Shown: positions 1 through 64,000 of the stretch, in pieces | Layout of the letters: each line of letters begins with the position of its first letter | How positions within the stretch are numbered: position 1 is the first letter of the stretch | NCBI RefSeq assembly: GCF_021233415.1 | Contig: NZ_CP089466.1 | Coordinates: 1,984,001-2,048,000 of the forward strand | DNA length: 64,000 bases | Direction: 5' to 3' | Source: Halobacterium litoreum | GTDB taxonomy: Archaea > Halobacteriota > Halobacteria > Halobacteriales > Halobacteriaceae | The notes under the pieces: generated by a model | What the model was told of the DNA's origin: nothing | Database searches by the model: none | The model's input: only the letters and a program-made list of their open reading frames with translations | Made by a program: the position numbers and the translations under genes

Positions 1-1062
1 GCGAACGTCGGCACCGAACGCGGCGTGGAAGCCGCGAACCTCGCGGTCGCGAACATGACGGGCGCGAACCGCATCCTCATCGGCCTCGGGTGGTCCGGCA
101 TCGCCATCTTCACCGTCTACCGCGCGCTCTCCTCGGAAGACGCCGCCGTCGAGCGACGCGGCGGCCTCCTCGCGAGTCGCGTCCAACTCGACCGCAACAT
201 CAGCACCGAAATCACGTTCCTGCTGGTCGCTACCGTCTTCGCCTTCTTCGTCCCTCTGAACGGCGGCATCGGCGTCCTCGACACGGTGTTCCTCGTCGGC
301 CTCTACGTCGCGTACATCGGCATCGTCATCCGTGGCGACGTGGAACCGCCACAGGAACAGGTCGGCGTCCCCGCCTACCTCCAGGAGCGCGCGAGGAATC
401 TCCGCATTCCCATCGTCCTCGCGCTGTTCGCGTACTCCGGCGCGATGATTTTCACGGCCGTCCACCCGTTCGCCCACGGCCTCGAAACGCTCGGCGAGGA
501 CTTCGGCGTCCCCGCGTTCTTCATGATACAGTGGATTGCGCCGCTGGCCTCCGAGAGCCCGGAGCTCATCGTCGTCGCGTACCTCGTGAACAAAGCGCGC
601 TCGACGGCGGGATTCAACGCCCTCATCTCCTCGAAGCTGAACCAGTGGACGCTGCTCATCGGGACGCTCGCCGTCGTCTACAGCATCGCCGCGGGTCAGG
701 TCGGCACGCTCCCGTTCGACCACAAGCAGACCGCCGAAATCTGGATTACGGCCGCCCAGAGCGCGTTCGCGCTCGCCGTCCTCGCGAACTTCAACATCAG
801 CCTCCGCGAGGCCGTCACCCTCCTCGTGTTGTTCGTGAGCCAGGTCGTCGCCGAGTACTACGTCATCCAGACCGTCGCCAGCGAGGCTCGCGCGACCGAA
901 CTCAGCATCCAGATTCTGTACGCGTACACCGCCGTCTACCTCGCGCTCGCCGCCGTCCTGTTCTGGCTCCGAAGAGACTCGCTCCAGCGCCTCGTCCAGC
1001 GCACGCTCCGGAACGCCAGCGCCGCGTTCTCCTCGACGCCCGCCGCGGAAGCAGACGACTAA
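1..1062 (+). CDS. Sodium/calcium exchanger family membrane protein, 5' end outside window
   Basis: The reading frame is open from the first base, so the true start lies upstream of the window. The visible 353 codons hold about eight hydrophobic segments. In the second half is the motif PLASESPELIVV followed by a small/polar helix, which resembles the second alpha-repeat of the CaCA (Na+/Ca2+ exchanger, YrbG-like) superfamily. Members exchange Na+ or H+ for Ca2+ across the cytoplasmic membrane. The first alpha-repeat is missing or poorly visible because of the truncation, so the family call rests on one repeat and the overall topology. The C-terminus is a short basic then alanine/acid-rich tail. 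It ends 37 bp before dtdA, which has its own TATA-like box. Confidence 0.72.
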   Translation, partial: ANVGTERGVEAANLAVANMTGANRILIGLGWSGIAIFTVYRALSSEDAAVERRGGLLASRVQLDRNISTEITFLLVATVFAFFVPLNGGIGVLDTVFLVGLYVAYIGIVIRGDVEPPQEQVGVPAYLQERARNLRIPIVLALFAYSGAMIFTAVHPFAHGLETLGEDFGVPAFFMIQWIAPLASESPELIVVAYLVNKARSTAGFNALISSKLNQWTLLIGTLAVVYSIAAGQVGTLPFDHKQTAEIWITAAQSAFALAVLANFNISLREAVTLLVLFVSQVVAEYYVIQTVASEARATELSIQILYAYTAVYLALAAVLFWLRRDSLQRLVQRTLRNASAAFSSTPAAEADD

Positions 1063-1067
1063 CGGCA

Positions 1068-1078
1068 GGCGTTTTACT
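1068..1078 (+). promoter_or_regulatory. TATA-like promoter element of dtdA
   Basis: The T-rich core gttttactc stands about 27 nt before the GTG at 1100, the spacing expected for a haloarchaeal leaderless transcript. There is no Shine-Dalgarno-like sequence in the remaining spacer. This spacing supports the GTG start. Confidence 0.5.
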
Positions 1079-1099
1079 CGCGGTTCCCTAGGGGCGCCC

Positions 1100-2458
1100 G
1101 TGATTGGCATCGTCGTCAGCAGGGCCGACGAAGCGTCCGTCCACATCGGCGACCACGTCCGCGACCTCGGGGAGTTCGAGCGGGTCGGGGAGGACGCGTA
1201 TCGGGCCGACGGGTTCGCGTTGCGGGAGTTCGACGACCTCCACCTCCACCTCGACGACGTCGCCGCGGCGTTCGACGACCCGGAGTTCGTGGTGTTCGTC
1301 TCGCGGCACAGCGGCGACACCGGCCCGCTGTTGAGCGCGCATTTCACGGGGAACTTCGGCGCGGCGAAGTACGGCGGCAGCGACCGAGCGGTCGCGCCGG
1401 CGTGCCCGAACGCCCACCGCGAGGTGATGGGGTCGCTGCGCGAGCACGCGCCCGACGGCTACGACGTGGCGATGGAGTGTACCCACCACGGCCCGACGAG
1501 CGTCGGCGCGCCGTCGATGTTCGTGGAACTCGGGAGCGACGAGGCCGAGTGGGAGGACCCCGAGGGCGCCCGCGCCGTCGCCCGCGCCGTCCTCGACTTG
1601 GAGGGCGTCTCGGCCACCGGCGACCGGTCGCTGGTGGCGTTCGGCGGCGGGCACTATGCCCCCCGGCCGACACGCATCCTCGAAGACACGGACTGGGGGT
1701 TCGGGCACGTCGCCGCGGACTGGTGTCTGTCGGACCTCGGCGACCCCCGCGAGCACCGCGACCAGGTGGCCGCCGTCTTCGAGGCGAGCGACGCCACGCG
1801 GGCCGTCGTGGACGGCGACAAGCCCGCACTCGAAGCCGAAATCGAGAATCTGGGCCACCGCGTCGTCAGTGAGACGTGGGTGCGGGAGACGGACGGCGTC
1901 CCGCTCTCGCTGGCCGATGACCTCGAAGCCGACGTGGCGACCGTCGACGACGGCCTGCGGTTCGGCGACGTCGCCGAAGCGTACGACAGCGGCTACCTCG
2001 TCGTCGACCTCCCGCCGGAACTGCTCGACGCGGCCCACGCCGTCGACCCGGACGCGACGGTCGAGGCCGGCCTGCAGACGGCGCTCGCCGTCGCCACCGA
2101 CGAGAACGGGAACCGGCTGGCCGGCCCCGCGGCGTTCCCCGACAAGGACGCCTACGAGGACTTCGTGGACCGCCTCGCTGCCCTGCTCGCCGCGGACTAC
2201 GACGCCGTGACCCGGGAGAACGGCGACCTCGAAGCCGTCCGAGAAGCGTTCGACCCGGCGGCCGCCAGCGAGCGCGGCGTCCCCGAGGGACCGAAGTTCG
2301 GTCGCCTCGCGAACGGCGAGTCGGTCGCGGTTAACGGCGAGAAGGTCGACCCTACTGACGTGTCCAGAACCGAACGAATCACGGTTTCGGTGGACCGCCG
2401 CGAGCGGACGCGTGAGCGCGTGCGACGCCCGTCCGACGCGGAGGGGAAAGGTAATTAA
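1100..2458 (+). CDS. dtdA: Archaeal D-aminoacyl-tRNA deacylase
   Basis: Hydrolyses D-amino acids from mischarged tRNAs, a cytosolic proofreading step. The 452-residue protein matches the archaeal/plant type (DTD2/GEK1): SRHSGDTGPLL at residues 68-78, ECTHHGPTS at 126-134 and GGGHYAPR at 182-189 are the conserved metal/substrate motifs, with a MFVELGS segment between them. The haloarchaeal form carries a long acidic C-terminal half, seen here from about residue 270 onward. The GTG start is chosen because the protein begins MIGIVVSRAD, as in the family, and because of the TATA spacing. The 3' end contains the promoter of ftsZ1. Confidence 0.93.
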   Translation: MIGIVVSRADEASVHIGDHVRDLGEFERVGEDAYRADGFALREFDDLHLHLDDVAAAFDDPEFVVFVSRHSGDTGPLLSAHFTGNFGAAKYGGSDRAVAPACPNAHREVMGSLREHAPDGYDVAMECTHHGPTSVGAPSMFVELGSDEAEWEDPEGARAVARAVLDLEGVSATGDRSLVAFGGGHYAPRPTRILEDTDWGFGHVAADWCLSDLGDPREHRDQVAAVFEASDATRAVVDGDKPALEAEIENLGHRVVSETWVRETDGVPLSLADDLEADVATVDDGLRFGDVAEAYDSGYLVVDLPPELLDAAHAVDPDATVEAGLQTALAVATDENGNRLAGPAAFPDKDAYEDFVDRLAALLAADYDAVTRENGDLEAVREAFDPAAASERGVPEGPKFGRLANGESVAVNGEKVDPTDVSRTERITVSVDRRERTRERVRRPSDAEGKGN

Positions 2459-2462
2459 GCCT
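2449..2462 (+). promoter_or_regulatory. TATA-like promoter element of ftsZ1 inside the dtdA 3' end
   Basis: The AT-rich run ggtaattaag covers the dtdA stop codon and is centred about 28 nt before the ftsZ1 ATG. ftsZ1 can therefore be transcribed independently as a leaderless or short-leader mRNA despite the 27-bp gap. Confidence 0.5.
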
Positions 2463-2485
2463 CACACGCTACGCGTTAGGCAACA

Positions 2486-3646
2486 ATGGACTCGATTGTG
2501 CAGGACGCCATCGACGAAGCCGAGGAGGGCGACGACTCGGCTTCGGCGGATGACGTCCAGTCGGGTTCGTCGGCGGCCAACGTCCCGACTGGGACGATGA
2601 CGGACGACGAACTCGAGGACGTCCTCCAGGAACTCCAGACGAGCATCACGGTGGTCGGCTGTGGCGGCGCCGGCTCGAACACGGTCAACCGCATGGCCGA
2701 AGAGGGCATCCACGGCGCGGACCTCGTCGCCGCGAACACGGACGTCCAACACCTCGTCGAAATCGAAGCCGACACGAAGATTCTGATGGGCCAACAGAAG
2801 ACCCAGGGCCGGGGCGCCGGCTCCCTCCCGCAGGTCGGCGAGGAGGCCGCCCTCGAATCCCAGGACGAGATTCGGGACTCCATCGAGGGCTCGGACATGG
2901 TGTTCGTCACCGCCGGTCTCGGCGGCGGCACCGGCACCGGCTCCGCCCCCGTCGTCGCGAAGGCCGCCCGCGAAGCCGGCGCGCTCACCATCGCCATCGT
3001 CACCACGCCCTTTACCGCCGAGGGCGAGGTCCGACGCACGAACGCGGAAGCCGGCCTCGAACGCCTCCGCGACGTCGCCGACACCGTCATCGTCGTGCCG
3101 AACGACCGCCTGCTTGACTCCGTCGGCAAACTCCCCGTCCGCGAGGCGTTCAAGGTCTCCGACGAAGTGCTGATGCGCTCCGTGAAGGGCATCACGGAAC
3201 TCATCACCAAGCCCGGCCTCGTCAACCTCGACTTCGCCGACGTTCGCACCGTCATGGAGAAGGGCGGCGTCGCCATGATCGGCCTCGGCGAAGCCGACTC
3301 CGACGCGAAAGCCGCCGACTCCGTGAAGTCGGCGCTGCGCTCTCCGCTGCTCGACGTCGACATCTCCTCCGCGAACTCCGCGCTCGTCAACGTCACCGGC
3401 GGCCCGGACATGAGCATCGAGGAGGCCGAGGGCGTCGTCGAACAGCTCTACGACCGCATCGACCCCGACGCCCGCATCATCTGGGGAACCAGCGTCGACG
3501 AGGAAATCGAGGGCGAGATGCGCACGATGGTCGTCGTCACCGGCGTCGACTCACCCCAGATTTACGGCCGCAACGACGCCCCCGAACCCGAGCCGGAGCC
3601 GGACGGCGGCAACAGCGAAATCGAGGACATCGACTACGTCGAGTAG
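2486..3646 (+). CDS. ftsZ1: Cell division protein FtsZ, FtsZ1 type
   Basis: Tubulin-family GTPase that polymerises at midcell. The 386-residue protein has an acidic extension of about 50 residues, then the nucleotide-binding start [10 protein letters not shown], the tubulin signature [10 protein letters not shown] beginning near residue 146, and the catalytic T7 loop NLDFADV at 247-253. The C-terminus is a short acidic/proline-rich tail. Haloarchaea normally carry two division FtsZs. The ftsZ1 assignment comes from the linkage to secE and nusG, which is the known neighbourhood of ftsZ1, so it is inferred from context rather than from a residue unique to FtsZ1. Confidence 0.95.
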
Positions 3647-3670
3647 CGGCCTCCGCCACTGCGACCGCAC

Positions 3671-3680
3671 GGCTATTTTG
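3671..3680 (+). promoter_or_regulatory. TATA-like element before the methyltransferase gene
   Basis: ggctattttg lies about 27 nt before the ATG at 3702 and so selects that ATG over the in-frame upstream codon at 3678. Confidence 0.45.
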
Positions 3681-3701
3681 TCTGGCCCATCGAGACCCAG
3701 T

Positions 3702-4295
3702 ATGGACGCGTTCCAGAACACCGCACAGCCCGACTGGGACTGGTGGAGTCGCCTGTGGCCGACGCCCGGCGCGACGCTTCGTGACCTCGGCGTCACCGCC
3801 GACGACGCGGTCGCCGAAGTCCCGTCCGGGAACGGCTACTTCGCGCTCCCCGCGGCCCGCATCACCGACCCGAACACCGTCTACGCCGTCGACCGCGACG
3901 CGTCGCTGCTCGACGAACTCGCGCACCTCGCCGACCAGCACGCCATCGGGAACGTCGAGCCGATTCGCGGCGACGCCCGCGACCTCGCGTCGCTTCTCCC
4001 CGAGCGCGTGGACGTCGTCCTCGTCGCGAACACGTTCCACGGCGTCGACGACCGCACGGAGTTCGTTCGTGAGGCCGTCGACGCGCTCGCCGACGGCGGT
4101 CGACTCGTCGTCGTGAACTGGCACGACCGACCGCGCGAGGAGACCGCCGCGATGGGCGAACCGCGCGGCCCGCCGACGGACCTCCGGCTCTCCCCCGACG
4201 AGACCGAAGCGGCGGTCCGCGACGCCGCGGACGTGACGCTGGCCGAGCGCGTCGAACTCCCGCCACACCACTACGCGCTCGTCTTCGAGGCGTGA
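3702..4295 (+). CDS. Class I SAM-dependent methyltransferase
   Basis: The 197-residue soluble protein has a Rossmann-type AdoMet fold. VAEVPSGNGYFALPAA stands at the motif I position (an unusual variant with Pro-Ser in place of Gly-x-Gly), followed by an acidic VDRD motif II and DVVLVANTFHGV at motif IV. The substrate cannot be told. The start chosen (MDAFQNTAQP) follows a TATA-like box and gives a typical N-terminus. It sits between ftsZ1 and secE with independent promoter signals on both sides, so an operon is not needed. It could act on a small molecule, lipid quinone or RNA. Confidence 0.8.
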   Translation: MDAFQNTAQPDWDWWSRLWPTPGATLRDLGVTADDAVAEVPSGNGYFALPAARITDPNTVYAVDRDASLLDELAHLADQHAIGNVEPIRGDARDLASLLPERVDVVLVANTFHGVDDRTEFVREAVDALADGGRLVVVNWHDRPREETAAMGEPRGPPTDLRLSPDETEAAVRDAADVTLAERVELPPHHYALVFEA

Positions 4296-4324
4296 GTGCG
4301 GGCGATTCCTCGGCGCGGCATCAA

Positions 4325-4336
4325 TAGATAAAAAAG
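4325..4336 (+). promoter_or_regulatory. Strong TATA box of secE-nusG
   Basis: agataaaaaag is the clearest TATA box in the first 5 kb. It is centred about 27 nt before the secE ATG, so the secE-nusG message should be leaderless. Confidence 0.6.
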
Positions 4337-4358
4337 CGAGCGCCGCGTCCACCCGAAC

Positions 4359-4532
4359 ATGGACGTTCCCCTAGAGCTTTCAGCGTACACCCGCGTGCTA
4401 CGGCTGGCCAGCACGCCCTCGTGGGAGGAGTTCTCCCAGATCGCGAAGATTGCCGCCGCAGGCATCTTCCTCATCGGCCTCATCGGCTTCCTGATCTTCC
4501 TCGTGATGAACGGCGTCACGTCGGTGATCTGA
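4359..4532 (+). CDS. secE: Protein translocase SecE subunit (Sec61 gamma)
   Basis: The 57-residue protein has an amphipathic N-terminal helix (RVLRLASTPSWEEF) followed by a single C-terminal membrane helix rich in Ile/Leu/Phe/Gly, the compact archaeal SecE/Sec61-gamma plan. It clamps SecY in the translocation channel. The ATG at 4359 follows a strong TATA box. The stop codon is one base away from the nusG ATG (TGA-G-ATG), so the two are almost certainly co-transcribed and translationally coupled, as is common in archaea. Confidence 0.9.
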   Translation: MDVPLELSAYTRVLRLASTPSWEEFSQIAKIAAAGIFLIGLIGFLIFLVMNGVTSVI

Positions 4533-4533
4533 G

Positions 4534-4971
4534 ATGGGCGTCTACGCTGTGAAGACCACCGCGAGCCAGGAGCAGACCGTCGCGAGCATGATTGCGAACC
4601 GCGAAGAGGACGAGATTCACGCGGTGCTCGCGCCCGACGCGCTCACCAGTTACGTGATGGTCGAGGCGGACGACGACGCCGTCATCACGCGCGTCATGGA
4701 GGAGATTCCCCACGCCCGCAGCCTCGTCCCCGGCATGTCCTCCATCTCGGAGGTCGAGCACTTCCTCTCCCCGAAACCGGACGTCGAGGGCATCGCGGAG
4801 GGCGACATCGTGGAACTCATCGCCGGCCCGTTCAAGGGCGAGAAAGCGCAGGTCCAGCGCATCGACGAGGGCAAAGACCAGGTCACCGTCGAACTGTACG
4901 AGGCGACCGTCCCGATTCCCGTGACGGTTCGCGGCGACCAGATTCGCGTGCTGGACTCGGAAGAACGGTAA
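4534..4971 (+). CDS. nusG: Transcription elongation factor Spt5/NusG, archaeal
   Basis: The 145-residue protein has an NGN domain (MGVYAVKTTASQEQ to about residue 80) that binds the RNA polymerase clamp, and a KOW domain from about residue 87 (IAEGDIVELIAGPFKGEKA). It acts with Spt4 as a processivity factor and couples transcription to translation. It follows secE with a single-base gap. The spacer after it folds into two nested hairpins (4976-5033) against the convergent FAH-family gene. Confidence 0.95.
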   Translation: MGVYAVKTTASQEQTVASMIANREEDEIHAVLAPDALTSYVMVEADDDAVITRVMEEIPHARSLVPGMSSISEVEHFLSPKPDVEGIAEGDIVELIAGPFKGEKAQVQRIDEGKDQVTVELYEATVPIPVTVRGDQIRVLDSEER

Positions 4972-4975
4972 CGCG

Positions 4976-5033
4976 TTCTTCGACGTCTCGTTCGCTACGC
5001 TCACGAGACCAGCGAGGAGCGCTGAGCGAAGAA
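4976..5033. terminator. Nested inverted repeat between nusG and the convergent FAH gene
   Basis: The outer arms ttcttcg (4976-4982) and cgaagaa (5027-5033) enclose the inner arms gtctcgt (4985-4991) and acgagac (5003-5009), both perfect. The inner loop carries tcgctacgctc, an 11-mer also found in the loop of the structured repeat at 13201-13211. The position between convergent 3' ends suggests a bidirectional terminator or mRNA-end stabiliser. Archaeal termination usually relies on T-runs, so the role is inferred. Confidence 0.5.
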
Positions 5034-5046
5034 ACACCCGCGTCGA

Positions 5047-5784
5047 TTACTCCTTGTTCGGTTCGACAATCGTGTTTTCGAGCGTGCCGACACCCTCGTA
5101 GGTGATTTCGACCGTCTCGCCGGGTTCGACCAGCCCCGGGTTCGCGGGGCTGCCGAACGCGATTACGTCGCCCGGCCGGAGCGTGAACCGCTCGGAGAGG
5201 AAGGAGACGACTTCGTAGGGGCCGAACAGCATCAGTTCGGTGTTGGCCTTCTGTCGGCGCTCACCGCCGACGTCCGTGTGCATATCGATATCGTCGGGGT
5301 CGTCGACGTCGGTCTCAATCCACGGGCCGAGCGGCCCGGAGCCGTCGAAGGCCTTCCGGGCGGTGCGTCCGGGCTGGTCGAGCGCGTCGAGGTCGTTCAG
5401 GACGGTGAAGCCCCGGAGAACGTCCGGGGCTTCGCGCTCGGTGACGTCGTGACAGCGCTCGCCGACGACGGCCGCGAGTTCGCCGGCGTACGTCAGTTCG
5501 TCGGTGAACGGCGGGTACGGAATCTCGGTGTCGTGCGCGACCACCGACGTCGGCGGCTTGATGAAGAAATCCGGTTCGTCGGGACGGTCGTAGTCCATCT
5601 GGTCGAGCGTCTCGGCGTAGTTCCGGCCGACGCAGTAGACCGCCGACGGGTCGGCGGGCGGCAGCAGGCGACCGTCTTCGCCGACAACGTACTCGGTGCC
5701 GTCCTCGCGGTCCGTCACGGTGCCGGCCTCGTACTCGCCGGTGACGACCGCGCCGTCGGTGGACTGGAGTCTCGCTAGTCGCAT
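5047..5784 (-). CDS. Fumarylacetoacetate hydrolase family protein
   Basis: The 245-residue cytosolic protein has the FAH fold: YCVGRNYAETLDQM opens the catalytic domain. FFIKPPTSVV, ELTYAGELAAVVGERC (metal-ligand acids), a substrate-loop region around LDALDQPGRTARKAFDGSGPLGPW, and GDVIAFGSPANPGLVEPGETVEITYEGVG follow in family order. Members hydrolyse or isomerise beta-diketo acids (fumarylpyruvate, acylpyruvates, oxaloacetate decarboxylase, OHED hydratase/isomerase). The exact substrate cannot be read. No TATA-like box is obvious at -27 and the upstream zinc-finger gene ends 66 bp away, so the two may be co-transcribed. Confidence 0.88.
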   Translation of the reverse strand: MRLARLQSTDGAVVTGEYEAGTVTDREDGTEYVVGEDGRLLPPADPSAVYCVGRNYAETLDQMDYDRPDEPDFFIKPPTSVVAHDTEIPYPPFTDELTYAGELAAVVGERCHDVTEREAPDVLRGFTVLNDLDALDQPGRTARKAFDGSGPLGPWIETDVDDPDDIDMHTDVGGERRQKANTELMLFGPYEVVSFLSERFTLRPGDVIAFGSPANPGLVEPGETVEITYEGVGTLENTIVEPNKE

Positions 5785-5850
5785 CGTACTGGAGTGAGAG
5801 AACGTGGTGGGCGGGAGCCGAAACAGTTTGCGGACGCCGCGAACGCGTCG

Positions 5851-6192
5851 TCAGCTCGTCGTCGCGGGTGCCGGCTCGGAGGTGTCGAGCGCGTCGGCGC
5901 GCTCGTCGCTCAGGAGGTCTTCGAGCACGGCGGGGTCGAGCGCGTCGGCGACGTCCTCGAGGACGCGCTCGCGCTCGCGGACGGCGCCGGAGTCGCCGTC
6001 GTAGTGGCGGACGTACTGGGCGCGCGTGTGTTCTTCGAGGCCGTGCTTGATGGCGAAGTACCCCTCGGGCACCGTCTCGCCACAGATTTCGCAGTCGTGG
6101 TCGTCGTGGTCGGCGACCTGGTGCGCGAGAAGCGCCTCAACGGTCCCGAACGCCGACCCACAGCCGACGATTGCACACTCCCACCCGGACAT
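5851..6192 (-). CDS. Uncharacterised haloarchaeal C2H2-like zinc-finger protein
   Basis: The 113-residue protein starts MSGWECAIVGCGSAF. Cysteine/histidine pairs at CAIVGC with HQVADH, and CEIC with HGLEEH, form two zinc-binding sites of the C2H2/treble-clef kind. The rest is an acidic helical tail. The in-frame upstream ATG at 6288 is rejected because the TATA-like gtttatct (minus strand, about 6213-6221) lies 27 nt before 6192. Similar short proteins (a haloarchaeal DUF family) are known to me only by sequence pattern. A nucleic-acid or protein-binding role is possible. Confidence 0.75.
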   Translation of the reverse strand: MSGWECAIVGCGSAFGTVEALLAHQVADHDDHDCEICGETVPEGYFAIKHGLEEHTRAQYVRHYDGDSGAVRERERVLEDVADALDPAVLEDLLSDERADALDTSEPAPATTS

Positions 6193-6452
6193 AGGTGCGT
6201 GTACCCCCAGCGCGTAGATAAACTTTGTGTCGGCGAACGGACCACCGAACCCCGCACGTCCGCCGATTGTCAGTCCAGCGTCAGACAAAGTATCAGGGTT
6301 GAAACCGACACGCGAACCGCGTTAACACACTACTAACTATGCCGGAAATCATCCGTACCGGCTCCGAGACGCGCGTTCAACCAGATTTCGGTGTCTGGCT
6401 CGCTACTGCTCGCCGCTCTGCCGAGAAGCAGGGCTTCTCGACGTCGGGGTCG
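6193..6452. other. Spacer with zinc-finger gene promoter and acyl-CoA dehydrogenase 3' region
   Basis: These 260 bp separate two minus-strand genes. The left part has the TATA-like box for the zinc-finger gene (6213-6221, minus strand). The right part holds a perfect hairpin (6422-6440) and a near-copy of the acyl-CoA dehydrogenase 3' end. A plus-strand ATG at 6339 opens a frame, but it runs on antisense through the dehydrogenase and I do not call it. Confidence 0.4.
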
Positions 6453-6476
6453 CTACTGCTCCCCCGACTGCCGATA
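6401..6476 (-). repeat. Duplicated 3' end of the acyl-CoA dehydrogenase gene
   Basis: cgctactgct at 6451-6460 (encoding the reverse of the C-terminal SGEQ-stop) is repeated exactly 50 bp away at 6401-6410. The following bases are also similar (ctgccga in both). The outer copy would again encode RxSGEQ-stop on the minus strand. It looks like a short local duplication of the gene end flanking a hairpin. Confidence 0.55.
6422..6440 (-). terminator. Perfect hairpin downstream of the acyl-CoA dehydrogenase
   Basis: The arms cgagaagc (6422-6429) and gcttctcg (6433-6440) are perfect complements with a 3-nt loop, 13 bp past the dehydrogenase stop on the minus strand. A transcription or RNA-processing end signal is the likely role. 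Confidence 0.5.
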
Positions 6477-7613
6477 AATCAGGTTGCGCTGAATCTCGTT
6501 GGCGCCCTCGTAGATGACCGGGATGCGGACGTCCCGGTAGACGCGGGCGATGCGGCGGTCGGTCAACACGGAGCGGCCGCCGTGGAACTGCATCCCGCGC
6601 TCGGCGTTGTCCATCGCGACCTCCGTGGACTTCGTCTTCGCCATCGCCGCCCACAGGCCGGGGTTGTCGTAGGACTCGACCTTCTCGGCGGCGCGGTAGT
6701 TCAGCGCGCGGGCCGCCTCGAACTCCGTGCGCATGTCCGCGAGGTCGTGCTGGACGGCCTGGAAGTCCGAGACCGTGCGACCGAACTCCTCGCGGTCGTG
6801 GACGAAGTCCCACGCCTCTTCGAGGGCGGCGGCGGCGAGACCGAGGCCGTGCCCGCCGACGACGACGCGGCCGTGGTTGAAGAAGTCCGCGAGCATCATG
6901 AAGCCGGCCCCCTCGCTCCCGATGAGGTTCTCCTCGGGGACACGGCAGTCGTCGAAGACGACGTGGGCCTGCTTGGACGCGCGCATCCCCATCTTCTCGG
7001 GGATGTGCTCGGCGTCGTAGCCCGCGGTATCCGTTGGCACCGCGAACAGCGAGTAGTTCATGTACCGGTCGTCAGTGTCGCCGGTCTTCGCGTACACCGT
7101 CAGCCAGTCCGCCTCGACGCCGTTACCGATCCAGTACTTCTCGCCGTTCAGGACGTACTCGTCGCCGTCTTTCTCGGCGGTCGTCTGCATCCCCGCGAGG
7201 TCGGAGCCGACTTCCGGCTCGGAGACGGCGAGCCCCGTAATCTGGTCGTTCTCGGCGACCGGGCGCAGGAAGCGTTCCTTCTGCTCGTCGGAGCCGTACT
7301 CCTCTAGCATCTCCGCGCCGAAACTCGCGAGTTGGAGCGTGAGCGCGATACCGGCGTCAGCGCGGTAGAACTCCTCGGCGATGGCGAGAATCTGGGTCAA
7401 ATCGAGGCCGCGGCCGCCGTACTCCTCGCCGATGTCTTGGGCGACGAGTCCGGCGTCCATCCCGGCTTCCAGAATCTCCCGTGGGTAGTCCCCGGTGCGG
7501 TAGTACTCCTCGGCGTTCGGCGCGATGTGTTCGGCGGCGAACTCTCGGGCGTCCCGCTTCACGTCGCGGGCGCGCTCGGGAACGAGGTCCTCGGAGAGCA
7601 GATTCAGGCTCAT
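6453..7613 (-). CDS. Acyl-CoA dehydrogenase
   Basis: FAD flavoprotein that oxidises acyl-CoA to enoyl-CoA, as in fatty-acid or branched-chain amino-acid breakdown. The 386-residue protein has the usual order: N-terminal helical domain (FAAEHIAPNAEEYYRTG), the middle beta domain with GLAVSEPEVGSDLAGMQT and KYWIGNG, and a C-terminal helical domain ending VIYEGANEIQRNL, whose Glu is at the catalytic-base position of short/medium-chain enzymes. Start MSLNLLSEDL is chosen over the upstream in-frame ATG because the TATA-like tttatt (minus strand, 7636-7643) is about 27 nt before it. It is divergent from the PHP gene, with a palindrome between them. Confidence 0.93.
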   Translation of the reverse strand: MSLNLLSEDLVPERARDVKRDAREFAAEHIAPNAEEYYRTGDYPREILEAGMDAGLVAQDIGEEYGGRGLDLTQILAIAEEFYRADAGIALTLQLASFGAEMLEEYGSDEQKERFLRPVAENDQITGLAVSEPEVGSDLAGMQTTAEKDGDEYVLNGEKYWIGNGVEADWLTVYAKTGDTDDRYMNYSLFAVPTDTAGYDAEHIPEKMGMRASKQAHVVFDDCRVPEENLIGSEGAGFMMLADFFNHGRVVVGGHGLGLAAAALEEAWDFVHDREEFGRTVSDFQAVQHDLADMRTEFEAARALNYRAAEKVESYDNPGLWAAMAKTKSTEVAMDNAERGMQFHGGRSVLTDRRIARVYRDVRIPVIYEGANEIQRNLIYRQSGEQ

Positions 7614-7673
7614 ATCCGGGTTTGGTCGGCCACGGCAATAAAACGCCTCAGAACTCCCGGCCACGGGCGCGGC

Positions 7674-7695
7674 GTTTACGTTGCGAACCGTAAAC
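7674..7695. promoter_or_regulatory. Near-perfect 22-bp palindrome between divergent acyl-CoA dehydrogenase and PHP genes
   Basis: The outer seven bases of each side are perfectly complementary (gtttacg and cgtaaac), and 9 of 11 positions match over each half-site. The palindrome sits about 60-80 bp upstream of the dehydrogenase start and overlaps the core promoter position (-31 to -52) of the GTG at 7726. It is a plausible dimeric-repressor operator controlling both genes. No regulator gene is adjacent. Confidence 0.5.
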
Positions 7696-7725
7696 CGCTA
7701 ATCCCGGCCGGCCGAATCGGGGCGT

Positions 7726-8481
7726 GTGCCGACGACACGGGTCGACCTCCACGTGAAGGTGTTAGACGACGAGGTCGTGCGACGGGCGAAGGACGCAGGC
7801 GTCGAGGTGTTGGTGTACGCGCCACACTTCACGCGACTCGGCGAAATCCGGGAGCGGGCCGCCGAGTTCTCCGACGACGACCTGCTGGTGGTCCCCGGTC
7901 GCGAGGTGTTCACGGGGTCGTACCGCGACCGGAAGCACGTGCTCGCGGTCGGCCTGGAAGCGGGCGTCCCGGACTTCGTGACCCTGGACGGCGCGCTCAC
8001 CGAACTCGACCGGCAGGGCGCCGCCGTGCTCGCTCCCCACCCGGACTTCCTCACGGTGAGCCTGACGCCGACGGACGTCGAGCGCCTGCGAGACCGCGTC
8101 GACGCCGTGGAGACGTACAACCCGAAACACCTCCCGCACCACAACCGCCGCGCATCCTCGCTCGCGAGCGCACACGACGTCCCCGAGTTCGGGTCGTCGT
8201 ACGCCCACCGCCCCGAGACTGTCGGCGAAGTGTGGACGGCCTTCGACGCCGCCATCGACTCCGCGAGCGACCTCGTGGACGCGCTCAAGGACGGCGTTTC
8301 TCGGCGCGTCGAACACCGGAACGGCGCCCGCCACCGCGCTCGCTGTCTCGCGGAGCAACTCCACCTCGCGTACGAGAACACGTGGGAGAAAGTCGACCGA
8401 CTGTTGCTCTCGGGGATGGAGCCGACCCACCCCCGTCACATCGCGTACGACGGGAAGTTCGACGACGTCGCGGTCTACTAG
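7726..8481 (+). CDS. PHP domain metal-dependent phosphoesterase-like protein
   Basis: The 251-residue protein opens with RVDLHVKVLDDEVVRRAKDAGVEVLVYAPH, a PHP-type start in which the usual second HxH histidine is replaced (DLHVK). Further metal-site candidates are VPGREVF, LAPHPDFLT, VETYNPKHLPHHN and the late EFGSSYAHRPETVG. PHP proteins hydrolyse phosphoesters or small phosphorylated metabolites. The substrate here is unknown. The GTG start gives a sensible N-terminus and no SD is present. The 3' end faces a convergent membrane-protein gene across a hairpin. Confidence 0.8.
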   Translation: MPTTRVDLHVKVLDDEVVRRAKDAGVEVLVYAPHFTRLGEIRERAAEFSDDDLLVVPGREVFTGSYRDRKHVLAVGLEAGVPDFVTLDGALTELDRQGAAVLAPHPDFLTVSLTPTDVERLRDRVDAVETYNPKHLPHHNRRASSLASAHDVPEFGSSYAHRPETVGEVWTAFDAAIDSASDLVDALKDGVSRRVEHRNGARHRARCLAEQLHLAYENTWEKVDRLLLSGMEPTHPRHIAYDGKFDDVAVY

Positions 8482-8488
8482 GCGAGCG

Positions 8489-8522
8489 CGTCGGCGGCGT
8501 CCGTTTTCCGAGCGCGCCGACG
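8489..8522. terminator. Inverted repeat between convergent PHP and DUF457 genes
   Basis: cgtcggcg (8489-8496) and cgccgacg (8515-8522) form an 8-bp perfect stem whose 18-nt loop contains tttt. The placement between two convergent stop codons suggests a terminator. Confidence 0.45.
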
Positions 8523-8530
8523 ATATCCGC

Positions 8531-9013
8531 CTAGACGAGCGTGTTGACCGCGTCCGTCGGGACGTACTGGGGCGCGACGTAGAGCGCCGCCGCGACGGCC
8601 GCGAGCTCGAGCACGGTGATGATGACGGTGGCGAGCGTGGCGTACTTCGAGGACGTGGTAACGCCGACGGGTAGGCCGAACTCCTCGTCCCAGAGCGGGT
8701 AGAACAGGGCGATGCCGCGCTTGCTCCCGACGACGTCGAGGACGTAGTGGCTGGCGACGCCGACCCACACCCACTGGAGGTTCCCGAAGTAGAACGGGAA
8801 CGCGTACAGCACGGCGAGCACGGGGAGGTTGTGGAGCGTCTTGCGGTGTTTCCCGAAGTCGGTGTCGACGTCGGGGAACAGCGCGCCGAGCACGGCCGGG
8901 ATGGTGACGGCGGCGACGGTCTCCAGCGTCTGGAGGTCGCCGTCCGGATAGAGCACGTAACCGAGGCCGATGCCGAGCAGAATTCCGTTGAGGACGTGGT
9001 CGCCCTTGTTCAT
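8531..9013 (-). CDS. DUF457/YdjM-type membrane metal-dependent hydrolase
   Basis: The 160-residue integral membrane protein has about four helices. PDVDTDFGKHRKTLHNLP and ASHYVLDVVGSKRGIALFYPL are the family motifs, with the His/Asp residues proposed to bind metal at the membrane face. The biochemical role of this family is not established. The start is the ATG at 9013, 22 bp from the cinA-like stop, so it probably lies in the same minus-strand transcription unit. Confidence 0.85.
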   Translation of the reverse strand: MNKGDHVLNGILLGIGLGYVLYPDGDLQTLETVAAVTIPAVLGALFPDVDTDFGKHRKTLHNLPVLAVLYAFPFYFGNLQWVWVGVASHYVLDVVGSKRGIALFYPLWDEEFGLPVGVTTSSKYATLATVIITVLELAAVAAALYVAPQYVPTDAVNTLV

Positions 9014-9035
9014 GACTGTGACCCTGCCATCGAAG

Positions 9036-9551
9036 CTACCTCACCGTTTCGAGTTCCGACGCCGCGGCACGGAGCGCACCGCGGGCTATCTGTTCTTTGA
9101 TTGCGAGGCGGTCGCCGTCGAACTCGCGGCGCTCGACGGTCGTGTAGGACTCGCCCGTCCCCCAGTCGCCGGCGTACGCGACGCCGATGTAGACGGTGCC
9201 GACTGGCTTCTCCTCGGTGCCGCCCGACGGGCCGGCGATGCCGGTGGTGGCGACGCCCCACGTCGCGCCGGCGCGGTCGCGGGCGGCCTGTGCCATCTCG
9301 CGGGCGACCGGTTCGCTCACCGCGCCGTGTTCGTCTAAGGCCTCGCGGCTGACGCCGGAGTCGAGTTTCGCGTCGTACGTGTACGTGACGAGGCTCCGGT
9401 CGAAGTAGTCCGAGGAGCCGGGGACGTCCGTGAGCAGGGAGCCGATGAGCCCGCCCGTGCAGGACTCGGCGGTGGCGATGGTGTGCCCGGCCTCCCGGAG
9501 CGCGTCCCCGAGCGTCTCCTCTATCGGCGGGTCGGCGGCGTGCTCGCGCAT
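9036..9551 (-). CDS. CinA C-terminal domain protein (nicotinamide-nucleotide amidase type)
   Basis: The 171-residue stand-alone domain has the PncC/CinA-C motifs: [22 protein letters not shown] at residues 24-45 (catalytic Ser/Thr region), [13 protein letters not shown], and [23 protein letters not shown]. PncC deamidates nicotinamide mononucleotide in pyridine-nucleotide recycling. The N-terminal MoaB-like domain of full CinA is absent, which is common. The start is set at ATG 9551 because the longer frame upstream runs antisense through the SnoaL-like gene. Confidence 0.9.
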
Positions 9552-9637
9552 GCCCTCGGCTACCGAGGCAGTCGGCTTGAAGGTGGTGGCGAGGGAGGGT
9601 CGGTCGGCGGGCCGGGAGCGCTGGCCCGCGACAGGTG

Positions 9638-9985
9638 TCAGACGGCGTCGCGGTCGGTGAACGTGTGTCGTTCCGCGATGTCGCCGTCCTCGAACGTGTG
9701 GAAGTCCGCGAACCCGAAGGTCACGGGGTCGCCGTCCTGCTTCCCCTCGAAGGTTCCGCGGACTGCCGCCCGGTCGCCGTCGACGGCCACCGTCTCGATT
9801 TCGTGCGTGCCGTCGGTGAGCGGGCGGTCCTCCCGGTAGAATTCGGCGAGTTCGGCCTTCCCCTCGATGGGCGACTGGCCGGGGCGTTCGTACACCACGT
9901 CGTCGGCGAACAGCGCGAGCAGGTCGTCGACGCGGCCGTCGTCCACGGCGTCGTAGTACGCGTGGACGCGCTCTCGAAGTGACAC
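9638..9985 (-). CDS. SnoaL-like / NTF2-like fold protein
   Basis: The 115-residue protein has the cone-shaped alpha+beta NTF2 pattern: an N-terminal helix pair ([32 protein letters not shown]), then curved beta strands ([41 protein letters not shown]). Such proteins are polyketide cyclases, ketosteroid isomerases, or binding proteins of unknown ligand. The GTG start at 9985 is the only sensible one. It is divergent from the aminotransferase. Confidence 0.82.
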
Positions 9986-10080
9986 ACGTCGGTCTGTCGG
10001 CAGGATTGCAGTTCAAGCCGGGCGTCCCGGCAACGCCTGCCGCCCGAAAGACACAGGTTCCGGGGCGCGGACGAACCGGT

Positions 10081-11181
10081 ATGGAGTACGAGGAACCGCT
10101 GTTCTTCCGCGTGATGGAGTACGCGGCCCACGCCGACGGCGACATCGTGGACATGGTCTCGGGCAACCCCGACTGGGGGTCGCCGCCCGCCGTCGCCGAG
10201 GGCCTCCACGAGTACGCCGACACGGGCGGCCGGGAGTTCCAGTACCCGCCCAGCGAGGGGCTCCGGGAACTCCGCGAGGAAATCGCGGCGCGCCGGCAGG
10301 TCGACGAGTCGCAGGTCATCGTGACCAACGGCGGCGGCGAGGCGAACTACCTCGCGATGGGGCGCGCGCTCGAACGCAACGCCGGCGACGAGGTCGTCAT
10401 GACCGACCCGGTCTATCCGTACTATCCGGGAAAGACGACGATGCTCGGCGGCACTCAGCGCTTCGTGGAGACGGCCGCGGACGGCAGTCTCGACCCCGAG
10501 GACGTGCGCGAGGCCGCGAGCGAGGACACCGCGTGCATCCTCGTGAACACGCCGAACAATCCGACCGGCGCGGTGTACGGCGAGGACGCGATGCGGGAGT
10601 TCGTCGCAATCGCCGAAGAGAACGACGCTATCCTCGTCAGCGACGAGGTGTACGACCACTTCGACTTCTCCGGCGAGTTCGCGAGCGCGCTCCAGTTCGA
10701 CTCGCCGAACCGCATCGTCACCAACTCGTTCTCGAAATCCCTCGCCATCACAGGGTTCCGCGTGGGCTACTGCATCGCCGACGAGGAACACGCCGACCCG
10801 ATGAAGTCCCGACACATGCTGACGAACGTCGCCTCCAGCCGGCCGGCGCAGGCCGCCGTCCTGCACGCGCTTCGCGAGACGGACGCCGACTACTACCGGG
10901 AGAGCCGGGAACTGCTCCGGGAGCGCGTGGAGACGTTCACGGCGGCGCTGGACGACGCGGGCGCCGAGTACACGACGCCGGACGGCGCGTTCTACGTGAT
11001 GGCGCGCTTCCCCGACTTCCCGGGGACGCTGGAGAACACGTACGAACTCATCGACGAGGCGGGCGTCGCGGGGATGCCCGGCGCCGGGTTCGGGAGCGCG
11101 CGCGACGACTGGCTCAGGTTCGCGCTCGTGACGCCGCGGGTCGAGGAGGCGGCCGACCGCCTCGCCGACTACTTCGCCTGA
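10081..11181 (+). CDS. PLP-dependent class I/II aminotransferase
   Basis: The 366-residue cytosolic enzyme transfers amino groups using pyridoxal phosphate. Family signatures in order: [54 protein letters not shown] (PLP/substrate contacts), [10 protein letters not shown], and [16 protein letters not shown] with the Schiff-base lysine at 219. The C-terminal small domain ends with a conserved arginine segment ([12 protein letters not shown]). The substrate is not evident, and an aspartate/aromatic aminotransferase is most likely. The ATG at 10081 is chosen over upstream in-frame codons because it yields the standard N-terminus. Confidence 0.92.
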
Positions 11182-11224
11182 GAGCGACCGACGGATTGAC
11201 CCCGCTGGGTCGCTCACCCCCGGT

Positions 11225-12253
11225 ATGGACGAACTGGAGGTCGAGGCGGTCGACTCGCTCGACCCAGGCGTGACCACGGGCACCGCCGAGTACGTGCTGT
11301 ACGGCGGGAAGGGCGGCGTCGGGAAGACGACGATGGCGGCGGCGACGGCGCTCGCGTCCGCGAACGAGGGCACGAACACGCTCGTCGTGTCGACGGACCC
11401 CGCGCACTCGCTGTCGGACACGCTCGGCGCCGAAATCGCGTCCCGGCCGGCGCAGATTCGCCCCGAGTTGCCGCTGTGGGGCGTCGAAATCGACCCCGAC
11501 GACGCGCTCTCGCGGGCGGGGATGTTCGGGCAGGACGGCGGCTTCGCGGGCGGGCTGGACGCCCTGCTCGGCGGCACCGCGGGCGAATCCGGCGACGACG
11601 CCGCGATGATGCCCGGCGCCGACGAGGCCGCCGCGATGCAACTGCTCTTGGAGTACATGGACGACGACCGCTTCGACCGCGTCGTCGTGGACACCGCGCC
11701 GACCGGGCACACGCTCCGCCTGCTGGAACTCCCCGAGGTCTTGGACTCGATGGTGGGGCGGATGATGCAGATGCGCGAGCGCCTCGGCGGGATGATGGAC
11801 GGCCTGAAGGGGATGTTCGGGCAGGGCGAGGACGACGACCAACCGCTCGGCGACATGGACGCCGTGAAAGAGCGCGTCGAGCGCCTGCGCGCCGTGCTCA
11901 CCGACCCCGCCAGAACTGACTTCCGCGTCGTTCTGGTGCCCGAGGAGATGAGCGTCATGGAGTCCCAGCGACTCGTCGAGCGCCTCGACGAGTACGGCGT
12001 GCCGGTCGGGACCGTCGTCGTGAACCGCGTGATGGAACCGCTCGCGGACGTGGCCGACGTGCCGACGGACGCGTTCGTCGCGCCGAACCACGAGTCGTGT
12101 GAGTTCTGCGCGCGGCGCTGGGACGTCCAGCAGCGCGCGCTCGCCGAGGCACAGGACCTGTTCCGGGGCCACGACGTGAAACGCGTCCCCCTGCTCGCCG
12201 AGGAAGTGCGGGGCGAGCGCCCGCTCCGCGTGGTCGCCGCTTGCCTCGACTAG
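11225..12253 (+). CDS. Get3/ArsA family ATPase
   Basis: The 342-residue ATPase has the deviant Walker A GGKGGVGKTT at residues 27-36, the switch motif STDPAHSLSD (56-64), VVDTAPTGHTLRLLELP (153-170) and an NRVM adenine-contact motif near 267. Cys292 and Cys295 (CEFC) match the zinc-binding CxxC of Get3 tail-anchored-protein chaperones, and the Met-rich helix around 175-200 matches the client-binding region. This favours a Get3-like chaperone over an arsenite pump subunit, and no ars genes are near. Its stop codon directly abuts the stop of the convergent SDR gene. Confidence 0.9.
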   Translation: MDELEVEAVDSLDPGVTTGTAEYVLYGGKGGVGKTTMAAATALASANEGTNTLVVSTDPAHSLSDTLGAEIASRPAQIRPELPLWGVEIDPDDALSRAGMFGQDGGFAGGLDALLGGTAGESGDDAAMMPGADEAAAMQLLLEYMDDDRFDRVVVDTAPTGHTLRLLELPEVLDSMVGRMMQMRERLGGMMDGLKGMFGQGEDDDQPLGDMDAVKERVERLRAVLTDPARTDFRVVLVPEEMSVMESQRLVERLDEYGVPVGTVVVNRVMEPLADVADVPTDAFVAPNHESCEFCARRWDVQQRALAEAQDLFRGHDVKRVPLLAEEVRGERPLRVVAACLD

Positions 12254-13072
12254 TCAGCGCGCGAACTTCAGCGCGAACCGGTAGCCGGCGTCCAGCCAGC
12301 GGTCCGGCAGGAATCGCGCGAGTACACCGAATCGGCCGGCGCGCGCCACCGGGTAGCGGGGCGCCGGGTCGGGGCTGACCGCGGCCTCCGTGATGACTTC
12401 GGCGACGCGCTCCGGAGACACCGCGCCGAGGCCGTTGACTGCGCTCGCGTCCGAGAAGAACTCGTAGATGCGCTCGTACGCACCGCTCTTGTCGAGGTCG
12501 TCGAACTCGTCGTCCGCGCGCTCCTGGAACGACGTGTCGACCGGGCCGGGCTCCACGACCGCCACGTCGATGCCGTACTCCGAGACTTCGCCGCGGAGCG
12601 CGTCGCTCATCCCCTCGATGGCGAACTTCGAGCCGTTGTACGCGCCCATCCCCGGCGTCGCGACGCGCCCGGAGACGCTGGAGACGTTCACGATGGTGCC
12701 GTCCTCGCGCTCCCGCATGTGGGGGAGGGCGGCGCGAATCAGGCGGTGGGGGCCGTAGACGTTCACGTCGAACTGCCGGTGGAGGTCGCGGGTCGGAATA
12801 TCCTCCAGCGGCCCGAGTTGGGCGTACCCCGCGTTGTTCACCAAGCAGTCGAGGCGCCCGTGTTCTGCGACCGTCTCGTCCACGACGTTCCGGCACTGCG
12901 CCGGCTTCGTCACGTCGAGTTCGGCGGTCTCACAGCCCGCCTCCGCGAGCCCCGCGATGTCCTCGGTGTCCCGGGCCGTCGCGACCACCGTCCACTCCTC
13001 GGCGAGCAGCGAACGCGCCGTCGCGGCGCCGATGCCCGACGAACACCCCGTGACGAGTGCGACTTTCTCCAT
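12254..13072 (-). CDS. Short-chain dehydrogenase/reductase
   Basis: The 272-residue classical SDR has TGCSSGIG at residues 8-15 (dinucleotide binding), NNAGYAQ, NVSSVSG (catalytic Ser) and AYNGSKF (catalytic Tyr and Lys), then PGPVDTSF. The ARD after the second strand suggests NADP(H). The substrate is unknown. The ATG at 13072 is chosen because a TATA-like taagtaac (minus strand, 13095-13103) lies 27 nt before it and the upstream frame has no family similarity. The last base of the stop abuts the stop of the Get3-like gene tail to tail. Confidence 0.93.
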   Translation of the reverse strand: MEKVALVTGCSSGIGAATARSLLAEEWTVVATARDTEDIAGLAEAGCETAELDVTKPAQCRNVVDETVAEHGRLDCLVNNAGYAQLGPLEDIPTRDLHRQFDVNVYGPHRLIRAALPHMREREDGTIVNVSSVSGRVATPGMGAYNGSKFAIEGMSDALRGEVSEYGIDVAVVEPGPVDTSFQERADDEFDDLDKSGAYERIYEFFSDASAVNGLGAVSPERVAEVITEAAVSPDPAPRYPVARAGRFGVLARFLPDRWLDAGYRFALKFAR

Positions 13073-13150
13073 GGAGTGGGTGTCTCGTTCCGGGTAAGTA
13101 ACGCTTGAGGTGTCGAGTCGAAGGATTCGCGTTCGGACACTGCGACGGCA

Positions 13151-13315
13151 GCCGAAAGCCCTCGGGTGTCTGCGGTCCCGCCGCTCGCTGTGCTCTTCAC
13201 TCGCTACGCTCGTTCGGTGCTTGCCTCGCGGGGGTTCCCGCAGACACCCTCGCCCTTTCAATCCACCAGGCCGCAAACTGCCCAGTTAGCGACGAGCAGT
13301 CGGCTGACGGGGTGG
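13151..13315 (+). repeat. Structured intergenic repeat E2 (half-unit of the E1 family)
   Basis: The segment starts ccgaaagccctcgggtgtc. Arms gggtgtctgcgg (13164-13175) and ccgcagacaccc (13238-13249) form a perfect 12-bp stem. Its loop contains cactcgctacgctcgttc and gtgcttgcctcg, and it is followed directly by tcgccctttcaatccacc. The order and sequences match, in opposite orientation, half of the E1 element at 61.9-62.2 kb. The second half is decayed: only ccacc (13263-13267) and ggtgg (13311-13315) remain of the central stem. It lies between the SDR promoter and the endonuclease V stop. The rest of the spacer 13073-13348 shows no gene. Confidence 0.7.
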
Positions 13316-13348
13316 CTGTGCCCAGTCGATTGTCGAATCAGCGCCGAC

Positions 13349-14125
13349 TCACTTCAGTTCGTCCGCGTACGCGTCGGCGAGGCGCGTCGGCTCCGGGAGT
13401 TTGTAGCCCGCGCAGGTCGCCGCCACGAGGTCGACGGCGGTCTCGGCGCTCGCGCGGTGGCCGGAACTCACGTAGAGCGGGTTGACGTGGCGTTTCTCTG
13501 GGTTCGGGTACTGGCGGGACTGGAAGGCGTACCCGACGACCGTACCGGCGGGCGCGTCCATCGAGTCGTCGGCGTCGATGGGGACTCGGGTGCCCGCGGG
13601 GAGCGGGTCGGCGAGCGGTTCGCGGGGCGTCCCGCAGAGGAGGTTCTTCGCGACGCCGACCGCGGGCACGTCGAAGAGGACGCCGACGTGCGTGGCGATG
13701 CCGGCCTGCCGAAAGTGGATTCGGCCGCTCCCGTCCAAGACGAGCGCGTCCGGGGCGACCGACAGGGATTCGAGCGCGTCCACGATGGCACCGCCCTCGC
13801 GGAACGCGAGCAAGCCGGGGATGTACGGGATTTCGAGCGGTGCGCGACCTTCGGCGCTTTCGACGACGGCACCGTCGCGGATGGCGACCGCGGCGCTCAC
13901 GGACTCGTCGTCGCGGAACGCCTGGTCGACGCCGACGATGACGGGCGCGTCCGCGGCGTCGAGGCCGGTCTGCTCGTCGGGCGTCGCGTCGAGGGCGGCG
14001 TCGCTCGGGTCGAAACCGAGGTCGTCGGCGAACGAGGCGACGCCGGCTATCTCGCGCTGGAGGGCTTCCATCTCCTCGCGGGAGCGTCCGGGGTCGGGGA
14101 GGAACTCGGGGCGGACGACCTCCAT
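13349..14125 (-). CDS. nfi: Endonuclease V (deoxyinosine 3' endonuclease)
   Basis: The 258-residue repair enzyme cuts DNA (or RNA) 3' to inosine, removing deaminated adenine. Catalytic motifs: GVDQAF with Asp67, YIPGLLAFREG with the conserved Glu, and LDGSGRIHFRQAGIATHVGV with Asp and His metal/catalytic positions. YPNPEKRHVNPLYVSSGHRAS near the end is also typical. The N-terminus begins about 60 residues earlier than the catalytic core, with a helical acidic region. Its ATG immediately follows the stop codon of the rhomboid gene (zero-base gap), so the two are one transcript. Confidence 0.93.
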   Translation of the reverse strand: MEVVRPEFLPDPGRSREEMEALQREIAGVASFADDLGFDPSDAALDATPDEQTGLDAADAPVIVGVDQAFRDDESVSAAVAIRDGAVVESAEGRAPLEIPYIPGLLAFREGGAIVDALESLSVAPDALVLDGSGRIHFRQAGIATHVGVLFDVPAVGVAKNLLCGTPREPLADPLPAGTRVPIDADDSMDAPAGTVVGYAFQSRQYPNPEKRHVNPLYVSSGHRASAETAVDLVAATCAGYKLPEPTRLADAYADELK

Positions 14126-15085
14126 CTATCGACGGCGACCCGGGCCGCCCGGCCCGCCGGGACCGCCGGGCCCGCCGCCGAACTGGAGTTGCTGGGGGGC
14201 GCGCTTGCCCTCGCGTTTGAGTTTCGCACCGTACAGCAGGCCGAGACCGAGACCGGCGAGGTGGGCTATCTGCGCGACGCCGCCGAAGCCGATACTGCCC
14301 GCGGTAGACGCCAGAATCGAGTAGGCTGCGAACAGCGCGGTGGCGAGCCACAGCGGCATCGGGATGATGAAGTAGAGGTAGATGCGGAGGTTCGGGTTCA
14401 GCACGGTGAGGACACCGAGGAGCGCGGCGATGGCGCCGCTCGCGCCGAGGACGGCGGACTGGCCCTGGAGACCGATGAGCGGGACGCCGAGCAGGTCGGG
14501 GTTCATCGCGAGCGCGGTGCCGACCTGCGCGAGGCCCGCGAGGATGCCCGCGCCGAAGAACAGCGCGGCGAACTTCCGGGACCCGATGCGTTGCTCGACG
14601 ACGGGGCCGAAGAAGTACAACACGATGCTGTTGAACACGATGTGCGTGAACCCGCCGTGGGAGAACACGGAGACGAGCCACGTCCACGCGTACTCGGGGT
14701 GTGCCGTGTTCAGCGTGAAGATGTTGTACCACGTCTGGGAGCCGATTGCGACGCCGAACGCGGGCGCGAGGAGGTACTGGAAGAGGAACGTCACCCACAT
14801 CAACGCGAGGAAGGTGAAGGTGAGGTTCCCGCGGAAGTACGCGAGGACGCCGCCCGGTCCGGTGTCGATGGGAACGCGGTCGGCGATGCTCCCGGACTGG
14901 CCGCCGCGGTTGTCCACACTGTCGTCGAACCCGCTGTCGAAGACGCCACTCGGGTCGTCCCACTCGTCGAGCCCCGGACACTCGTGGTTCTCGGGGAGTC
15001 GGTGCTTCGAACAGTAAGTCCCGCCGCAGAGCCGACACTGGTATGGCATCGACTCCGGTTCGCCACACCTGTCACACGTCGCCAT
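14126..15085 (-). CDS. Rhomboid family intramembrane serine protease with N-terminal AN1-type zinc finger
   Basis: The 319-residue protein starts with a zinc finger (Cys4, Cys7, Cys17, Cys20, Cys25, His28, His34, Cys36; AN1-like). An acidic linker follows, then six to seven membrane helices. The dyad is Ser216 in VLGASGAIAA and His275 in AQIAHLAGLGLG, and the HxxxN-type region is HIVFNSIVLYFFG. The tail is a GGPGGPGGPGG repeat. Rhomboids cleave membrane-protein substrates within the bilayer. The zinc finger suggests substrate or adaptor recognition on the cytoplasmic side. The gene ends exactly at the start of endonuclease V. Confidence 0.93.
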   Translation of the reverse strand: MATCDRCGEPESMPYQCRLCGGTYCSKHRLPENHECPGLDEWDDPSGVFDSGFDDSVDNRGGQSGSIADRVPIDTGPGGVLAYFRGNLTFTFLALMWVTFLFQYLLAPAFGVAIGSQTWYNIFTLNTAHPEYAWTWLVSVFSHGGFTHIVFNSIVLYFFGPVVEQRIGSRKFAALFFGAGILAGLAQVGTALAMNPDLLGVPLIGLQGQSAVLGASGAIAALLGVLTVLNPNLRIYLYFIIPMPLWLATALFAAYSILASTAGSIGFGGVAQIAHLAGLGLGLLYGAKLKREGKRAPQQLQFGGGPGGPGGPGGPGRRR

Positions 15086-15176
15086 TGACGCGTCGTTAGG
15101 GAGGACCGTGGTTATTGTTTTGGGTCGCGGGGGCGACGGCCGCGGGGCTTTTGCCGGTGTGCGCGGAAGGTAGCGT

Positions 15177-15611
15177 ATGCGCGACTACGAGCGAAAGCAA
15201 CTCCTTGAACGGGTCGACCGCGAGGGGGCGACCGTCGGGGCGTCGATTCCCGACGAAGTCGAGGTGCAGGGGGAGGCCTTCGAGTTGCAGTCGTTCGTGT
15301 TCGAGGTGAAGCGACACGACCGGGTGCCGGCAGACCTGCGAGACGAGGTCGACGAGATGAAGAAACTGCTGCGCCGGGAGCGCTTGGAGCGCCGGGAGCG
15401 CTTGGAGGAGGGCGACATCACGCGCGAGGAGGGCGAACACATCGTCGAAGTGCTGGTGGGACTCGACCGCGCGCTGAACGCGCTCGAATCGCTGGGGACG
15501 ACGAGTCTAGAGGCCGAGGCGGAGGCCTCCGAGCGCGCCGACCAGAAGCGGTGGTTCTCGTTTTTGAAGGAGGCGCTGGGACACAAGGACGACGAGGGGA
15601 TTCGGCGATGA
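15177..15611 (+). CDS. DUF5788-like haloarchaeal protein
   Basis: The 144-residue charged helical protein (MRDYERKQLLERVDREGATVGASIP) is followed by a heptad-like region and an acidic/basic tail. I recognise it as the haloarchaeal DUF5788 type, with no known function. Two perfect 18-bp copies in tandem (15371-15388 and 15389-15406) encode RRERLE twice. Its stop overlaps the PolX start (ATGA at 15608-15611), so it is co-transcribed and coupled with PolX, which makes a role in DNA repair plausible but unproven. Confidence 0.75.
   Translation: MRDYERKQLLERVDREGATVGASIPDEVEVQGEAFELQSFVFEVKRHDRVPADLRDEVDEMKKLLRRERLERRERLEEGDITREEGEHIVEVLVGLDRALNALESLGTTSLEAEAEASERADQKRWFSFLKEALGHKDDEGIRR
15371..15406 (+). 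repeat. Perfect 18-bp tandem duplication inside the DUF5788-like gene
   Basis: gcgccgggagcgcttgga occurs twice head to tail and in frame, doubling an RRERLE helical hexad in the encoded protein. It is a recent-looking microduplication, or a site that may vary in copy number. Confidence 0.85.
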
Positions 15612-17356
15612 GCCGGAACGACGAGGTGGCGTCCGTCCTGGAGGCGTACGCCGACCTGCTCGAAGCGCAGGGCGTCGAGTACAAGCCGAGCACGTACCGG
15701 CGCGCGGCGGACAACGTCCGCGAACACCCGGAGGCCGTAGAGGACCTCGCGGCGGAAGGCGCCGACGCCGTCCAGCGAATCGACCGCGTGGGCGAGAGCA
15801 TCGCGGCGAAGATAGTGGAGTACGTCGAGACCGGCGACATCGAGGAACTGGAAGCCGAACGCGAGAAACTCCCCGTGGAGATGGACGAACTGACCGCGGT
15901 GGAGGGCGTCGGCCCGAAGACGGTCAAGAAACTGTACGACGCACTCGGCGTGCGGACCCTAGACGACCTCGAAGCCGCGGCGGAGGCCGGCGAGATTCGA
16001 GACGTCTCGGGGTTCGGTGAGAAGACCGAGCAGAACATCCTCGCGCACGTCGACTTCGCGCGGGAAGCACAGGAACGCGAACTGCTCGGTGACGCCCGTC
16101 CGGTCGCCGAGGACGTGCTCGATTTCCTCCGCGGCCTCGACGCCGTAGAGCGCGCGGACGTGGCGGGGTCGCTCCGGCGGTGGCGCGCGACAATCGGCGA
16201 CGTGGACGTGCTCGCGGCGAGCGACGACGGCGAAGCGGTCGGAGCGGCGCTCGCGGACTGGGAGCGCGTCGGCGAGGTCATCGACGCCGGCGAGACGAAG
16301 ACGAGCGTCCGCCTGAACGACATGCGCGTGGACCTCCGAGTCGTCGTGGACGCGGAGTTCGGCGCGGCGCTCCAGTACTTCACGGGGAGCAAAGAACACA
16401 ACGTCAAACTCCGGAACCACGCCATCGAGCAGGGCAAGAAGGTCAACGAGTACGGCGTCTTCGACGTGTCCGACGTCGAAGACGACGACGACCAGCGCGC
16501 CGGCGACCTGCTCGCGAGCGAGACCGAGGCGGACGTCTACGACACGGTCGGCCTGCCGTGGATGCCCCCCGAGATTCGGGAGGACCGCGGCGAAATCGAG
16601 GCCGCAATCGAGGGGACGCTCCCCGACCTAATCGAGGAGGACGAGATTCGCGGCGACCTCCACACGCACACGGAGTGGTCGGACGGGTCGCTGTCAATCG
16701 AGGAGATGGTGGCGGGCGCGGCGGAGTTCGGTCACGACTACGTCTGCATCTCCGACCACGGCGAGGGACCGGGCGTGTTCGGGGACTCGGGGCTCTCTGA
16801 CGAGGACCTGCGCGAGCAGGCCGAGGAAATCGCGGCCGTCCGCGAGGACGCCGCGATCGAGGTGTTCCACGGCGTCGAGGCGAACGTCGACGCCGAGGGG
16901 AACGTCGGGGACGCGAGCGACGACGTGCTCGCCGACCTCGATTTGGTGGTCGCCAGCCCCCACAGCGGTCTCGGGGACGACGGCGGCGACCAGACCGAGC
17001 GCCTGATTCGCGCGGTCGAACACCCGCACGTCGACGTGCTCGGCCACCCGTCGGGCCGACTCATCAACGACCGCCCGGCGATGGAGTTCGACCCCGCGGC
17101 GCTCGGCGAGGCCGCGGCGGCCGCCGACACCGCGCTCGAAGTGAACAGCAACCCCCACCGCCTCGACCTCTGGGGGAGCGCCGTGCAGGCCGCAATCGAC
17201 GCGGGCGCCACCATCGCAATCGACACCGACGCGCACTCCGTCGCGGAGTACGCGAACGTCGAGTACGGCGTCCACACCGCCCGCAGAGGGTGGGCGGAGA
17301 CCGCGGACGTGCTGAACGCGCGGAGCGCCGTAGGCGTGCGCGAGTTCCTGGGCTGA
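15608..17356 (+). CDS. polX: DNA polymerase X with C-terminal PHP domain
   Basis: The 582-residue repair polymerase has a helix-hairpin-helix region (residues 1-170, with VEGVGPKTVKKLYDALG), the nucleotidyltransferase core (AGSLRRWRATIGDVDVLAAS, carrying the paired Asp metal ligands), and a PHP domain from about 335 (RGDLHTHTEWSDG, ISDHGEG, GVEANV, ASPHSG, VLGHPSGR, DTDAHS). The PHP part gives 3'-5' exonuclease or phosphoesterase activity in bacterial and archaeal PolX used in base excision repair. The ATG overlaps the stop of the DUF5788-like gene and the stop shares one base with the next ATG (TGATG), which makes a three-gene operon. Confidence 0.95.
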   Translation: MSRNDEVASVLEAYADLLEAQGVEYKPSTYRRAADNVREHPEAVEDLAAEGADAVQRIDRVGESIAAKIVEYVETGDIEELEAEREKLPVEMDELTAVEGVGPKTVKKLYDALGVRTLDDLEAAAEAGEIRDVSGFGEKTEQNILAHVDFAREAQERELLGDARPVAEDVLDFLRGLDAVERADVAGSLRRWRATIGDVDVLAASDDGEAVGAALADWERVGEVIDAGETKTSVRLNDMRVDLRVVVDAEFGAALQYFTGSKEHNVKLRNHAIEQGKKVNEYGVFDVSDVEDDDDQRAGDLLASETEADVYDTVGLPWMPPEIREDRGEIEAAIEGTLPDLIEEDEIRGDLHTHTEWSDGSLSIEEMVAGAAEFGHDYVCISDHGEGPGVFGDSGLSDEDLREQAEEIAAVREDAAIEVFHGVEANVDAEGNVGDASDDVLADLDLVVASPHSGLGDDGGDQTERLIRAVEHPHVDVLGHPSGRLINDRPAMEFDPAALGEAAAAADTALEVNSNPHRLDLWGSAVQAAIDAGATIAIDTDAHSVAEYANVEYGVHTARRGWAETADVLNARSAVGVREFLG

Positions 17357-17793
17357 TGCGGTTGCTCGCGGACGCGATGTGCGGGAGTCTCGCGCGACTC
17401 CTGCGGATGTGCGGCCACGACACCGCGTACGCGCTCGACAGAGGCGTCGAGGCCGACGACGAACTGCTCGCGCTCGCCGAATCGGAGGGCAGGGTCGTGG
17501 TCACGCGGGACCGGCAGTTGGCCGAGCGCGCACCAGACAGCATTCTCGTCGAGTCGAAGGACGTAGACGAGCAACTTCGAGAAGTCGCCGCCGCGGGCGT
17601 GTCACTCGACCCGACGCCGGGCGCGCGCTGTGGCGCGTGCAACGGCGCCCTCGAAGCGCTCCCCGAGAGCGCGAGTCGACCCGAGTACGTGCCCGACGAC
17701 GCCGGCCCGGTGTGGCGGTGTCGGGACTGCGGGCAGTGTTTCTGGCGCGGAAGTCACTGGGAGGACGTGGAAAAGCGAGTCGCGGACGTCTAG
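17356..17793 (+). CDS. Mut7-C RNase domain protein (PIN-like with zinc ribbon)
   Basis: The 145-residue protein opens RLLADAMCGSLARLLRMCGHDTAYA, followed by VVVTRDRQLAERA, the DUF82/Mut7-C PIN-like nuclease core with acidic residues in the positions expected for metals. A C-terminal zinc ribbon follows (CGACNGAL ... CRDCGQCFW). Relatives are predicted ribonucleases. It overlaps the PolX stop by one base and so is the third gene of the repair operon. Its own stop shares the tetranucleotide CTAG with the convergent neighbour. Confidence 0.85.
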   Translation: MRLLADAMCGSLARLLRMCGHDTAYALDRGVEADDELLALAESEGRVVVTRDRQLAERAPDSILVESKDVDEQLREVAAAGVSLDPTPGARCGACNGALEALPESASRPEYVPDDAGPVWRCRDCGQCFWRGSHWEDVEKRVADV

Positions 17794-18707
17794 GCGTTCT
17801 GCTCCCACCAGTCGCAGGCCTCCATGTCGTCCATCTCCTCCTCGTAGAGGCCGCAGTAGGGCTGCATGCCGTCGCCGGTGTTCTGGTAGTCGAAGTGCGC
17901 GCAGTTCCCGCAGTACTTGTCCGGCCCCGGCCCCTCCGTCGTCTGCTGGTCGTCCATCGGGGACGTGATGTCCTGCGTGCTCGCGCCGCCGTCCGAGACG
18001 GACGCCGCGGGCTTCGAGGACGGCGGCGACTGCCGGGACGTGGTCTGAGAGTCCGGTTCGGGCGCGGGTTCGGAGGCGTTCGCGCGCGTCTCCTGTTCCG
18101 GGTCCTCGACGCCGCCGAACACGCCGACGCCGCCGAACGTGCCCGAGGAGAGGGCTTCGCGGGCGCTCTCGACTTCGTCGGCGGGCACCTCGACGGTGTG
18201 GGTCTCGCCGTCTTTGGTCACCGTCATCGTCACCGTGCCGCCGGGGTCGTTGCGCGTCTTGAACGTCGCGACGGCGGTGAACAGACACCAGAACGTCGTG
18301 ATGATGCCCGCAAAGTAGACGACCACGAACACGAGCGTCGCCGTCGACGGGACGCCGGTGGCGGGGCCGGTGTACCAGTCCTGTGGGTACGTCCGTCGGA
18401 ACAGCATCACGCCGAGGACCGCGAGGCCGGACCCGACCGCCGCGGCGGCGCGCTGGACGCGGTTCGCGGGGAGGACGGAGAAGATGCCGACGAACACCGC
18501 GGGGACGCCGAGTCCCGCGAGGATGCCCGCGATTTCGCGGCTCTCGTAGGGCCCGTAGCCGTTGTTGATGAGCAGGCCGGTGGCGCCCGCGAGAATGCCG
18601 CCGACCACGAGGAGCGCCCCCGCGGCGAACAGTCCGGTGCCGAGGTAGACGCGGCGCCGGCTCGCTTCGCCGGCGCGGCGGTCGTAGGTCTCCCCGAGGC
18701 TGGTCAT
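17790..18707 (-). CDS. Haloarchaeal membrane protein with C-terminal cysteine motif (DUF7139-like)
   Basis: The 305-residue protein has three to four N-terminal membrane helices (about residues 22-140), a small beta segment (VTMTVTKDGETHTVEVPADEVE), a long Ser/Pro/acidic linker, and a C-terminal cysteine module (KYCGNCAHFDYQ ... MQPYCGLYEEEMDDMEACDWWEQNA) that may bind a metal or form a redox site. I recognise the overall plan as a haloarchaea-specific family without known function. A TATA-like box is present on the minus strand at about 18728-18735. Confidence 0.75.
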   Translation of the reverse strand: MTSLGETYDRRAGEASRRRVYLGTGLFAAGALLVVGGILAGATGLLINNGYGPYESREIAGILAGLGVPAVFVGIFSVLPANRVQRAAAAVGSGLAVLGVMLFRRTYPQDWYTGPATGVPSTATLVFVVVYFAGIITTFWCLFTAVATFKTRNDPGGTVTMTVTKDGETHTVEVPADEVESAREALSSGTFGGVGVFGGVEDPEQETRANASEPAPEPDSQTTSRQSPPSSKPAASVSDGGASTQDITSPMDDQQTTEGPGPDKYCGNCAHFDYQNTGDGMQPYCGLYEEEMDDMEACDWWEQNA

Positions 18708-18883
18708 GTGACCCCCTTGACGGTCCAGCGTAAAAACACTACGTCAGACACGGCGCCGGGTCGCACCGCGACCGGGGTGGCGGCAAACGGTACGCGCGTT
18801 CGCACCGACCGACAGCAACCGCGCCGCCAGTCCACACGGACCGTCCAAATACCGCTATCCGGTCAGTTCCCGTACGTTTCGGC

Positions 18884-19864
18884 ATGACCGAACCGAGCAC
18901 TCCGACGCGGCGGCGGTTCCTGCGCGCGACCGGGACAGCGGCGCTGGCGGCGGCGTTCGCCGGCTGTTCGGACGCCACCGAGTCGCTGCGTCAGCCGACG
19001 ACCACGGAGCGCGGGACGGACAGGCGTGCCGTCGTCGGCGAAGTCGTCGCGGACGACCGGCTCGCGATGGTCGTCAGAGGGACGCGTCGGACCGACTCGC
19101 TCGGCGAGTTCAGCGACGCCGGCGAGGGCAACGAGTTCGTCGTCGCGCGACTCGCGGTGCGCAACGAGAGCGACGGCTACGTGGACTTCAGCGGCGGCTG
19201 GCAGACGCGCGTCGCGGACAGCGAGGACTACGTCTACGACGCGTCCTACGAGCGCACCGACCACCCGCTCGGTAGCGGGACGCTCGCGCCCGGCGAGGTG
19301 ATGCGGGGCGACACCGTCTACGAGGTGCCGGCGGACGCGACCGGTCTCGTCCTGCAGTTCGACTTCGCGGCGTTCGACCTGTTCCGGTTCGACCGCGTGC
19401 GCGTCGACCTCGACAGCGAGGCGTCCCCGATAGCCGACCTCGAACAGTCCCTGCGCGTGGCCGTCTACGAGCCCGGCGACCGCACGACGTACGGCGGTCT
19501 CTCGGTCGCGGTCCGCGGCGTCCGTCGGGAGACGGCGCTCGGACAGTTCGCCGAAGCGACGCCGGGCACGGAGTACGTGATTCCGGACGTGGCCGTGACC
19601 AACGACACGAGCGAGGCGGTGACCGTGTCGACGCTCCTCCAGATGGCGCTGAAGACCGGGACCGGGCTGGCGTACACGCAGGACCTCGAAGGCTCCGCGG
19701 CGCTCGACCGCGGATTCGCCGAGGGGTCGCCGGTCGGCCCCGGCGAGACGCGGCGCGGCGAACTCGCGTACCTCGTCGACGCCGACCACGAGCGCCTGTA
19801 CTGGGCGTTCGACTTCTACGACGCGACCGACCCCCAGAAGGCGTTCTGGGCGCTGTCGCCGTGA
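18884..19864 (+). CDS. Tat-exported lipoprotein with two DUF4352-like domains
   Basis: The 326-residue protein begins with a Tat signal (TRRRFLRATGTAALAAAFAGC) whose Cys29 lies in a lipobox, so it should be exported folded and lipid-anchored. A Thr/Arg-rich linker follows, then two similar beta-sandwich domains (residues about 45-170 and 180-320), each starting with a (V)VxGxRR segment followed by LGEFSDAGEGNEFVV / LGQFAEATPGTEYVI. The two halves are a tandem duplication of a telokin/DUF4352-like domain, often seen in surface proteins. The ligand is unknown. It is divergent from the preceding membrane protein. Confidence 0.85.
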   Translation: MTEPSTPTRRRFLRATGTAALAAAFAGCSDATESLRQPTTTERGTDRRAVVGEVVADDRLAMVVRGTRRTDSLGEFSDAGEGNEFVVARLAVRNESDGYVDFSGGWQTRVADSEDYVYDASYERTDHPLGSGTLAPGEVMRGDTVYEVPADATGLVLQFDFAAFDLFRFDRVRVDLDSEASPIADLEQSLRVAVYEPGDRTTYGGLSVAVRGVRRETALGQFAEATPGTEYVIPDVAVTNDTSEAVTVSTLLQMALKTGTGLAYTQDLEGSAALDRGFAEGSPVGPGETRRGELAYLVDADHERLYWAFDFYDATDPQKAFWALSP

Positions 19865-19933
19865 CCCGAGCGGCCGGCGACGGGCGCGCGACGCTTCGAA
19901 AGGTTGAATCCCCGGCCTCTCGAACTCCGGCGT

Positions 19934-20221
19934 ATGGCTGACGAGACCGACGAGGAAGACGAGGGGCCCGCCGTCGAACTCGGCGAGGGCGAATCCGTCG
20001 AGGGCGCGCCGCTCGCTCGCGTCGCGTCCCGACTGACGTGGGCGCTCCAGAAGAGCGAGGTCGTTCGGAAGGAGGGCGACGCGGTGATTCGGACGCCCGA
20101 CGGCCCACAGCAACTCGCGGACGTCCTCGAAGACGTGGACAACCCGTACTTCGAGACGCGACGCGAGTTCGAGGAGGACGTGGAGGCGGTCATCGGCACC
20201 GGGCCGGTCCAGACCGAGTAA
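19934..20221 (+). CDS. DUF5789-like small acidic protein
   Basis: The 95-residue soluble acidic protein carries a conserved core, LTWALQKSEVVRKEGDAVIRTPDGPQQLADVLEDV, that I recognise as the haloarchaeal DUF5789 type. The fold suggests a small winged or helical domain, and the function is unknown. The start at ATG 19934 (cgtATGgct) is preferred to the in-frame codon at 19904. It is 76 bp before the transducer gene. Confidence 0.75.
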   Translation: MADETDEEDEGPAVELGEGESVEGAPLARVASRLTWALQKSEVVRKEGDAVIRTPDGPQQLADVLEDVDNPYFETRREFEEDVEAVIGTGPVQTE

Positions 20222-20296
20222 GCCGACGTTACCGGCCTTCCCGGCGGCTGGGAACTGCGGGGCAACCATTTTACTCACGGCCACAGAGGTAGGCCC

Positions 20297-22060
20297 ATGA
20301 GCATCCGAACCGCGTACGAAGCGTGGCTGTGGCGGTCCATCTCGCTCGTCGGCGCCGACGGCAGCGTCGAGGGGAAGATGCTGACCGCCGTCGGGCTCCA
20401 GTTCGCCGGCGCCGTCGCGATGGCGGCCCTCGCCGTGTTCACCACCGGCGTCGTGCAGGTGGTGGGGGTCGGCGCGATGCTGGCGCTGTCCGCCGTCGCG
20501 TTCTTCAACACGTACCTCGTCGCCGAGCGGGACTTCGTGGAGCCGCTGGTGGAGTTAGAGGACGCCGCCAGCGACATCGCCGCCGGCGAGTTCGAGCGCG
20601 CGGACATCCCGGACTCGGAGCGCGACGACGAGGTGGCGAGTCTCGTCGCGTCGTTCCGCGAGATGCAGGGGAACCTCGCGCTGGCGTCCCGGCAGGCCGA
20701 CGCGCTCGCCCGCCAGGACTTCGACGACCCGGCGCTCGACGACCGAGTGCCGGGCGCGTTCGGGGAGAGCATGGCGACGATGGCCGAGAGCCTCGAATCC
20801 CACACGGAGGAACTCGAAACCCAACAGCAGAAACTCGAACGCCAGTCCGAGAACCTCGAACGCCTCGTGGACGCGCTCTCCGAGGCGACCGAGCAGGCGC
20901 GGGCGGGCGACCTGACGGCGACGGTGGACGCGAACGCGCTGGCGGTGGACGCCGACCACCGCGCCGTCGTGGAGGACTTCAACGACCTCCTGGAGACGCT
21001 GGGCGCAACCATCGCGGACATCCAGTCGTTCGCCGACGACGTGCTCGCGGTCTCCGAGCGCACCGACGACCGCGTCGACGAGGTGGCCGCCCACAGCGTC
21101 GAGGTGAGCGGGTCGGTGAACGAAATCGCGGCGGGCGCGAGCCAGCAGACCGACCGCCTGAACGACATCGCGGCGGAGATGGACACGCTGTCGGCGACCG
21201 TCGAGGAAATCGCCGCGAGCGCCGACGACGTGGCCGACACCGCGCAGGCGGCGGCCGACCGCGGGGAAGCGGGCCGCGAGCAGGTCGAGGAGACCATCGA
21301 GGAACTGCGCGCGCTCCGCGAGCAGAGTCAGGCCGTCGCCCAGACGGTCGAGGCGCTCGCCGAGGAGGTCGACCGCATCGACGGCATCACGACTATCATC
21401 GAGGACATCGCCGAGGAGACGAACATGCTCGCGCTGAACGCGTCCATCGAGGCGGCCAGAACGGGCGCCGAGGGCGACGGGTTCGCCGTCGTCGCCGACG
21501 AGGTCAAGAGCCTCGCGGAGGAGACCAGCGAGCAGGCCGGCGACATCTCCGAGTTGGTCGGCGCGGTGACCGAGAAGGCCGACGAGGCCCACACGGCCAT
21601 CGAGTCCGTGGACGCCGAGGTCGAGCGGAAGATAGACAACACGGAGGACGTGCTCCGGGACTTCGAGGCCATCGTGGACGACGTGGCCGACGTGAACGCC
21701 GCGGTACAGGAGATTTCGGAGGCGACCGACCAGGGCGCCCAGTCCACGACGGACGTGGTCGGGATGGTCGACGAGGTGGCGAGCGTCAGCGAGGAGACGG
21801 CCGCGGAGGCCGCGACGGTCGCGGACGCCGCCGAGGACCAGACCGAGGCGACCGACGAGGTGGCCGACCGAATGGACGAACTCGCGGAGCGCACGGCGTC
21901 GCTCGCCGACCTGCTCGACGACTTCGACGTGCCCGCGGACGCCGACGACGGCGTGCGGGACGCGGCCGACGACCGTCCCTCGCCCGATACCGACGCGGGC
22001 GCCGAGAGCGCGGCGGTCACCGACGGCGGCGACGAGTCGGCGTTCGACTGGGGCGCGTGA
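20297..22060 (+). CDS. Methyl-accepting chemotaxis transducer (Htr type)
   Basis: The 587-residue signal transducer has two N-terminal membrane helices (about residues 28-75) with almost no extracellular loop. A HAMP domain follows, with long coiled coils and the highly conserved signalling tip IEDIAEETNMLALNASIEAARTG at about 370-395. It interacts with CheA/CheW. The sensor must be cytoplasmic, membrane-embedded, or a partner protein, since there is no extracellular domain. The C-terminus is a disordered acidic tail ending SAFDWGA. No che genes are adjacent. Confidence 0.93.
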   Translation: MSIRTAYEAWLWRSISLVGADGSVEGKMLTAVGLQFAGAVAMAALAVFTTGVVQVVGVGAMLALSAVAFFNTYLVAERDFVEPLVELEDAASDIAAGEFERADIPDSERDDEVASLVASFREMQGNLALASRQADALARQDFDDPALDDRVPGAFGESMATMAESLESHTEELETQQQKLERQSENLERLVDALSEATEQARAGDLTATVDANALAVDADHRAVVEDFNDLLETLGATIADIQSFADDVLAVSERTDDRVDEVAAHSVEVSGSVNEIAAGASQQTDRLNDIAAEMDTLSATVEEIAASADDVADTAQAAADRGEAGREQVEETIEELRALREQSQAVAQTVEALAEEVDRIDGITTIIEDIAEETNMLALNASIEAARTGAEGDGFAVVADEVKSLAEETSEQAGDISELVGAVTEKADEAHTAIESVDAEVERKIDNTEDVLRDFEAIVDDVADVNAAVQEISEATDQGAQSTTDVVGMVDEVASVSEETAAEAATVADAAEDQTEATDEVADRMDELAERTASLADLLDDFDVPADADDGVRDAADDRPSPDTDAGAESAAVTDGGDESAFDWGA

Positions 22061-22106
22061 CGCCGCCGGACCGAGTTTTATCTCCGTGGGACGCGGACGT
22101 TCGACT

Positions 22107-22544
22107 GTGCTCCCGATAGACCCCAGCGACATCGACCCCGAGGACTACGGCGAGAAACAGGCCACCCTGGAGATGAGTCACGAGGACGCAATCGAGTACG
22201 TCCGCGAGACGTTCGCGGACGCCGGCTTCGGCGTGCCCGTGGAGTTCTCCGTCTCCGAGATGCTGAACGAGAAGGTGGACGCGGGCCGCGACCCCTACTA
22301 CGTGCTCGGCGCGTGCAACCCCGAGGTGGCGGACCGCGCCCTCGACGCCACGGACGACAAACTCGGCGCGCTGATGCCGTGTAACGTCGTCGTCTGGGAA
22401 GAAGAACCGGGCGTCCAGCGCGTCTACCACGTCTCGATTATGCGCATCGCTCGCCTCCTCGGGATGGCGCCGGACGACGACGAGATGGCCGACATCGTCG
22501 CCCAAACCGGCGAACTCGTCGACGACGCCTTCGAGAACCTCTAG
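22107..22544 (+). CDS. DUF302 family protein
   Basis: The 145-residue soluble protein has the DUF302 core: SHEDAIEYVRETFADAGFGVPVEFSVSEML, YYVLGACNPEVADRALDATDDKLGALMPCNVVVWE and VYHVSIMRIARLLG. The family fold is related to the tRNA/c-di-GMP-like alpha-beta sandwich, and the biochemical role is not settled. The GTG at 22107 is preferred to the ATG at 22086 because the TATA-like tttta (22076-22081) lies about 27 nt upstream of the GTG. The stop shares CTAG with the convergent CPBP gene. Confidence 0.85.
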   Translation: MLPIDPSDIDPEDYGEKQATLEMSHEDAIEYVRETFADAGFGVPVEFSVSEMLNEKVDAGRDPYYVLGACNPEVADRALDATDDKLGALMPCNVVVWEEEPGVQRVYHVSIMRIARLLGMAPDDDEMADIVAQTGELVDDAFENL

Positions 22545-23308
22545 AGGCCGAGGAAGGAGACCTCCTCGGGGGCGTACGTCACCGCGATGTACATCAGCGT
22601 GAACAGCGTCGCGTTGTAGAGGCCGTGTGCGAGCGCCGGCACCGCGATGTTCTGTGTCTTCTCGTAGGCGTAGCCGAAGACGACGCTCGGCACGAACAGC
22701 ACGCTGATGGTGATTGCGGCGGCGACCGGCCCGCCCGAGAGCGCGAGAATGTGGGCGGGTGCGAACGTCGCGGACGCGAGCAGGATGGCGGGCCACGCGC
22801 TGAACTGCTCGCGGAGGCGCTTCTGGATGACGCCCCGGAACAGCAGTTCCTCGCCGGGGCCGATGAGGAGAATCTGGAGGACGGCGAGATACGGGATGAT
22901 GCCGGGGTTCTGGAGCGCGGTGGTGGCGCCCGTGTTCGCCGCGGGTTCGGTGGACAACACGGCGATGAGAATCTGGGCGAAGACGTTCGCGGCGACGAAC
23001 GCGAGAATCCACCCGCCGAAGAGGTACTTCGCGTCCGAGAGGTCGGGGACGTCGAACGGGACGTACTCCCAGGAGAGTCCGCGGTAGCGAATGTACAGCC
23101 ACGCCGCCAGCGGGAACGCGACGCCCTGGAGGGAGATCATGGAGACGCCGAGGACGGCGACGTCGCCGAGTTCGTTGCCGGTGAGCGCGACGTAGGCGTT
23201 CGCGACGACCAGCCCCGCGGGGAGCGCGAGGACGAACCCGAGCAACGCGATACCGAACGCGGCGAGGACGGCGCGCGACCGGGAACCCTTGGAGAGAACC
23301 GAACTCAT
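22541..23308 (-). CDS. CPBP family intramembrane metalloprotease (Abi/CAAX-like)
   Basis: The 255-residue membrane protein has about seven to eight helices. Family motifs are visible: GPGEELLFRG (Glu153, Glu154, Arg158), FAPAHILAL with a conserved His, and VPALAHGLYN with the last His/Asn. The family includes CAAX-processing and bacteriocin-immunity proteases that cut in the bilayer. The substrate here is unknown. It overlaps the DUF302 stop by four bases tail to tail. Confidence 0.9.
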   Translation of the reverse strand: MSSVLSKGSRSRAVLAAFGIALLGFVLALPAGLVVANAYVALTGNELGDVAVLGVSMISLQGVAFPLAAWLYIRYRGLSWEYVPFDVPDLSDAKYLFGGWILAFVAANVFAQILIAVLSTEPAANTGATTALQNPGIIPYLAVLQILLIGPGEELLFRGVIQKRLREQFSAWPAILLASATFAPAHILALSGGPVAAAITISVLFVPSVVFGYAYEKTQNIAVPALAHGLYNATLFTLMYIAVTYAPEEVSFLGL

Positions 23309-23350
23309 GGGGGAGGGTTCGGGGCGCGCGGCGAAAAAGGCAGGGGCCGG

Positions 23351-23527
23351 CTACTCGTCGCGGCGCCGGAGTTCCTCGCGGAGCGCGTCGACCTGCCCTT
23401 CGAGGTTCGCGACGCGCTCTTCGAGGTCGTTCGAGGACCCGCGGTCGAGGTACCGGACGACGGCGACGAGCAGGAGGAGCGGGAGCGCGAGCGACACCAC
23501 CATCAGGAAGATGACTGCGAGTTCCAT
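23351..23527 (-). CDS. Small membrane protein with C-terminal coiled coil
   Basis: The 58-residue protein has one membrane helix (VIFLMVVSLALPLLLLVAVV) followed by a short coiled coil with heptad leucines (LEERVANLEGQVDALREEL). The ATG at 23527 gives a compact start, and an upstream in-frame codon at 23593 would add residues lying against the nreA 3' end. It resembles many single-helix haloarchaeal proteins, and no function can be assigned. It follows nreA on the same strand by 70 bp. Confidence 0.65.
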   Translation of the reverse strand: MELAVIFLMVVSLALPLLLLVAVVRYLDRGSSNDLEERVANLEGQVDALREELRRRDE

Positions 23528-23597
23528 GCCGCCGGGCAAGCCGCCGACGAAGGCTGGAGGGAGCACAGTCCGACGAACGTGACGGGCGGCCAAAAGG

Positions 23598-24863
23598 TTA
23601 CGTGAACTCTGAGAGGTCGCTCTGGACGCCCGCGACCATCGTGGACTTCCGGCGGAGCGCGCCCAGCGAGACGGGGAGGTGGTCGACGACTTCGCTGACG
23701 GCGCCGTGGAAGGTCTCGGCCTCGCCGGGCGTCCCGTCGAAGGCGTTGCGCACGCTCTCGCGGACCTGCCAGACGCCGACGGGCGCCCAGTAGTCGTCGC
23801 TGACCTCGCGGAGGACGAGGGCCTTCGCCTGTCGTCCTCGGTCCGCGAGGTGTTCGAGGACGCCGAGGCGGGAGGCGTAGTACGCGCCCGCCGTCTCGTC
23901 GACGTACCCCGTCCGGCCCTCGTAGCCCTCGCTCGCGGACGCCATCCAGAGGTCGCCCGCCGGGTCGGGGTTCCAGATGCTGCCGGGCGCCTTCATCTCC
24001 ACGAGTTCGTACTCCCACCGGCCGGGCGCGAGAATCACCCAGTAGCGGTTGCCCATGTACTCCTCGACGTGAACCGTCACTCGGTCGACGCTCGGCGCGT
24101 CCCGAATCTGGCCGCGGAGGTACTGGCCGACGGTGTCGTCGACGGCCGTAATCGACCACCGCGTCGGGACGAGGCGGCGGTGTTCGGACTGCCCGAGCGC
24201 GCCCACCGACAGCACGCGGTTGATGTCGTAGACGTCGAGGCCGCGCCGGTAGAGGTACGTCATCGCGCCCTCCGCCGCCCAGTCGTCGTCTTCGAGGGTC
24301 TTCTCGACGTACCGCGGGACGTGGGGGTTCTCCGTGAGGTCGGCGGACTCCGCGCTGGCGTTCGGGCCGGAGGGCGCGTTTGCCGCGGGGTTCGTGTACT
24401 GGTCGCGGTCGAACTCCGGGGTGTTCGACAGTCCGATTTCCACGTCCACGGGCCGGTCGGCCATCGCCACCTCGCGCTGGGTGCCGACGAAGCCGTCCCA
24501 GACGTCGTGGACGTTCACGTTCGCCGCCCGGCGGGAGTTCAGCAGGCCGGTGCGGTACTGGAGGACGTTGTCGATGTCGAGGCCGCGGTCGTACCACTCG
24601 CCGCTGGTCGCGAACTCCTCGGGGTCGGCGTCGCCAGCCATCGGCGAGAGGATGCCCGCGGAGACGTTCGGGTACGAGGACCGACCGACGAACACCGAGG
24701 GCGCGGTCGCGCCGACGAGCGTGTCGCCCTGCACGGCGGACTCGAATCCGGACTGCACCTCGTCGACGTAGTCCAGAATCTCGTAGGACTTCTCGTCGGC
24801 GAGGCGCCGGCGTTCGGCTTCCTCGTCGGGGCGCAGTCCCTCGATGTAGTCGTCGAGTCGCAC
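23598..24863 (-). CDS. nreA: Archaeal Nre family DNA repair protein
   Basis: The 421-residue protein matches archaeal Nre (DUF650/DUF651) proteins. APSVFVGRSSYPNVSAGIL, LLNSRRAANVNV and VPTRWSITAVDDTVGQYLRGQ are characteristic, and VVLAPGRWEYELVEMKAPGSIW-like segments occur in the second half. The C-terminus VQSDLSEFT fits a PCNA-interaction motif (QxxLxxF), as reported for haloarchaeal NreA. There are no cysteines at all, so the N-terminal zinc finger of some Nre proteins is absent. It is linked to DNA-damage tolerance together with the sliding clamp. Confidence 0.88.
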   Translation of the reverse strand: MRLDDYIEGLRPDEEAERRRLADEKSYEILDYVDEVQSGFESAVQGDTLVGATAPSVFVGRSSYPNVSAGILSPMAGDADPEEFATSGEWYDRGLDIDNVLQYRTGLLNSRRAANVNVHDVWDGFVGTQREVAMADRPVDVEIGLSNTPEFDRDQYTNPAANAPSGPNASAESADLTENPHVPRYVEKTLEDDDWAAEGAMTYLYRRGLDVYDINRVLSVGALGQSEHRRLVPTRWSITAVDDTVGQYLRGQIRDAPSVDRVTVHVEEYMGNRYWVILAPGRWEYELVEMKAPGSIWNPDPAGDLWMASASEGYEGRTGYVDETAGAYYASRLGVLEHLADRGRQAKALVLREVSDDYWAPVGVWQVRESVRNAFDGTPGEAETFHGAVSEVVDHLPVSLGALRRKSTMVAGVQSDLSEFT

Positions 24864-25151
24864 GCCGCGACGTACGACCCACGCGGGGTTAAGCGCTCGG
24901 TTGGAATCGGTGCGTGGTGCCGCGGCCGAAACGGCGGTAACGACCCGCGACGTACTGTGCGTGCGGTCGCGTCATCTGTCGGCCGTTCCGTGGTTGGAAC
25001 GACCCGGGTCGCCACCCCGCGACCCAGGATTCTCCGCGAGCAGTGGCTCGCGAAATGAGACTCGCCGACTGCGGCGGGTGTCCGCAGCCACCCAGTCGAA
25101 TCCGTGGTCTGTCGGACAACCTATTTACGCCCCCGTGTGGTACTTGTTAAC
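24864..25151. other. Divergent 288-bp spacer with four consecutive hairpins
   Basis: Between nreA and the zinc-ribbon gene I see no ORF. Four stem-loops follow each other: gttcc/ggaac (24985-25000), gggtcgc/gcgaccc (25006-25025), cgcgagc/gctcgcg (25035-25052, with outer tctc/gaga) and ctgcgg/ccgcag (25069-25087). It may be a small RNA or a structured promoter region. The downstream TATA box at 25121-25128 is separate. Confidence 0.4.
25120..25129 (+). promoter_or_regulatory. TATA box of the zinc-ribbon protein gene
   Basis: cctatttacg is centred about 27 nt before the ATG at 25152 and fixes that start, indicating a leaderless mRNA. Confidence 0.55.
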
Positions 25152-25292
25152 ATGAGTGTGGTCGAATCGCTCCGCCGACGGCTCGCGTCCGCGACGCCCG
25201 TCCGATACGAGTGCGGCCTCTGCACCGCGACCTACGACTACGAACCCCCGAACTGTCCGGCCTGCGGGAGCGTCGAAATCAGAGAAGTCTGA
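25152..25292 (+). CDS. Small rubredoxin-like zinc-ribbon protein
   Basis: The 46-residue protein has two CxxC knuckles (YECGLCTATYD and NCPACGSVEI) spaced as in zinc ribbons. It lacks other domains. Such microproteins are abundant in haloarchaea, and some influence stress or motility through protein or nucleic-acid binding. No function can be assigned here. The stop is one base away from the convergent topA stop. Confidence 0.8.
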   Translation: MSVVESLRRRLASATPVRYECGLCTATYDYEPPNCPACGSVEIREV

Positions 25293-25293
25293 G

Positions 25294-27783
25294 TCAGTCC
25301 GCCTTCGCCTGCCACTCGCGGACGCTGTCGGCGCTCACGCCCGAGACCTCCTCGGCGAGCGCGTCCGCGTCCGCCTCGGTGAGGTCGCCGACGTCCTCGA
25401 TGCCCGCGTCCTCCAGTTTCTCCGCCGTCTTCGGGCCGATGCCGTCCAGCACTTCCAGGCCCTTCTGTCGCTGGCGCTCCTGGTACTCCTCGTAGTTACA
25501 GATGGGGCAGCCGAGTTCCCACGGGTCGTCGTCGTCCTCCCCGTCGAACACGAGCAGTTCCGGCAAGTCGTGTTCCTCGCAGTACTCGTCGGTCACCTCG
25601 ATGTCGCCGCGGCGCGGGAGCGGGAGCGAGTAGTCGCAATCCGGGTACCGCGTACAGCCGACCAGCCGGCTCCCGGACTGGAGTTGCTTGATGGCGAGTT
25701 CGCCGCCGTGTTCCTCGCCGCACTCCGGACAGGCACCGATGACGCGGTCCTCGGACTCGTCGGCCTCCTCGGCCGCACACAGCGGACAGCCGTGGACGAA
25801 CGTGTTCCGGCCCGCCAGCATCTTCACCTCGTGGAGGTCGTGTTCCTCGCAGGTCTCGTCGAGCACGAGCGGTTCGCCCGTCGACGGCAGCGGGAGCGTG
25901 AACCGGCACTCGGGGTAGCCGTCACACCCGACGAAGTACGACCCGGTGCGGGACCGCCGGACGAGCAGCGTGTCGCCACACTCCGGACACGGCCCCAGCG
26001 TCTTGTCCGCCTTCAGGGAGTTCCGGAGGTGGTCGCCGATTTCCCCGCGCGAGGCCGTGAGTTCGTCGAACACGCGGTCGAGAATCTCGCGGGACTCCGC
26101 GGTCACCTCGTCTAAGGTCTTCTCGCCCTCGGCGATAGCGGTCATGTCGGCCTCCAGTTCGCTCGTCATCCCCTCGCTCACGACGAGGTCCGCGTACTCC
26201 TCGGCGGCCTCCACGACGGCCTTCGCGAGCGTCGTCGGGCGCGGCGGATTGTCCTCGATGTAGCCGCGGTCGTAGAGCTTCTCGATGGTGTTGTGGCGCG
26301 TCGACTTCGTGCCGATGCCCATCGACTCCATCGTCTCGATGAGGCGGCTCTGCCCGTACCGCCGCGGGGGCTGGGTCTGCTTGGCTTCCATCCGGGGGTC
26401 GGCGAGCGCGAGCGCGTCGCCCTCGTCGACGTCCGGCACGTAGTTCTCGCTCGTGTTGAAGTACGGATAGACCGCGTGGTAGCCGCGCTCCACGAGCCGT
26501 TTGCCGTTGGCCTTCAGGGACTCGCCGTCGGCGTCCGCGACGACCCGCAAGTGCTCCCAGACGGCGGGCTCCGCGAGCGTCGCGAAGAACCGCCGCACGA
26601 CGAGTTCGTACACCTCCCACTCGTCCTCGGAGAGGTCGTTCCGGTTCGGGAAGTCCGTCGTCGGGTGAATCGGCGGGTGGTCGGTCGTCTCCTCGTCGCC
26701 CTCCGTCGGCGTCAGATCGTCGTGGTCGAGCAGGGACTCCGCGTCGTCCCCGAACACCGTGTTCTCGAACGCCGCGAGCAGTTCGCGCTCGTCCAAGTCG
26801 TCGGGGTAGACGGTGTTGTCGGTGCGCGGGTACGTGATGTAGCCCGCCGTGTAGAGGTCCTCGGCGATGCTCATCGCGCGACCCGCGGAGTAGCCGAGCG
26901 ACCCCGCGGCGCGGATGAACTGCGTAGTGTTGAACGGCGCGGGCGGGTCGTCGCTCCGGGTGCGACGGGAGACCGACTGCACGATGGCCTCGCTCGCGGA
27001 CTGGAGCGTCGCGAACGCCGCCTCGGCGTCGCCCTCGTCCCAGACGCGCTCGGCCTCGTTGCCGTCCTCGTCCTCGTAGAAGTACTGCGCCTCGAACGTG
27101 GTGTCGTCCTTGGTGAGGTCCGCGAACAGCTCCCAGTAGTCGTCGGGCTCGAACGCCTCGATTTCGCGTTCCTTGTCCACGATGAGTTTCAGGGTCGGGG
27201 ACTGCACGCGACCCACGGAGATGAAGTCCTCGCCCATCTGCCGCGCGGACAGCGACAGGAACCGCGTCAGCGCGGCGCCCCACATCAGGTCGATTATCTG
27301 TCGGGCCTCGCCCGCCGCCGCGAGGTCGAAGTCGATGTCGTCCGGGTCCGCGAACGCCGACCGCACCTCGTTGTCCGTAATCGAGGAGAAGCGCACGCGC
27401 TTGACGGGGACATCCTCGTTCACGTCCCGCACCAGTTCGTAGGCCTCCTTCCCGATGAGTTCGCCCTCGCGGTCGTAGTCGGTCGCGATGACCACGTCGT
27501 CGGCCTCGCGAGCGAGGCGCTGGAGCGCGTTCACGATGTCCTCCTGTGTCGGTTCCTTCACCACGTCGGCGTGGACGAGTTCGGCCGGCTCGACGTCCCG
27601 CCAGTCCGAGTACTCCGGCGGGAAGTCCACGCCGACGACGTGCCCGGAGAGACCGATGCAGCGTCGGCCGCCCCACTTGTAGACGTTGACGCCCGCGACC
27701 GAATCGGTCGACGCCCCTCCCTCGGAGAGGATGTCGGCGATGCGTCGCGCGGCGTTGTTCTTCTCTGTGACGATGAGTTCCAC
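25294..27783 (-). CDS. topA: DNA topoisomerase I (type IA)
   Basis: The 829-residue enzyme relaxes negative supercoils. The Toprim domain shows TEKNNAARR (Glu7) and DYDREGE at 102-108. The active-site tyrosine is Tyr318 in GYITYPRTDN. Three zinc-ribbon modules follow (CPECGDTLLVRR, CPECGEEHGGEL and related cysteine sets), then a C-terminal helix-hairpin-helix (LDGIGPKTAEKLEDAGI). The start is the GTG at 27783, preceded by GGAGGT at 5-nt spacing. A much longer open frame upstream has no family similarity. The leader contains a hairpin that includes part of the SD. Confidence 0.95.
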   Translation of the reverse strand: MELIVTEKNNAARRIADILSEGGASTDSVAGVNVYKWGGRRCIGLSGHVVGVDFPPEYSDWRDVEPAELVHADVVKEPTQEDIVNALQRLAREADDVVIATDYDREGELIGKEAYELVRDVNEDVPVKRVRFSSITDNEVRSAFADPDDIDFDLAAAGEARQIIDLMWGAALTRFLSLSARQMGEDFISVGRVQSPTLKLIVDKEREIEAFEPDDYWELFADLTKDDTTFEAQYFYEDEDGNEAERVWDEGDAEAAFATLQSASEAIVQSVSRRTRSDDPPAPFNTTQFIRAAGSLGYSAGRAMSIAEDLYTAGYITYPRTDNTVYPDDLDERELLAAFENTVFGDDAESLLDHDDLTPTEGDEETTDHPPIHPTTDFPNRNDLSEDEWEVYELVVRRFFATLAEPAVWEHLRVVADADGESLKANGKRLVERGYHAVYPYFNTSENYVPDVDEGDALALADPRMEAKQTQPPRRYGQSRLIETMESMGIGTKSTRHNTIEKLYDRGYIEDNPPRPTTLAKAVVEAAEEYADLVVSEGMTSELEADMTAIAEGEKTLDEVTAESREILDRVFDELTASRGEIGDHLRNSLKADKTLGPCPECGDTLLVRRSRTGSYFVGCDGYPECRFTLPLPSTGEPLVLDETCEEHDLHEVKMLAGRNTFVHGCPLCAAEEADESEDRVIGACPECGEEHGGELAIKQLQSGSRLVGCTRYPDCDYSLPLPRRGDIEVTDEYCEEHDLPELLVFDGEDDDDPWELGCPICNYEEYQERQRQKGLEVLDGIGPKTAEKLEDAGIEDVGDLTEADADALAEEVSGVSADSVREWQAKAD

Positions 27784-27784
27784 G

Positions 27785-27809
27785 GTGTACCTCCACCCGG
27801 CTCGGGTGG
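27785..27809 (-). promoter_or_regulatory. Leader hairpin overlapping the Shine-Dalgarno of topA
   Basis: On the minus strand ccacccg-agc-cgggtgg (27793-27809) is a perfect 7-bp hairpin with a 3-nt loop, followed at once by aggtacacc and the GTG start. The SD GGAGGT uses the last two bases of the 3' arm, so folding would occlude it in part. A TATA-like tctttaca at about 27839-27847 predicts a leader of roughly 30 nt, unlike the leaderless majority. It could tune translation of topoisomerase I. Confidence 0.55.
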
Positions 27810-27966
27810 TCGTTGGTTGCGGTAGGCCACAACGGCGTGTAAAGATTTCGCCCGCGAAAACCGCAAGCAGGCGACGGGACAAGGCGCGCTCGCGAGGGGC
27901 GTACGCGCCCGCCGTGCGAGCGAGCACGCACGAGGACTTACCACGCTGGCCGCCGACAGGTCGACT

Positions 27967-28350
27967 GTGAATCGCTACGACTTCGGCCGCTGGCTCGGCG
28001 TCGCGTTCGTCGCCATCGGCGTCGGCGCGCTCGCGCTCACGTACCCGCCGTCGGTCGCGCTCGGCGCACAGTTGGCCGCGCTCACCGCCGCCGGCGCGCT
28101 GTTCGTGCTCGCGGGCACCCCGAACCCCGCCCGCGACCGCTACGGCCCACACCGCCTGCTCGGCCTCGGCGACGTGCTCCTCGGGGCGTCTATCGTCGCC
28201 TCCGCGGTCGGCACCGGCCCCGGCGACGGCGGCCTGTTCTACCTCGCGGTCGTCGGCGCGGGCGGCGTCAGCCTCGCCGCCATCGGCCTCGGCTACATCT
28301 TCCGCCCGGACGCGTTCGGCCTCGGGCCGGACGGCTACCCGGCGGAGTGA
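27967..28350 (+). CDS. Four-helix hypothetical membrane protein
   Basis: The 127-residue protein has four predicted membrane helices (about residues 8-25, 31-49, 62-80, 86-107), a short charged loop NPARDRYGPHRLLG and an acidic tail. I recognise only a general haloarchaeal membrane-protein plan and cannot assign a function. The GTG start (gactGTGaatcgc) is the only reasonable one. It is divergent from topA. Confidence 0.7.
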   Translation: MNRYDFGRWLGVAFVAIGVGALALTYPPSVALGAQLAALTAAGALFVLAGTPNPARDRYGPHRLLGLGDVLLGASIVASAVGTGPGDGGLFYLAVVGAGGVSLAAIGLGYIFRPDAFGLGPDGYPAE

Positions 28351-28376
28351 CTGCCCGACGCGTCGACGACGAGCGA

Positions 28377-28790
28377 CTACTCGCCGTCGACGCGGTAGAA
28401 CATCCCCTTCGACGCGGGCCGAGTCGCCTCGAAGCCCCACTGCTCGTAGAAGCCGTCCACGTCAGCCATCAGATTCACGTACGAGTTCGGCGGCGCGTGC
28501 TCGTCGACGTACGCCATCACCGCGTCCATCAGCCGTGAGCCGAGGCCGCGTCCCTGGTGGTCCGGGTGGACGACCATGTCACAGACGTGGTAGACCGAGC
28601 CGCCATCGCCGACGATTCGCGCCATGCCGACGGTTTCGTCGGTTCCGGCCGCCACCACCGTCGCGCCGTAGACCGAGTTCGGCAGCCCGCGCTCGACGCC
28701 CTCGCGGTCCCGTGTCGTCATCCCCGCCGCCTCGCGGAGTTCGAGGAAGCGCTCGGCCGTCGGCAGTTCCTCGCGGAGTTCGTAGGTCAC
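28377..28790 (-). CDS. GNAT family N-acetyltransferase
   Basis: The 137-residue protein has the GNAT fold with acetyl-CoA motif A as VVHPDHQGRGLGSRLM (residues 73-88) and the closing FYEQWGFEATRP strand. YELREELPTAERFLELREAAGM at the start is characteristic of haloarchaeal GNATs that may modify small molecules. The substrate is unknown. The GTG at 28790 (gtcac on the plus strand) is chosen because the longer upstream frame is antisense to gatB. It lies 71 bp downstream of gatB. Confidence 0.9.
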   Translation of the reverse strand: MTYELREELPTAERFLELREAAGMTTRDREGVERGLPNSVYGATVVAAGTDETVGMARIVGDGGSVYHVCDMVVHPDHQGRGLGSRLMDAVMAYVDEHAPPNSYVNLMADVDGFYEQWGFEATRPASKGMFYRVDGE

Positions 28791-28861
28791 AGACTCGGAA
28801 CGGACGACTCTGCGGAAAACGGTGTCGGTGCTGGGCGGCGCAGAACAGCGGGAGACGCGGT

Positions 28862-30340
28862 TTACTCCAGCTCCTCGCGAAGGAGTTCGTTGACCTGTCC
28901 GGGGTCGGCGCTCCCGCCGGTCTTCTGCATGACCTGCCCGACGAGGAAGTTCAGCGCGCCGCCCTCGCCCGCGTGATAGTCCTCGACGGCGTCCGGGTTC
29001 TCCTCGATGGCCTCCTCGACGGCGGCCTGCACCTCGCCGCCCGTCGTCTTCCCGAGGTCCTCGCGCTCGACGATGTCGTCCGGTGCGTCGCCGTCGTCGA
29101 GCATCCCGCGGAGCACGACCTCTTTGGCGTTCTTCGCGGTGATTTCGTCCTCGGCGACGAGTTCGATGAGGCGCTCGAACTCCCCGAACCGGCCCTCGAC
29201 CTCGCCGACGTCCATGTCGCGGTAGTTCAGTTCTCCGAGGATGTTGTCCGCCACCCACGTCGCCGCGAGGCCGGCGTCGTACTCGTCGGCCATCTCCTCG
29301 AAGAGGTCGGCGACCGCCTTCCGGGACGTCAGCTTGGAGGCGGTCTCGGCGCCGACGCCGTACTCCTCGCGGAAGCGCTCGCGGCGCGCGTCCGGCAGTT
29401 CCGGAATCGGAATCTCCGACTTCCAGTCCGACACTTCGAGGGGCGGGATGTCGGCCTCGCGGAAGTACCGGTAGTCTTTCTCCTCCTCCTTCGAGCGCAT
29501 CGAGACCGTGATGCCGCGGGCCTCGTCCCAGTGGCGGGTCTCCTGTTCGACCTCGCGGCCGCGCTGAATCTGGTTTCGCTGGCGCGTAATCTCGTAGGCG
29601 AGGGCCTTCTCCGCGGCCTTGTGACTGGAGATGTTCTTCACCTCGGTACGGTTCGCGGCTTCGAGCGCGTCGTCGCTCGGCTCGCCGCCCGCGAGTTCGT
29701 CGGCGCCCATCATCGAGATGTTCGCGTCCACGCGCAGGCTGCCGTCGCGCTCCGCGTCGAAGATGCCGAGATATTCGAGGACTTCCGTGAGTTTCGCGAG
29801 GAACGACCGCACCTCGTCGGCGTCCCGGAAGTCCGGCCGGGTGACGATTTCCATCAGCGGCGTGCCGGCGCGGTTGTAGTTCACGAGCGTGTAGTCGGCG
29901 GTGTCGATGCTGCCGCCGACGTGCTGGAGGCTCCCGGGGTCCTCCTCGAGGTGCGCGCGCTCGATGCCGATAGTGCGCCGGTCGTCGCCCACCGCCACGT
30001 CGAGTTCGCCGTCCTGGCAAATCGGGGCGTCGTACTGCGTGATCTGGAACCCCTTCGGGAGGTCCGGGTAGAAGTAGTTCTTCCGGTGGAACCGGGTGCG
30101 CTCGGGGATGTCCGCGTCGATGGCTTTCCCGAGTTTCACGGCGGCCTCGACGGCGCCCTCGTTCAACACGGGGAGCGCCCCCGGGAGTCCGAGACAGACG
30201 GGGCAGGTGTGCGTGTTCGGTTCGGCGTCCGCGGTGTCGGTCGAACACCCACAGAAGATTTTGGTGTCCGTTTCCAGTTGCACGTGGACCTCCAGACCGA
30301 TGACGGCCGCGAGGTCCTGCGTGGCGGCCTGCGCGCTCAT
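28862..30340 (-). CDS. gatB: Asp-tRNA(Asn)/Glu-tRNA(Gln) amidotransferase subunit B
   Basis: The 492-residue subunit of GatCAB converts misacylated Glu-tRNA(Gln) and Asp-tRNA(Asn). VIGLEVHVQLETDTKIFCGCS, the zinc-like CPVCLGLPGALPVLN, FHRKNYFYPDLPKGFQITQYD and the kinase-domain segments (LEEDPGSLQHVGGSIDTADYTLVNYNRAGTPLMEIV) are all present, with the tail domain ending FLVGQVMQKTGGSADPG. gatA and gatC are not in this window. It is divergent from the smc operon and shares a 131-bp spacer with it. Confidence 0.96.
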   Translation of the reverse strand: MSAQAATQDLAAVIGLEVHVQLETDTKIFCGCSTDTADAEPNTHTCPVCLGLPGALPVLNEGAVEAAVKLGKAIDADIPERTRFHRKNYFYPDLPKGFQITQYDAPICQDGELDVAVGDDRRTIGIERAHLEEDPGSLQHVGGSIDTADYTLVNYNRAGTPLMEIVTRPDFRDADEVRSFLAKLTEVLEYLGIFDAERDGSLRVDANISMMGADELAGGEPSDDALEAANRTEVKNISSHKAAEKALAYEITRQRNQIQRGREVEQETRHWDEARGITVSMRSKEEEKDYRYFREADIPPLEVSDWKSEIPIPELPDARRERFREEYGVGAETASKLTSRKAVADLFEEMADEYDAGLAATWVADNILGELNYRDMDVGEVEGRFGEFERLIELVAEDEITAKNAKEVVLRGMLDDGDAPDDIVEREDLGKTTGGEVQAAVEEAIEENPDAVEDYHAGEGGALNFLVGQVMQKTGGSADPGQVNELLREELE

Positions 30341-30438
30341 TGCCGGTCGATTCGCGGCGCGGGCGCTTAGGACTAACGAAGCCCCGACCCCGCGAGAGTT
30401 ACCAGAGAACGGATATTTGTCTGACGCTCGTCCGACCT

Positions 30439-30450
30439 ACGCTTTTACGT
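30439..30450 (+). promoter_or_regulatory. TATA-like element of the smc operon
   Basis: cgcttttacgtt lies about 27 nt before the ATG at 30472 and marks the operon promoter. The rest of the 131-bp spacer shows no gene. Confidence 0.5.
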
Positions 30451-30471
30451 TTCGAGCGCGGTTGAACGTGC

Positions 30472-30756
30472 ATGACCGACGACGCGAAACGCGTGGACGA
30501 ACTGGAGGAGCGAGTCAGCGAACTGGAAGCCACGGTGCGCGGCCTCACCGAGGAACTCGTGGACGCCAGCGAACGCATCCGCACGCTGGAGGCGGAACTC
30601 GACCAGACGCCGAGCACGGAGGAACTCCGGGACGCCCACGAGGAAACCCCCGTCACCGGCGAAGGCGACGCCGACGGAGACGAAGCGACTAAAGGCGAGG
30701 CCGGCGACGACGGGGACAACGAGGAATCCGGCCTCGACGACATCATCGTCGCCTGA
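30472..30756 (+). CDS. DUF7518-like coiled-coil protein at head of the smc operon
   Basis: The 94-residue protein begins with a clear coiled coil (DELEERVSELEATVRGLTEELVDASERIRTLEAEL) and ends with a disordered acidic tail closing GLDDIIVA. It is 18 bp before smc. In several haloarchaea a small protein of this kind sits beside smc, so a role with condensin is likely but inferred. A DNA-binding activity is not evident. Confidence 0.75.
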   Translation: MTDDAKRVDELEERVSELEATVRGLTEELVDASERIRTLEAELDQTPSTEELRDAHEETPVTGEGDADGDEATKGEAGDDGDNEESGLDDIIVA

Positions 30757-30774
30757 GGTCGGCTCCGTCTCCCC

Positions 30775-33700
30775 ATGTACATCGACGAAATCGTCCTCGA
30801 GAACTTCAAGAGCTTCGGCGGCACGACGAGGATTCCCTTCTACGAGGACTTCACCACAATCAGCGGGCCGAACGGCTCCGGGAAGTCCAACATCATCGAC
30901 GCCGTGTTGTTCTCGCTGGGCCTCGCTCGCACCTCGGGAATGCGCGCGGAGAAACTCACGGACCTCATCTACAACCCCTCCCACGACGGCGAAGGCGAAG
31001 CCGCCGGCCCGAGAGAGGCCAGCGTCGAAGTCGTCTTGAACAACGAGGACGGCACGCTGTCGCGCTCGCAGGTCACCACGGCCGCCGGCTCCGACAGCGT
31101 CGGCGACGTGGACAAAATCACCGTGAAGCGCCGCGTCAAGCGAACCGAGGACAACTACTACTCCTATTACTACCTGAACGGCCGGTCGGTGAACCTCTCG
31201 GACATTCGGGACTTGCTCGCGCAGGCTGGCGTCGCCCCAGAGGGGTACAACGTCGTGATGCAGGGCGACGTGACCGGCATCATCAACATGACCGCGGGCG
31301 AGCGCCGCGAAATCGTGGACGAAATCGCGGGCGTCGCGGAGTTCGACGCGAAGAAGGCCGACGCCTTCGACGAACTGGAAGTCGTCGAGGAGCGCATCAG
31401 CGAGGCCGACCTGAAAATCGAGGAGAAACACGAGCGCCTCGACCAACTCGCGGACGAACGCGAGACGGCACTCGAGTACAAGGGCCTGCGCGACGAGAAA
31501 CAGGAGTACGAGAGTTACGCGAAGGCCGCCGAACTGGAGGAGAAACGCGAGGACCTCGACGCCACCCGGGCGGACGCCGCCGAGCGCGAGGCCGAACTCG
31601 ACGACCTCCAGGAGGAACTCGACGAGCGCCGCGGGAAGGTGATGCGCCTCGAAGAGGACCTCGAAGACCTGAACGCGGAAATCGAGCGGAAGGGCGAGGA
31701 CGAGCAGTTGGCCATCAAGCGCGAGATGGAGGAGATAAAGGGCGACATCTCGCGGCTGGAGGACAAGGTCGAGGGCGCCGAGGAGCGCATTCAGGACGCC
31801 GAGAACGAGCGCCGGCAGGCGTTCGTCGAAATCGACCGCAAGCAGGAGCAAATCGACGACCTCGAAGACGACATCCGGGACGTGAAAGTCGAGAAGGCGT
31901 CCGTGAAGGCCGACGTGCAGGAGAAGCAGGCCGACCTCGCGGACGTGGAGGCGGAAATCGAGTCCGTCGACACCGAGTTCGACGAACTCAAGGCCGAACT
32001 CGCGGAGAAGAAGGAGCGACTGGAGGACGCCAAGAGCGAGCGCAACGACCTCCAGCGCGAGCAGGACCGCCTGCTGGACGAGGCCAACCGGCGGTCGAAC
32101 GAGATCAGCGACGCGCAGGACGAACTCGAAGACGCCCGCGAGAAACTGCCCGAACTCGACGCGACGCTGGACGACCTGCAGGACGAACTGGTGAAGGCCA
32201 AGCGCAACCGCGAGCAGATAAACGACGTCGTGGAGGACCTGAAACAGGAGAAGTCCGAGCGACAGGACGACCTCGCGGACGTCGAAGACGACCTCTCCGC
32301 GGCCCAGGAGGAGTACGCGCGGCTCGAAGCGCAGGCCGACCAGTCCGGCGACAGTTCCTACGGGAAGGCGGTGTCGACGATTCTGAACAGCGGGAAGGAG
32401 GGCGTCCACGGCACGGTCGCCCAACTGGGCGGCGTCAGCGAGCAGTACGCGACGGCCTGCGAGACGGCGGCGGGCGGCCGGCTGGCGAACGTCGTGGTGG
32501 ACGACGACGGCACGGGCCAGCGCTGCATCGAGTACCTGAAACAGCGGAACGCGGGCCGCGCCACCTTCCTCCCCATCACGAAGATGCGCCACCGGTCGCT
32601 CCCGAGCACGCCGAGCATGCCGGGCGTGGTGGACTTCGCGTACAACCTCGTGGACTTCGACGAGCAGTACGCGCCCGTGTTCTCGTACGTCCTCGGGGAC
32701 ACGCTCGTCGTGGAGAACATGGAGACGGCCCGCGACCTGATGGGCGACTACCGCCTCGTCACGCTGTCGGGCGAACTCGTGGAGAAGTCCGGCGCGATGA
32801 CGGGCGGGTCGCGGTCCGGGTCGCGGTACTCCTTCTCGAAGTCCGGCAAGGGGCAACTCGAACGCGTCGCCGAGCGCATCCAGCGCCTCGAAGACGAGCG
32901 CGAGTCGATTCGAGAGGACGTCCGGGAAATCGACGAGCGCCTCGACGACGCCCGGGACCGGCGACAGGACGCGACCGACCAGGTGCGCTCGATTCAAAAC
33001 GACATCGAGCAGGCCGAGAACGAGCGCGAGAGCGCCGAGGAGCGCATCGACGAACTGGAGGCGCGCATCGAGGAGTTGCAGGGCGAGCGCGAGGACGTGG
33101 ACGAGAAGATGCAGGCCATCGAGGCCGACATCGACGACCAGAAAGCGGTCATCGCGGACGTCGAGGCGGACATCGAGGAACTGGAGAGCGAACTCGCGGA
33201 CTCGAAGATTCCCGACCTCACCGCGGAGAAAGAGGACATCGAAGCGGACATCGGCGACCTCGAGGACCGCGTGGACGACCTCGACGGCGACCTGAACAGC
33301 CTCCAGTTGGAGAAGGAGTACGCCGAGGACGCCGTGGAGGACCTCCACGACGACATCGAGGCGGCCCAGAACCGGAAGGCCGAACAGCAGGAACGCATCT
33401 CCGAGTTGGAGGAGCAAATCGAGGGCAAGCGCGAGACCCTCGAAGCGAAAGAGGAGGCCGTCGCGGAACTGGAGGAAGAACTCGCGGAACTGAAAGGCGA
33501 GCGCGAGGACCTCAAGGAAGCGCTACGAGAGGCGAAGTCGGCACGCGACGAGAAAGCAAGCGAGGTCGAGCAGGTGAAAAATCGACTGGAGAGCCTGCGG
33601 AAGGCCGAGGCGCGCCTCGAGGAGGAAATCGAGGAGCTGGACGACGCGGTCGGCGACTACGACCCCGAGGAGATTCCCGACCTCGACGAGGTCGAGGAGA

Positions 33701-34347
33701 ACGTCCAGCGCCTCGAACGCCGGATGGAGGCCCTCGAACCGGTGAACATGCTCGCCATCGACGAGTACGACGAGGTCGAGGCCGAACTCGACGACCTCGA
33801 GGCCAAGCGGGAGACGCTGGTGGAGGAACGCGACGGGATTCAGGACCGCATCGCGCGCTTCGACGAGCAGAAGAAGGCGACGTTCATGGAGGCGTTCGAC
33901 GCCATCAACGACCACTTCCAGCGCATCTTCTCGCGGCTGTCGGCTGGCACCGGTGAACTCGAACTCGAAGACCCCGAGGACCCCTTCGAGGGCGGCCTGA
34001 CGATGAAGGCCCAGCCGGCGGACAAGCCGGTGCAGCGACTGGACGCGATGAGCGGCGGGGAGAAGTCCCTGACCGCGCTCGCGTTCATCTTCGCGATTCA
34101 GCGCCACAACCCCGCGCCGTTCTACGCGCTGGACGAAGTGGACGCGTTCCTCGACGCGGTGAACGCGGACCGCGTCGGCGAACTCGTGGACGAACTCGCG
34201 GGCGACGCGCAGTTCGTCGTCGTGAGCCACCGCTCCGCGATGCTCGACCGGTCCGAGCGCGCCATCGGCGTGACGATGCAGGAGGACAACCGCAGCGTCG
34301 TGACGGGCATCGACCTGTCGGCGCAGGGGGCGACGGCAGATGATTAG
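30775..34347 (+). CDS. smc: Chromosome segregation protein SMC
   Basis: The 1190-residue condensin ATPase has Walker A GPNGSGKSN at residues 31-39, then a long coiled coil to about 510. The hinge spans about 520-690 (YGKAVSTILNSGKEGVHGTVAQL ... LVEKSGAMTGGS). A second coiled coil follows, then the ABC signature LDAMSGGEKSLTALAF and Walker B PAPFYALDEVDAFLD. It works as a dimer with the kleisin ScpA to organise the chromosome. The stop overlaps the scpA start by eight bases, so the two are translationally coupled. Confidence 0.97.
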   Translation: MYIDEIVLENFKSFGGTTRIPFYEDFTTISGPNGSGKSNIIDAVLFSLGLARTSGMRAEKLTDLIYNPSHDGEGEAAGPREASVEVVLNNEDGTLSRSQVTTAAGSDSVGDVDKITVKRRVKRTEDNYYSYYYLNGRSVNLSDIRDLLAQAGVAPEGYNVVMQGDVTGIINMTAGERREIVDEIAGVAEFDAKKADAFDELEVVEERISEADLKIEEKHERLDQLADERETALEYKGLRDEKQEYESYAKAAELEEKREDLDATRADAAEREAELDDLQEELDERRGKVMRLEEDLEDLNAEIERKGEDEQLAIKREMEEIKGDISRLEDKVEGAEERIQDAENERRQAFVEIDRKQEQIDDLEDDIRDVKVEKASVKADVQEKQADLADVEAEIESVDTEFDELKAELAEKKERLEDAKSERNDLQREQDRLLDEANRRSNEISDAQDELEDAREKLPELDATLDDLQDELVKAKRNREQINDVVEDLKQEKSERQDDLADVEDDLSAAQEEYARLEAQADQSGDSSYGKAVSTILNSGKEGVHGTVAQLGGVSEQYATACETAAGGRLANVVVDDDGTGQRCIEYLKQRNAGRATFLPITKMRHRSLPSTPSMPGVVDFAYNLVDFDEQYAPVFSYVLGDTLVVENMETARDLMGDYRLVTLSGELVEKSGAMTGGSRSGSRYSFSKSGKGQLERVAERIQRLEDERESIREDVREIDERLDDARDRRQDATDQVRSIQNDIEQAENERESAEERIDELEARIEELQGEREDVDEKMQAIEADIDDQKAVIADVEADIEELESELADSKIPDLTAEKEDIEADIGDLEDRVDDLDGDLNSLQLEKEYAEDAVEDLHDDIEAAQNRKAEQQERISELEEQIEGKRETLEAKEEAVAELEEELAELKGEREDLKEALREAKSARDEKASEVEQVKNRLESLRKAEARLEEEIEELDDAVGDYDPEEIPDLDEVEENVQRLERRMEALEPVNMLAIDEYDEVEAELDDLEAKRETLVEERDGIQDRIARFDEQKKATFMEAFDAINDHFQRIFSRLSAGTGELELEDPEDPFEGGLTMKAQPADKPVQRLDAMSGGEKSLTALAFIFAIQRHNPAPFYALDEVDAFLDAVNADRVGELVDELAGDAQFVVVSHRSAMLDRSERAIGVTMQEDNRSVVTGIDLSAQGATADD

Positions 34348-35428
34348 GGAGGGCTCCGAGCCGGAGGCGACGGAGCCCTCCGAAAAGCCGAGCGGCGAGC
34401 GCAGTGAGCCGCGAGGCAGTGAGGGCGGCGCGGACGAGCGAAGCGAGTCCGCCGACGCGGACCGAGACGACGGCCTGCGCGCGGACGGCGGCGACGTACC
34501 GCTGGACATCACCGGACACGAAGAGCGGAAAGAAGAGCGCGAGGGCGAGAGCGACGCGAAGCAGAACGGGGCTGTAGACGGCGAGTCGCTGCTGGCGGAC
34601 GCGCCCGCCGACCCGGAGCCGGACCCCGAGGACGACGAGGTGGAGCCGGTCGAACTGCTCGTCCAACTGGCGAAGGACGGCGAGATAGAGCCGTGGGACA
34701 TCGACATCGTGGCGGTGACGGACAAGTTCCTCGAAGCGATGGACGAGGCGGACCTGCGGACGTCGGGGCGGGCGCTGTTCTACGCGAGCGTCCTGCTGCG
34801 GATGAAGAGCGACGCGATGCTGGACGACGGCGACGACGAACCCGAGGAGGAGGCAGTCGACGACCGACCGCCGTGGGAGGCGCCGCCGGACGCCGAGGGC
34901 GGCGCACCCGCCTACGACCCGGTGAACGCGCTGGAGGCGGAGATGGACCGCCGCCTCGACCGCAAGCACGCCCGCGGGAACCCGGAGACGCTGGACGAAC
35001 TGGTGCGTGACCTCCGGGAGGCCGAGCGCGGGTCGTGGTGGAAGGAGTCCCGCGAGTACGACACCTCCGACTCGCCGCAGGGGTTCCGTCGGGGCGTCCA
35101 GGAACTGGACTACCACTCGGGGGACGACCTGCGGATGGACGACGAACCGACCGAGGCCGAGGCCCTCGGCACCGCCCACGAGGAGGACATCGAGGCGACC
35201 ATCGAGGACGTGGAGGGCGCGCTCGACGACCAGTACGGCGCGGGCCGCACGGAAGTCCTCTACGAGGAGGTGGCCGACGCCGGCCCGTCGCGCGTCCAGA
35301 CGTTCCTCGCGTTGCTGTTTCTCGCGCACCGCGGCGCGGTGACGCTCGAACAGGACGACCTGTTCGGCGACCTCTGGGTGTGTGACCCGGACGCCGCGGC
35401 CACCGAAGAACCGGCGACGGCCGACTGA
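34340..35428 (+). CDS. scpA: Segregation and condensation protein A (kleisin)
   Basis: The 362-residue kleisin has its family core beginning near residue 52 (VPLDITGHEERKEE) and continuing VEPVELLVQLAKDGEIEPWDIDIVAVTDKFLEAM, the N-terminal helix that binds the SMC neck. The C-terminal winged helix (RTEVLYEEVADAGPSRVQTFLALLFLAHRGAVTLEQDDLFGDLWV) binds the SMC head. The first 50 residues (REGSEPEATEPSEKPSGERSEP and so on) are unlike the family and are encoded by hairpin-rich repeat-like DNA. The ATG at 34340 overlaps the smc stop. A later start near GTA/GAC 34490 cannot be excluded, but there is no good ATG there. Confidence 0.92.
   Translation: MIREGSEPEATEPSEKPSGERSEPRGSEGGADERSESADADRDDGLRADGGDVPLDITGHEERKEEREGESDAKQNGAVDGESLLADAPADPEPDPEDDEVEPVELLVQLAKDGEIEPWDIDIVAVTDKFLEAMDEADLRTSGRALFYASVLLRMKSDAMLDDGDDEPEEEAVDDRPPWEAPPDAEGGAPAYDPVNALEAEMDRRLDRKHARGNPETLDELVRDLREAERGSWWKESREYDTSDSPQGFRRGVQELDYHSGDDLRMDDEPTEAEALGTAHEEDIEATIEDVEGALDDQYGAGRTEVLYEEVADAGPSRVQTFLALLFLAHRGAVTLEQDDLFGDLWVCDPDAAATEEPATAD
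34348..34452 (+). repeat. Hairpin-rich repeat-like DNA translated as the ScpA N-terminus
   Basis: Immediately after the smc stop, arms ggagggctccg (34348-34358) and cggagccctcc (34371-34381) form a perfect 11-bp stem. Further pairs follow, including gcggac (34430-34435) and gtccgc (34447-34452). The bases acgagcgaagcgagt (34434-34448) also occur in the E1 element near 62.13 kb. The segment reads in frame as a Ser/Glu/Arg-rich (RSEP, RSES) peptide. Confidence 0.55.
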
Positions 35429-35490
35429 CGCTCGCGACGCGGACGGCGCGAGTATCGAGGCTTCGAGAATCGAGGCGGAAATGCGAGCGA

Positions 35491-36201
35491 CTAGAACTGG
35501 AACCAGTCAGTGACGCGGCCGGAGTCGTGGAGCCGCCAGCGCTGGCGAGCGGCGCCCGCGCCCGCCGCTTCGATGGTGAGCGTCGCGTCGAACAGCGGTT
35601 CGAACGTCGCGAGCACGTCGTCGTCGACGTTCGCGGAGACGTGTGCGTGCCCCATCCCGTTCACGTCGCGGACGGCGCCCGTGAGCAGGTGGAGGAAGCG
35701 AAAGAGGCGTTCCTCGGAGGCGTCGTCGCCGGCGGCGTCGAGGAACGGGTCGAGGCCGTCGAGGCAGAGGCGGACTTCGCCGGGGCCGTCGGCGCCCGCG
35801 GCGACCCGGTCGAGCGCGCGGTCGGTCGCGTCGAACAGCGTCTCGTAGTCGGTGAGGGAGTCGACGCCCTCGTACCAGTCGTCGTCGGTCTGGAACGGCG
35901 TGGGCGTCGGGCCGGCTGTCGACGGCGTGGCCGACGCGACGCTCCGCGTGTCGGGCGTGGCGTCCACGACGGCGAACGAGCCGGCGTCCGTGCGGCGGGG
36001 GCGGTGTCGGTCGAGGACCGTGTCGACGTCGGAGGCTGTCGTCAGGAAGACGTGGTGGCGGTCGAGTTCGGGTGCGCCGAGCAGGCGCTCGCAGGCGGGG
36101 TCGCGGCCGCGCGCGTCGCTTCGCACGAGGACGTTACAGCCGCCGCGTTTCAACTCGGCGAGTTCGTTCGAGAACGCCTCCGCGTCGATACGACCACCCA
36201 T
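35491..36201 (-). CDS. DUF7504-like RecA-superfamily-type protein
   Basis: The 236-residue protein has alternating strand/helix architecture like KaiC/RecA-type domains: NVLVRSDARGRDPACERLLG, FAVVDATPDT, VRLCLDGLDPFLDAAGDDASEERLFRFLHLLTGAVRDVNGMGHAHV and a terminal VTDWFQF. No intact P-loop is visible. I recognise it as a haloarchaeal family (DUF7504-like) often placed near signalling genes, with no known function. A TATA-like gtaaat (minus strand, about 36229-36237) precedes it. It lies 86 bp downstream of mtnP on the same strand. Confidence 0.72.
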   Translation of the reverse strand: MGGRIDAEAFSNELAELKRGGCNVLVRSDARGRDPACERLLGAPELDRHHVFLTTASDVDTVLDRHRPRRTDAGSFAVVDATPDTRSVASATPSTAGPTPTPFQTDDDWYEGVDSLTDYETLFDATDRALDRVAAGADGPGEVRLCLDGLDPFLDAAGDDASEERLFRFLHLLTGAVRDVNGMGHAHVSANVDDDVLATFEPLFDATLTIEAAGAGAARQRWRLHDSGRVTDWFQF

Positions 36202-36287
36202 AGTCTACCGTAACCAACGGGGCAACGGTATTTACATTTTTGCCTCTCGGGCGCGAATCTTAGGTCGGTGGCGCGTCCTAGAAACGT

Positions 36288-37142
36288 TCAGAGGTAGTCG
36301 CCGAGCAGGACGTCGACTCGCTCGCGGGTCTCCTCGGGGATGGCCTCGGTCGGCGTGTTCACGGTGCCTTCGAGGCTGTGCCCGCAGTCGCAGTCGCGCT
36401 CGTCGGGCAGCGTCTCGATGGCGTGCTCGACGGTCCGCTTGATGGCGGTCTCGTTGGCGGCGGCGTTCTCTAGGACCTCTTCGAGCGTGACCTCGCTGTC
36501 TTCCTTCCAGACGTCGTAGTCGGTGACGCCCGCGACGGTGGCGTAACACATCTCGGCTTCGCGCGCGAGTTTCGCCTCCGGGATGGCGGTCATCCCGACG
36601 AGGTCCCAGCCCTGGGCCTTGTAGAACTCCGACTCGGCGCGCGTCGAGTACTGCGGCCCCTCGATGCAGACGTAGGTGCCGCCCTCCTGCGTTTCCGCGT
36701 CGGTGGCGTCCTCGGCGGACTCGTGGAGGTGCTCGACCATGTGCGGGCAGTACGGGTCCGCGAACGGCTGGTGGACGACCACGCCGTCGCCGAAGAACGT
36801 CGAGTCGCGGTGTTTCGTGCGGTCGAAAATCTGGTCCGGAACGACCAGCGTCTGGGGCGGCAGGTCCTCCTTGAGGCTGCCCACCGCGTTCGACGCGAGG
36901 ATGCGCTCGACGCCGAGTTGCTTGAGCGCGTAGATGTTCGCCTTGTACGGGAGATTCGTCGGGGAGCGCTGGTGGTCCTCGCCGTGTCGCGGCAGGAACG
37001 CCACCTCGGTGCCGGTGTCGCCGAACTCGCCGACCGTCACGGGCGCGCTCGGGTCACCGTACGGCGTCGTCACTTCTTCCTCGCGCACGTCGTTCAGCGG
37101 GAGCGCCTCGTAGATACCGGAACCGCCGATGAAGCCGATCAT
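36288..37142 (-). CDS. mtnP: S-methyl-5'-thioadenosine phosphorylase
   Basis: The 284-residue purine phosphorylase has GFIGGSGIYEALPL (phosphate site), FLPRHGEDHQRSPTNLPYKANIYALK, SNAVGSLKEDLPPQTLVVPDQIFDRTKHR, CIEGPQYSTRAES (substrate Glu/Ser) and MTAIPEAKLAREAEMCYATVAGVTDYD in family order. It splits methylthioadenosine into adenine and methylthioribose-1-phosphate, feeding purine and methionine salvage. The phosphoribosyltransferase gene ends 66 bp upstream on the same strand, and a TATA-like box (minus strand, about 37167-37174) gives mtnP its own promoter. Confidence 0.95.
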   Translation of the reverse strand: MIGFIGGSGIYEALPLNDVREEEVTTPYGDPSAPVTVGEFGDTGTEVAFLPRHGEDHQRSPTNLPYKANIYALKQLGVERILASNAVGSLKEDLPPQTLVVPDQIFDRTKHRDSTFFGDGVVVHQPFADPYCPHMVEHLHESAEDATDAETQEGGTYVCIEGPQYSTRAESEFYKAQGWDLVGMTAIPEAKLAREAEMCYATVAGVTDYDVWKEDSEVTLEEVLENAAANETAIKRTVEHAIETLPDERDCDCGHSLEGTVNTPTEAIPEETRERVDVLLGDYL

Positions 37143-37208
37143 ACCCCGGAGGTGGAGGCGGACGCACCTAAACGATGCGCTACGACGCGGCGCCCTCGTC
37201 GGCCGCCG

Positions 37209-37910
37209 CTAGTCGTCGACGCGCAGCTTCCACTCGGCGTCCCCGGCTTTCACGAGGACGTCGCGGCGCACCATCTCCTCGAGGACTTCGTCGAGGCGGT
37301 CGGGTTGGGCTATCTCCATCTCGATGCGTTCGACGTCGTGGTAGTCGGCGAGCAGGTGGCGCAGTTCCTCTTTCGTGTACGGGCCGTCGCCGTCCGTCTC
37401 CATCACGCCCGAAATGATGTCCACCATGTCCTCGATGAAGTTCCACGGATAGACGACCCACGCCCACTGGTCGAGGCGTTCGCCGACGAAGTCGGGTTCG
37501 AACTCGCTCGTCTGGAGGAGTTGGAGCGTCGCGGTCCGAATCTCGTTGGCGTTCCGGTCGGCGACGTACTCGTGGGCGTGCTCGATGGAGCCGCCGGTGT
37601 CGGCGATGTCGTCGATGATGAGGACGTCCTTGTCCTCGACGGAACCCTCCGGCATCGGATACCGGACTTCGGGTTCGTTTGATTTCTCGGCGGTGCCGAC
37701 GTAGTGTTCCATCTTCAGGCTGGTGAGGTCGTTCAGACCGAGGAAGTCACACATACAGCGGCCCGCGAACCAGCCGCCGCGGGCGAGCGCGACGACCACG
37801 TCGGGCTCGAACTCGTCGGCCTTGACCTGGTCGCTCACGTCGCGGCAGAGTCCGTAGATGTACTCCCAGTTGGTGATAGTACACTTGAAGTCGTCCGGGA
37901 GGTCACTCAT
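37209..37910 (-). CDS. Phosphoribosyltransferase (purine salvage type)
   Basis: The 233-residue protein has PRTase fold signatures: VVVALARGGWFAGRCMCDFLGL, LKMEHYVGT, and the PRPP loop VLIIDDIADTGGS. A C-terminal winged-helix-like extension (PYTKEELRHLLADYHDVERIEMEIAQ) is unusual for simple salvage enzymes and is typical of the haloarchaeal HGPRT/XPRT-like family. Next to mtnP it probably recycles a free base to a nucleotide. The base specificity is not readable, and a regulatory role is possible. Confidence 0.85.
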   Translation of the reverse strand: MSDLPDDFKCTITNWEYIYGLCRDVSDQVKADEFEPDVVVALARGGWFAGRCMCDFLGLNDLTSLKMEHYVGTAEKSNEPEVRYPMPEGSVEDKDVLIIDDIADTGGSIEHAHEYVADRNANEIRTATLQLLQTSEFEPDFVGERLDQWAWVVYPWNFIEDMVDIISGVMETDGDGPYTKEELRHLLADYHDVERIEMEIAQPDRLDEVLEEMVRRDVLVKAGDAEWKLRVDD

Positions 37911-38015
37911 TGCGTGTTGGGAGTCGCGCGCGTCGACACTTAACGGTTTACAGGCGCTCTCGCGGCGCGGGACCGCGACCGGGGTTTCCTTGTGCTGGCC
38001 CGCGTAGCCACTGCC

Positions 38016-39377
38016 ATGCGACCCCCGACTCGCCGCGACGCCCTCCGACTCGCCGCCGGCGGCCTCGTCGCGCTCGCCGGCTGTTCGTCGAACGACGGCG
38101 GCGACACGACGACCGAGACGACGGAGCAGACGACCACCACCGAGCGGGCGACGACCACCCAGACGACGACCGCGCCGGACGCCCAGCGCGAGACCGCGGT
38201 CCGCATCGTCACTCTGCTCGCGGACGGCGACTACGAGACGGCCCACGGCCTGCTCGCGCCGAGCGTGCGCGAGCAGTTGTCGGTGAGCGGCCTCCGGCAG
38301 GCGTGGGAGCAGACGACCGGTGAGTACGGCCGGTTCTCCGGGGTTTCGGGCGTCGAGCGCACGACCGCGCAGGGGTACGACGTGCTGGTGGTGCGCGCGA
38401 CCTTCGAGGCGGGCGTGCTGTCGGTGCCGGTGACGTTCGACGGCGGTTCCGTCGTCGGTCTCCGGTTCGTGCCGCCGGAGTCGGCGTACTCGCCGCCCGC
38501 GTACGCCGACCAGTCGGCGTTCTCCGAGACGGACCTCGCGCTGTCGTCGCCGGCCTGCGAGTTGGGCGCGACGCTCACGACGCCCGCCGACGGCGCCGAC
38601 GTGGGCGTCGTCCTCGTCCACGGCTCCGGGCCGAACGACCGCGACGAGACCATCGGCCCGAACAAGCCCCTGAAGGACCTCGCGTGGGGGCTGGCGTCGG
38701 AGGGCGTCGCCGCCCTGCGGTACGACAAGCGCACGTACGCCTGCGACGCGGCGACCAGCGAACTCGGCTTTGGCGCGCTCGTCACCGACGACGCGCTCAC
38801 CGCGCTCTCGCGCCTTCGTTCCGAGACGGACGTGAGCGAGACGGCGGTCGTCGGGCACAGCCTCGGCGCGTACGCCGCGCCTCGAATCGCCGAACTCGAC
38901 GGCGACGCGTCGGCGTTCCTGCTCGCCGCGCCCTCGCGCCCGCTGTACGCAATCGTCCCCGACCAAGTGCGGTACCTCGCGAACCTCGACGGGAGCGTCA
39001 CCGACGCGGAGCGCGCGCAAATCGACGCCGTCGAGTCGACGGCCGACCGCCTCGCGGCGGGGAACTACGAACAGGGCGGGTTCGCGTGGAGCGCGTCGTT
39101 CTGGCGGGACGTCGCCGGCTACGACCCCGTGGCGGCCGCGACCGAACTGGACGCCGCGGTGTACGCCCTGCAGGGCGGCCGCGACTATCAGGTGAGTCCG
39201 ACCGAGGACTTCCCGGCGTGGCAGGAGGCCCTGTCGAACGACCGCACGCGGCTGTACGACGACCTGAACCACCTGTTCATGCCGGGGGAGGGCCAGCCGA
39301 ACCCGAGCGAGTACTTCCGCCCGGGGAACGTCGCCGAGTCCGTAATCGCGGACCTCGCCGGCTGGCTGACCGCGTGA
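38016..39377 (+). CDS. Tat-exported alpha/beta hydrolase lipoprotein with DUF3887-like domain
   Basis: The 453-residue protein starts with a Tat lipoprotein signal (TRRDALRLAAGGLVALAGC), followed by a Thr-rich spacer. A cone-shaped DUF3887-like domain (residues about 55-150) comes next, then an alpha/beta hydrolase: VVLVHGSGPNDRDET (oxyanion region), LRYDKRTYACD and VVGHSLGAYAAPRI with the nucleophile Ser, and a late DLNHLF His. It probably acts outside the cell as an esterase or acyl-peptidase. The start at 38016 is preferred over the in-frame ATG at 37992 because it puts the RR motif near the N-terminus. Confidence 0.88.
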   Translation: MRPPTRRDALRLAAGGLVALAGCSSNDGGDTTTETTEQTTTTERATTTQTTTAPDAQRETAVRIVTLLADGDYETAHGLLAPSVREQLSVSGLRQAWEQTTGEYGRFSGVSGVERTTAQGYDVLVVRATFEAGVLSVPVTFDGGSVVGLRFVPPESAYSPPAYADQSAFSETDLALSSPACELGATLTTPADGADVGVVLVHGSGPNDRDETIGPNKPLKDLAWGLASEGVAALRYDKRTYACDAATSELGFGALVTDDALTALSRLRSETDVSETAVVGHSLGAYAAPRIAELDGDASAFLLAAPSRPLYAIVPDQVRYLANLDGSVTDAERAQIDAVESTADRLAAGNYEQGGFAWSASFWRDVAGYDPVAAATELDAAVYALQGGRDYQVSPTEDFPAWQEALSNDRTRLYDDLNHLFMPGEGQPNPSEYFRPGNVAESVIADLAGWLTA

Positions 39378-39418
39378 CAGGGCGAATCGTTTTGTAGCGC
39401 TGTCACGACTCCCTAGGT

Positions 39419-40291
39419 ATGTTCGACGCGATACTGTTCCCCACCGACGGGAGCGACGGCGCGGACGCCGCACTCGACTTCGTCCTGGACGTGGCGGTCG
39501 CCCACGACGCGACCCTGCACCTGTTGAGCGTCGCGGACACCTCCCGCAGCGCGGTCGAACAGCAGGCCGAGGTCGTCGAGACGCTGGAGTCGAACGCCGA
39601 GCGCGTGGTGGCGGACGCGGCCGAGCAAGCGCGCGAACGCGGCATCGACGCGACTGCGGAAGTGCGGGCGGGCGCCCCGCACAGCGCCATCTGCGACTAC
39701 GCGACGGACGCCGGCGTGGACGTGGTGGTGATGCCGACGCGCGGGCGGCGCGGCCTCGAGCGGTTCCTGCTCGGGTCGACGACGGAGCGCGTCGTCAGGC
39801 GCTCGGACGTCCCGGTGTTGACGCTCCGCCCGGACGCCGGCGACGCAGACTACCCGTTCGAGTCGGTGCTGGTGGCGACCGACGGGAGCGACGGCGCGGA
39901 CGCCGCCCTCGACCGGGGCGTCGCGGTGGCGGACGCCGAGGACGCGGCGCTCCACTTGCTGTCGGTCGTGAACGTGACGAGTCTCGGCGCCGACGTGCGA
40001 AGCGACATCGCGGTGGACGCCCTCGAACAGAGCGCGAACGTGATTCTCGACGACGCCGCGGCGCGCGCGAACGGCGCGGGCGTCGACCCGGCGACCCGCG
40101 AGGTGGCGTTCGGTTCGTCGGTCCACCGCGCGATTCTGGACTTCGTCGACGAGCGCGACGCGGACCTGGTGGTCGTCGGAACGCACGGCCGCACCGGGTT
40201 CGACCGGTACGTCCTCGGGAGCGTCGCGGAGTACCTCGTGCGCACCTCGCCGGTGCCCGTGTTGACGGTGCGGGCGCCCGAGACCGAGTGA
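39419..40291 (+). CDS. Universal stress protein, two tandem UspA domains
   Basis: The 290-residue protein consists of two UspA domains (residues 1-140 and 147-286), each opening (F)DAILFPTDGSDGADAALD / FESVLVATDGSDGADAALD and closing with the nucleotide-binding motif (PTRGRRGLERFLLGSTTERV and GTHGRTGFDRYVLGSVAEYLV). Both halves retain the Gly pattern of ATP-binding Usp proteins. It is a cytosolic stress-related protein. The TATA-like gttttgt at 39388-39395 is about 27 nt before the ATG. Confidence 0.93.
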   Translation: MFDAILFPTDGSDGADAALDFVLDVAVAHDATLHLLSVADTSRSAVEQQAEVVETLESNAERVVADAAEQARERGIDATAEVRAGAPHSAICDYATDAGVDVVVMPTRGRRGLERFLLGSTTERVVRRSDVPVLTLRPDAGDADYPFESVLVATDGSDGADAALDRGVAVADAEDAALHLLSVVNVTSLGADVRSDIAVDALEQSANVILDDAAARANGAGVDPATREVAFGSSVHRAILDFVDERDADLVVVGTHGRTGFDRYVLGSVAEYLVRTSPVPVLTVRAPETE

Positions 40292-40344
40292 CAGAGTAGT
40301 TACTTTTCCGACATCTTATGCGGCCGGCCGCCGACTGAACGGAC

Positions 40345-40632
40345 ATGGGCGAACTCGAAACCGAAATCGAGACGACGCGCACAGAGGCCGCGAGACACCT
40401 CCGAGCGCTCGCCGACCAACTCGACGCTGACGGCGACGTCTCGTTGACAGTCGGCGACCGACAGGTCACCCTCGACCCCACCGAGCCGGTGACGTTCAAG
40501 GTGGAAGGCGAGTCCGACTACAGCGAGGGCGACGCGCGGGCGAAACAGAGCATCGAGGTCGAGTTGGTCTGGTGGCGCGACGTCGACAGCGCCGAGGCCG
40601 CGCGCCTCGACGTCGAACCCGCGGGGGAGTAA
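40345..40632 (+). CDS. Amphi-Trp domain protein
   Basis: The 95-residue protein has the amphi-Trp pattern, with an N-terminal helix (ETEIETTRTEAARHLRALADQL) and a beta segment (DVSLTVGDRQVTLDPTEPVTFKVEGES) ending IEVELVWWRD with the paired tryptophans. Function is unknown. Such small proteins are common in halophiles. It is 53 bp after the Usp gene and probably transcribed with or near it. Confidence 0.85.
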   Translation: MGELETEIETTRTEAARHLRALADQLDADGDVSLTVGDRQVTLDPTEPVTFKVEGESDYSEGDARAKQSIEVELVWWRDVDSAEAARLDVEPAGE

Positions 40633-40701
40633 CCGCGGCCGCGCGACGGGCGTCGGTACCGGAGGAAAACACGCAACACGGAGGACCGACAATCGGGGCG
40701 C

Positions 40702-41610
40702 ATGACAGAGACGCGGGCGCTGCTGGTGGACGCGTTCACCGACGAGCCGTGTGCGGGGAACGCGGCGGGCGTCGTGCCGGACGCCGACGACCTGACCGAC
40801 GACCAGATGCAGGCCATCGCCGCCGAACTGGGCGCCAGCGAGACGGCGTTCGTCCGGGAGAGCGAGGACGCCGACCGCCGGATTCGGTACTTCACGCCGA
40901 CGACGGAAATCGACCTCTGCGGGCACGCGACGATTGCGAGCCACGCCCACCTGTTCGCGGACGGCGCAATCGACGCGGGCGAACACACCCTCGAAACGAA
41001 CGCCGGCACGCTCGACGTCGAGATAGCGGACGACGGGACGGTGTGGATGACGCAGAACGCCCCCGAGATTCGCGAGGTGGACGTCTCCTACGAGCGCGTC
41101 GCCGAGGCGACGGGGACGGACGTGGCGGCGCTCCGCGGCGCGAGCGACGACCTGCCGCTTGCCGTCGCTGACACCGGCCTGCCGTTCCTCGTGGCGCCAA
41201 TCACGTACCTCTCGGACCTGGGGGACGCCGACCCGGACTTCGACGCGGTCGAGGCGCTCGCCGACGAGGTGGGCGCGGCGGGCGTCTACGCGTTCTCCTT
41301 CGACGCGCTGGACGGCGACGCGACGATTCACGGGCGCGCGTGGGTGCCGGGCGCCGGCATCGACGAGGACCCCGTGACGGGGACGGCCAGCGGCGCGGCG
41401 GGCGCGTACCTCTGGCACTTCGACGCGTTCGGCGGCGACATGGCGGCGGAGATGGTGTTCGAGCAGGGCCACTTCGTGGACCGTCCGGGCCGCGTGCGCG
41501 TCCGGGCGGCGGACGGCGGCGCGCCGGCGGTCGGCGGCACCGCCGTGGAGACGTTCGACGGGACACTCCGGGTGCCAAAGCGAGAAGACGACGAGATTCT
41601 GGAGGGTTAG
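40702..41610 (+). CDS. PhzF family isomerase-like protein
   Basis: The 302-residue protein has the two-fold diaminopimelate epimerase-like fold: ALLVDAFTDEPCAGNAAGVVPDAD at the start, LGASETAFVRE (the conserved catalytic Glu), RYFTPTTEIDLCGHATIASAH, then RAWVPGAGIDEDPVTGTASGA. PhzF relatives isomerise aromatic or other secondary metabolites, and the substrate here is unknown. The stop shares TTAG with the convergent membrane-protein gene. Confidence 0.92.
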   Translation: MTETRALLVDAFTDEPCAGNAAGVVPDADDLTDDQMQAIAAELGASETAFVRESEDADRRIRYFTPTTEIDLCGHATIASHAHLFADGAIDAGEHTLETNAGTLDVEIADDGTVWMTQNAPEIREVDVSYERVAEATGTDVAALRGASDDLPLAVADTGLPFLVAPITYLSDLGDADPDFDAVEALADEVGAAGVYAFSFDALDGDATIHGRAWVPGAGIDEDPVTGTASGAAGAYLWHFDAFGGDMAAEMVFEQGHFVDRPGRVRVRAADGGAPAVGGTAVETFDGTLRVPKREDDEILEG

Positions 41611-42017
41611 TTCTCGGCTTCGCTGAAGTCGAAGGCGTCGTCGTCGCGGAGTTTCCGGAGTTCGCGGTTGACCGACTGGAGGTCCGTCTGCATGTCCGAG
41701 AGGCGGTCGTCGAGCACGCTCACGATGTCACTTTTCACGCGCTGGGTGTCGAACGTCTCGGCGAGCGCCTCCTCGTGGGCGGCGGTGAGCGTCTTGTACA
41801 GCGCCCACGCCTTCCCGAATCGGTAGACTGCGATGCCGACGACGGCGACGGCGATGCCGGGCGCCGCCGCCGAGACGAACGCGCCGACCGAGTCGGTGTC
41901 GAGGGCGGGTTCGGCGAGCATCGCGCCCGCCGCGGCGATGCCGAGGCCGACCACCGCGAACAGCGTCGTCACGGCGAAGTACTTGCCTGCGTGGACTGCG
42001 GAGCGTTTGGCGTCCAT
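41607..42017 (-). CDS. Hypothetical two-helix membrane protein with coiled-coil tail
   Basis: The 136-residue protein has two membrane helices (about residues 14-35 and 48-65) followed by a long amphipathic/coiled-coil segment (VLDDRLSDMQTDLQSVNRELRKL) and an acidic end. No recognised domain. It is divergent from ppsA and overlaps the PhzF stop by four bases. Confidence 0.7.
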   Translation of the reverse strand: MDAKRSAVHAGKYFAVTTLFAVVGLGIAAAGAMLAEPALDTDSVGAFVSAAAPGIAVAVVGIAVYRFGKAWALYKTLTAAHEEALAETFDTQRVKSDIVSVLDDRLSDMQTDLQSVNRELRKLRDDDAFDFSEAEN

Positions 42018-42068
42018 GCGCGGCCCGAGGGAAGCCGGCGGCTAAAATCCTCCGACGATATCGGCTTA

Positions 42069-42120
42069 CTCGAATCCGAGTTGCGATGTTTCGAGGCGTG
42101 TACCGTTCGCAATCTTCTTA
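42069..42120 (+). promoter_or_regulatory. Candidate ppsA control region with interleaved inverted repeats
   Basis: ctcgaa (42069-42074) pairs with ttcgag (42090-42095), and ttgcga (42081-42086) pairs with tcgcaa (42107-42112). Both lie just upstream of the TATA-like cttctta (42114-42120), which is about 32 nt before the ppsA ATG. These could be regulator sites. Short repeats are easy to find in GC-rich DNA, so support is modest. Confidence 0.35.
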
Positions 42121-42149
42121 TGCGCTATCTCGGACTATCTACGTGCCAC

Positions 42150-44405
42150 ATGGCTGTACGCTGGCTGGAGGACATACGGGCCGACGACATCGACAGTGTC
42201 GGCGGCAAAGGGGCATCGCTCGGCGAACTCACGGACGCCGGGCTTCCCGTCCCGCCGGGGTTCGTCGTGACCGCCGGTACGTACCGCTCGTTCATCGAAG
42301 AAGCCGGCATCGACGACGACCTGTTCGCCGCCGTCGACGTCGACCCCGAGGACTCGGCCGCGCTCGCCGACGCCGAAGCGCGCGCCAAAGACCTCATCCT
42401 GAACACCGAACTCCCCGAGTCGATTCGCGACGACATCCTCTCCTCGTACGACGAACTGGACGACGGCGAGGCGTTCGTCGCGGTCCGGTCGTCCGCGACC
42501 GCAGAGGACCTCCCGGACGCGAGTTTCGCGGGCCAGCAGGAGACGTTCCTCAACATCACGCGCGAGGACCTCATCGACCGCGTGAAGCGATGCTGGGCGA
42601 GCCTGTTCACGCAGCGCGCCATCTACTACCGCGAGGAACAGGGCTTCGACCACGACATCGTCGACATCGCGGTCGTCGTCCAGCGCATGGTCGACGCCGA
42701 GAAGTCCGGCGTGATGTTCACGAGCCACCCGTCGACGGGCGCCCACGAGGCCATCATCGAGGCCGCGTGGGGCCTCGGCGAAGCCGTCGTCTCCGGCTCG
42801 GTCTCCCCCGACAACTACGTCGTCGACCGTGACGCCGGTGCCGTCGAGGAGGTCACCGTCGCGGACAAGAAGCTGATGCACGTCAAAGACCCCGACACCG
42901 GGGAGACCGTCGAGCGCGCGGTGCCCGACGAGAAGCGCGAACAGCGCGTGCTCTCGGACGACGAAATCGAAGCGCTGGTCGCCATCGGCGAACGCGTCGA
43001 GGACCACTACGACAGCCCACAGGACGTCGAGTGGGCGATGGTCGACGGCGACGTCTACATGCTCCAGTCGCGACCAATCACCACCATCAACGAGGACGAC
43101 GAAGACATGGCTGAAGACAACGGCAACGACGGCGAAGCGCTCGTGAACGGGCTCGGTGCGAGTCCGGGCGTCGCGTCCGGCGCGGCGCGCGTCGTCACCC
43201 AACTCGACCAACTCGACAAGGTCGGCGAGGGCGACATCATCGTCACCGAGATGACCACGCCGGACATGGTGCCCGCGATGAAACGCGCCGCCGGCATCGT
43301 CACCGACGAGGGCGGCATGACGAGTCACGCGGCTATCGTCTCCCGCGAACTCGGCTGTCCCGCCGTTGTCGGCGCGACCGACGCCACCAGCACGCTCCAC
43401 GACGACCAAATCGTCACGCTCGACGGCGACCGCGGCGTCGTCACCGAGGGCCGCGTCGAGGGCAGCGAAGAGAAAGACCCCGTCGAGGACGCACGCCCCA
43501 CCACGCCCGTGAAGCCGATGACCGCGACCGAAGTGAAGGTCAACGTCTCCATCCCGGAGGCCGCCGAGCGCGCCGCCGCGACGGGCGCCGACGGCGTCGG
43601 CCTGCTCCGCATGGAGCACATGATTCTCTCCACGAACAAGACCCCCGAGCGCTACGTCGCCGACCACGGCGAGGACGCCTACGTCCAAGAACTCGTGGAC
43701 GGCATCCGGGGGGTCGCCGAGGAGTTCTACCCACGGCCCGTCCGCGTCCGCACGCTGGACGCGCCGACCGACGAGTTCCGGCAACTCGAAGGCGGAAACG
43801 ACGAACCCCACGAGCACAACCCGATGCTCGGCTACCGCGGCATCCGCCGCAGCCTCGACCGCCCGGACGTCTTCAAGCACGAACTGGAGGCGTTCCGCGA
43901 ACTGTACGAGATGGGCTACGACAACGTCGAAGTGATGTTCCCGCTCGTCAACGACGCCGACGACGTGCGGCGGGCCCGCGAACTGATGAGCGAGGCCGGC
44001 ATCGACACCGAGAAGCGCACGTGGGGCGTGATGATAGAGACGCCCGCTGCCGCGCTCTCCATCGACGGACTCGCCGCCGAGGGCATCGACTTCGCGAGTT
44101 TCGGCACGAACGACCTCACGCAGTACACGCTCGCCGTCGACCGGAACAACGGCAACGTCGCCGACCGGTTCGACGAACTCCACCCGTCCGTGCTGAATCT
44201 CATCGAGCAGACCATCGAGGCGTGTCGCGAACACGACGTCGCGACCAGCATCTGCGGGCAGGCCGGCTCCAAGCCCGAGATGGTCGATTTCCTCGTCGAG
44301 ACCGGTATCTCCTCCATCTCCGCGAACATCGACGCGGTGCGAGACGTCCAACACGAGGTCAAGCGCGTCGAGCAGCGCCTGGTGCTGGACTCCGTTCGCG
44401 AGTAA
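42150..44405 (+). CDS. ppsA: Phosphoenolpyruvate synthase
   Basis: The 751-residue enzyme makes PEP, AMP and phosphate from pyruvate, ATP and water (gluconeogenesis). The ATP-grasp domain opens VGGKGASLGELTDAGLPVPPGFVVT with VAVRSSATAEDLPDASFAGQQET. The phosphohistidine swivel is GGMTSHAAIVSRELG with His393, followed by the PEP/pyruvate TIM barrel (LLRMEHMIL, NPMLGYRGIRRSL, GVMIETPAAAL, SFGTNDLTQYTLAVDRNNG). An acidic linker before the swivel (INEDDEDMAEDNGNDG) is a halophilic insertion. A long in-frame extension upstream of 42150 is antisense to the neighbouring gene and is rejected. Confidence 0.97.
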   Translation: MAVRWLEDIRADDIDSVGGKGASLGELTDAGLPVPPGFVVTAGTYRSFIEEAGIDDDLFAAVDVDPEDSAALADAEARAKDLILNTELPESIRDDILSSYDELDDGEAFVAVRSSATAEDLPDASFAGQQETFLNITREDLIDRVKRCWASLFTQRAIYYREEQGFDHDIVDIAVVVQRMVDAEKSGVMFTSHPSTGAHEAIIEAAWGLGEAVVSGSVSPDNYVVDRDAGAVEEVTVADKKLMHVKDPDTGETVERAVPDEKREQRVLSDDEIEALVAIGERVEDHYDSPQDVEWAMVDGDVYMLQSRPITTINEDDEDMAEDNGNDGEALVNGLGASPGVASGAARVVTQLDQLDKVGEGDIIVTEMTTPDMVPAMKRAAGIVTDEGGMTSHAAIVSRELGCPAVVGATDATSTLHDDQIVTLDGDRGVVTEGRVEGSEEKDPVEDARPTTPVKPMTATEVKVNVSIPEAAERAAATGADGVGLLRMEHMILSTNKTPERYVADHGEDAYVQELVDGIRGVAEEFYPRPVRVRTLDAPTDEFRQLEGGNDEPHEHNPMLGYRGIRRSLDRPDVFKHELEAFRELYEMGYDNVEVMFPLVNDADDVRRARELMSEAGIDTEKRTWGVMIETPAAALSIDGLAAEGIDFASFGTNDLTQYTLAVDRNNGNVADRFDELHPSVLNLIEQTIEACREHDVATSICGQAGSKPEMVDFLVETGISSISANIDAVRDVQHEVKRVEQRLVLDSVRE

Positions 44406-44502
44406 TCCGGCCGGCTCTCCGTCCTCGAATTTCTCTTCGGCTCGTCCTCTGGAAAGCACACGACCGCCAAAAGTATCAGCAGTCCCGACCTATCGTCGCG
44501 GT

Positions 44503-45792
44503 ATGTTGGTCTATCACGCGGTCTTCCTCGCGCTCGTCGCCGGGACGACGGCGTTCTTCGCGGTTCTCGCGGCGCTGAACGTCCGGTACGCCGAGCGCGC
44601 GGTTCGCGAGCGCGCTGACTGGCTCGCGGAGACAATCGGCGTCGACGACCCCGACGAACTGCTGGACTACCACCGCCTCGGCACCGCCGCCTCCCAACTG
44701 GAGAGCGTCGTGGTGCTCGGCGTCGTCCTGCTCGTGCTGTACTCGGGGCTGTTCGGCGACGGCGTCGCCGCGGTCTACGACACCGTCGGGAGCGACCTGC
44801 TCGCGGGCGTCGCGCTGTTCGTCGGCGCGACAGTCGGGATGCAACTCCTGAGCCTGCCCTTCGACGCGTTCGACACGTTCGCCGTCGAGGAGGCGTTCGG
44901 GTTCAACGAGCAGTCCCCGGCGCTGTTCGCTCGGGACAAAATGGTCTCCACGGCTGTCGCCGCCGTCTTCGTCGCCGTCCTCGGCGCGGGCGTCCTCTAC
45001 ACCGTCGAGGCGTTCCCGAACTGGTGGTGGCTCGCCGCCACCGGCGTCGTCGTCGCGTTCCTGCTCGCCACCCAGATTCTCGTGCCGCGGGTGGTGATGC
45101 CGCTGTTCTACGACTTCGACCCCGTGGAGAACAGCGACCTGCGGGACGCCGTCGAGGACGTCTTCGAGCGCGCCGGATTCGCCTGCGACCAGGTGTACGT
45201 GATGAACGCGAGTTCGCGCTCCGGGCACTCGAACGCCTTCTTCACCGGGTTCGGGCGCACCAAGCGCGTCGTGCTCTTCGACACGCTCGTCGAGCAGATG
45301 GACGAGACCGAAGTCCAGAGCGTGCTCGCTCACGAACTCGCGCACTGGAAGAAGGGACACATCTGGCAGAACGTCGCCGCGAGCGCGCTCCAGGCCGGCA
45401 TCCTGCTCTTCCTCGCGCAGTTCCTCGTGGAGTCGGCGTGGCTCTACGAGATGTTCGCGGTGCCCGAGCGGGCCGCCGCCGGCCTCCTGCTCGCGGGGCT
45501 CTGGCTCCAGCCGCTCAGCCAGCTCACGGCCCCGATTCAGAACAAACTCTGGCTCGCGAACGAGCGCGAGGCCGACGCGTTCGCCGTCGACGTGATGGGC
45601 GGCGGCGACGCGCTCGCTGGCGCGCTCGCCGACCTCACGAGCGAGAACCTCGGCAACCCCTTCCCGCACCCCTACTACGAGGCGTTCCACTACCAGCACC
45701 CGCCCGTTCCAGAGCGCATCCGGTATCTCACCGAGGGCGACGGAACCGAGTTGGAGAGTGAGGCCGGTGGACCCGGGGACGCCGCGGTCTGA
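44503..45792 (+). CDS. M48 family metalloprotease (Ste24/CAAX-protease-like)
   Basis: The 429-residue integral membrane protease has several N-terminal helices and the zinc motif HELAH at residues 277-281. The third ligand is in ANEREADAFAVDV, and MNASSRSGHSNAFFTGFGRTKRVVLFDTL is typical of Ste24. It would process or quality-control membrane proteins. Prenyl-CAAX substrates are unproven in archaea. TATA-like aagtatc about 27 nt before the ATG supports the start. Confidence 0.93.
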   Translation: MLVYHAVFLALVAGTTAFFAVLAALNVRYAERAVRERADWLAETIGVDDPDELLDYHRLGTAASQLESVVVLGVVLLVLYSGLFGDGVAAVYDTVGSDLLAGVALFVGATVGMQLLSLPFDAFDTFAVEEAFGFNEQSPALFARDKMVSTAVAAVFVAVLGAGVLYTVEAFPNWWWLAATGVVVAFLLATQILVPRVVMPLFYDFDPVENSDLRDAVEDVFERAGFACDQVYVMNASSRSGHSNAFFTGFGRTKRVVLFDTLVEQMDETEVQSVLAHELAHWKKGHIWQNVAASALQAGILLFLAQFLVESAWLYEMFAVPERAAAGLLLAGLWLQPLSQLTAPIQNKLWLANEREADAFAVDVMGGGDALAGALADLTSENLGNPFPHPYYEAFHYQHPPVPERIRYLTEGDGTELESEAGGPGDAAV

Positions 45793-45846
45793 AGCCACCC
45801 CACGCCGCCACAGTTTTCTTCCGTCGGAGCGCCGTCACGTGTCGGT

Positions 45847-46941
45847 ATGCGCACGGTCCTCGCAGTCGCCGCCCTCCTCGTCACCGCCGGCTGTGCCGGC
45901 GTCGCACCGACCGACGGCGTACAGGCACCGGCGCCCGCCGACGGCTATCCGCCGGGCGTCACCGAGTCCGGCCTCCAGAACGCCAGCGAACTCGTCTCCA
46001 CGCACGTCGAACTCGTGGAGACCACCGGCTACGCCTTCGACGTGGAGACGACCACGAACTTCAGGGACGTCGTCGACGGCGAACCGTACGTCAGCAACGA
46101 GTCGCTGGCGTACCGAGGCAGGACGGCCGGGAACGTGAGTCGCGTCGAGGTTCACCGCTGGTTCGGCGCCACCCCGACGTACGACGAGCAGGCCACGACC
46201 TTCGACGCGTGGTGGAACGAGAGCTCCGGCCGGTACCTCTCGCGCGCCGAGAACGGCCAGGGCACCGTCACGTTCCGAGTGACCGACAACGACGGCGGAT
46301 TCGGGGCGGAACCCGACCGCGAAGCGTGGACGCGGCACGGACTCGGCGCACTCTCGGCGGGCGACTACGAGGTGACGAACCGGTACGTCGCCGACGGCCG
46401 GACCCTCGTGGTGCTGGAAGCCGACCGCGCACTCGACGGCAACTACGACACGTATCGGGCGCGCCTCGTCGTCGACCTCGACGGCCGCATCCACGAGTTC
46501 GAGGTGGAGTCGACCTTCTCGGACGGGAACAAGTCGTGGGCGCAGACCGCGAGTTACGAACTCACCCACGTCGGCGTGGAGTCGATTCCCGAGCCAGCGT
46601 GGCGAGAGGCTGCGCTCGCCCTCCCCGACGCGAGCCTCGTCGTCACCAGCCACACGCAGTACGTCGAACTCTGGCACGAACGCGGCGAGACGCTCCCCGC
46701 GGGCTCGACAGTCGAAATCGCGCACGACGGCGAGACGCAGACAGTGACACTCGACCGGCCCGTCGCGGAGGGCGACCGCCTCTACGTCACCGACCCCGCC
46801 GACGGCGAACTCGGAGTCTCGTTCGCGGAACCGGGCGACGACACCCCGCGCCTGCGCGGCGAGTACCACATTCACGTGTTCAGTCCGGAGGGCTACGCGG
46901 TCAATTCGCTGTTCCCGGACGAGGTGAACGTCTCCGCGTGA
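45847..46941 (+). CDS. DUF7537-like haloarchaeal lipoprotein
   Basis: The 364-residue protein has a Sec-type signal with lipobox (MRTVLAVAALLVTAGC), then an extracellular beta-rich region beginning near residue 45 (ASELVSTHVELVETTGYAFDVETTTNFRD) similar to LolA/LppX-like lipid-binding folds, and a C-terminal beta domain (SHTQYVELWHERGETLPAGSTVEIAHDG). I recognise it as a haloarchaeal DUF7537-like family. The ligand is unknown. It has its own promoter spacing and is followed 51 bp later by mfnA. Confidence 0.8.
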   Translation: MRTVLAVAALLVTAGCAGVAPTDGVQAPAPADGYPPGVTESGLQNASELVSTHVELVETTGYAFDVETTTNFRDVVDGEPYVSNESLAYRGRTAGNVSRVEVHRWFGATPTYDEQATTFDAWWNESSGRYLSRAENGQGTVTFRVTDNDGGFGAEPDREAWTRHGLGALSAGDYEVTNRYVADGRTLVVLEADRALDGNYDTYRARLVVDLDGRIHEFEVESTFSDGNKSWAQTASYELTHVGVESIPEPAWREAALALPDASLVVTSHTQYVELWHERGETLPAGSTVEIAHDGETQTVTLDRPVAEGDRLYVTDPADGELGVSFAEPGDDTPRLRGEYHIHVFSPEGYAVNSLFPDEVNVSA

Positions 46942-46992
46942 CGCGCCGAGAGCGGAACCGCTAAACCGCTCCCGTAACTTCGGTTCGTTTGT

Positions 46993-48057
46993 ATGACGCG
47001 CGCGGAGACACGCCCGGCGCCACAGGAGTTCGACCGCGTGCTGTCCTCGATGTGTACGGACCCGCACCCGGCGGCCCGCGACGCCGCGATGCGGTTCCTC
47101 GCGGACAACCCCGGCGACCCGGCGACGTACCCGGCCGTCTCGGACCTCGAACGCGAGGCCGTGGCAATGCTCGGGGACGTGGTCGGCCTGGACGACCCCC
47201 ACGGCTACGTCGGGTCGGGCGGCACCGAGGCGAACATCCAAGCGGTCCGCGCAGCCAGAAATCTCGCCGACGACGACGCGAACGTCGTCGCACCCGAGAG
47301 CGCGCACTTCTCCTTCCAGAAGGCCGCGGACGTCCTCGACGTGGAACTCCGACTCGCGGAACTGGACGACGACCACCGCGCCGACGTCGACCACGTCACC
47401 GACCTCGCGGACGACGACACGGCAGTCGTCGTCGGCGTCGCCGGAACCACTGAGTTCGGGCGCGTCGACCCGATTCCCGCGCTCGGCGACGTGGCCGAAG
47501 ACGCGGGCGCGAACCTCCACGTCGACGCGGCGTGGGGCGGTTTCGTCCTGCCTTTCACGGACCATGACTGGGACTTCGCTGACGCCGCCGTGGACACGAT
47601 GACCATCGACCCGCACAAGATGGGGCAGGCGCCCGTGCCCGCCGGCGGCTTCCTCGCCCGCGACCCGGAGACGCTGGACGCGCTCTCGATTCGCACGCCG
47701 TACCTCGAATCCGACACCCAGCCGACGCTCGGCGGCACGCGGTCGGGCGCCGGCGTCGCCGGCGCGCACGCCGCCCTCGACGAACTCTGGCGGGACGGCT
47801 ACCGCGACCAGTACGAGACCTCGCAGGCGAACGCCGACTACCTCGCGAGCGAACTCGACGACCGGGGTTACGACGTGGTCGACCCCGTGCTCCCGCTCGT
47901 CGCCACGGAACTCCCCGACCGCGAGTTCCGGGCGCTGCGGGACGACGGCTGGCGCATCTCCCGCACCGCCAGCGGCGAACTCCGCGTCGTCTGCATGCCC
48001 CACGTCACCCGCGAGATGCTCGACTCGTTCCTCGCGGACCTCGACCGCAGCAGATGA
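46993..48057 (+). CDS. mfnA: L-aspartate/L-tyrosine decarboxylase, MfnA family
   Basis: The 354-residue PLP enzyme has [47 protein letters not shown] and the Schiff-base lysine Lys209 in [10 protein letters not shown]. The family makes tyramine in methanogens. In haloarchaea, which lack methanofuran, the likely reaction is aspartate to beta-alanine for CoA biosynthesis. The substrate is inferred from the lineage. TATA-like ctaaac sits about 27 nt before the ATG. Confidence 0.92.
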
Positions 48058-48118
48058 CTGTTCGCACCGGCGACGAACCTTCGATAGCATTAACCGTCAG
48101 CGCGCGCGCCTCTCGAAC

Positions 48119-48691
48119 GTGACCTCGCTAGCGGTGCTCCCGCTCGCACTCGACATCGGCATCTTCGAGGACGCGGTCCGCGCAGCCACCGGCTGGAGCG
48201 GCCTGTTCGTCATCTTCGTCTACTCGTTTCTCATCGCGTTCGTGCTCCCGCTCCCCAGCGAAATCGTGTTGTGTCCCGCCGGCTACGTCTGCGCGGCGGG
48301 CGCGACGCTCGGTCTCGGCATCCCCGGTCCCGCCGTCGTCGCGCTCGTCGTGCTCGTGAGCGGCGTCGGGAAAGCGCTCGGGAGCGTCATCGCGCTGTAC
48401 GTCGGACACGGCGCGAGCCACTCCGGCATCGTCGTGCGCGCGTGCCGGCGCCTCGGCTTCGACCCGGTCGAGTGGTCCAAGAGCAAGATGGTCGCGCTCG
48501 TCCGCAAGTACGGCTACTACGGGATGGCGATGGGCCTCACCGTCCCCGGCTTCCCGGACACGCTCTCCATCTACGTGTTCTCCGTCATCGAGAAGAACTA
48601 CGCGAAGTTCGCGGCCGCCGCGTTCGCCGGGAGCGTCGGCCGCCTCGTCGTCACCATCGCCGTCATCGAAGGCGTCGTGCTCGTCGTCTGA
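48119..48691 (+). CDS. YqaA/DedA-like VTT-domain membrane protein
   Basis: The 190-residue membrane protein has five hydrophobic segments. IAFVLPLPSEIVL, the glycine-rich reentrant-like segment KALGSVIALYVGHGAS and YGYYGMAMGLTVPGFPDTLSIYVF resemble the VTT (SNARE-associated/YqaA) fold, thought to move lipids or maintain membrane potential. The GTG at 48119 follows a TATA-like cattaacc by about 27 nt, giving a leaderless start. Function in archaea is unknown. Confidence 0.82.
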   Translation: MTSLAVLPLALDIGIFEDAVRAATGWSGLFVIFVYSFLIAFVLPLPSEIVLCPAGYVCAAGATLGLGIPGPAVVALVVLVSGVGKALGSVIALYVGHGASHSGIVVRACRRLGFDPVEWSKSKMVALVRKYGYYGMAMGLTVPGFPDTLSIYVFSVIEKNYAKFAAAAFAGSVGRLVVTIAVIEGVVLVV

Positions 48692-48756
48692 GGCGTTCCG
48701 GAACCGCCGCGCGCCGCGGGACAACGGTTATGCCAGCCGGCGTTCATCCCGGACGT

Positions 48757-49440
48757 ATGACACGCTTGCGTTCGGACCGCCTCGTCACCGGCGGCCTCAT
48801 CATCCTCGTCGGCCTCCTCCTGTTGTTGTCGACCACGGACTACGCCAGCACGGAGAACCTCTGGGACTTCCTCCCGGCCGTCTTCGTCGCGCTCGGCGCG
48901 TGGGCGCTCGTCCGCAGCCGCTTCCGGAACCTCACCGGCCCCGTCATGGTAATCGCGGTCGCGGCCACGTTCCAAGCGAAGAACCTCGGCTACGTCACCG
49001 ACCAGCAGATCGGCGACTGGTGGCCGCTGTTCGTCGTGCTGTTCGGCGTCCTCTACCTCGTCGGTCGGAGCCGACGCACCCGCGGCGTCTCCGTCAGCGA
49101 CCGCGACGCCGGCGACGTCTCCATCATCAGCCTGTTCAGCGGCACTCAGCGCCGCGTCACCGGGAGCGGGTTCCGCGGAGGCAACGTCGTCGCGATGTTC
49201 GGCGGCGCGGAACTCGACCTCCGCGACGCCGACGTCTCGAACCCGCCCGCGACCGTCGAGTGCCTCGTCGCGTTCGGCGGCGCCGAAGTGCAGGTGCCCG
49301 AGGACTGGACCGTCGACCTCGACGTGCTCAGCCTCTTCGGCGGCAGCGAGGACAAACGCCCGCCCAGCGGCGGCGACGGCGACGTGGACCTCGTCGTCAC
49401 CGGCCTCGCGCTGTTCGGCGGCGTCTCTGTCGAACGCTGA
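48757..49440 (+). CDS. LiaF-like membrane protein
   Basis: The 227-residue protein has four membrane helices in the first 100 residues, then a soluble beta-helix domain with repeating VxxxFGGAExDLRDA / VAFGGAEVQVPEDW / LSLFGGSED / LALFGGVSVE motifs, as in LiaF/YvqF C-terminal domains. In Bacillus these domains regulate envelope-stress signalling. Here no two-component genes are close. ATG 48757 is chosen because the domain plan begins there. Confidence 0.85.
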   Translation: MTRLRSDRLVTGGLIILVGLLLLLSTTDYASTENLWDFLPAVFVALGAWALVRSRFRNLTGPVMVIAVAATFQAKNLGYVTDQQIGDWWPLFVVLFGVLYLVGRSRRTRGVSVSDRDAGDVSIISLFSGTQRRVTGSGFRGGNVVAMFGGAELDLRDADVSNPPATVECLVAFGGAEVQVPEDWTVDLDVLSLFGGSEDKRPPSGGDGDVDLVVTGLALFGGVSVER

Positions 49441-49549
49441 CGACGGTCCGTCCAGTCCCTCGATTCTCGGGCGTGACCGGCACCCTGTTTCTCCCGCGAG
49501 CCACGACACGCAGCCACCAGCCAGGGAACCGGAACGACACGACACAATC

Positions 49550-49568
49550 CGCGGGCTTTAGGCCCGCG
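49550..49568 (+). promoter_or_regulatory. TATA-like sequence within an inverted repeat upstream of metG
   Basis: cgcgggc (49550-49556) and gcccgcg (49562-49568) form a perfect 7-bp stem with loop tttag. The loop is centred about 28 nt before the metG ATG, where the TATA box should be. A protein bound to the palindrome, or cruciform extrusion, would cover the core promoter. Confidence 0.45.
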
Positions 49569-49586
49569 CCGGCGGAACGGGGGAGT

Positions 49587-51638
49587 ATGACATACGAAGA
49601 CTACCCCACCGACGACCCGGCGGTGGTCACGTGTGGGCTGCCGTACGCCAACGGCGACCTCCACATCGGCCACCTGCGCGGCTACGTCAACGCCGACGCG
49701 TTCACGCGCGGCCTCCGCAAACTCGGCCAGCAGGCCGCCTACGTCTGCGGGAGCGACATGCACGGCACCCCCATCGCGGTGAACGCCGCGGAAGCCGGCG
49801 TCAGCCCCGAGGAGTTCGCGCTCGAACACCACGAGCAGTACGAGGAGACGTTCCCGAAGTTCAACGTCGACTTCGACCAGTACGGCCACACCCACGACGA
49901 GACGAACACCGAGATGACGAAGGCGTTCGTCCGCGCGTGGGAGGAAAACGGCCACGTCCACGAGAAGGAAATCGACGTGGCGTACGACCCCGAGGCCGAC
50001 CAGTGGCTCCCCGACCGCTACGTCGAGGGGACCTGTCCGTACTGCGGCGAGCACGCGCGCGGCGACGAGTGCGACGAGGGCTGTCAGCGCCACCTCGAAC
50101 CCGGCGAAATCGAGGACCCCGTCTCCACGGTCACGGGGAACCCCGCCGAGTACCGCAAGCGCGACCACAAGTTCCTGCGCCTCGCGGACTTCCAGGAGCA
50201 CCTGCAGGGGTTCATCAACCGCCTCGAAGGCACGAGCAACGCCCAGAATCAGCCCCGCGAGTGGATCGAGGGCGAACTCCAGGACCTCTGTATCACGCGG
50301 GACATGGACTGGGGAATCGACTACCCCGGCGAGGGCGCCGACGACCTCGTCCTCTACGTCTGGGTCGACGCCCCCATCGAGTACGTCTCCGCGACGAAGC
50401 AGTACACCGACCGCACGGGCGACTTCGACTGGGAGTCCGTCTGGAAAGAGGGAGACGGCGAAATCGTCCACGTCATCGGCCGCGACATCATCCAGCACCA
50501 CACGGTCTACTGGCCGTCGATGCTGGAGGGCGCGGACTACGCCGAACCGCGGGCGGTCTGTGCGACCGGGTTCGTGAACATCGACGGGAAGGGGCTGTCC
50601 ACGTCGAAGAACCGCGCCATCTGGGCCGAGGAGTACCTCGATGAGGGGTTCCACCCCGACCTGCTCCGGTACTACCTCGCGACGGCGAGCGGGTTCGAGC
50701 ACGACGTGAACTTCACGTGGGAGCGGTTCGCCGAGCGCGTCAACAGCGAACTCGCGGACGTCGTCGGGAACTTCGTCTACCGGGCGCTGCTGTTCGCGAA
50801 CCGGAACTTCGGCGGCACGCCGGACGCCAGCCTGAGCGACGAGGTGGAGACGGAAATCGCGCAGGCGATGGACGACTACGAGGACGCGCTGAACGACTAC
50901 GACCTGAAGCGGGCGGGCGAGCGAGCCGTCGCGCTCGCGCGCTTCGGGAACGAGTACATCCAGCGCAACGAGCCGTGGAAGCTCGACGAGGACGAGGCGG
51001 CGCCGGTCATCCGCGACTGCGTGCAACTCGTGAAGGCCGTCGCGGTGCTGCTCCAGCCGTTCCTCCCGGAGAAGGCCGACGAGGTGTGGGCGCAAATCGG
51101 CGCCGAGGGGAGCGCGGCGGACGCCACCGTCGCGGACTGCCTGCAGGAGCCGCCGGCGGAGTTCGGCGAGCCCGCGGAACTCTTCGAGAAGGTCGAGGAC
51201 GAGCAGGTCGCGGAACTCGACGAGAAGCTCGCGGGGAAAATCGAAGCCGCCAGTAGCGAGGAGGACGACGACGGGGACGTGAGCGACGAATCCGACGTCG
51301 AACTGGCACCGCTCGCCGACGACCGCATCGGGTTCGAGGAGTTCCAAGCCCTCGACCTGCGCGTCGGCCGCATCGAGTCCGCCGAGGGCATCGAGGGCGC
51401 GGACGACCTCGCACGCCTCGAAGTCGACATCGGCCACGAAGTCCGGCAGATTGTCGCCGGCATCAAGCAGCTCCACGACCTCGACGAACTCCCCGGCACG
51501 AAGGTCGTCGTTGTCGCGAACATGGAGGAGGCCGAACTGTTCGGCGTCGAGTCGAACGGGATGGTGCTCGCCGCGGGCGAGGAAGCCGACCTCCTCACGA
51601 CCCACGGCGACAGCGTCCCCGGCACGAAAGTCAAGTAG
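49587..51638 (+). CDS. metG: Methionyl-tRNA synthetase
   Basis: The 683-residue class I synthetase has the HIGH motif at residues 26-29 (DLHIGHLRGY), CPYCGEHARGDECDEGCQRHL zinc cysteines, and a KMSKS-equivalent GKGLSTSKNR. A C-terminal acidic linker (SSEEDDDGDVSDESD) leads to a Trbp111/OB-fold tRNA-binding domain (FEEFQALDLRVGRIESAEGI ... GVESNGMVLAAGEE). The ATG at 49587 is chosen by family start (TCGLPYANGDLH at 15) and promoter spacing. Confidence 0.97.
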   Translation: MTYEDYPTDDPAVVTCGLPYANGDLHIGHLRGYVNADAFTRGLRKLGQQAAYVCGSDMHGTPIAVNAAEAGVSPEEFALEHHEQYEETFPKFNVDFDQYGHTHDETNTEMTKAFVRAWEENGHVHEKEIDVAYDPEADQWLPDRYVEGTCPYCGEHARGDECDEGCQRHLEPGEIEDPVSTVTGNPAEYRKRDHKFLRLADFQEHLQGFINRLEGTSNAQNQPREWIEGELQDLCITRDMDWGIDYPGEGADDLVLYVWVDAPIEYVSATKQYTDRTGDFDWESVWKEGDGEIVHVIGRDIIQHHTVYWPSMLEGADYAEPRAVCATGFVNIDGKGLSTSKNRAIWAEEYLDEGFHPDLLRYYLATASGFEHDVNFTWERFAERVNSELADVVGNFVYRALLFANRNFGGTPDASLSDEVETEIAQAMDDYEDALNDYDLKRAGERAVALARFGNEYIQRNEPWKLDEDEAAPVIRDCVQLVKAVAVLLQPFLPEKADEVWAQIGAEGSAADATVADCLQEPPAEFGEPAELFEKVEDEQVAELDEKLAGKIEAASSEEDDDGDVSDESDVELAPLADDRIGFEEFQALDLRVGRIESAEGIEGADDLARLEVDIGHEVRQIVAGIKQLHDLDELPGTKVVVVANMEEAELFGVESNGMVLAAGEEADLLTTHGDSVPGTKVK

Positions 51639-51943
51639 GGCGAGCAGGCGACTGACGGCTCCGGTGCGCGACGCCGCCGTTCCGCGTCCGCGCGCACCGG
51701 CCGATTGCTCAGGTCACGCACCGGGATGGTCCCGGTCTGCTACTTGAACCTACGCGGCTGGCTGACAAGCATTCGCGGCGCGAGTGGTCCGAAGGTCCCG
51801 AGCGCCGCGATTCACAGCGCGAACGGCGAAGCCGTGAGCGCTGGCCGACGGAACCCCCGTATGGGGGTGACGGAGACTTTTTCCGCAAGTTTTTGCCAGC
51901 GCAGGGCGCGCAAAGCGCGCCCAAGCGCGGCAAAAAGTGCGTT
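51639..51943. other. 305-bp gene-free spacer with a series of at least six hairpins
   Basis: Perfect stems in order: ccggtgcgcg/cgcgcaccgg (51661-51700), accggga/tcccggt (51720-51736), tcgcggcgc/gcgccgcga (51773-51810), acggc/gccgt (near 51822-51834), accccc/gggggt (51853-51868), and tttttgcc/ggcaaaaa (51890-51936) enclosing gggcgcgc/gcgcgccc (51904-51922). No coding frame is credible. The right end gives T-runs for the convergent genes metG and the GYD gene. I recall similar strings in other haloarchaeal spacers but cannot name the element. Confidence 0.6.
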
Positions 51944-52231
51944 CTAGAGTTCTTCGACGATTTCGCCGAGGTCGTCGACGTGCATGGCTTCCATGGTCTG
52001 CATCTCGATGCCGTAGCGTTCGGCGGCGATGGAGGCTTCGAGGGCGGCTTGCCGGTCGGCGGCGTCGAAGAGGAGGAGGACGTCGCGTTCGCCGAGGAGG
52101 ACGTAGGCGTCTCGGAGTTCGCAGTTCCGGGTTTCGAGGTCTTGTCGGAGGTCGCCCCAGATGGACGCGAGTTCTTGGGCGTTCTGGAATTCGCCGGTTT
52201 CGACGTTGGCGAAGGCGGCGTAGGTCGGCAT
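51944..52231 (-). CDS. GYD domain protein
   Basis: The 95-residue protein is a ferredoxin-like GYD-type domain: PTYAAFANVETGEFQNAQELASIWGDLRQDLETRNCELRDAYVLLGERDVLLLFDAADRQAALEASIAAERYGIEMQTMEAM. The family is of unknown function and may form dimers. The ATG at 52231 is preceded by the TATA-like tttttacc (minus strand, about 52252-52260). It is divergent from pyk. Confidence 0.88.
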   Translation of the reverse strand: MPTYAAFANVETGEFQNAQELASIWGDLRQDLETRNCELRDAYVLLGERDVLLLFDAADRQAALEASIAAERYGIEMQTMEAMHVDDLGEIVEEL

Positions 52232-52251
52232 AGATTCGAATTTCGGGGCCA

Positions 52252-52312
52252 CGGTAAAAATCGCTGTGGCTGTTTTGGTACTCGGTTTCGAGTGAAGAGC
52301 GGGGGTTTTTGC
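52252..52312. promoter_or_regulatory. Divergent promoters of the GYD gene and pyk
   Basis: The minus-strand TATA is seen as ggtaaaaat (about 52252-52260), 27 nt before the GYD start. The plus-strand TATA-like ggtttttgc (about 52304-52312) lies about 27 nt before the pyk ATG. Both point to leaderless transcripts from a 105-bp spacer. Confidence 0.5.
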
Positions 52313-52336
52313 CGGGTGCGGTCGTAGCCGGGGGCA

Positions 52337-54070
52337 ATGAGGAACGCGAAAATCGTCTGCACGCTCGGGCCGGCGACCGACGACGAGGCGTCGGTGCGGG
52401 CGCTCGCGGACGCGGGGATGACGGTGGCGCGAATCAACGCCAGCCACGGGTCGCTCGAGGACCGCGCGGCGCTCGTGGATACGGCCCGCGAGGTCGACGA
52501 GGAGACCGACAAGCCGGTCGCGGTGATGCTGGACACGCAGGGGCCGGAGGTCCGGACGGCCGAGACCGACGAGCCGGTGCGCGTGGAGACCGGGAGCGAG
52601 GTGGCGTTCGCAGAGGGCGACACGTCGACGCCCGAGCGCGTCGGTCTGTCGACGAGCATCGCGGCGGCCGAGCCCGGCGACCGCGTGCTGTTAGACGACG
52701 GCCGCATCGAGGCCGTCGTGGAGCGCGTGGAGGGCGACACCGTCTACGCGCACGTCGAGTCCGGCGGCGACCTCGGGAGTCGGAAGGGCGTGAACGTTCC
52801 GGGCGTGGAGTTGGACCTCGACGTGGTCACGGAGAAGGACCGCCGCGACCTCGAACTCGCCGCGGAGAAGGACGTGGACTACGTCGCCGCGAGTTTCGTG
52901 CGGGACCGGGAGGACGTCCTCGAAGTCGGGCGCGTGTTGGAGTCGTTCGGCGCGGACATCCCCATCGTCGCGAAGATAGAGCGCGCGGGCGCCGTGGAGA
53001 ACCTCGACGGCATCATCGAGGCCGCCAACGGCGTGATGGTGGCGCGGGGCGACCTCGGCGTTGAGTGCCCGATGGAGGACGTGCCGATGATTCAAAAGCG
53101 CATCATCCGGCGGTGCCACGAGGCGGGCGTCCCCGTCATCACGGCGACGGAGATGCTGGACTCGATGGTACACGCGCGCCGCCCGACGCGGGCCGAGGCG
53201 TCCGACGTCGCGAACGCCGTCCTCGACGGCACGGACGCGGTGATGCTGTCCGCGGAGACGGCGGTCGGCGACGACCCGACGCGGGTCGTGGAGACGATGG
53301 ACCGCATCGTGCGCGAGGTCGAGGGCAGCGGCGAGTACGAGGAGTTACAGGAACAGCGCGTGCCGGAGGCCGACGGCGAGGCGAAGACGGACGCGCTCGC
53401 GCGGTCGGCACGCTACCTCGCTCGCGACATCGACGCGAGCGCGGTCGTAGTGGCGTCCGAGTCCGGCTACACGGCGCGGAAGGCGGCGAAGTTCCGGCCC
53501 CGAGTGCCGGTCGTCTGCGCGACGCCCTCCCACCGCGTGCGTCGCCAACTCGCGTTGAACTGGGGCGTCCACGCCGACTACGCGGAGGTCGCGGAGGGCG
53601 ACGCGACGACCGTCGTCGAGCGCGCGGTGCAGGCTGCCGTCGACTCGGGCGTCGTGGACAGCGGCGACACGGTGGTCGTGCTCGTCGGGATGATGACCGA
53701 CCTGGAGGGAGCGAGCACGACGAACACGCTGAAGGTACACGTCGCCGCGGAGACGCTGGCGGTCGGGCGCTCTGTCGTCGGCGGGCGGACGACGGGCCGG
53801 GCGACGGTCGTCTCGGACGGCGACCTCTCTGACGTACCGGAGAACGCGATTCTGGTGTTGGACGCGGCGTTCGACGGCGAGTTCCACGGCGACCTCTCGA
53901 AGATTTCGGGCATCGTCACCGCGGACTCCGGGATGACGGGGTACGCGGCGATGGTGGCGCGGGAGATCGACGTGCCGATGGTCGGGGGCGCCGACCTCTC
54001 GATGGTCACCGACGGCGAGTTCGTGACGGTGGACGGGGAGCGCGGCGTGGTGTACGCGGCCGACCGCTGA
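52337..54070 (+). CDS. pyk: Pyruvate kinase
   Basis: The 577-residue enzyme makes ATP and pyruvate from PEP. The core barrel has RNAKIVCTLGPATDDE, MTVARINASHGS, VAVMLDTQGPEVRT, IVAKIERAGAVENLDGIIEAANGVMVARGDLGVECP, and ATEMLDSMVHARRPTRAEASDVANAVLDGTDAVMLSAETA in family order. A C-terminal extra domain (residues about 480-577, VGRSVVGGRTTGRATVV ... TADSGMTGYAAMVARE) is a PEP-utilising swivel domain, known in some bacterial and archaeal kinases. It is in the same neighbourhood as ppsA, which runs the reverse direction. Confidence 0.97.
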   Translation: MRNAKIVCTLGPATDDEASVRALADAGMTVARINASHGSLEDRAALVDTAREVDEETDKPVAVMLDTQGPEVRTAETDEPVRVETGSEVAFAEGDTSTPERVGLSTSIAAAEPGDRVLLDDGRIEAVVERVEGDTVYAHVESGGDLGSRKGVNVPGVELDLDVVTEKDRRDLELAAEKDVDYVAASFVRDREDVLEVGRVLESFGADIPIVAKIERAGAVENLDGIIEAANGVMVARGDLGVECPMEDVPMIQKRIIRRCHEAGVPVITATEMLDSMVHARRPTRAEASDVANAVLDGTDAVMLSAETAVGDDPTRVVETMDRIVREVEGSGEYEELQEQRVPEADGEAKTDALARSARYLARDIDASAVVVASESGYTARKAAKFRPRVPVVCATPSHRVRRQLALNWGVHADYAEVAEGDATTVVERAVQAAVDSGVVDSGDTVVVLVGMMTDLEGASTTNTLKVHVAAETLAVGRSVVGGRTTGRATVVSDGDLSDVPENAILVLDAAFDGEFHGDLSKISGIVTADSGMTGYAAMVAREIDVPMVGGADLSMVTDGEFVTVDGERGVVYAADR

Positions 54071-54108
54071 CCCACGGGCTTTTGGGCGTCGCGGGCGAAC
54101 TTCGGGGC

Positions 54109-54303
54109 ATGGCAGCGGACGCGACGGACGACGGTGACGGCGACGGCGGCGAGTGGCGGTTCGGCGTCGACGAGGTCGGCGAGGACGCCGAACCCCTCGT
54201 CGACCCGATAGAGCCGGGGTCGCCGAGCGCGGAGAACACGGCGTTTTTCCTGCTGGGCGTGGTGACGATGGTGGTCGCGCTCGGTCTCCTGCTGTTCGGG
54301 TAA
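54109..54303 (+). CDS. Small acidic single-helix membrane protein (DUF7312-like)
   Basis: The 64-residue protein has an acidic N-terminal stretch (ADATDDGDGDGGEWRFGVDEVGED) followed by one membrane helix (TAFFLLGVVTMVVALGLLLFG) at the very C-terminus. It resembles a haloarchaeal DUF7312 type. The TATA-like gcttttgg is 27 nt before ATG 54109. It precedes the NfeD gene by 32 bp and could belong to the same membrane-microdomain module. Confidence 0.75.
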   Translation: MAADATDDGDGDGGEWRFGVDEVGEDAEPLVDPIEPGSPSAENTAFFLLGVVTMVVALGLLLFG

Positions 54304-54335
54304 CGGTTTTCCCGGTTCCACCCTAACCCCCGGGT

Positions 54336-54860
54336 ATGGCCGAGGTGTTCGGGCAGTCGCTGTCGTTCGTGTTGGTCGTCGCCGGCACAGCGCTGTGTAT
54401 CGTCGAGGCGTTCGCGCCCGGTGCGCACTTCATCGTCCTCGGCGTCGCGCTGTTCGTCGCCGGACTCATCGGGATGTTCCTGCTGTCGGAGGCGACGCCG
54501 CTCGTGCTGGCGGGCATCGTCTTCGCCGTGGGGATGGTGGTGCTGTACTTCTACCGGTACTACGAGTTGTACGAGGGGACGGGCCGCGGGCAGTCCCTCG
54601 ATTCGAGTGACCTGCGCGGGAAGCGCGGCTACGTCGTCGAGGAGGTCACCCAGCGCAGCGGGCGCGTCGAACTGGAGGGCGGCGGCTTCGACTCGTCGTA
54701 CGGCGCGCGCAGCACGTCCGGCGTCATCCCGGAGGGGACGGACATCGTGGTCGTGGACCCCGGCGGCGGGAACGTCGTCACCGTCGAGACGCTCGAGGAC
54801 ACGGCGGCGGGCGACGCGGAAGCCGACCGCGAACCGGGCGGCGCCGAGGACGCGACCTGA
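54336..54860 (+). CDS. NfeD family membrane protein
   Basis: The 174-residue protein has three to four N-terminal membrane helices and a C-terminal OB-fold (SDLRGKRGYVVEEVTQRSGRVELEGGGFDSSYGAR), the NfeD plan. NfeD proteins pair with SPFH/stomatin proteins in membrane quality control, and the SPFH gene lies 38 bp downstream, so the pairing is supported by position. Confidence 0.9.
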   Translation: MAEVFGQSLSFVLVVAGTALCIVEAFAPGAHFIVLGVALFVAGLIGMFLLSEATPLVLAGIVFAVGMVVLYFYRYYELYEGTGRGQSLDSSDLRGKRGYVVEEVTQRSGRVELEGGGFDSSYGARSTSGVIPEGTDIVVVDPGGGNVVTVETLEDTAAGDAEADREPGGAEDAT

Positions 54861-54898
54861 CGCCAACACTTATTGTCCGCTCGCCGAAGATTTGAACG

Positions 54899-56017
54899 AT
54901 GTTCACGCCACTCGCGACCGGCGGCGCCCTCGTCACGGCCGTCGGTCTGCTCGTATTGGTCCTGCTCGTCGTCGTCGTCTACCAGACGGTGAAGATTGTG
55001 GACGCCTACGAGAAGAAGGCGCTCACGGTGTTCGGCGAGTACCGAGGCCTCCTCGAACCGGGTATCAACGTCGTGCCGCCGTTCGTGTCGCGGACGTACA
55101 CGTTCGACATGCGCACGCAGACCATCGACGTGCCGCGCCAGGAAGCCATCACGCGGGACAACTCCCCGGTGACGGCCGACGCCGTCGTCTACATCCGCGT
55201 GCGGGACGCCAAGCGCGCGTTCCTCGAAGTGGACGACTACAAGACCGCGGTGTCGAATCTCGCGCAGACGACGCTGCGCGCGGTGCTCGGCGACATGGAA
55301 CTGGACGACACGCTGAACAAGCGCCAGGAGATAAACGCCCGCATCCGGAAGGAACTCGACGAACCCACCGACGAGTGGGGGATTCGCGTCGAGAGCGTGG
55401 AGGTCCGCGAGGTCAACCCCTCGCAGGACGTCCAGCAGGCGATGGAACAACAGACCAGCGCGGAGCGCCGCCGCCGCGCGATGATTCTGGAGGCGCAGGG
55501 CGAACGGCAGTCCGCCATCGAGAAGGCCCAAGGTGACAAGCAGTCCGACATCATCCGGGCGCAGGGCGCCAAGCAGTCCCAGATTCTGGAAGCGCAGGGT
55601 GACGCGATTTCGACCGTGCTGCGCGCGAAGTCCGCGGAGTCGATGGGCGAGCGCGCCATCGTGGAGAAGGGGATGGAGACCCTGGAGTCCATCGGGCAGG
55701 GCGAGTCCACGACGTTCGTCCTCCCGCAGGAGTTGTCGAGCACGCTCGGGCGGTACGGCAAACACCTCTCCGGGAGCGACGTGAAGGCTGACGGCGAGGT
55801 GCTGGACAGCCTCGACTTCGACCCGGAGACCCGGGAGCTGCTCGGCCTCGACAACATCGACGACATCCTCAACCAGATTTCCGAGGAGGCGGACGTCGAC
55901 CCGGCGAAACTCGAAGAGCAAGCCGAGGCCGTCAAGGAGGGGATGGACCCCGGAATGCAGTCGGCCGACGAGGTCATCGAGCAGATGGACGAGGAGTTAG
56001 AGGACAACGGCTCGTAG
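54899..56017 (+). CDS. SPFH/Band 7 (stomatin-like) protein
   Basis: The 372-residue protein has a membrane anchor (residues about 8-32), the SPFH domain (VDAYEKKALTVFGEYRGLLEPGINVVPPFVSRTYTFDMRTQTIDVPRQEAITRDNSPVTADAVVYIRV), then an alanine/glutamine-rich coiled coil with repeated EAQG/RAQG units (EAQGERQSAIEKAQGDKQS), and an acidic C-terminal region. It organises membrane microdomains with NfeD. TATA-like cttattgtc is about 27 nt before the ATG. Confidence 0.93.
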   Translation: MFTPLATGGALVTAVGLLVLVLLVVVVYQTVKIVDAYEKKALTVFGEYRGLLEPGINVVPPFVSRTYTFDMRTQTIDVPRQEAITRDNSPVTADAVVYIRVRDAKRAFLEVDDYKTAVSNLAQTTLRAVLGDMELDDTLNKRQEINARIRKELDEPTDEWGIRVESVEVREVNPSQDVQQAMEQQTSAERRRRAMILEAQGERQSAIEKAQGDKQSDIIRAQGAKQSQILEAQGDAISTVLRAKSAESMGERAIVEKGMETLESIGQGESTTFVLPQELSSTLGRYGKHLSGSDVKADGEVLDSLDFDPETRELLGLDNIDDILNQISEEADVDPAKLEEQAEAVKEGMDPGMQSADEVIEQMDEELEDNGS

Positions 56018-56093
56018 CCGCTCGGTAACCAACTGACGGCCGTGCGAGCGCGTACCGAACGCTTTTCTCTTGGGCCGTCGTACTGAGTCTCGA

Positions 56094-56708
56094 ATGGGTA
56101 TCGACGAGGACAAGCGGTCGACGCTCCGGCGGTTCGCCGCGGTGGGAGCGGCGAGTCCCCTGACGCGCCTCGCGAGCGACGGCGACGACGGCGGCGAGGA
56201 CGCCGGCGGGAGCGACGTCCGTGACGCCATCACGGGCTACCTCTCGACGACGCCGGGCGCGCACTTCTCGAAACTCCGCGACGACCTCCAGTTGGGCACC
56301 GGGGAGACCCAACACCACCTCCGCCGCCTGCTGGACGACGGCGCCGTGGAGAGCGAGCGCGACGGCGACTACAAGCGGTTCTACCCCGCCGGTCGGTTCT
56401 CGGACTTCGAGCGCGCGGCGCTGGGCTACCTCCGGCGGGACACGCCCCGCGGGATGGTCGTGGAACTGCTCCGCGACCCCGAGGCGTCGGGCGGCGACCT
56501 CGCGGACGCGCTCGGCGTGTCGCGGGCGACCGTGAGCAAGTACGCCGCGCAACTGGAGGAAGCCGGGATGCTGTCGCGGGCGGACGGCTACGCGATTCGC
56601 GAGCCGGAGACGCTCATCACGCTCCTCGTGCGGTACGCGGACTCCTTCGACGCGGCGACCGTTGAGTTCGCGGGCGACGCGGCGGACCTCTTCTCCTACG
56701 ACCCGTAG
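56094..56708 (+). CDS. Winged-helix transcriptional regulator with Tat-like N-terminus
   Basis: The 204-residue protein has two winged-helix regions: AITGYLSTTPGAHFSKLRDDLQLGTGETQHHLRRLLDDGAVESERDGDYKRFYP (about 45-105) and YLRRDTPRGMVVELLRDPEASGGDLADALGVSRATVSKYAAQLEEAGMLSR (about 115-165). It resembles haloarchaeal MarR/HxlR-like regulators. The N-terminus STLRRFAAVGAASPLTRLA looks like a degenerate Tat signal and could instead be a membrane-binding or dimer helix. Target unknown. Confidence 0.85.
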   Translation: MGIDEDKRSTLRRFAAVGAASPLTRLASDGDDGGEDAGGSDVRDAITGYLSTTPGAHFSKLRDDLQLGTGETQHHLRRLLDDGAVESERDGDYKRFYPAGRFSDFERAALGYLRRDTPRGMVVELLRDPEASGGDLADALGVSRATVSKYAAQLEEAGMLSRADGYAIREPETLITLLVRYADSFDAATVEFAGDAADLFSYDP

Positions 56709-56837
56709 GCGTCGCTGGCGAGTGAGAACGTAGCCGCGGTCCGAGCGGACCGCGAGGACAGATACTGAGAGCGCAGCGTCGGGAGAGCGTCTAGCGGTGG
56801 GTCGGCGACTGGCGACGGCTGGATGACGGGGCCGGCG

Positions 56838-57077
56838 TCAGGCGACGACCTTCCACGTGGTCGACGAGGAGTACCCCCACCGTTCCACGTCCACGTCGAA
56901 CTCGCCGTCCTCGATGGCGGGCATGTTCGCGCCGACTTCCTTCGCGGAGAGGTCGAGTTCGTCGCCGATGAGGCGGGACTTGAAGTAGGTGCGTTCGTCG
57001 GCGTGTTCGCGGAGGTAGTCGAGGATGCGGTGTTGCTTGGGGGTCAGTGCTTGGCTCGCCGCGGCGGTCGCGCTCAT
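56838..57077 (-). CDS. DUF7123-like winged-helix protein
   Basis: The 79-residue protein has a single compact winged-helix-like domain (LTPKQHRILDYLREHADERTYFKSRLIGDELDLSAKEVGANMPAIEDGEFDVDVERWGYSSSTTWKVV). I recognise it as a haloarchaeal DUF7123 type. DNA binding is suggested by the fold. It sits alone between two plus-strand genes with 129-bp and 237-bp spacers holding no other gene. Confidence 0.8.
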   Translation of the reverse strand: MSATAAASQALTPKQHRILDYLREHADERTYFKSRLIGDELDLSAKEVGANMPAIEDGEFDVDVERWGYSSSTTWKVVA

Positions 57078-57314
57078 ACTAACAGGGACGGGCTATCACC
57101 CTAAGAGGGGTTTGGTACGTCCGGTAAAACGCCGCGCCTTCGTGCGTTTTTCTCGCTCTCCGTGTCGTCGTCCGGCCCGCCAGCGACCGGGGTTGGTAGG
57201 TGTGGTTAACAGCCCCTTTCCAGCGAGACGGAACGCAGCCTCACGGAGTCGGTTCGGCCCGCGTCAGTATCGAGACAGAAGGTACTTACCGAACGCTGGC
57301 GGATTCTACTGGCA

Positions 57315-59150
57315 ATGAGCGACTCGCCCGTCGAGGTGAGTGTCGTCCTCCCCGCGTACAACGAGGCCGACACCATCGAGACGACGGTGCGGACGACCCT
57401 CGACACGCTCGCGGCGTTCCTCCCCGCCGGGAGTTTCGAGGTGGTCGTCGCGGAGGACGGGTGCGAGGACGAGACGCCCGAAATCGCGGACCGACTCGCC
57501 GCCGAGGACGACCGCGTGCGACACTTCCACAGCGACGAGCGACTCGGGCGCGGCGGCGCGCTGAACGCGGCGTTCCGGGACGCGAGAGGCGACACCCTCG
57601 TCTATTTCGACACGGACCTCGCGACGGACATGACCCACCTCGAAGAGTTAGTCGAGAGCGTGCGCTCGGGCGAGTACGACCTCGCCACCGGGTCGCGCTG
57701 GATGCCGGGGAACGCGGCCGACCGCCCGGCGAAACGCGGCGTCCCCTCGAAGGGGTTCAACTTCGCCGTGCGAACTCTCCTCGGGTCCGACCTGCGGGAC
57801 CACCAGTGCGGCTTCAAGGCGTTCAGCCGCGAGGCCTTCGACGAACTCGTCGACGACGTCGAGGACGAACACTGGTTCTGGGACACGGAGATGCTGGTGC
57901 GCGCCCAACGCGAGGACCTGCGCGTCAAGGAGTTCGCCGTCGACTGGACGCCGAAGGGCGACTCGAAGGTCGACCTCGTCCGGGACGTGTTCGGGATGGG
58001 GAGCCAGATTCTCCGGTGTTTCTGGGAGTTCTCCGTCAGCCCGTACGCGAACCGCCGCACGGGGATGGTGGTCGGCTCCCTTTTGTCCGTCGTCGCGTTC
58101 GCGCTGATGTTCGTCTACATCGACGTGGACGCGTTCGTGGACGCCGTCTCGAACGCCGACCCCGCGCTCGTCGCGGCGGGCGCGGCCGTCTACGTGCTGT
58201 CGTGGCCGCTGCGCGGGCTCCGGTACCGCGACATCCTCGCCGAGTTGGGGTACCGGGAGGGCGTCGGTTTCCTCACCGGCGCGGTGTTCATCAGCCAGAC
58301 CGGGAATCTCGTGATTCCGGCGCGCGCCGGCGACGCCATCCGCGCGTACGTCGTGAAGGCGCGCCGCGGCGTCCCCTACACCACCGGGTTCGCGTCGCTC
58401 GCCGTCGAGCGCGTCTTCGACCTGCTCACCATCACGGTGCTCGCGGGGAGCGTGCTCGTGGCGCTCTCGGCGTTCTCGCCGAGCACCCTCAGCGACCTCG
58501 CGGCGACGGCGTCCGGGCAGGGCCTCGGCGGGCAGGAGTCCGCAGCGGTCCAACAGGCCGTCGTCGTCGCGTCGGGCGTCGGCGCGCTCGCCATCGCGGC
58601 CGTCCTCGCCATCGTGTGGTCGGCGCGCTCGGACTCGAACTACGTCCGGAGCGTCGTGAACTGGGCGAGCGACGACTCCTACACCGAGTACGTCGCGAGC
58701 GTCTTCGAGCGCTTCGTCTCGGACGTCCAGCGCGTCGCCGCCGACGGCCCGGCGTTCGCGCGAGTGGGCGCGTCCAGCGTCCTCATCTGGACTATCGACG
58801 TTGCGACGGCGCTGCTCGTCTTCCTCGCGTTCGGGTTGGACTTGGCGCTCGTCAGCCTGCTCGCCGTCGGCTTCTTTGCGGTGAGCGTCGGCAACCTCTC
58901 GAAGGTGATTCCGGGGCCCCCGGGCGGCATCGGCATCTACGAGGCGGCGTTCGCGGCCATCGTCTCGACGCTCCTCCCCGTCTCCTTCGGCACCGCCGTC
59001 GGCATCGCCATCGTCGACCACATCGTGAAGAACCTCGTCACCGTCGCGGGCGGAGCGGTGTCGATGACGTCGCTGAACGTCTCGCTGACGGAAGCCGTCG
59101 ACGGCTCCGACACCGACATCTCCGCCGACGCCGCGCCCGTCGAGGACTGA
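57315..59150 (+). CDS. Glycosyltransferase family 2 fused to a flippase-like (LPG synthase TM) domain
   Basis: The 611-residue fusion starts with a GT2 domain (SVVLPAYNEADTIE, EVVVAEDGCEDETPEIADR, FDTDLATD as the metal-binding Asp motif, DHQCGFKAFSREAFD) over about 250 residues. An eight-or-more-helix region follows (from about 255), with VYVLSWPLRGLRYRDIL, NLVIPARAGDAIRAYVVKARRGVPYTTGFASLAVERVFD and KVIPGPPGGIGIYEAAFAAI as in the lysylphosphatidylglycerol-synthase TM family. It probably builds or moves a polyprenyl-linked sugar on the cytoplasmic side. The exact product is unknown. Confidence 0.92.
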   Translation: MSDSPVEVSVVLPAYNEADTIETTVRTTLDTLAAFLPAGSFEVVVAEDGCEDETPEIADRLAAEDDRVRHFHSDERLGRGGALNAAFRDARGDTLVYFDTDLATDMTHLEELVESVRSGEYDLATGSRWMPGNAADRPAKRGVPSKGFNFAVRTLLGSDLRDHQCGFKAFSREAFDELVDDVEDEHWFWDTEMLVRAQREDLRVKEFAVDWTPKGDSKVDLVRDVFGMGSQILRCFWEFSVSPYANRRTGMVVGSLLSVVAFALMFVYIDVDAFVDAVSNADPALVAAGAAVYVLSWPLRGLRYRDILAELGYREGVGFLTGAVFISQTGNLVIPARAGDAIRAYVVKARRGVPYTTGFASLAVERVFDLLTITVLAGSVLVALSAFSPSTLSDLAATASGQGLGGQESAAVQQAVVVASGVGALAIAAVLAIVWSARSDSNYVRSVVNWASDDSYTEYVASVFERFVSDVQRVAADGPAFARVGASSVLIWTIDVATALLVFLAFGLDLALVSLLAVGFFAVSVGNLSKVIPGPPGGIGIYEAAFAAIVSTLLPVSFGTAVGIAIVDHIVKNLVTVAGGAVSMTSLNVSLTEAVDGSDTDISADAAPVED

Positions 59151-59208
59151 CTCGCAGGCGCTGCGAACGCCCGCCGGCCCCTTTTCCGTGGAGCGCGTAC
59201 GAGAACGC

Positions 59209-59469
59209 GTGAACCGAACTGACGCGGCTGGCGGGCTGTTCGCGCTCGCCGGCCTCCTCTCGCTCGGTCGCAGCGCCCTCCAAGCAGGCCCAGTCGAGGT
59301 GTGGGCCGTCGCCGTCGGCGTCGGGTCGCTCGTCGCGGGCGGCCTGTTCGCCCTCGACGGCCGGTCCGAGACGTTCGCCGGCGACGGCACCGCGCTCCCT
59401 CGGGTCGCCGTGGCGACGCTCGCGCTGGCGTGTTTCCTCGGTGGCGCGGGCTACGCGCTCGTCTCGTAG
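59209..59469 (+). CDS. Small three-helix membrane protein
   Basis: The 86-residue protein has three hydrophobic segments (about residues 8-26, 32-50, 66-84) and little else. The GTG at 59209 lies 28 nt after the TATA-like ccttttccg, which favours it over the in-frame GTG at 59188. The stop overlaps the convergent YjjX-like gene by 19 bp. No function can be assigned. Confidence 0.6.
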   Translation: MNRTDAAGGLFALAGLLSLGRSALQAGPVEVWAVAVGVGSLVAGGLFALDGRSETFAGDGTALPRVAVATLALACFLGGAGYALVS

Positions 59470-60014
59470 TAGTCGGTCAGAAACGGCCCGAGCGCGCCAG
59501 CGACCGCGGTTCGGAGCGCCTCGGTGCGGTCGGTCATCCCGGCCGTGAGCACGCCGGCGGCGCCCTCGTTCTCCGCGACGCCCGACGTGTCGAGTACGTC
59601 GTCCATCACCGGCCCGAGTTCCTCGCCGTCCCGGAGTCGCTTTGCGACCGACTCGGGGAGTCGAAGCCGCGGCCCGGCCGCGACTTCGGTGCGCTCGCCG
59701 TCCGTCGCGGCCGCCCACATCACCAGAAAGAGGCTGTCGCCGCGCTCGCTGCTCGCGGTTTCACCGCTCGCGTTCCCCGCGGTCTCGCGGCGCTCGACCG
59801 CGCAAACACCCCCTTCGAGTCCGACCGCGAGGTCGTACTCGTCGCCGAGCGCTCGCCGTGCGCGATTCCGTGCGCCCTCGACCGTCTCGTCGTCGCCCCA
59901 CGGCTGTTCGCTGACGCCGCTCTCGACGGGGACGGCGTCGACCGTCGCGTCGGGGAGCGCCGCCGCGACCGCGTCTCGCTTCACCGGGTTGCCGGAGCCG
60001 ACTGCTACGCGCAT
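59451..60014 (-). CDS. Inosine/xanthosine triphosphatase, YjjX/DUF84 type
   Basis: The 187-residue protein has the ITPase-like fold: MRVAVGSGNPVKRDAV, EQPWGDDETVEGARNRARRAL, DLAVGLEGGVCAVE, GPRLRLPESVAKRLRDGEELGPVMDDV and GAAGVLTAGMTDRTEAL are the family motifs. It hydrolyses non-canonical purine NTPs and guards the nucleotide pool, a natural partner of endonuclease V and of repair genes elsewhere in the window. The BtuF-like gene ends 25 bp upstream on the same strand, so an operon is likely. Confidence 0.92.
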   Translation of the reverse strand: MRVAVGSGNPVKRDAVAAALPDATVDAVPVESGVSEQPWGDDETVEGARNRARRALGDEYDLAVGLEGGVCAVERRETAGNASGETASSERGDSLFLVMWAAATDGERTEVAAGPRLRLPESVAKRLRDGEELGPVMDDVLDTSGVAENEGAAGVLTAGMTDRTEALRTAVAGALGPFLTDYYETSA

Positions 60015-60039
60015 ACCCGAGGCGGGGCGCCGGCGGGCC

Positions 60040-60750
60040 TTAGGCGTCCCGGAGCAGGTCGGCGAGGCGTTCGAGGCCGTCGAGGAGTCTGGGGCTCGGC
60101 TGATTCAGGAGGCTGTCGTCGACGACGTGTACGGTCGCATCGAGGCCCCAGCGCGCGGCGGGGTCGGCGTCCGTGCTGTCGCCTTTCCCGCAGACGTGGA
60201 CGACGGCGTGGTCGGGGCCGGCGGCGCGTACCTCGTCGGCGTCCACCTCGCCGGAGCGCTCGCCCGCGTCGCGGAACGGGTACCGGCCGCCCGCGGCTTC
60301 GACCACGTCGGGCACCCAGTTCCCGGCGGCCATCGGCGGGTCCGACCACTCCTCGCAGTAGACGACCGGGCGGTCGGCGGGCGCGCGCTCCCGGACGCGT
60401 GCCACGCGCTCCCGGCTCTCGGCTTCCAGTCGCTCGCCGCGTTCGGCAAGCCCGACGGCGTCGCCGATTGCGGCGAACGAGTCGAGCACCTCGTCGAGCG
60501 TCTCCGGTGCGGTGTGGTGGACCGCGAATCCGCGGTCGCGGAGGTCGTCCCGAATCTCGGTCTGGAGGGCGTCGCTCGTCAGCACGACGTCGGGGTCGAG
60601 TTCGGCGACGCGGTCGTCGTCGGGGTTCAGCCACCCGCCGACCGCGGGCGCGTCGGCATCGCAGTGGTTCGTGACGCCGACGAGTCGGTCCGTGGCGCCG
60701 AGCGCGGCGACGGCGGCGGTGGCGCTCGGGGCGAGCGAGACGGCGCGCAT
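60040..60750 (-). CDS. BtuF-like cobalamin-binding family protein without signal peptide
   Basis: The 236-residue protein follows the periplasmic-binding-protein class III plan: RAVSLAPSATAAVAALGATDRLVGVTNHCD, LDPDVVLTSDALQTEI, RPVVYCEEWSDPPMAAGNWVPDVVEAAGG and an AHVHVCGKG-like stretch. It lacks any signal peptide or lipobox, so it is predicted cytosolic and may bind or chaperone a corrinoid or another ligand rather than serve an ABC importer. The ATG at 60777 would add nine residues. No btuCD genes are nearby. Confidence 0.82.
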   Translation of the reverse strand: MRAVSLAPSATAAVAALGATDRLVGVTNHCDADAPAVGGWLNPDDDRVAELDPDVVLTSDALQTEIRDDLRDRGFAVHHTAPETLDEVLDSFAAIGDAVGLAERGERLEAESRERVARVRERAPADRPVVYCEEWSDPPMAAGNWVPDVVEAAGGRYPFRDAGERSGEVDADEVRAAGPDHAVVHVCGKGDSTDADPAARWGLDATVHVVDDSLLNQPSPRLLDGLERLADLLRDA

Positions 60751-60823
60751 CGCCGGTAGTTCGTCGCGGAGTGCCAAAAGGTGTCGTGATACAAGTCCGT
60801 GGTAGCGGGCGGCTTCGGAACTC

Positions 60824-60830
60824 TTAAGTG
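60824..60830 (+). promoter_or_regulatory. TATA-like element of tfb
   Basis: ttaagtg gives a predicted transcript start near 60852, so the tfb mRNA should have a leader of about 38 nt with a G-rich SD-like run (60874-60879) before the ATG at 60890. The mini-ORF start at 60843 would then be just upstream of the transcript, unless a different start is used. Confidence 0.4.
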
Positions 60831-60842
60831 CGAATTGGGTAA

Positions 60843-60893
60843 ATGAGTTGGCTACGACTCATCCGGTTTTTCCGGGGGGACTTACGCCAATGA
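60843..60893 (+). other. 16-codon mini-ORF overlapping the tfb start
   Basis: ATG at 60843 opens a 16-residue frame (MSWLRLIRFFRGDLRQ) whose stop overlaps the tfb ATG as ATGA (60890-60893). That is the overlap form used for translational coupling. It needs a transcript starting at or before 60843, which the visible TATA box does not predict, so it is only a candidate. Confidence 0.3.
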
Positions 60894-61843
60894 CAGACGC
60901 ACGCATGCGTTCCCGAGAGCAGGAGCGCACGGACGAAACGGAGACGACCGACGGCTGCCCGGAGTGTGGCGGCCTCGTCGTCAACGACGAAGAGCACGGC
61001 GAGTCGGTGTGTGCCGACTGCGGCCTCGTGGTCGAGGAGGACGGCATCGACCGCGGGCCCGAGTGGCGCGCCTTCGACTCCAAGGAGAAAGACCAGAAGT
61101 CCCGCGTCGGCGCACCCACGACGAACACGATGCACGACAAGGGGCTGTCCACGAACATCGACTGGCGCGACAAGGACGCCTACGGCAACTCGCTGTCCTC
61201 GAACCAGCGCCAGAAGATGCAGCGTCTCCGCAAGTGGAACGAGCGCTTCCGCACCCGCGACGCCAAGGAGCGCAACCTCAAGCAGGCCCTCGGCGAAATC
61301 GACCGGATGGCCTCCGCGCAGGGCCTGCCGGACAACGTCCGCGAGACGGCCTCGGTCATCTACCGCCGCGCGCTCGAAGACGACCTGCTGCCCGGCCGCT
61401 CCATCGAGGGCGTCGCAACCTCCTGCGTGTACGCCGCCGCCCGACAGGCCGGCGTCCCGCGCTCCCTCGACGAAATCGCCGACGTGAGCCGCGTCGAGAA
61501 AGCCGAAATCGCGCGCACCTACCGCTACGTCGTGCGCGAACTCGGCCTCGAAGTCGCGCCCGCCGACCCCGAGAGTTACGTCCCGCGCTTCGCCTCCGAC
61601 CTCGGCCTCTCGGACGAGGCCAGCCACCGCGCCCGCGAACTCCTCAAGACCGCGAAGAACAAGGGCGTCCACTCCGGCAAGTCGCCGGTCGGCCTCGCCG
61701 CCGCCGCCGTCTACGCCGCCGCCCTCCTCACCAACGAGAAGACCACGCAGGCGAAGGTCTCCGAGGTCGCGGACATCTCCGAAGTCACGATTCGGAACCG
61801 CTACCACGAGCTCCTCGAAGCCGAGGACACGATTCCGGTTTAG
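60890..61843 (+). CDS. tfb: Transcription initiation factor TFB
   Basis: The 317-residue archaeal TFIIB homologue has an N-terminal zinc ribbon (CPECGGLVVNDEEHGESVCADCGL), a B-finger/linker (GPEWRAFDSKEKDQKSRVGAPTTNTMHDKGLSTNIDWRDKD) and two cyclin folds with the recognition helix in VSEVADISEVTIRNRYHELLE. It recruits RNA polymerase to TBP-bound promoters. Haloarchaea have several TFB paralogues and which one this is cannot be told. The ATG at 60890 follows a G-rich SD-like run. An upstream TTG would extend it but has no family match. Confidence 0.95.
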   Translation: MTDARMRSREQERTDETETTDGCPECGGLVVNDEEHGESVCADCGLVVEEDGIDRGPEWRAFDSKEKDQKSRVGAPTTNTMHDKGLSTNIDWRDKDAYGNSLSSNQRQKMQRLRKWNERFRTRDAKERNLKQALGEIDRMASAQGLPDNVRETASVIYRRALEDDLLPGRSIEGVATSCVYAAARQAGVPRSLDEIADVSRVEKAEIARTYRYVVRELGLEVAPADPESYVPRFASDLGLSDEASHRARELLKTAKNKGVHSGKSPVGLAAAAVYAAALLTNEKTTQAKVSEVADISEVTIRNRYHELLEAEDTIPV

Positions 61844-61857
61844 ATTCGGTTCATTCC

Positions 61858-61884
61858 GCCGTTTTTCGCGTTTTCGGTTCGTGT
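61858..61884 (+). terminator. T-rich terminator of tfb
   Basis: gccgtttttcgcgttttcgg contains two T-runs (five and four T) 15-40 bp after the tfb stop, the typical archaeal intrinsic termination pattern. No hairpin is needed. Confidence 0.55.
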
Positions 61885-61922
61885 GGTGGGACTGCTTCGT
61901 AGCGACTGCTGCGTTCGCTGGG

Positions 61923-62202
61923 GACGACGCCTCGAAAGCCCCGGCGCGCTCGTGGCCTGTGACTCGCTGCGCTCCTCGCTCCCTCCGGTCGCTGTGGTGC
62001 TTGCGTCGTCTCGACTCACGAGCGCGCCGCCCCTTTCAGTCCACCCGATGCCGGTTGGTCAGCCGGCAGGCTACGGGGTGGACTCCGAAAGGGGCGAGGG
62101 TGTGGACGAAGGCGCGCGACGTAAGCACTGGAACGAGCGAAGCGAGTGAAGCGCGCAGCGAGCGCACCGAGTCCACACCCTCGGGGCTTTCGAGGCGTCG
62201 TC
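61923..62202. repeat. E1: inverted-duplicate element able to form a four-way junction
   Basis: Outer stem P1: 61923-61943 with 62182-62202, 21 bp perfect, sequence beginning gacgacgcctcgaaagcccc. P2: 61944-61954 with 62017-62027 (gcgcgctcgtg), 11 bp. P3: 62030-62037 with 62087-62094 (cccctttc/gaaagggg) and 62038-62046 with 62076-62084 (agtccaccc/gggtggact), separated by a 2-nt bulge, capped by tgccgg/ccggca. P4: 62097-62107 with 62171-62181 (agggtgtggac), 11 bp. Joints have 0, 2, 2 and 0 unpaired bases. The halves are related inverted copies, and E2 at 13.15 kb is a single half. Confidence 0.8.
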
Positions 62203-62299
62203 ATTCCCACGAAGTACACCGGCCGAGAGAACCAATCAGAAAACGAGGACCGTCCACGACTCCGAAACCGTATTGCGCTAGGGCGTCACAGGACCGTGC

Positions 62300-63031
62300 A
62301 TGGACTTCGAGGAGTTCGTGCTCGCTGCGAGCGTCGGCGACCTCGCCGACGAGGAGCGAGCGCGAGAGCACGCGGACGCCGTGGAGTTCCGGATGGACCT
62401 CGCGGACGACCCGCTGGCGGCGCTGGACGACTACGACGGGGAACTGCCGGTCATCGCGACGAACCGCCCGACGTGGGAGGGCGGGGAGGCCGAGGAGGGC
62501 GGGCGCGTGAACGCGCTCGTGGAGGCAGCACAGACCGAGAGCGTCGCGGCCGTGGACGTGGAGTTGGCGTCGCTCGTCGGGAGCGACGAGAACGACGTAG
62601 ACGGAGACGGTGGCGGCGAGGACGACGCGGCGGTCGACGAGCGCGGGAACGGCGCGGAGGTGCTGGCGGCGGCGCGGGCGGCAGATACGACCACCATCGT
62701 GTCGAGTCACGACTTCGAGGGGACGCCGCCGCTCTCGGAGTTGGCGAGCACGCTCGGCGAGGCTTGTTCGCTCGGCGACGTCGGGAAACTCGCGGTGACC
62801 GCCGAGGACCGCGGCGACGCCCTGGACTTGCTCCGGGTGACCCACGAGTACAGCGCGGCGGGGATGACGGTGGCGACGATGGCGATGGGCGAAGCGGGCC
62901 GGCACACGCGCCCGGTCGCGCCGCTGTACGGGTCGCGAATCGGGTACGCGCCCGTGGACAGCGAGGACGCGACAGCGCCCGGCCAGTACGACGCGGCGAC
63001 GCTCCGGCGGCTCGTCGCGGACCTCCGGTAG
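62300..63031 (+). CDS. aroD: 3-dehydroquinate dehydratase, type I
   Basis: The 243-residue enzyme dehydrates 3-dehydroquinate in the shikimate pathway by a Schiff-base mechanism. [32 protein letters not shown] with His137 and GKLAVTA with Lys163 are the active-site segments, with [25 protein letters not shown] at the end. An acidic insertion of about 25 residues (95-118, [15 protein letters not shown] and following) interrupts the barrel and is not normal for the family. It is 51 bp before the zinc-ribbon membrane gene and near dehydroquinate synthase II, the preceding step. Confidence 0.95.
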
Positions 63032-63082
63032 CGTTCGCCGTTCGGTGGTTTTAGGGGTGCAGGGCGCGGAGTTGCGGGCACT

Positions 63083-63538
63083 GTGGTCAATCGACGCGGA
63101 GTCATTGCGGCCGTTCTCGGGTTCGTCTACCCGGGGTTGGGTCACGTCTACTTGCGGAAGTGGGTGCGGGCGCTGTCGTGGTTCGTGCTCGCCATCGCCA
63201 CCGCGGCGCTGGTCGTCCCGACGTCCGCGTACGAGGCGTTCAACGCGCGGGGCGCACAGGGGTTACTGGAGGCCAGCGAGTCGTTCGGCATCGAAGTGAC
63301 GCTGAGCCTGCTGGCGATTCGGCTGTTGAACGTCGCGGACGCGTACCTCGTCGCCGTGCGCGAGTCCGAGTCGACGGCACGCGGGGCCACTGGTGACGCC
63401 GGCGGGAGCGAGTCGCCGCCCGAGCCGGCCGCCGAAACGTGTCCGTCCTGCGGGAAGGAACTGGACGAAGACCTCGACTTCTGTCCGTGGTGTACGCAGC
63501 GTCTCGACGGCGAGCCGGCGGACGCGGAGTCGAACTAG
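63083..63538 (+). CDS. Membrane protein with C-terminal zinc ribbon
   Basis: The 151-residue protein has two or three membrane helices (GFVYPGLGHVYLRKWVRALSWFVLAIATAAL is TM2-like), then a linker and a C-terminal zinc ribbon (TCPSCGKELDEDLDFCPWCTQRL). I recognise the plan as a haloarchaeal DUF7575-like family. Function is unknown. The GTG start follows a weak upstream region with no clear TATA. Its stop abuts the stop of dehydroquinate synthase II. Confidence 0.75.
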   Translation: MVNRRGVIAAVLGFVYPGLGHVYLRKWVRALSWFVLAIATAALVVPTSAYEAFNARGAQGLLEASESFGIEVTLSLLAIRLLNVADAYLVAVRESESTARGATGDAGGSESPPEPAAETCPSCGKELDEDLDFCPWCTQRLDGEPADAESN

Positions 63539-64000
63539 TTACTGCTCGATGATTCGTTCCTCGACGGTCTCGCCGAAGTGCCGGCCGCCCTCCTCGAGGT
63601 AGACGAGCACCTCGTCGCCGGCTTCGAGGTCGGTGACGGCCGTCCGTCCGTCGCGCCCGGCGACTTTGATGGTCTCCGCGTTCTGCAGCAGCGTCTCGAT
63701 GCGGTCGCCGGCCTCCGTCTCGACCTCGACGCGGAACATCGGCCGCTTCTCGATTTTCGCGCGCCCGACCACCGCGGTCCGGGTGTGGCCGTCGCGGTCG
63801 ACGACCTGCACTTCGTCGCCCGATTGGAGTTCGGCGAGGTACTTCGTGCCGCCGTCCGGGGTGCGGACGTAGGCGTGGACGGCGCCCGCGTTCACGCGGA
63901 ACGGGCGTGCCGCGACGTACGGCGACTCGGCAGTCTCGGCGTGGACGAAGAACAGCCCGCGGCTCATCGAGCCGACGAGCATCCCCTCGTCGTCGGCCAT
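63539..64000 (-). CDS. 3-dehydroquinate synthase II, C-terminal part, gene continues past window
   Basis: The 153 visible residues match the C-terminal part of archaeal dehydroquinate synthase II (AroB'), which makes 3-dehydroquinate from 2-amino-3,7-dideoxy-D-threo-hept-6-ulosonate. GMLVGSMSRGLFFVHAETAESPYVAARPFRVNAGAVHAYVRTPDGGTKYL, VVGRAKIEKRPMFRVEVE and VLVYLEEGGRHFG are diagnostic. Full-length proteins are about 380 residues, so the ATG at 64000 is internal and roughly 60 percent lies beyond the window edge. Its partner steps are carried by aroD nearby. Confidence 0.9.
   Translation of the reverse strand: MADDEGMLVGSMSRGLFFVHAETAESPYVAARPFRVNAGAVHAYVRTPDGGTKYLAELQSGDEVQVVDRDGHTRTAVVGRAKIEKRPMFRVEVETEAGDRIETLLQNAETIKVAGRDGRTAVTDLEAGDEVLVYLEEGGRHFGETVEERIIEQ

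Follow-up and report, generated by a model that had tools for sequence, protein, structure and literature searches.

A widespread family of long intergenic hairpin repeats in haloarchaea whose rapidly changing stems stay complementary

Two loci with related hairpin repeats, here called E2 and E1, lie between genes in the 64-kb window, by which we mean the whole stretch of DNA analysed. E2 separates a short-chain dehydrogenase gene from an endonuclease V gene, and E1 is found between genes for a TFIIB-type transcription factor and a type I 3-dehydroquinase (Table 1). When the window was searched with covariance model R2, three confident matches were obtained, namely E2 and both units of E1, and the fourth had an E value of only 0.07; in a negative control of 94.6 kb, comprising 27 tRNA neighbourhoods of the host genome and a small contig, nothing fell below E 0.27. 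Generic repeat finding in the window returned mostly codon-biased coding repeats. From its ends inwards E2 reads CGAAAGCCCTC-stem-apical part-stem'-TCGCCCTTTCAATCC, and when folded as single-stranded DNA it reaches -24.2 kcal/mol, compared with -15.88 ± 2.59 kcal/mol for shuffled sequences, none of the 200 shuffles being as low. The original prediction had described E2 as a half-unit of E1 in which the partner of the central stem had decayed. The motif order on which it relied was found where it had been placed, and the likeness to E1 extends over the full unit; it is not confined to tcgct strings, as the ends, the stems and GTGCTTGC are also alike. The stem partner, however, is intact, with zero mismatches between GGGTGTCTGCGG and CCGCAGACACCC. 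Since the stem is complete and E2 folds better than every shuffle, we conclude that E2 is one complete unit and that E1 consists of two complete units arranged tail to tail. The reported opposite orientation of E2 and E1 holds for the right unit of E1 only; the left unit has the same orientation as E2.

Table 1. Positions of the hairpin units, their parts and the neighbouring genes in the 64-kb window
Feature	Position	Strand	Evidence and remarks
Short-chain dehydrogenase gene flanking E2	12254..13072	-	PF00106, E 7.4e-52
E2, complete type-A hairpin unit	13153..13264	+	R2 88.9 bits, E 9.9e-20; placed in the host genome by BLAST; single-stranded DNA fold z -3.2
E2 outer helix, 5' side, GAAAG	13154..13158	+	Pairs with CTTTC at 13255-13259; sequence and fold; covaries between genera
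E2 hypervariable stem, 5' arm, GGGTGTCTGCGG	13164..13175	+	Sequence; helix covaries in the A4 alignment
E2 hypervariable stem, 3' arm, CCGCAGACACCC	13238..13249	+	Perfect complement of 13164-13175; sequence and fold
Conserved tail after E2, AATCCACCAGG	13260..13270	+	Comparison of copies in the host genome
Endonuclease V gene flanking E2	13349..14125	-	PF04493, E 3.5e-50
TFIIB-type transcription factor gene, left of E1	60905..61843	+	PF00382, E 2.9e-46
E1 left unit, type B	61933..62042	+	R2 100.7 bits, E 1.1e-22
E1 centre between both units, palindrome CCGGTTGGTCAGCCGG	62043..62081	.	Sequence
E1 right unit, type B, tail to tail with the left unit	62082..62192	-	R2 111.5 bits, E 2.5e-25
Type I 3-dehydroquinase gene, right of E1	62300..63031	+	PF01487, E 6.3e-41

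Across the family the unit is about 110 nt long and, from base to apex, is built from a 5-bp helix (GAAAG/CTTTC), a mismatch bubble, a stem of 12-13 bp (12 bp, perfectly paired, in E2), a small internal loop, a 7-nt inner helix and an apical part based on CTCGCTGCGC...GTGCTTGCGTCG. The outer helix occurs in variants that covary (GAAAG/CTTTC, GGAAG/CTTCC, CAAAG/CTTTG and CGAAG/CTTCG). The bubble is C-rich and symmetric, reading CCC/CCC in type B and CCCTC/TCGCC in type A, the type of E2, and is retained in 174 of 193 anchored units. In the inner helix the third position is never Watson-Crick (52 distinct cases), and in the apical helix a G-T pair is kept in 102 of the 108 units of the A4 alignment, with T-G replacing C-G in 22. 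Many copies continue into a tail formed by ARTCCACC and a small palindrome around CCGGCTG, and paired units share one such palindrome; comparison of the copies in the host genome showed that the tail hairpin is degenerate at E2. The CCGGCTG palindrome, present at 62043-62081 of the window and in the tails of other copies, may form a second functional part. At E1 the sequences just outside CGAAAG, GACGACGCCT and AGGCGTCGTC, are complementary to each other, as is often the case in pairs.

With a cut-off of E<=1 the covariance model detected 45 units at 33 sites of the host genome, 40 of them at E<=0.001. Twelve sites hold pairs, all 12 arranged tail to tail with a spacing of 15-123 nt, and the other 21 hold single units. 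The earlier proposal of a dispersed repeat family is therefore borne out far beyond the two copies on which it was based. Its suggestion that the family arose by duplication of a half-unit, one copy of which decayed, finds no support, as it is the whole unit that repeats in singles and pairs and the E2 stem is perfect. None of the 33 sites overlaps a gene, although called genes cover 91% of the window (calls were made with a home-made codon-usage caller, using no annotation). Flanking genes are divergent at 12 sites, tandem at 17 and convergent at 4 (n=33), compared with 28, 60 and 12%, respectively, of the intergenic length in the window. Because the site contexts follow intergenic length, there is no preference for terminators; the suggested tie to terminators or particular gene contexts was not upheld, and we ruled out a terminator role for the units. 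Outside the window, one stretch of the chromosome (G000 C1 736450-1652915; 917 kb, 34% of the chromosome) is free of units, for which P is about 6e-5 with 33 random sites, and the best orc1/cdc6 match, at 968100, lies within it.

In an order-wide survey with the covariance model, the family was present in 232 of 293 sampled genomes and in 70 of 87 genera; 13 candidates per genome were scored, so that the per-genome numbers are floors. Among 59 close relatives, the host genome included, 39 carry units, and here too the per-genome numbers are floors, at most 64 candidates having been scored in each; one congener, G007, has no units. Halostagnicola, Natronolimnohabitans, Haloparvum, Haloglomus and Natrinema are among the named carriers in the genome collection. 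Of 72,556 plasmid records, 25 gave a partial match, all 25 of them haloarchaeal and none covering 80% of the query, and a search of phage records returned no match to the units.

Comparison of orthologous sites revealed gain and loss between species. The E2 intergene is short and unit-free in seven of 12 congeners (G002, G003, G004, G006, G007, G011 and G012), holds a different type-B unit in G010, a remnant in G001 and about 1 kb of other DNA in G008, and is of similar length, judged by length alone, in G005 and G009. At the E1 site, a single related unit with another stem and interior is present in five of 11 congeners (G004, G008, G009, G011 and G012), and the remaining six (G001, G002, G003, G005, G007 and G010) are unit-free. 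Judging from their sequences, the interiors at this site look as if they had been swapped in place; the other interior classes there were recognised by eye and as weaker model matches. In L110, L111, L112, L114 and L119, at the E1 site, other interiors (CATATC...GATAG or GACAGCATCC) are enclosed by common GAAAGCCCC/CCCCTTTC ends. The unit-free E2 and E1 sites have diverged too far for exact borders or a target duplication of free units to show, and because neither an exact empty site nor a target duplication can be read, we infer transposition of the free unit itself rather than observe it.

The 12-13-bp stem is the fastest-changing part of the unit, and its arms nevertheless stay Watson-Crick. 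In 145 distinct stems we counted 1771 Watson-Crick, 15 G-T, 34 A-C and 53 other cells, compared with 314 Watson-Crick, 10 G-T and no A-C cells in tRNA stems of the host genome; the two sets differ in the share of G-T (p 0.0024) and in the G-T:A-C ratio (p 5e-5). In the units, this ratio (15:34) tilts the opposite way (p 0.009), with one stem position supplying 13 of the A-C cells. The 145 stems come from a looser anchor that kept 193 of 203 model matches, and stems less than 60% Watson-Crick were dropped before counting (three such stems occurred in the strict-anchor set); the strict anchor kept 155 of the 203 while 48 failed, and 139 units of type A or B were used. The tRNA control comprised 30 distinct tRNAs from 30 of 41 tRNA matches, with the register chosen to maximise pairing and with tRNAs of odd length and those having fewer than 10 of 12 pairs left out. 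When 3' arms were dealt at random among 101 type-B stems, 59% of positions paired, compared with 94.6% observed, and in the A4 alignment (108 units) covariation was 0.555, as against 0.139 ± 0.006 after shuffling and at most 0.071 when slid. Between type-B units with equal-length loops, compensated double changes affected 8.1% of stem cells and single changes 1.5% when the loops were 2.6% apart, and these values rose to 32% and 4.9%, respectively, at a loop distance of 8.7%. Because the loops are under constraint, the faster change of the stem may in part reflect neutral change combined with selection for pairing.

RNA stems accept G-U but not A-C pairs. Since G-T is rare in the long stem and A-C at least as common, unlike in the tRNAs of the same genome, pairing of the stem is probably maintained at the DNA level, as far as the sequences indicate. 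Only five footprints of inversion or homogenisation were seen. In two units (in L205 and L189) the interior is inverted relative to the canonical ends and tail, compared with 138 units in normal orientation, and in three others (L091, L215 and L097) the bubble has turned complementary, L097 being also turned round. Template switching in hairpins is described as producing inversion and arm copying (PMC8794818; PMC8604942): the former reports, for rRNA and other genes, that a single event can bring about compensatory changes of several bases and a perfect stem, and the latter names arm homogenisation and spacer inversion among the outcomes. Inverted interiors and complementary bubbles are thus expected products of such switching. 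In contrast to those published hairpins, the units described here belong to a dispersed intergenic repeat and have almost no G-U. Because free copying of arms would erase the bubble, and yet most units keep it, something appears to select for it. Alternatively, ectopic gene conversion between copies could swap stems en bloc.

The strong covariation, together with the conserved apical sequence and the apical G-T (G-U) pair, could also be read as the signature of a structured RNA, either non-coding or part of an mRNA, that was copied around the genome and whose stems covary through selection on the RNA fold. We consider this unlikely, given that the long stem has the pairing pattern just described, that the gene context of the units is not fixed and that Rfam gave no hit in the window at gathering score and none for E1 (61850-62250) even at E<=5. 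The apical G-T pair and the T-G seen in place of C-G would suit RNA; the conserved G-T could reflect a stage as RNA or else recognition of the bases themselves. A different possibility is that ordinary DDE transposons alone moved the unit by MITE capture, in which case the hairpin would simply be carried along and its structure would be left over from a hairpin hot spot. Precisely such carriage exists in H. noricense (G011), where type-A units lie inside MITEs of 227-286 bp that are bounded by GGCAGTGTTCAGATAAG.../...CTTATCTGAACAC and flanked by 8-bp target duplications. Identity within the two closest copy pairs is 99.6 and 100% over 227-228 bp, and G029 has a 0.7-kb element that encodes an IS6-family transposase and is enclosed by the same ends. 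In this species, IS6-type ends mobilise the unit merely as a passenger. As a general account, however, MITE capture is rather improbable: the exact end motif was absent from all unit loci of the host genome that were examined, E2 among them, and the free units there have nothing but the unit and its tail in common.

REP, BIME and REPIN sequences are intergenic, multi-copy, non-autonomous palindromes that frequently occur as inverted pairs. The haloarchaeal units resemble them in being intergenic and multi-copy, with tens of copies, and in having two palindromes inverted, tail to tail, at 12 of the 33 sites, which would suit an element mobilised by a RAYT or another Y1 (IS200-type) transposase. 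We nevertheless regard this as very unlikely. Y1_Tnp (PF01797) had no match in the host genome and was positive in five of 14 control genomes, and among the 59 genomes units and Y1 showed no association (both in 19, units only in 20, Y1 only in 11 and neither in nine; Fisher p 0.78), so we rejected a Y1 transposase as the mover. The units also have a conserved mismatch bubble and, at about 110 nt, are much longer than REPs, for which PMC3733652 gives 20-40 bp. Least probable of all, in our judgement, is that the units represent ends or the reRNA of IS605/TnpB elements, akin to PATE-like remnants. Near-terminal palindromes are described for Haloquadratum PATEs in PMC3119063, and some tnpB genes (loci L286, L296 and L298) are followed by a GAAAGCCC or GAAAGCC(C) string and a short perfect hairpin, which resembles the unit over about eight bases and then diverges. 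Against this, at the 30 tnpB loci from the 59-genome search model R1 gave no more than two matches, both of them weak (E 4.5e-4 and 0.16) and separated by hundreds of bases from the end of the gene, and neither CCCTTTCARTCC nor GTGCTTGCGTCG was found at any of them. With no unit nearby at these 30 loci, we rejected the units as IS605/TnpB ends.

The explanation we prefer, to which we give an even chance, is that E2 is a copy of a haloarchaeal group of small non-autonomous palindromic DNA repeats that are dispersed in trans, renewed by recopying of arms and subject to selection on bubble and apex. Under this explanation, copies would disperse through a trans-acting factor for which the folded strand, or its ends, serves as the recognition signal, and complementarity of the arms would be maintained in the DNA itself, chiefly through recopying of one arm from the other, probably by template switching in the hairpin while DNA is replicated or repaired; bubble and apical sequence would be kept by selection and not by mutation. 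The existence and structure of the family, its placement between genes, the presence or absence of units at a site in different species, carriage by IS6-type MITEs in one species and the concerted change of arms are demonstrated, and it is from sequence that we infer a function of the units. The data can be explained without any role for neighbouring genes. Conservation concerns the folded DNA strand, which is about 110 nt long, has an almost free stem sequence and often forms a tail-to-tail pair with a small palindrome at its centre. A more specific version, which we put forward tentatively and think rather less probable, is a pan-haloarchaeal mobile element without genes, recognised in the form of a folded single DNA strand and moved by a non-Y1 enzyme; its stem would be rewritten by template switching so fast that sister copies and orthologous sites come to differ across almost all of it, with the bubble and apical signal held by selection.

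Among described elements, SMR-A of Haloquadratum walsbyi (HqIRS42, HqIRS43 and HqIRS55) comes closest: PMC3119063 describes it as having inverted ends, a length of about 110 bp and tens of copies, and calls its mobilisation "enigmatic". By that description, it resembles the units in length, inverted ends (GAAAG/CTTTC here), copy number, possession of several unrelated interiors and haloarchaeal host. According to the same paper, SMR-A lies mostly inside IS605/PATE palindromes, whereas the units described here are free between genes at 33 of 33 sites, and 96 kb of two H. walsbyi plasmids contained no unit match. A further trait of SMR-A is the lack of a target duplication, for which the E2 and E1 empty sites have diverged too far to give readable borders. 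In the open-access literature we found no published description of the unit family, although subscription journals may hold one. The family is thus real, widespread and apparently undescribed; its broad kind, small non-autonomous palindromic repeats, is known, and what is new is the long unit with a fixed bubble and a free yet perfectly matched stem. With 232 of 293 genomes carrying it and no Rfam model, it would constitute a missing layer in haloarchaeal genome annotation. It also carries a warning: very strong covariation, which is usually taken to prove an RNA, occurs here with a pairing pattern that suggests DNA. Its fast stem change with matched sides makes it a good natural setting in which to study the spread and renewal of DNA hairpins, and since culturable Halobacterium species carry tens of copies each, the rate and mechanism of hairpin-arm copying would be directly measurable.

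We also observed twin modules at unit loci, defined as at least two perfect hairpins with stems of 7-12 bp and loops of 3-4 nt, 3-13 nt apart, several of which are inserted within units (L132 2078-2127, L137 294-477, L140 2353-2458, L154 1725-1839, L075 1944-1992 and others). Unit loci totalling 469 kb contained 27 distinct hairpin twins, compared with none in the 64-kb window and one in ten shuffled windows. The outer bases of their stems recur (CGAAAG, CGAGAG, CGGAAGA and CGTGGCGGC), and the inner bases vary with their pairing matched.

Follow-up and report, generated by a model that had tools for sequence, protein, structure and literature searches.

The 280-nt element E1, at positions 61923-62202 of the window (the whole 64,000-nt stretch of Halobacterium litoreum DNA analysed here), is composed of two copies of one ~107-nt hairpin repeat, set in opposite orientation around a 47-nt hairpin spacer. 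We consider it probable, at roughly 0.6, that this element belongs, as a head-to-head dimer, to a family of haloarchaeal palindromic repeats that resemble REP/REPIN sequences, are non-autonomous and have their modules copied from one fixed site to another. Members of this repeat family were found to be dispersed, to sit between genes, to be replaced, inverted or deleted down to their ends, and to pair head to head.

E1 lies on the 2.7 Mb chromosome between two plus-strand genes, the upstream tfb for transcription factor B (60848-61843; PF00382, PF08271) and the downstream aroD for a type I 3-dehydroquinase (62300-63031; PF01487). As a whole it has no strand of its own, and it was delimited by its fold and by two outward-facing hits of a covariance model. 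The left unit, of type X, occupies 61932-62038 on the minus strand, running from its B end at 62038 to its A end at 61932 (pattern match at contig positions 2045932-2046038, minus; R1 107.6 bits). The right unit, also of type X, occupies 62086-62193 on the plus strand, from its B end at 62086 to its A end at 62193 (R1 112.9 bits), and one of the genome's 22 exact A-end sequences lies at 62183-62195. Between them, the unstranded spacer (62039-62085) contains a small hairpin (GCCGGTTGGTCAGCCGGC) along with the two G-rich tags, which face each other, and other pairs have similar spacers. The window contains one more unit of the family, a degenerate one, at 13145-13269 on the minus strand (R1 75.5 bits, E 9.5e-16).

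The original prediction had described E1 as a perfect 21-bp outer stem closing on three inner arms, with halves that are inverted relatives, and all of these stems were found exactly at the positions given; the two halves indeed carry the same repeat, facing opposite ways. The arms of the outer stem (inverted repeat I2) lie at 61923-61943, consisting of the left-unit A end and 7 flanking bases, and at 62182-62202, consisting of the right-unit A end and flanking bases. The claim that folding goes beyond random expectation was borne out as well, since the RNA fold of the 280 nt reached -183.1 kcal/mol (z -10.9), the DNA-parameter fold reached -102.9 (z -10.1), and 0 of 200 dinucleotide shuffles folded as well. 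The four-way junction is the RNA optimum of E1, the left unit, spacer and right unit reaching only -130.0 when folded separately, while the DNA-parameter optimum keeps the outer stem but has a different interior and is not a four-way junction. Because each unit is near-palindromic, with A pairing to A' and B to B', a four-way junction arises automatically in a head-to-head pair, and it is a consequence of the dimer and probably not the functional entity.

The unit typically spans 94-122 nt, is characterised by GAAAG/CTTTC ends, and has constant end sequences, TGAAAGGGGC on the 5' side (B end) and GGGGCTTTCGA on the 3' side (A end). It is preceded by a G-rich unpaired 5' tag, with a consensus of about GGGNGGGAC, and weakly followed by GGTGT-like sequence. 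The GAAAG and CTTTC ends are nearly invariant, but the searches selected for them, so that this constancy is not independent evidence. Between the common ends lie two main interchangeable core types, X and Y. The X core has an outer stem of ~10-13 bp, a GAA/GA loop and a short stem with a recurrent mismatch, followed further in by a conserved internal loop, CGACGYAAGCAC facing GCGCAGCGAG, and by a variable terminal hairpin. The Y core has an outer stem, a one-sided loop with GGTCG, a CTATC facing GATATG, and a terminal hairpin. These conserved internal loops and mismatches go beyond the requirements of a simple palindrome, and they could reflect a role as RNA or in protein binding. In three units the interior is flipped with respect to the ends. 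Another core, of a third kind (CCGTTATCGGCGGC...), was seen with the family ends in two Halobacteriales records, on the plus strand of each (L119:1648-1764 and L227:1118-1234). As well, small extra palindromes such as GGAAGACTCACTGCGTTCGTCTTCC occur beside or inside units at L073, L075 and L078 (the tfb-aroD sites of G009, G012 and G011, respectively) and at L266, L269 and L270, and the same hairpin is found again at other sites.

When E1 was used as a query against its own genome, more than 80 matches were obtained, and the exact word GGGGCTTTCGAGG occurs there in 22 copies versus 1 for the reversed word. The covariance model, built on 58 size-filtered, non-redundant X units, located 41 units in this genome, spread over 30 loci, 19 of which hold a single unit; the full set of 133 X units gave an automatic alignment with too many gaps for a stable consensus fold. 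Of the 292 Halobacteria genomes, 84 contain a two-end pattern requiring the exact unit ends, so that the repeat reaches at least 37 of the 77 genera; the reversed-pattern control stood at 0 in every genome, and the pattern was found in 0 of the 312 genomes of the phylum outside Halobacteria. Among the matches listed, those with names came from haloarchaea throughout. Some copies lay on haloarchaeal plasmids, with no annotated gene extending over any of the plasmid copies listed. Viral contigs and phage records gave no unit match, and in Rfam neither E1 nor any of eight other loci came near a gathering score. The majority of copies have diverged considerably (70-90% identical), which does not point to current movement. 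The result is a countable and widespread haloarchaeal family of large structured intergenic repeats, without a match in Rfam.

Some features of the distribution along chromosomes were also recorded. Outside the window, a 917-kb arc of the H. litoreum chromosome (G000:C1:736,459-1,652,907) is free of units, the 30 loci being spread across the rest (simulated p 0.00015); sampled G+C is alike inside and outside the arc, and the listed unit positions in the congeners G009, G002 and G011 suggest similar gaps. In genome G045, the forward strand of the assembly carries 19 units and the reverse strand 6, a possible strand bias. Moreover, G001:C2:111652-111749 equals G080:C1:389261-389358 over the 80 nt shown, and as the two genomes belong to different families of the order, this suggests horizontal transfer.

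By a simple codon-based gene call, 188 of 191 units are intergenic. The genes flanking them are tandem in 106 cases, divergent in 58 and convergent in 27; a terminator-like role was rejected, since the convergent enrichment expected for it is absent. Unit neighbours are mostly unrelated genes, with no gene family recurring beyond orthologous sites, and units tend to avoid promoters, the 5th percentile of the distance to a start codon being 70 nt. Where the flanking genes are tandem, 68 units share the strand of these neighbours and 38 are on the opposite strand (p 0.005, with paired units not independent). Pairs are head to head in 11 of 11 cases in the own genome (chance 2e-7) and in 27 of 30 elsewhere, the B ends and tags facing each other across a gap of typically 20-50 nt with a small hairpin. 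A resemblance to CRISPR repeats (..GGGACTGAAAG) was dropped on account of single units without an inverted partner, and a G-quadruplex formed from the G-tracts of tag and ends was set aside, many tags having only GGG plus GG.

The stems of both core types covary. In X stems 95.3% of cells are paired and double-change cells number 355, against 107.5 +/- 7.7 after shuffling, and in Y stems there are 90 such cells against 24.8 +/- 3.7. The right unit of E1 differs from a close copy at 2602544 by 6 bases, 4 of which make up two fully compensated pairs. Where the original prediction could have failed, through a lack of copies or a loss of pairing in them, copies were found that keep their stem pairing and carry compensatory changes. 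In the outer stem, read on the unit strand, non-Watson-Crick pairs are G-U in 32 cases and A-C in 7 (p 7e-5, the copies being not fully independent). This excess shows a single-strand signature, of RNA or of single-stranded DNA of the unit strand, with mutational strand bias as a possible alternative. In type X, a symmetric-score fold over the whole hairpin gave no G-U excess, owing to conserved mismatches (A-C, A-A and C-C) in the inner stems, and the G-U claim is limited to the outer stem.

Comparison of the same sites in different species showed that the position of a site is inherited while its hairpin sequence is replaced and pairing is kept. The tfb-aroD site carries the X-X pair in H. 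litoreum; five congeners have a single unit there, of type Y or similar to it, and six have no unit, their intergene measuring 37-144 nt. At a second orthologous site, Y is present in two species, X in two, fused ends only in one, and an A end with another hairpin in one; a third has X units with different arms in five species. At a fourth, the entire pair is inverted in one species and reduced to one end in another, and a fifth has a 99%-identical core in two species with flanks 81-91% identical, and other cores in three. The median core identity was 0.67 at orthologous sites, 0.63 at unrelated sites and 0.58 after shuffling, automatic boundaries that were too wide for three units lowering some of these values, while orthologous flanks reached 0.72-0.97. 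No clean empty site or target-site duplication was found at the orthologous sites compared, the sites lacking a unit being deletions or diverged intergenes, and the 'empty' site of G004 retains one end. Among the options of the original prediction, a mobile MITE-like repeat is the best supported: many copies with the same ends are dispersed between genes, and some congeners lack one at tfb-aroD. Neither a target-site duplication nor a transposase was found, however.

The repeat family would be non-coding, non-autonomous DNA, and a unit would act once one strand is single-stranded and folded. Existing unit sites may receive copies of modules through gene conversion or through short-homology recombination between the constant ends, which extend up to ~20 nt; alternatively, the copying might be done by a single-strand-DNA enzyme acting on the folded strand. 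Mobilisation by a RAYT/IS200 enzyme at present was rejected, because Y1_Tnp (PF01797, IS200/RAYT type) had 0 hits in the own genome and in the unit-rich genomes G012, G045, G240 and G157; Y1_Tnp was found in unit-poor genomes. No autonomous partner gene adjoining units recurred beyond orthologous sites. As a more tentative proposal, which we hold to be possible but do not favour, haloarchaea could have a previously undescribed system in which an enzyme recognising TGAAAGGGGC and GGGGCTTTCGA moves hairpin modules from one fixed intergenic docking site to another, either in single-stranded DNA form or via RNA, with X and Y as alternative cargo, in an attC- or REPIN-like manner without a Y1 transposase.

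Part of the same evidence might also be read as that of a class-wide structured RNA, in which every unit would give a transcript of its own strand, from tag to A end, that folds into a protein-binding or regulatory hairpin, with many paralogues in intergenic or untranslated regions. The covarying stems and conserved internal loops of X and Y, the departures that are G-U and not A-C on one strand, and the co-stranded units in tandem contexts (with the dependence of paired units noted above) all agree with such an RNA; however, units are not placed consistently with respect to genes, any one transcript would necessarily have half of the paired units opposite to it, orthologous sites differ in core type or have the pair inverted, and Rfam offers no match. 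We regard this explanation as less likely, but as a serious rival. The form of it in the original prediction, a structured RNA after tfb, gains from the covariation, the internal loops and the strand-specific G-U excess, but the tie to tfb did not survive, since copies adjoin many unrelated genes in either orientation. Even strong covariation does not by itself establish an RNA gene where a mobile palindrome is a possible reading of the element.

E1 is very unlikely to be a site at which a nucleoid or resolvase protein acts on a double-stranded cruciform or four-way junction, with the dimer as the functional unit. The junction being the RNA optimum of E1 and the recurrence of the head-to-head layout are what such a site would lead one to expect, but a lone unit stands at 19 of the 30 loci, the DNA-parameter optimum differs from the junction, and a symmetric cruciform predicts as many G-U as A-C pairs, so that the observed 32:7 counts against it. 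A cruciform or resolvase target as a property of the 280-bp tract, as first suggested, is not supported: the shape follows from paired hairpin units, and departures from pairing are strand-asymmetric. Least probable of all are functionless quasi-palindromes, perfect only through replication template switching and spread by chance. Template switching is able to copy one arm onto the other, and the fast evolution of stems with pairing maintained, as well as the nested extra hairpins, are in line with it, but it leaves unexplained both the fixed head-to-head pairing and the conserved unpaired tag, ends and internal loops in many genera. The reading of E1 as a dimer of REP/REPIN-like modules copied between fixed sites is the one we favour, and as hairpins are replaced between congeners with pairing kept, it can be tested what copies or exchanges them between sites without a Y1 transposase.

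In the literature searched (open-licence papers), the family is not described under any name, and it was compared with several known systems. A MITE would have terminal inverted repeats related to a known transposon, and a target-site duplication; the ends of the units are inverted repeats, and no parent transposon or duplication was seen at the unit loci examined. The attC sites of integrons fold into hairpins whose ends are conserved and whose interior varies freely but keeps its structure, and they are active as single-stranded DNA. The units share the conserved ends and the variable, structure-keeping interior, as an analogy only, but no integrase, cassette array or gene capture was seen with them.

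Bacterial REP/BIME/REPIN sequences are 20-40 nt palindromes tagged with GTAG or CGTC at the foot of the hairpin, among which head-to-head dimers dominate; a RAYT (Y1 HUH) transposase in the genome is expected except for CGTC REPs, which have no dedicated transposase (PMC3733652, PMC3116915). The haloarchaeal units are likewise dispersed, intergenic, many-copy hairpins with an unpaired tag at one end that form head-to-head dimers. However, they are ~107 nt long, their tag is about GGGNGGGAC and not GTAG or CGTC, their hosts are archaea, the H. litoreum genome has no RAYT-type (Y1) gene, and constant ends enclose two exchangeable cores. Since they differ in size, tag and RAYT, the units were not filed as REP despite the like architecture. 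The RepRanger survey of REPs lists no haloarchaeon (PMC12306157).

PATEs are non-coding, palindrome-bearing elements, IS605-related and without terminal inverted repeats, that leave terminal-only remnants after core deletion (PMC3119063). The units are also non-coding and palindromic, with ends-only remnants, but their ends are inverted repeats, and transposase genes did not recur among their neighbours. The SMR-A elements of Haloquadratum walsbyi (HqIRS42, 43 and 55) are ~110 bp long, have prominent inverted terminal repeats and no target duplication, are moved by an unknown mobiliser, and insert into the palindromes of PATEs and IS605-type elements (PMC3119063). In the SwitchRepeats of the same species, a given position is occupied in two strains by different repeats or by one repeat that may face either way (PMC3119063), and the units likewise show different hairpins or an inverted pair at one site. 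The units sit in ordinary intergenes and not in PATE or IS605-type palindromes. They are also haloarchaeal, 94-122 nt long and bounded by terminal inverted repeats. No target duplication was seen with them, at sites among which none was cleanly empty, and, compared by description only, their family may be related to SMR-A and the SwitchRepeats.
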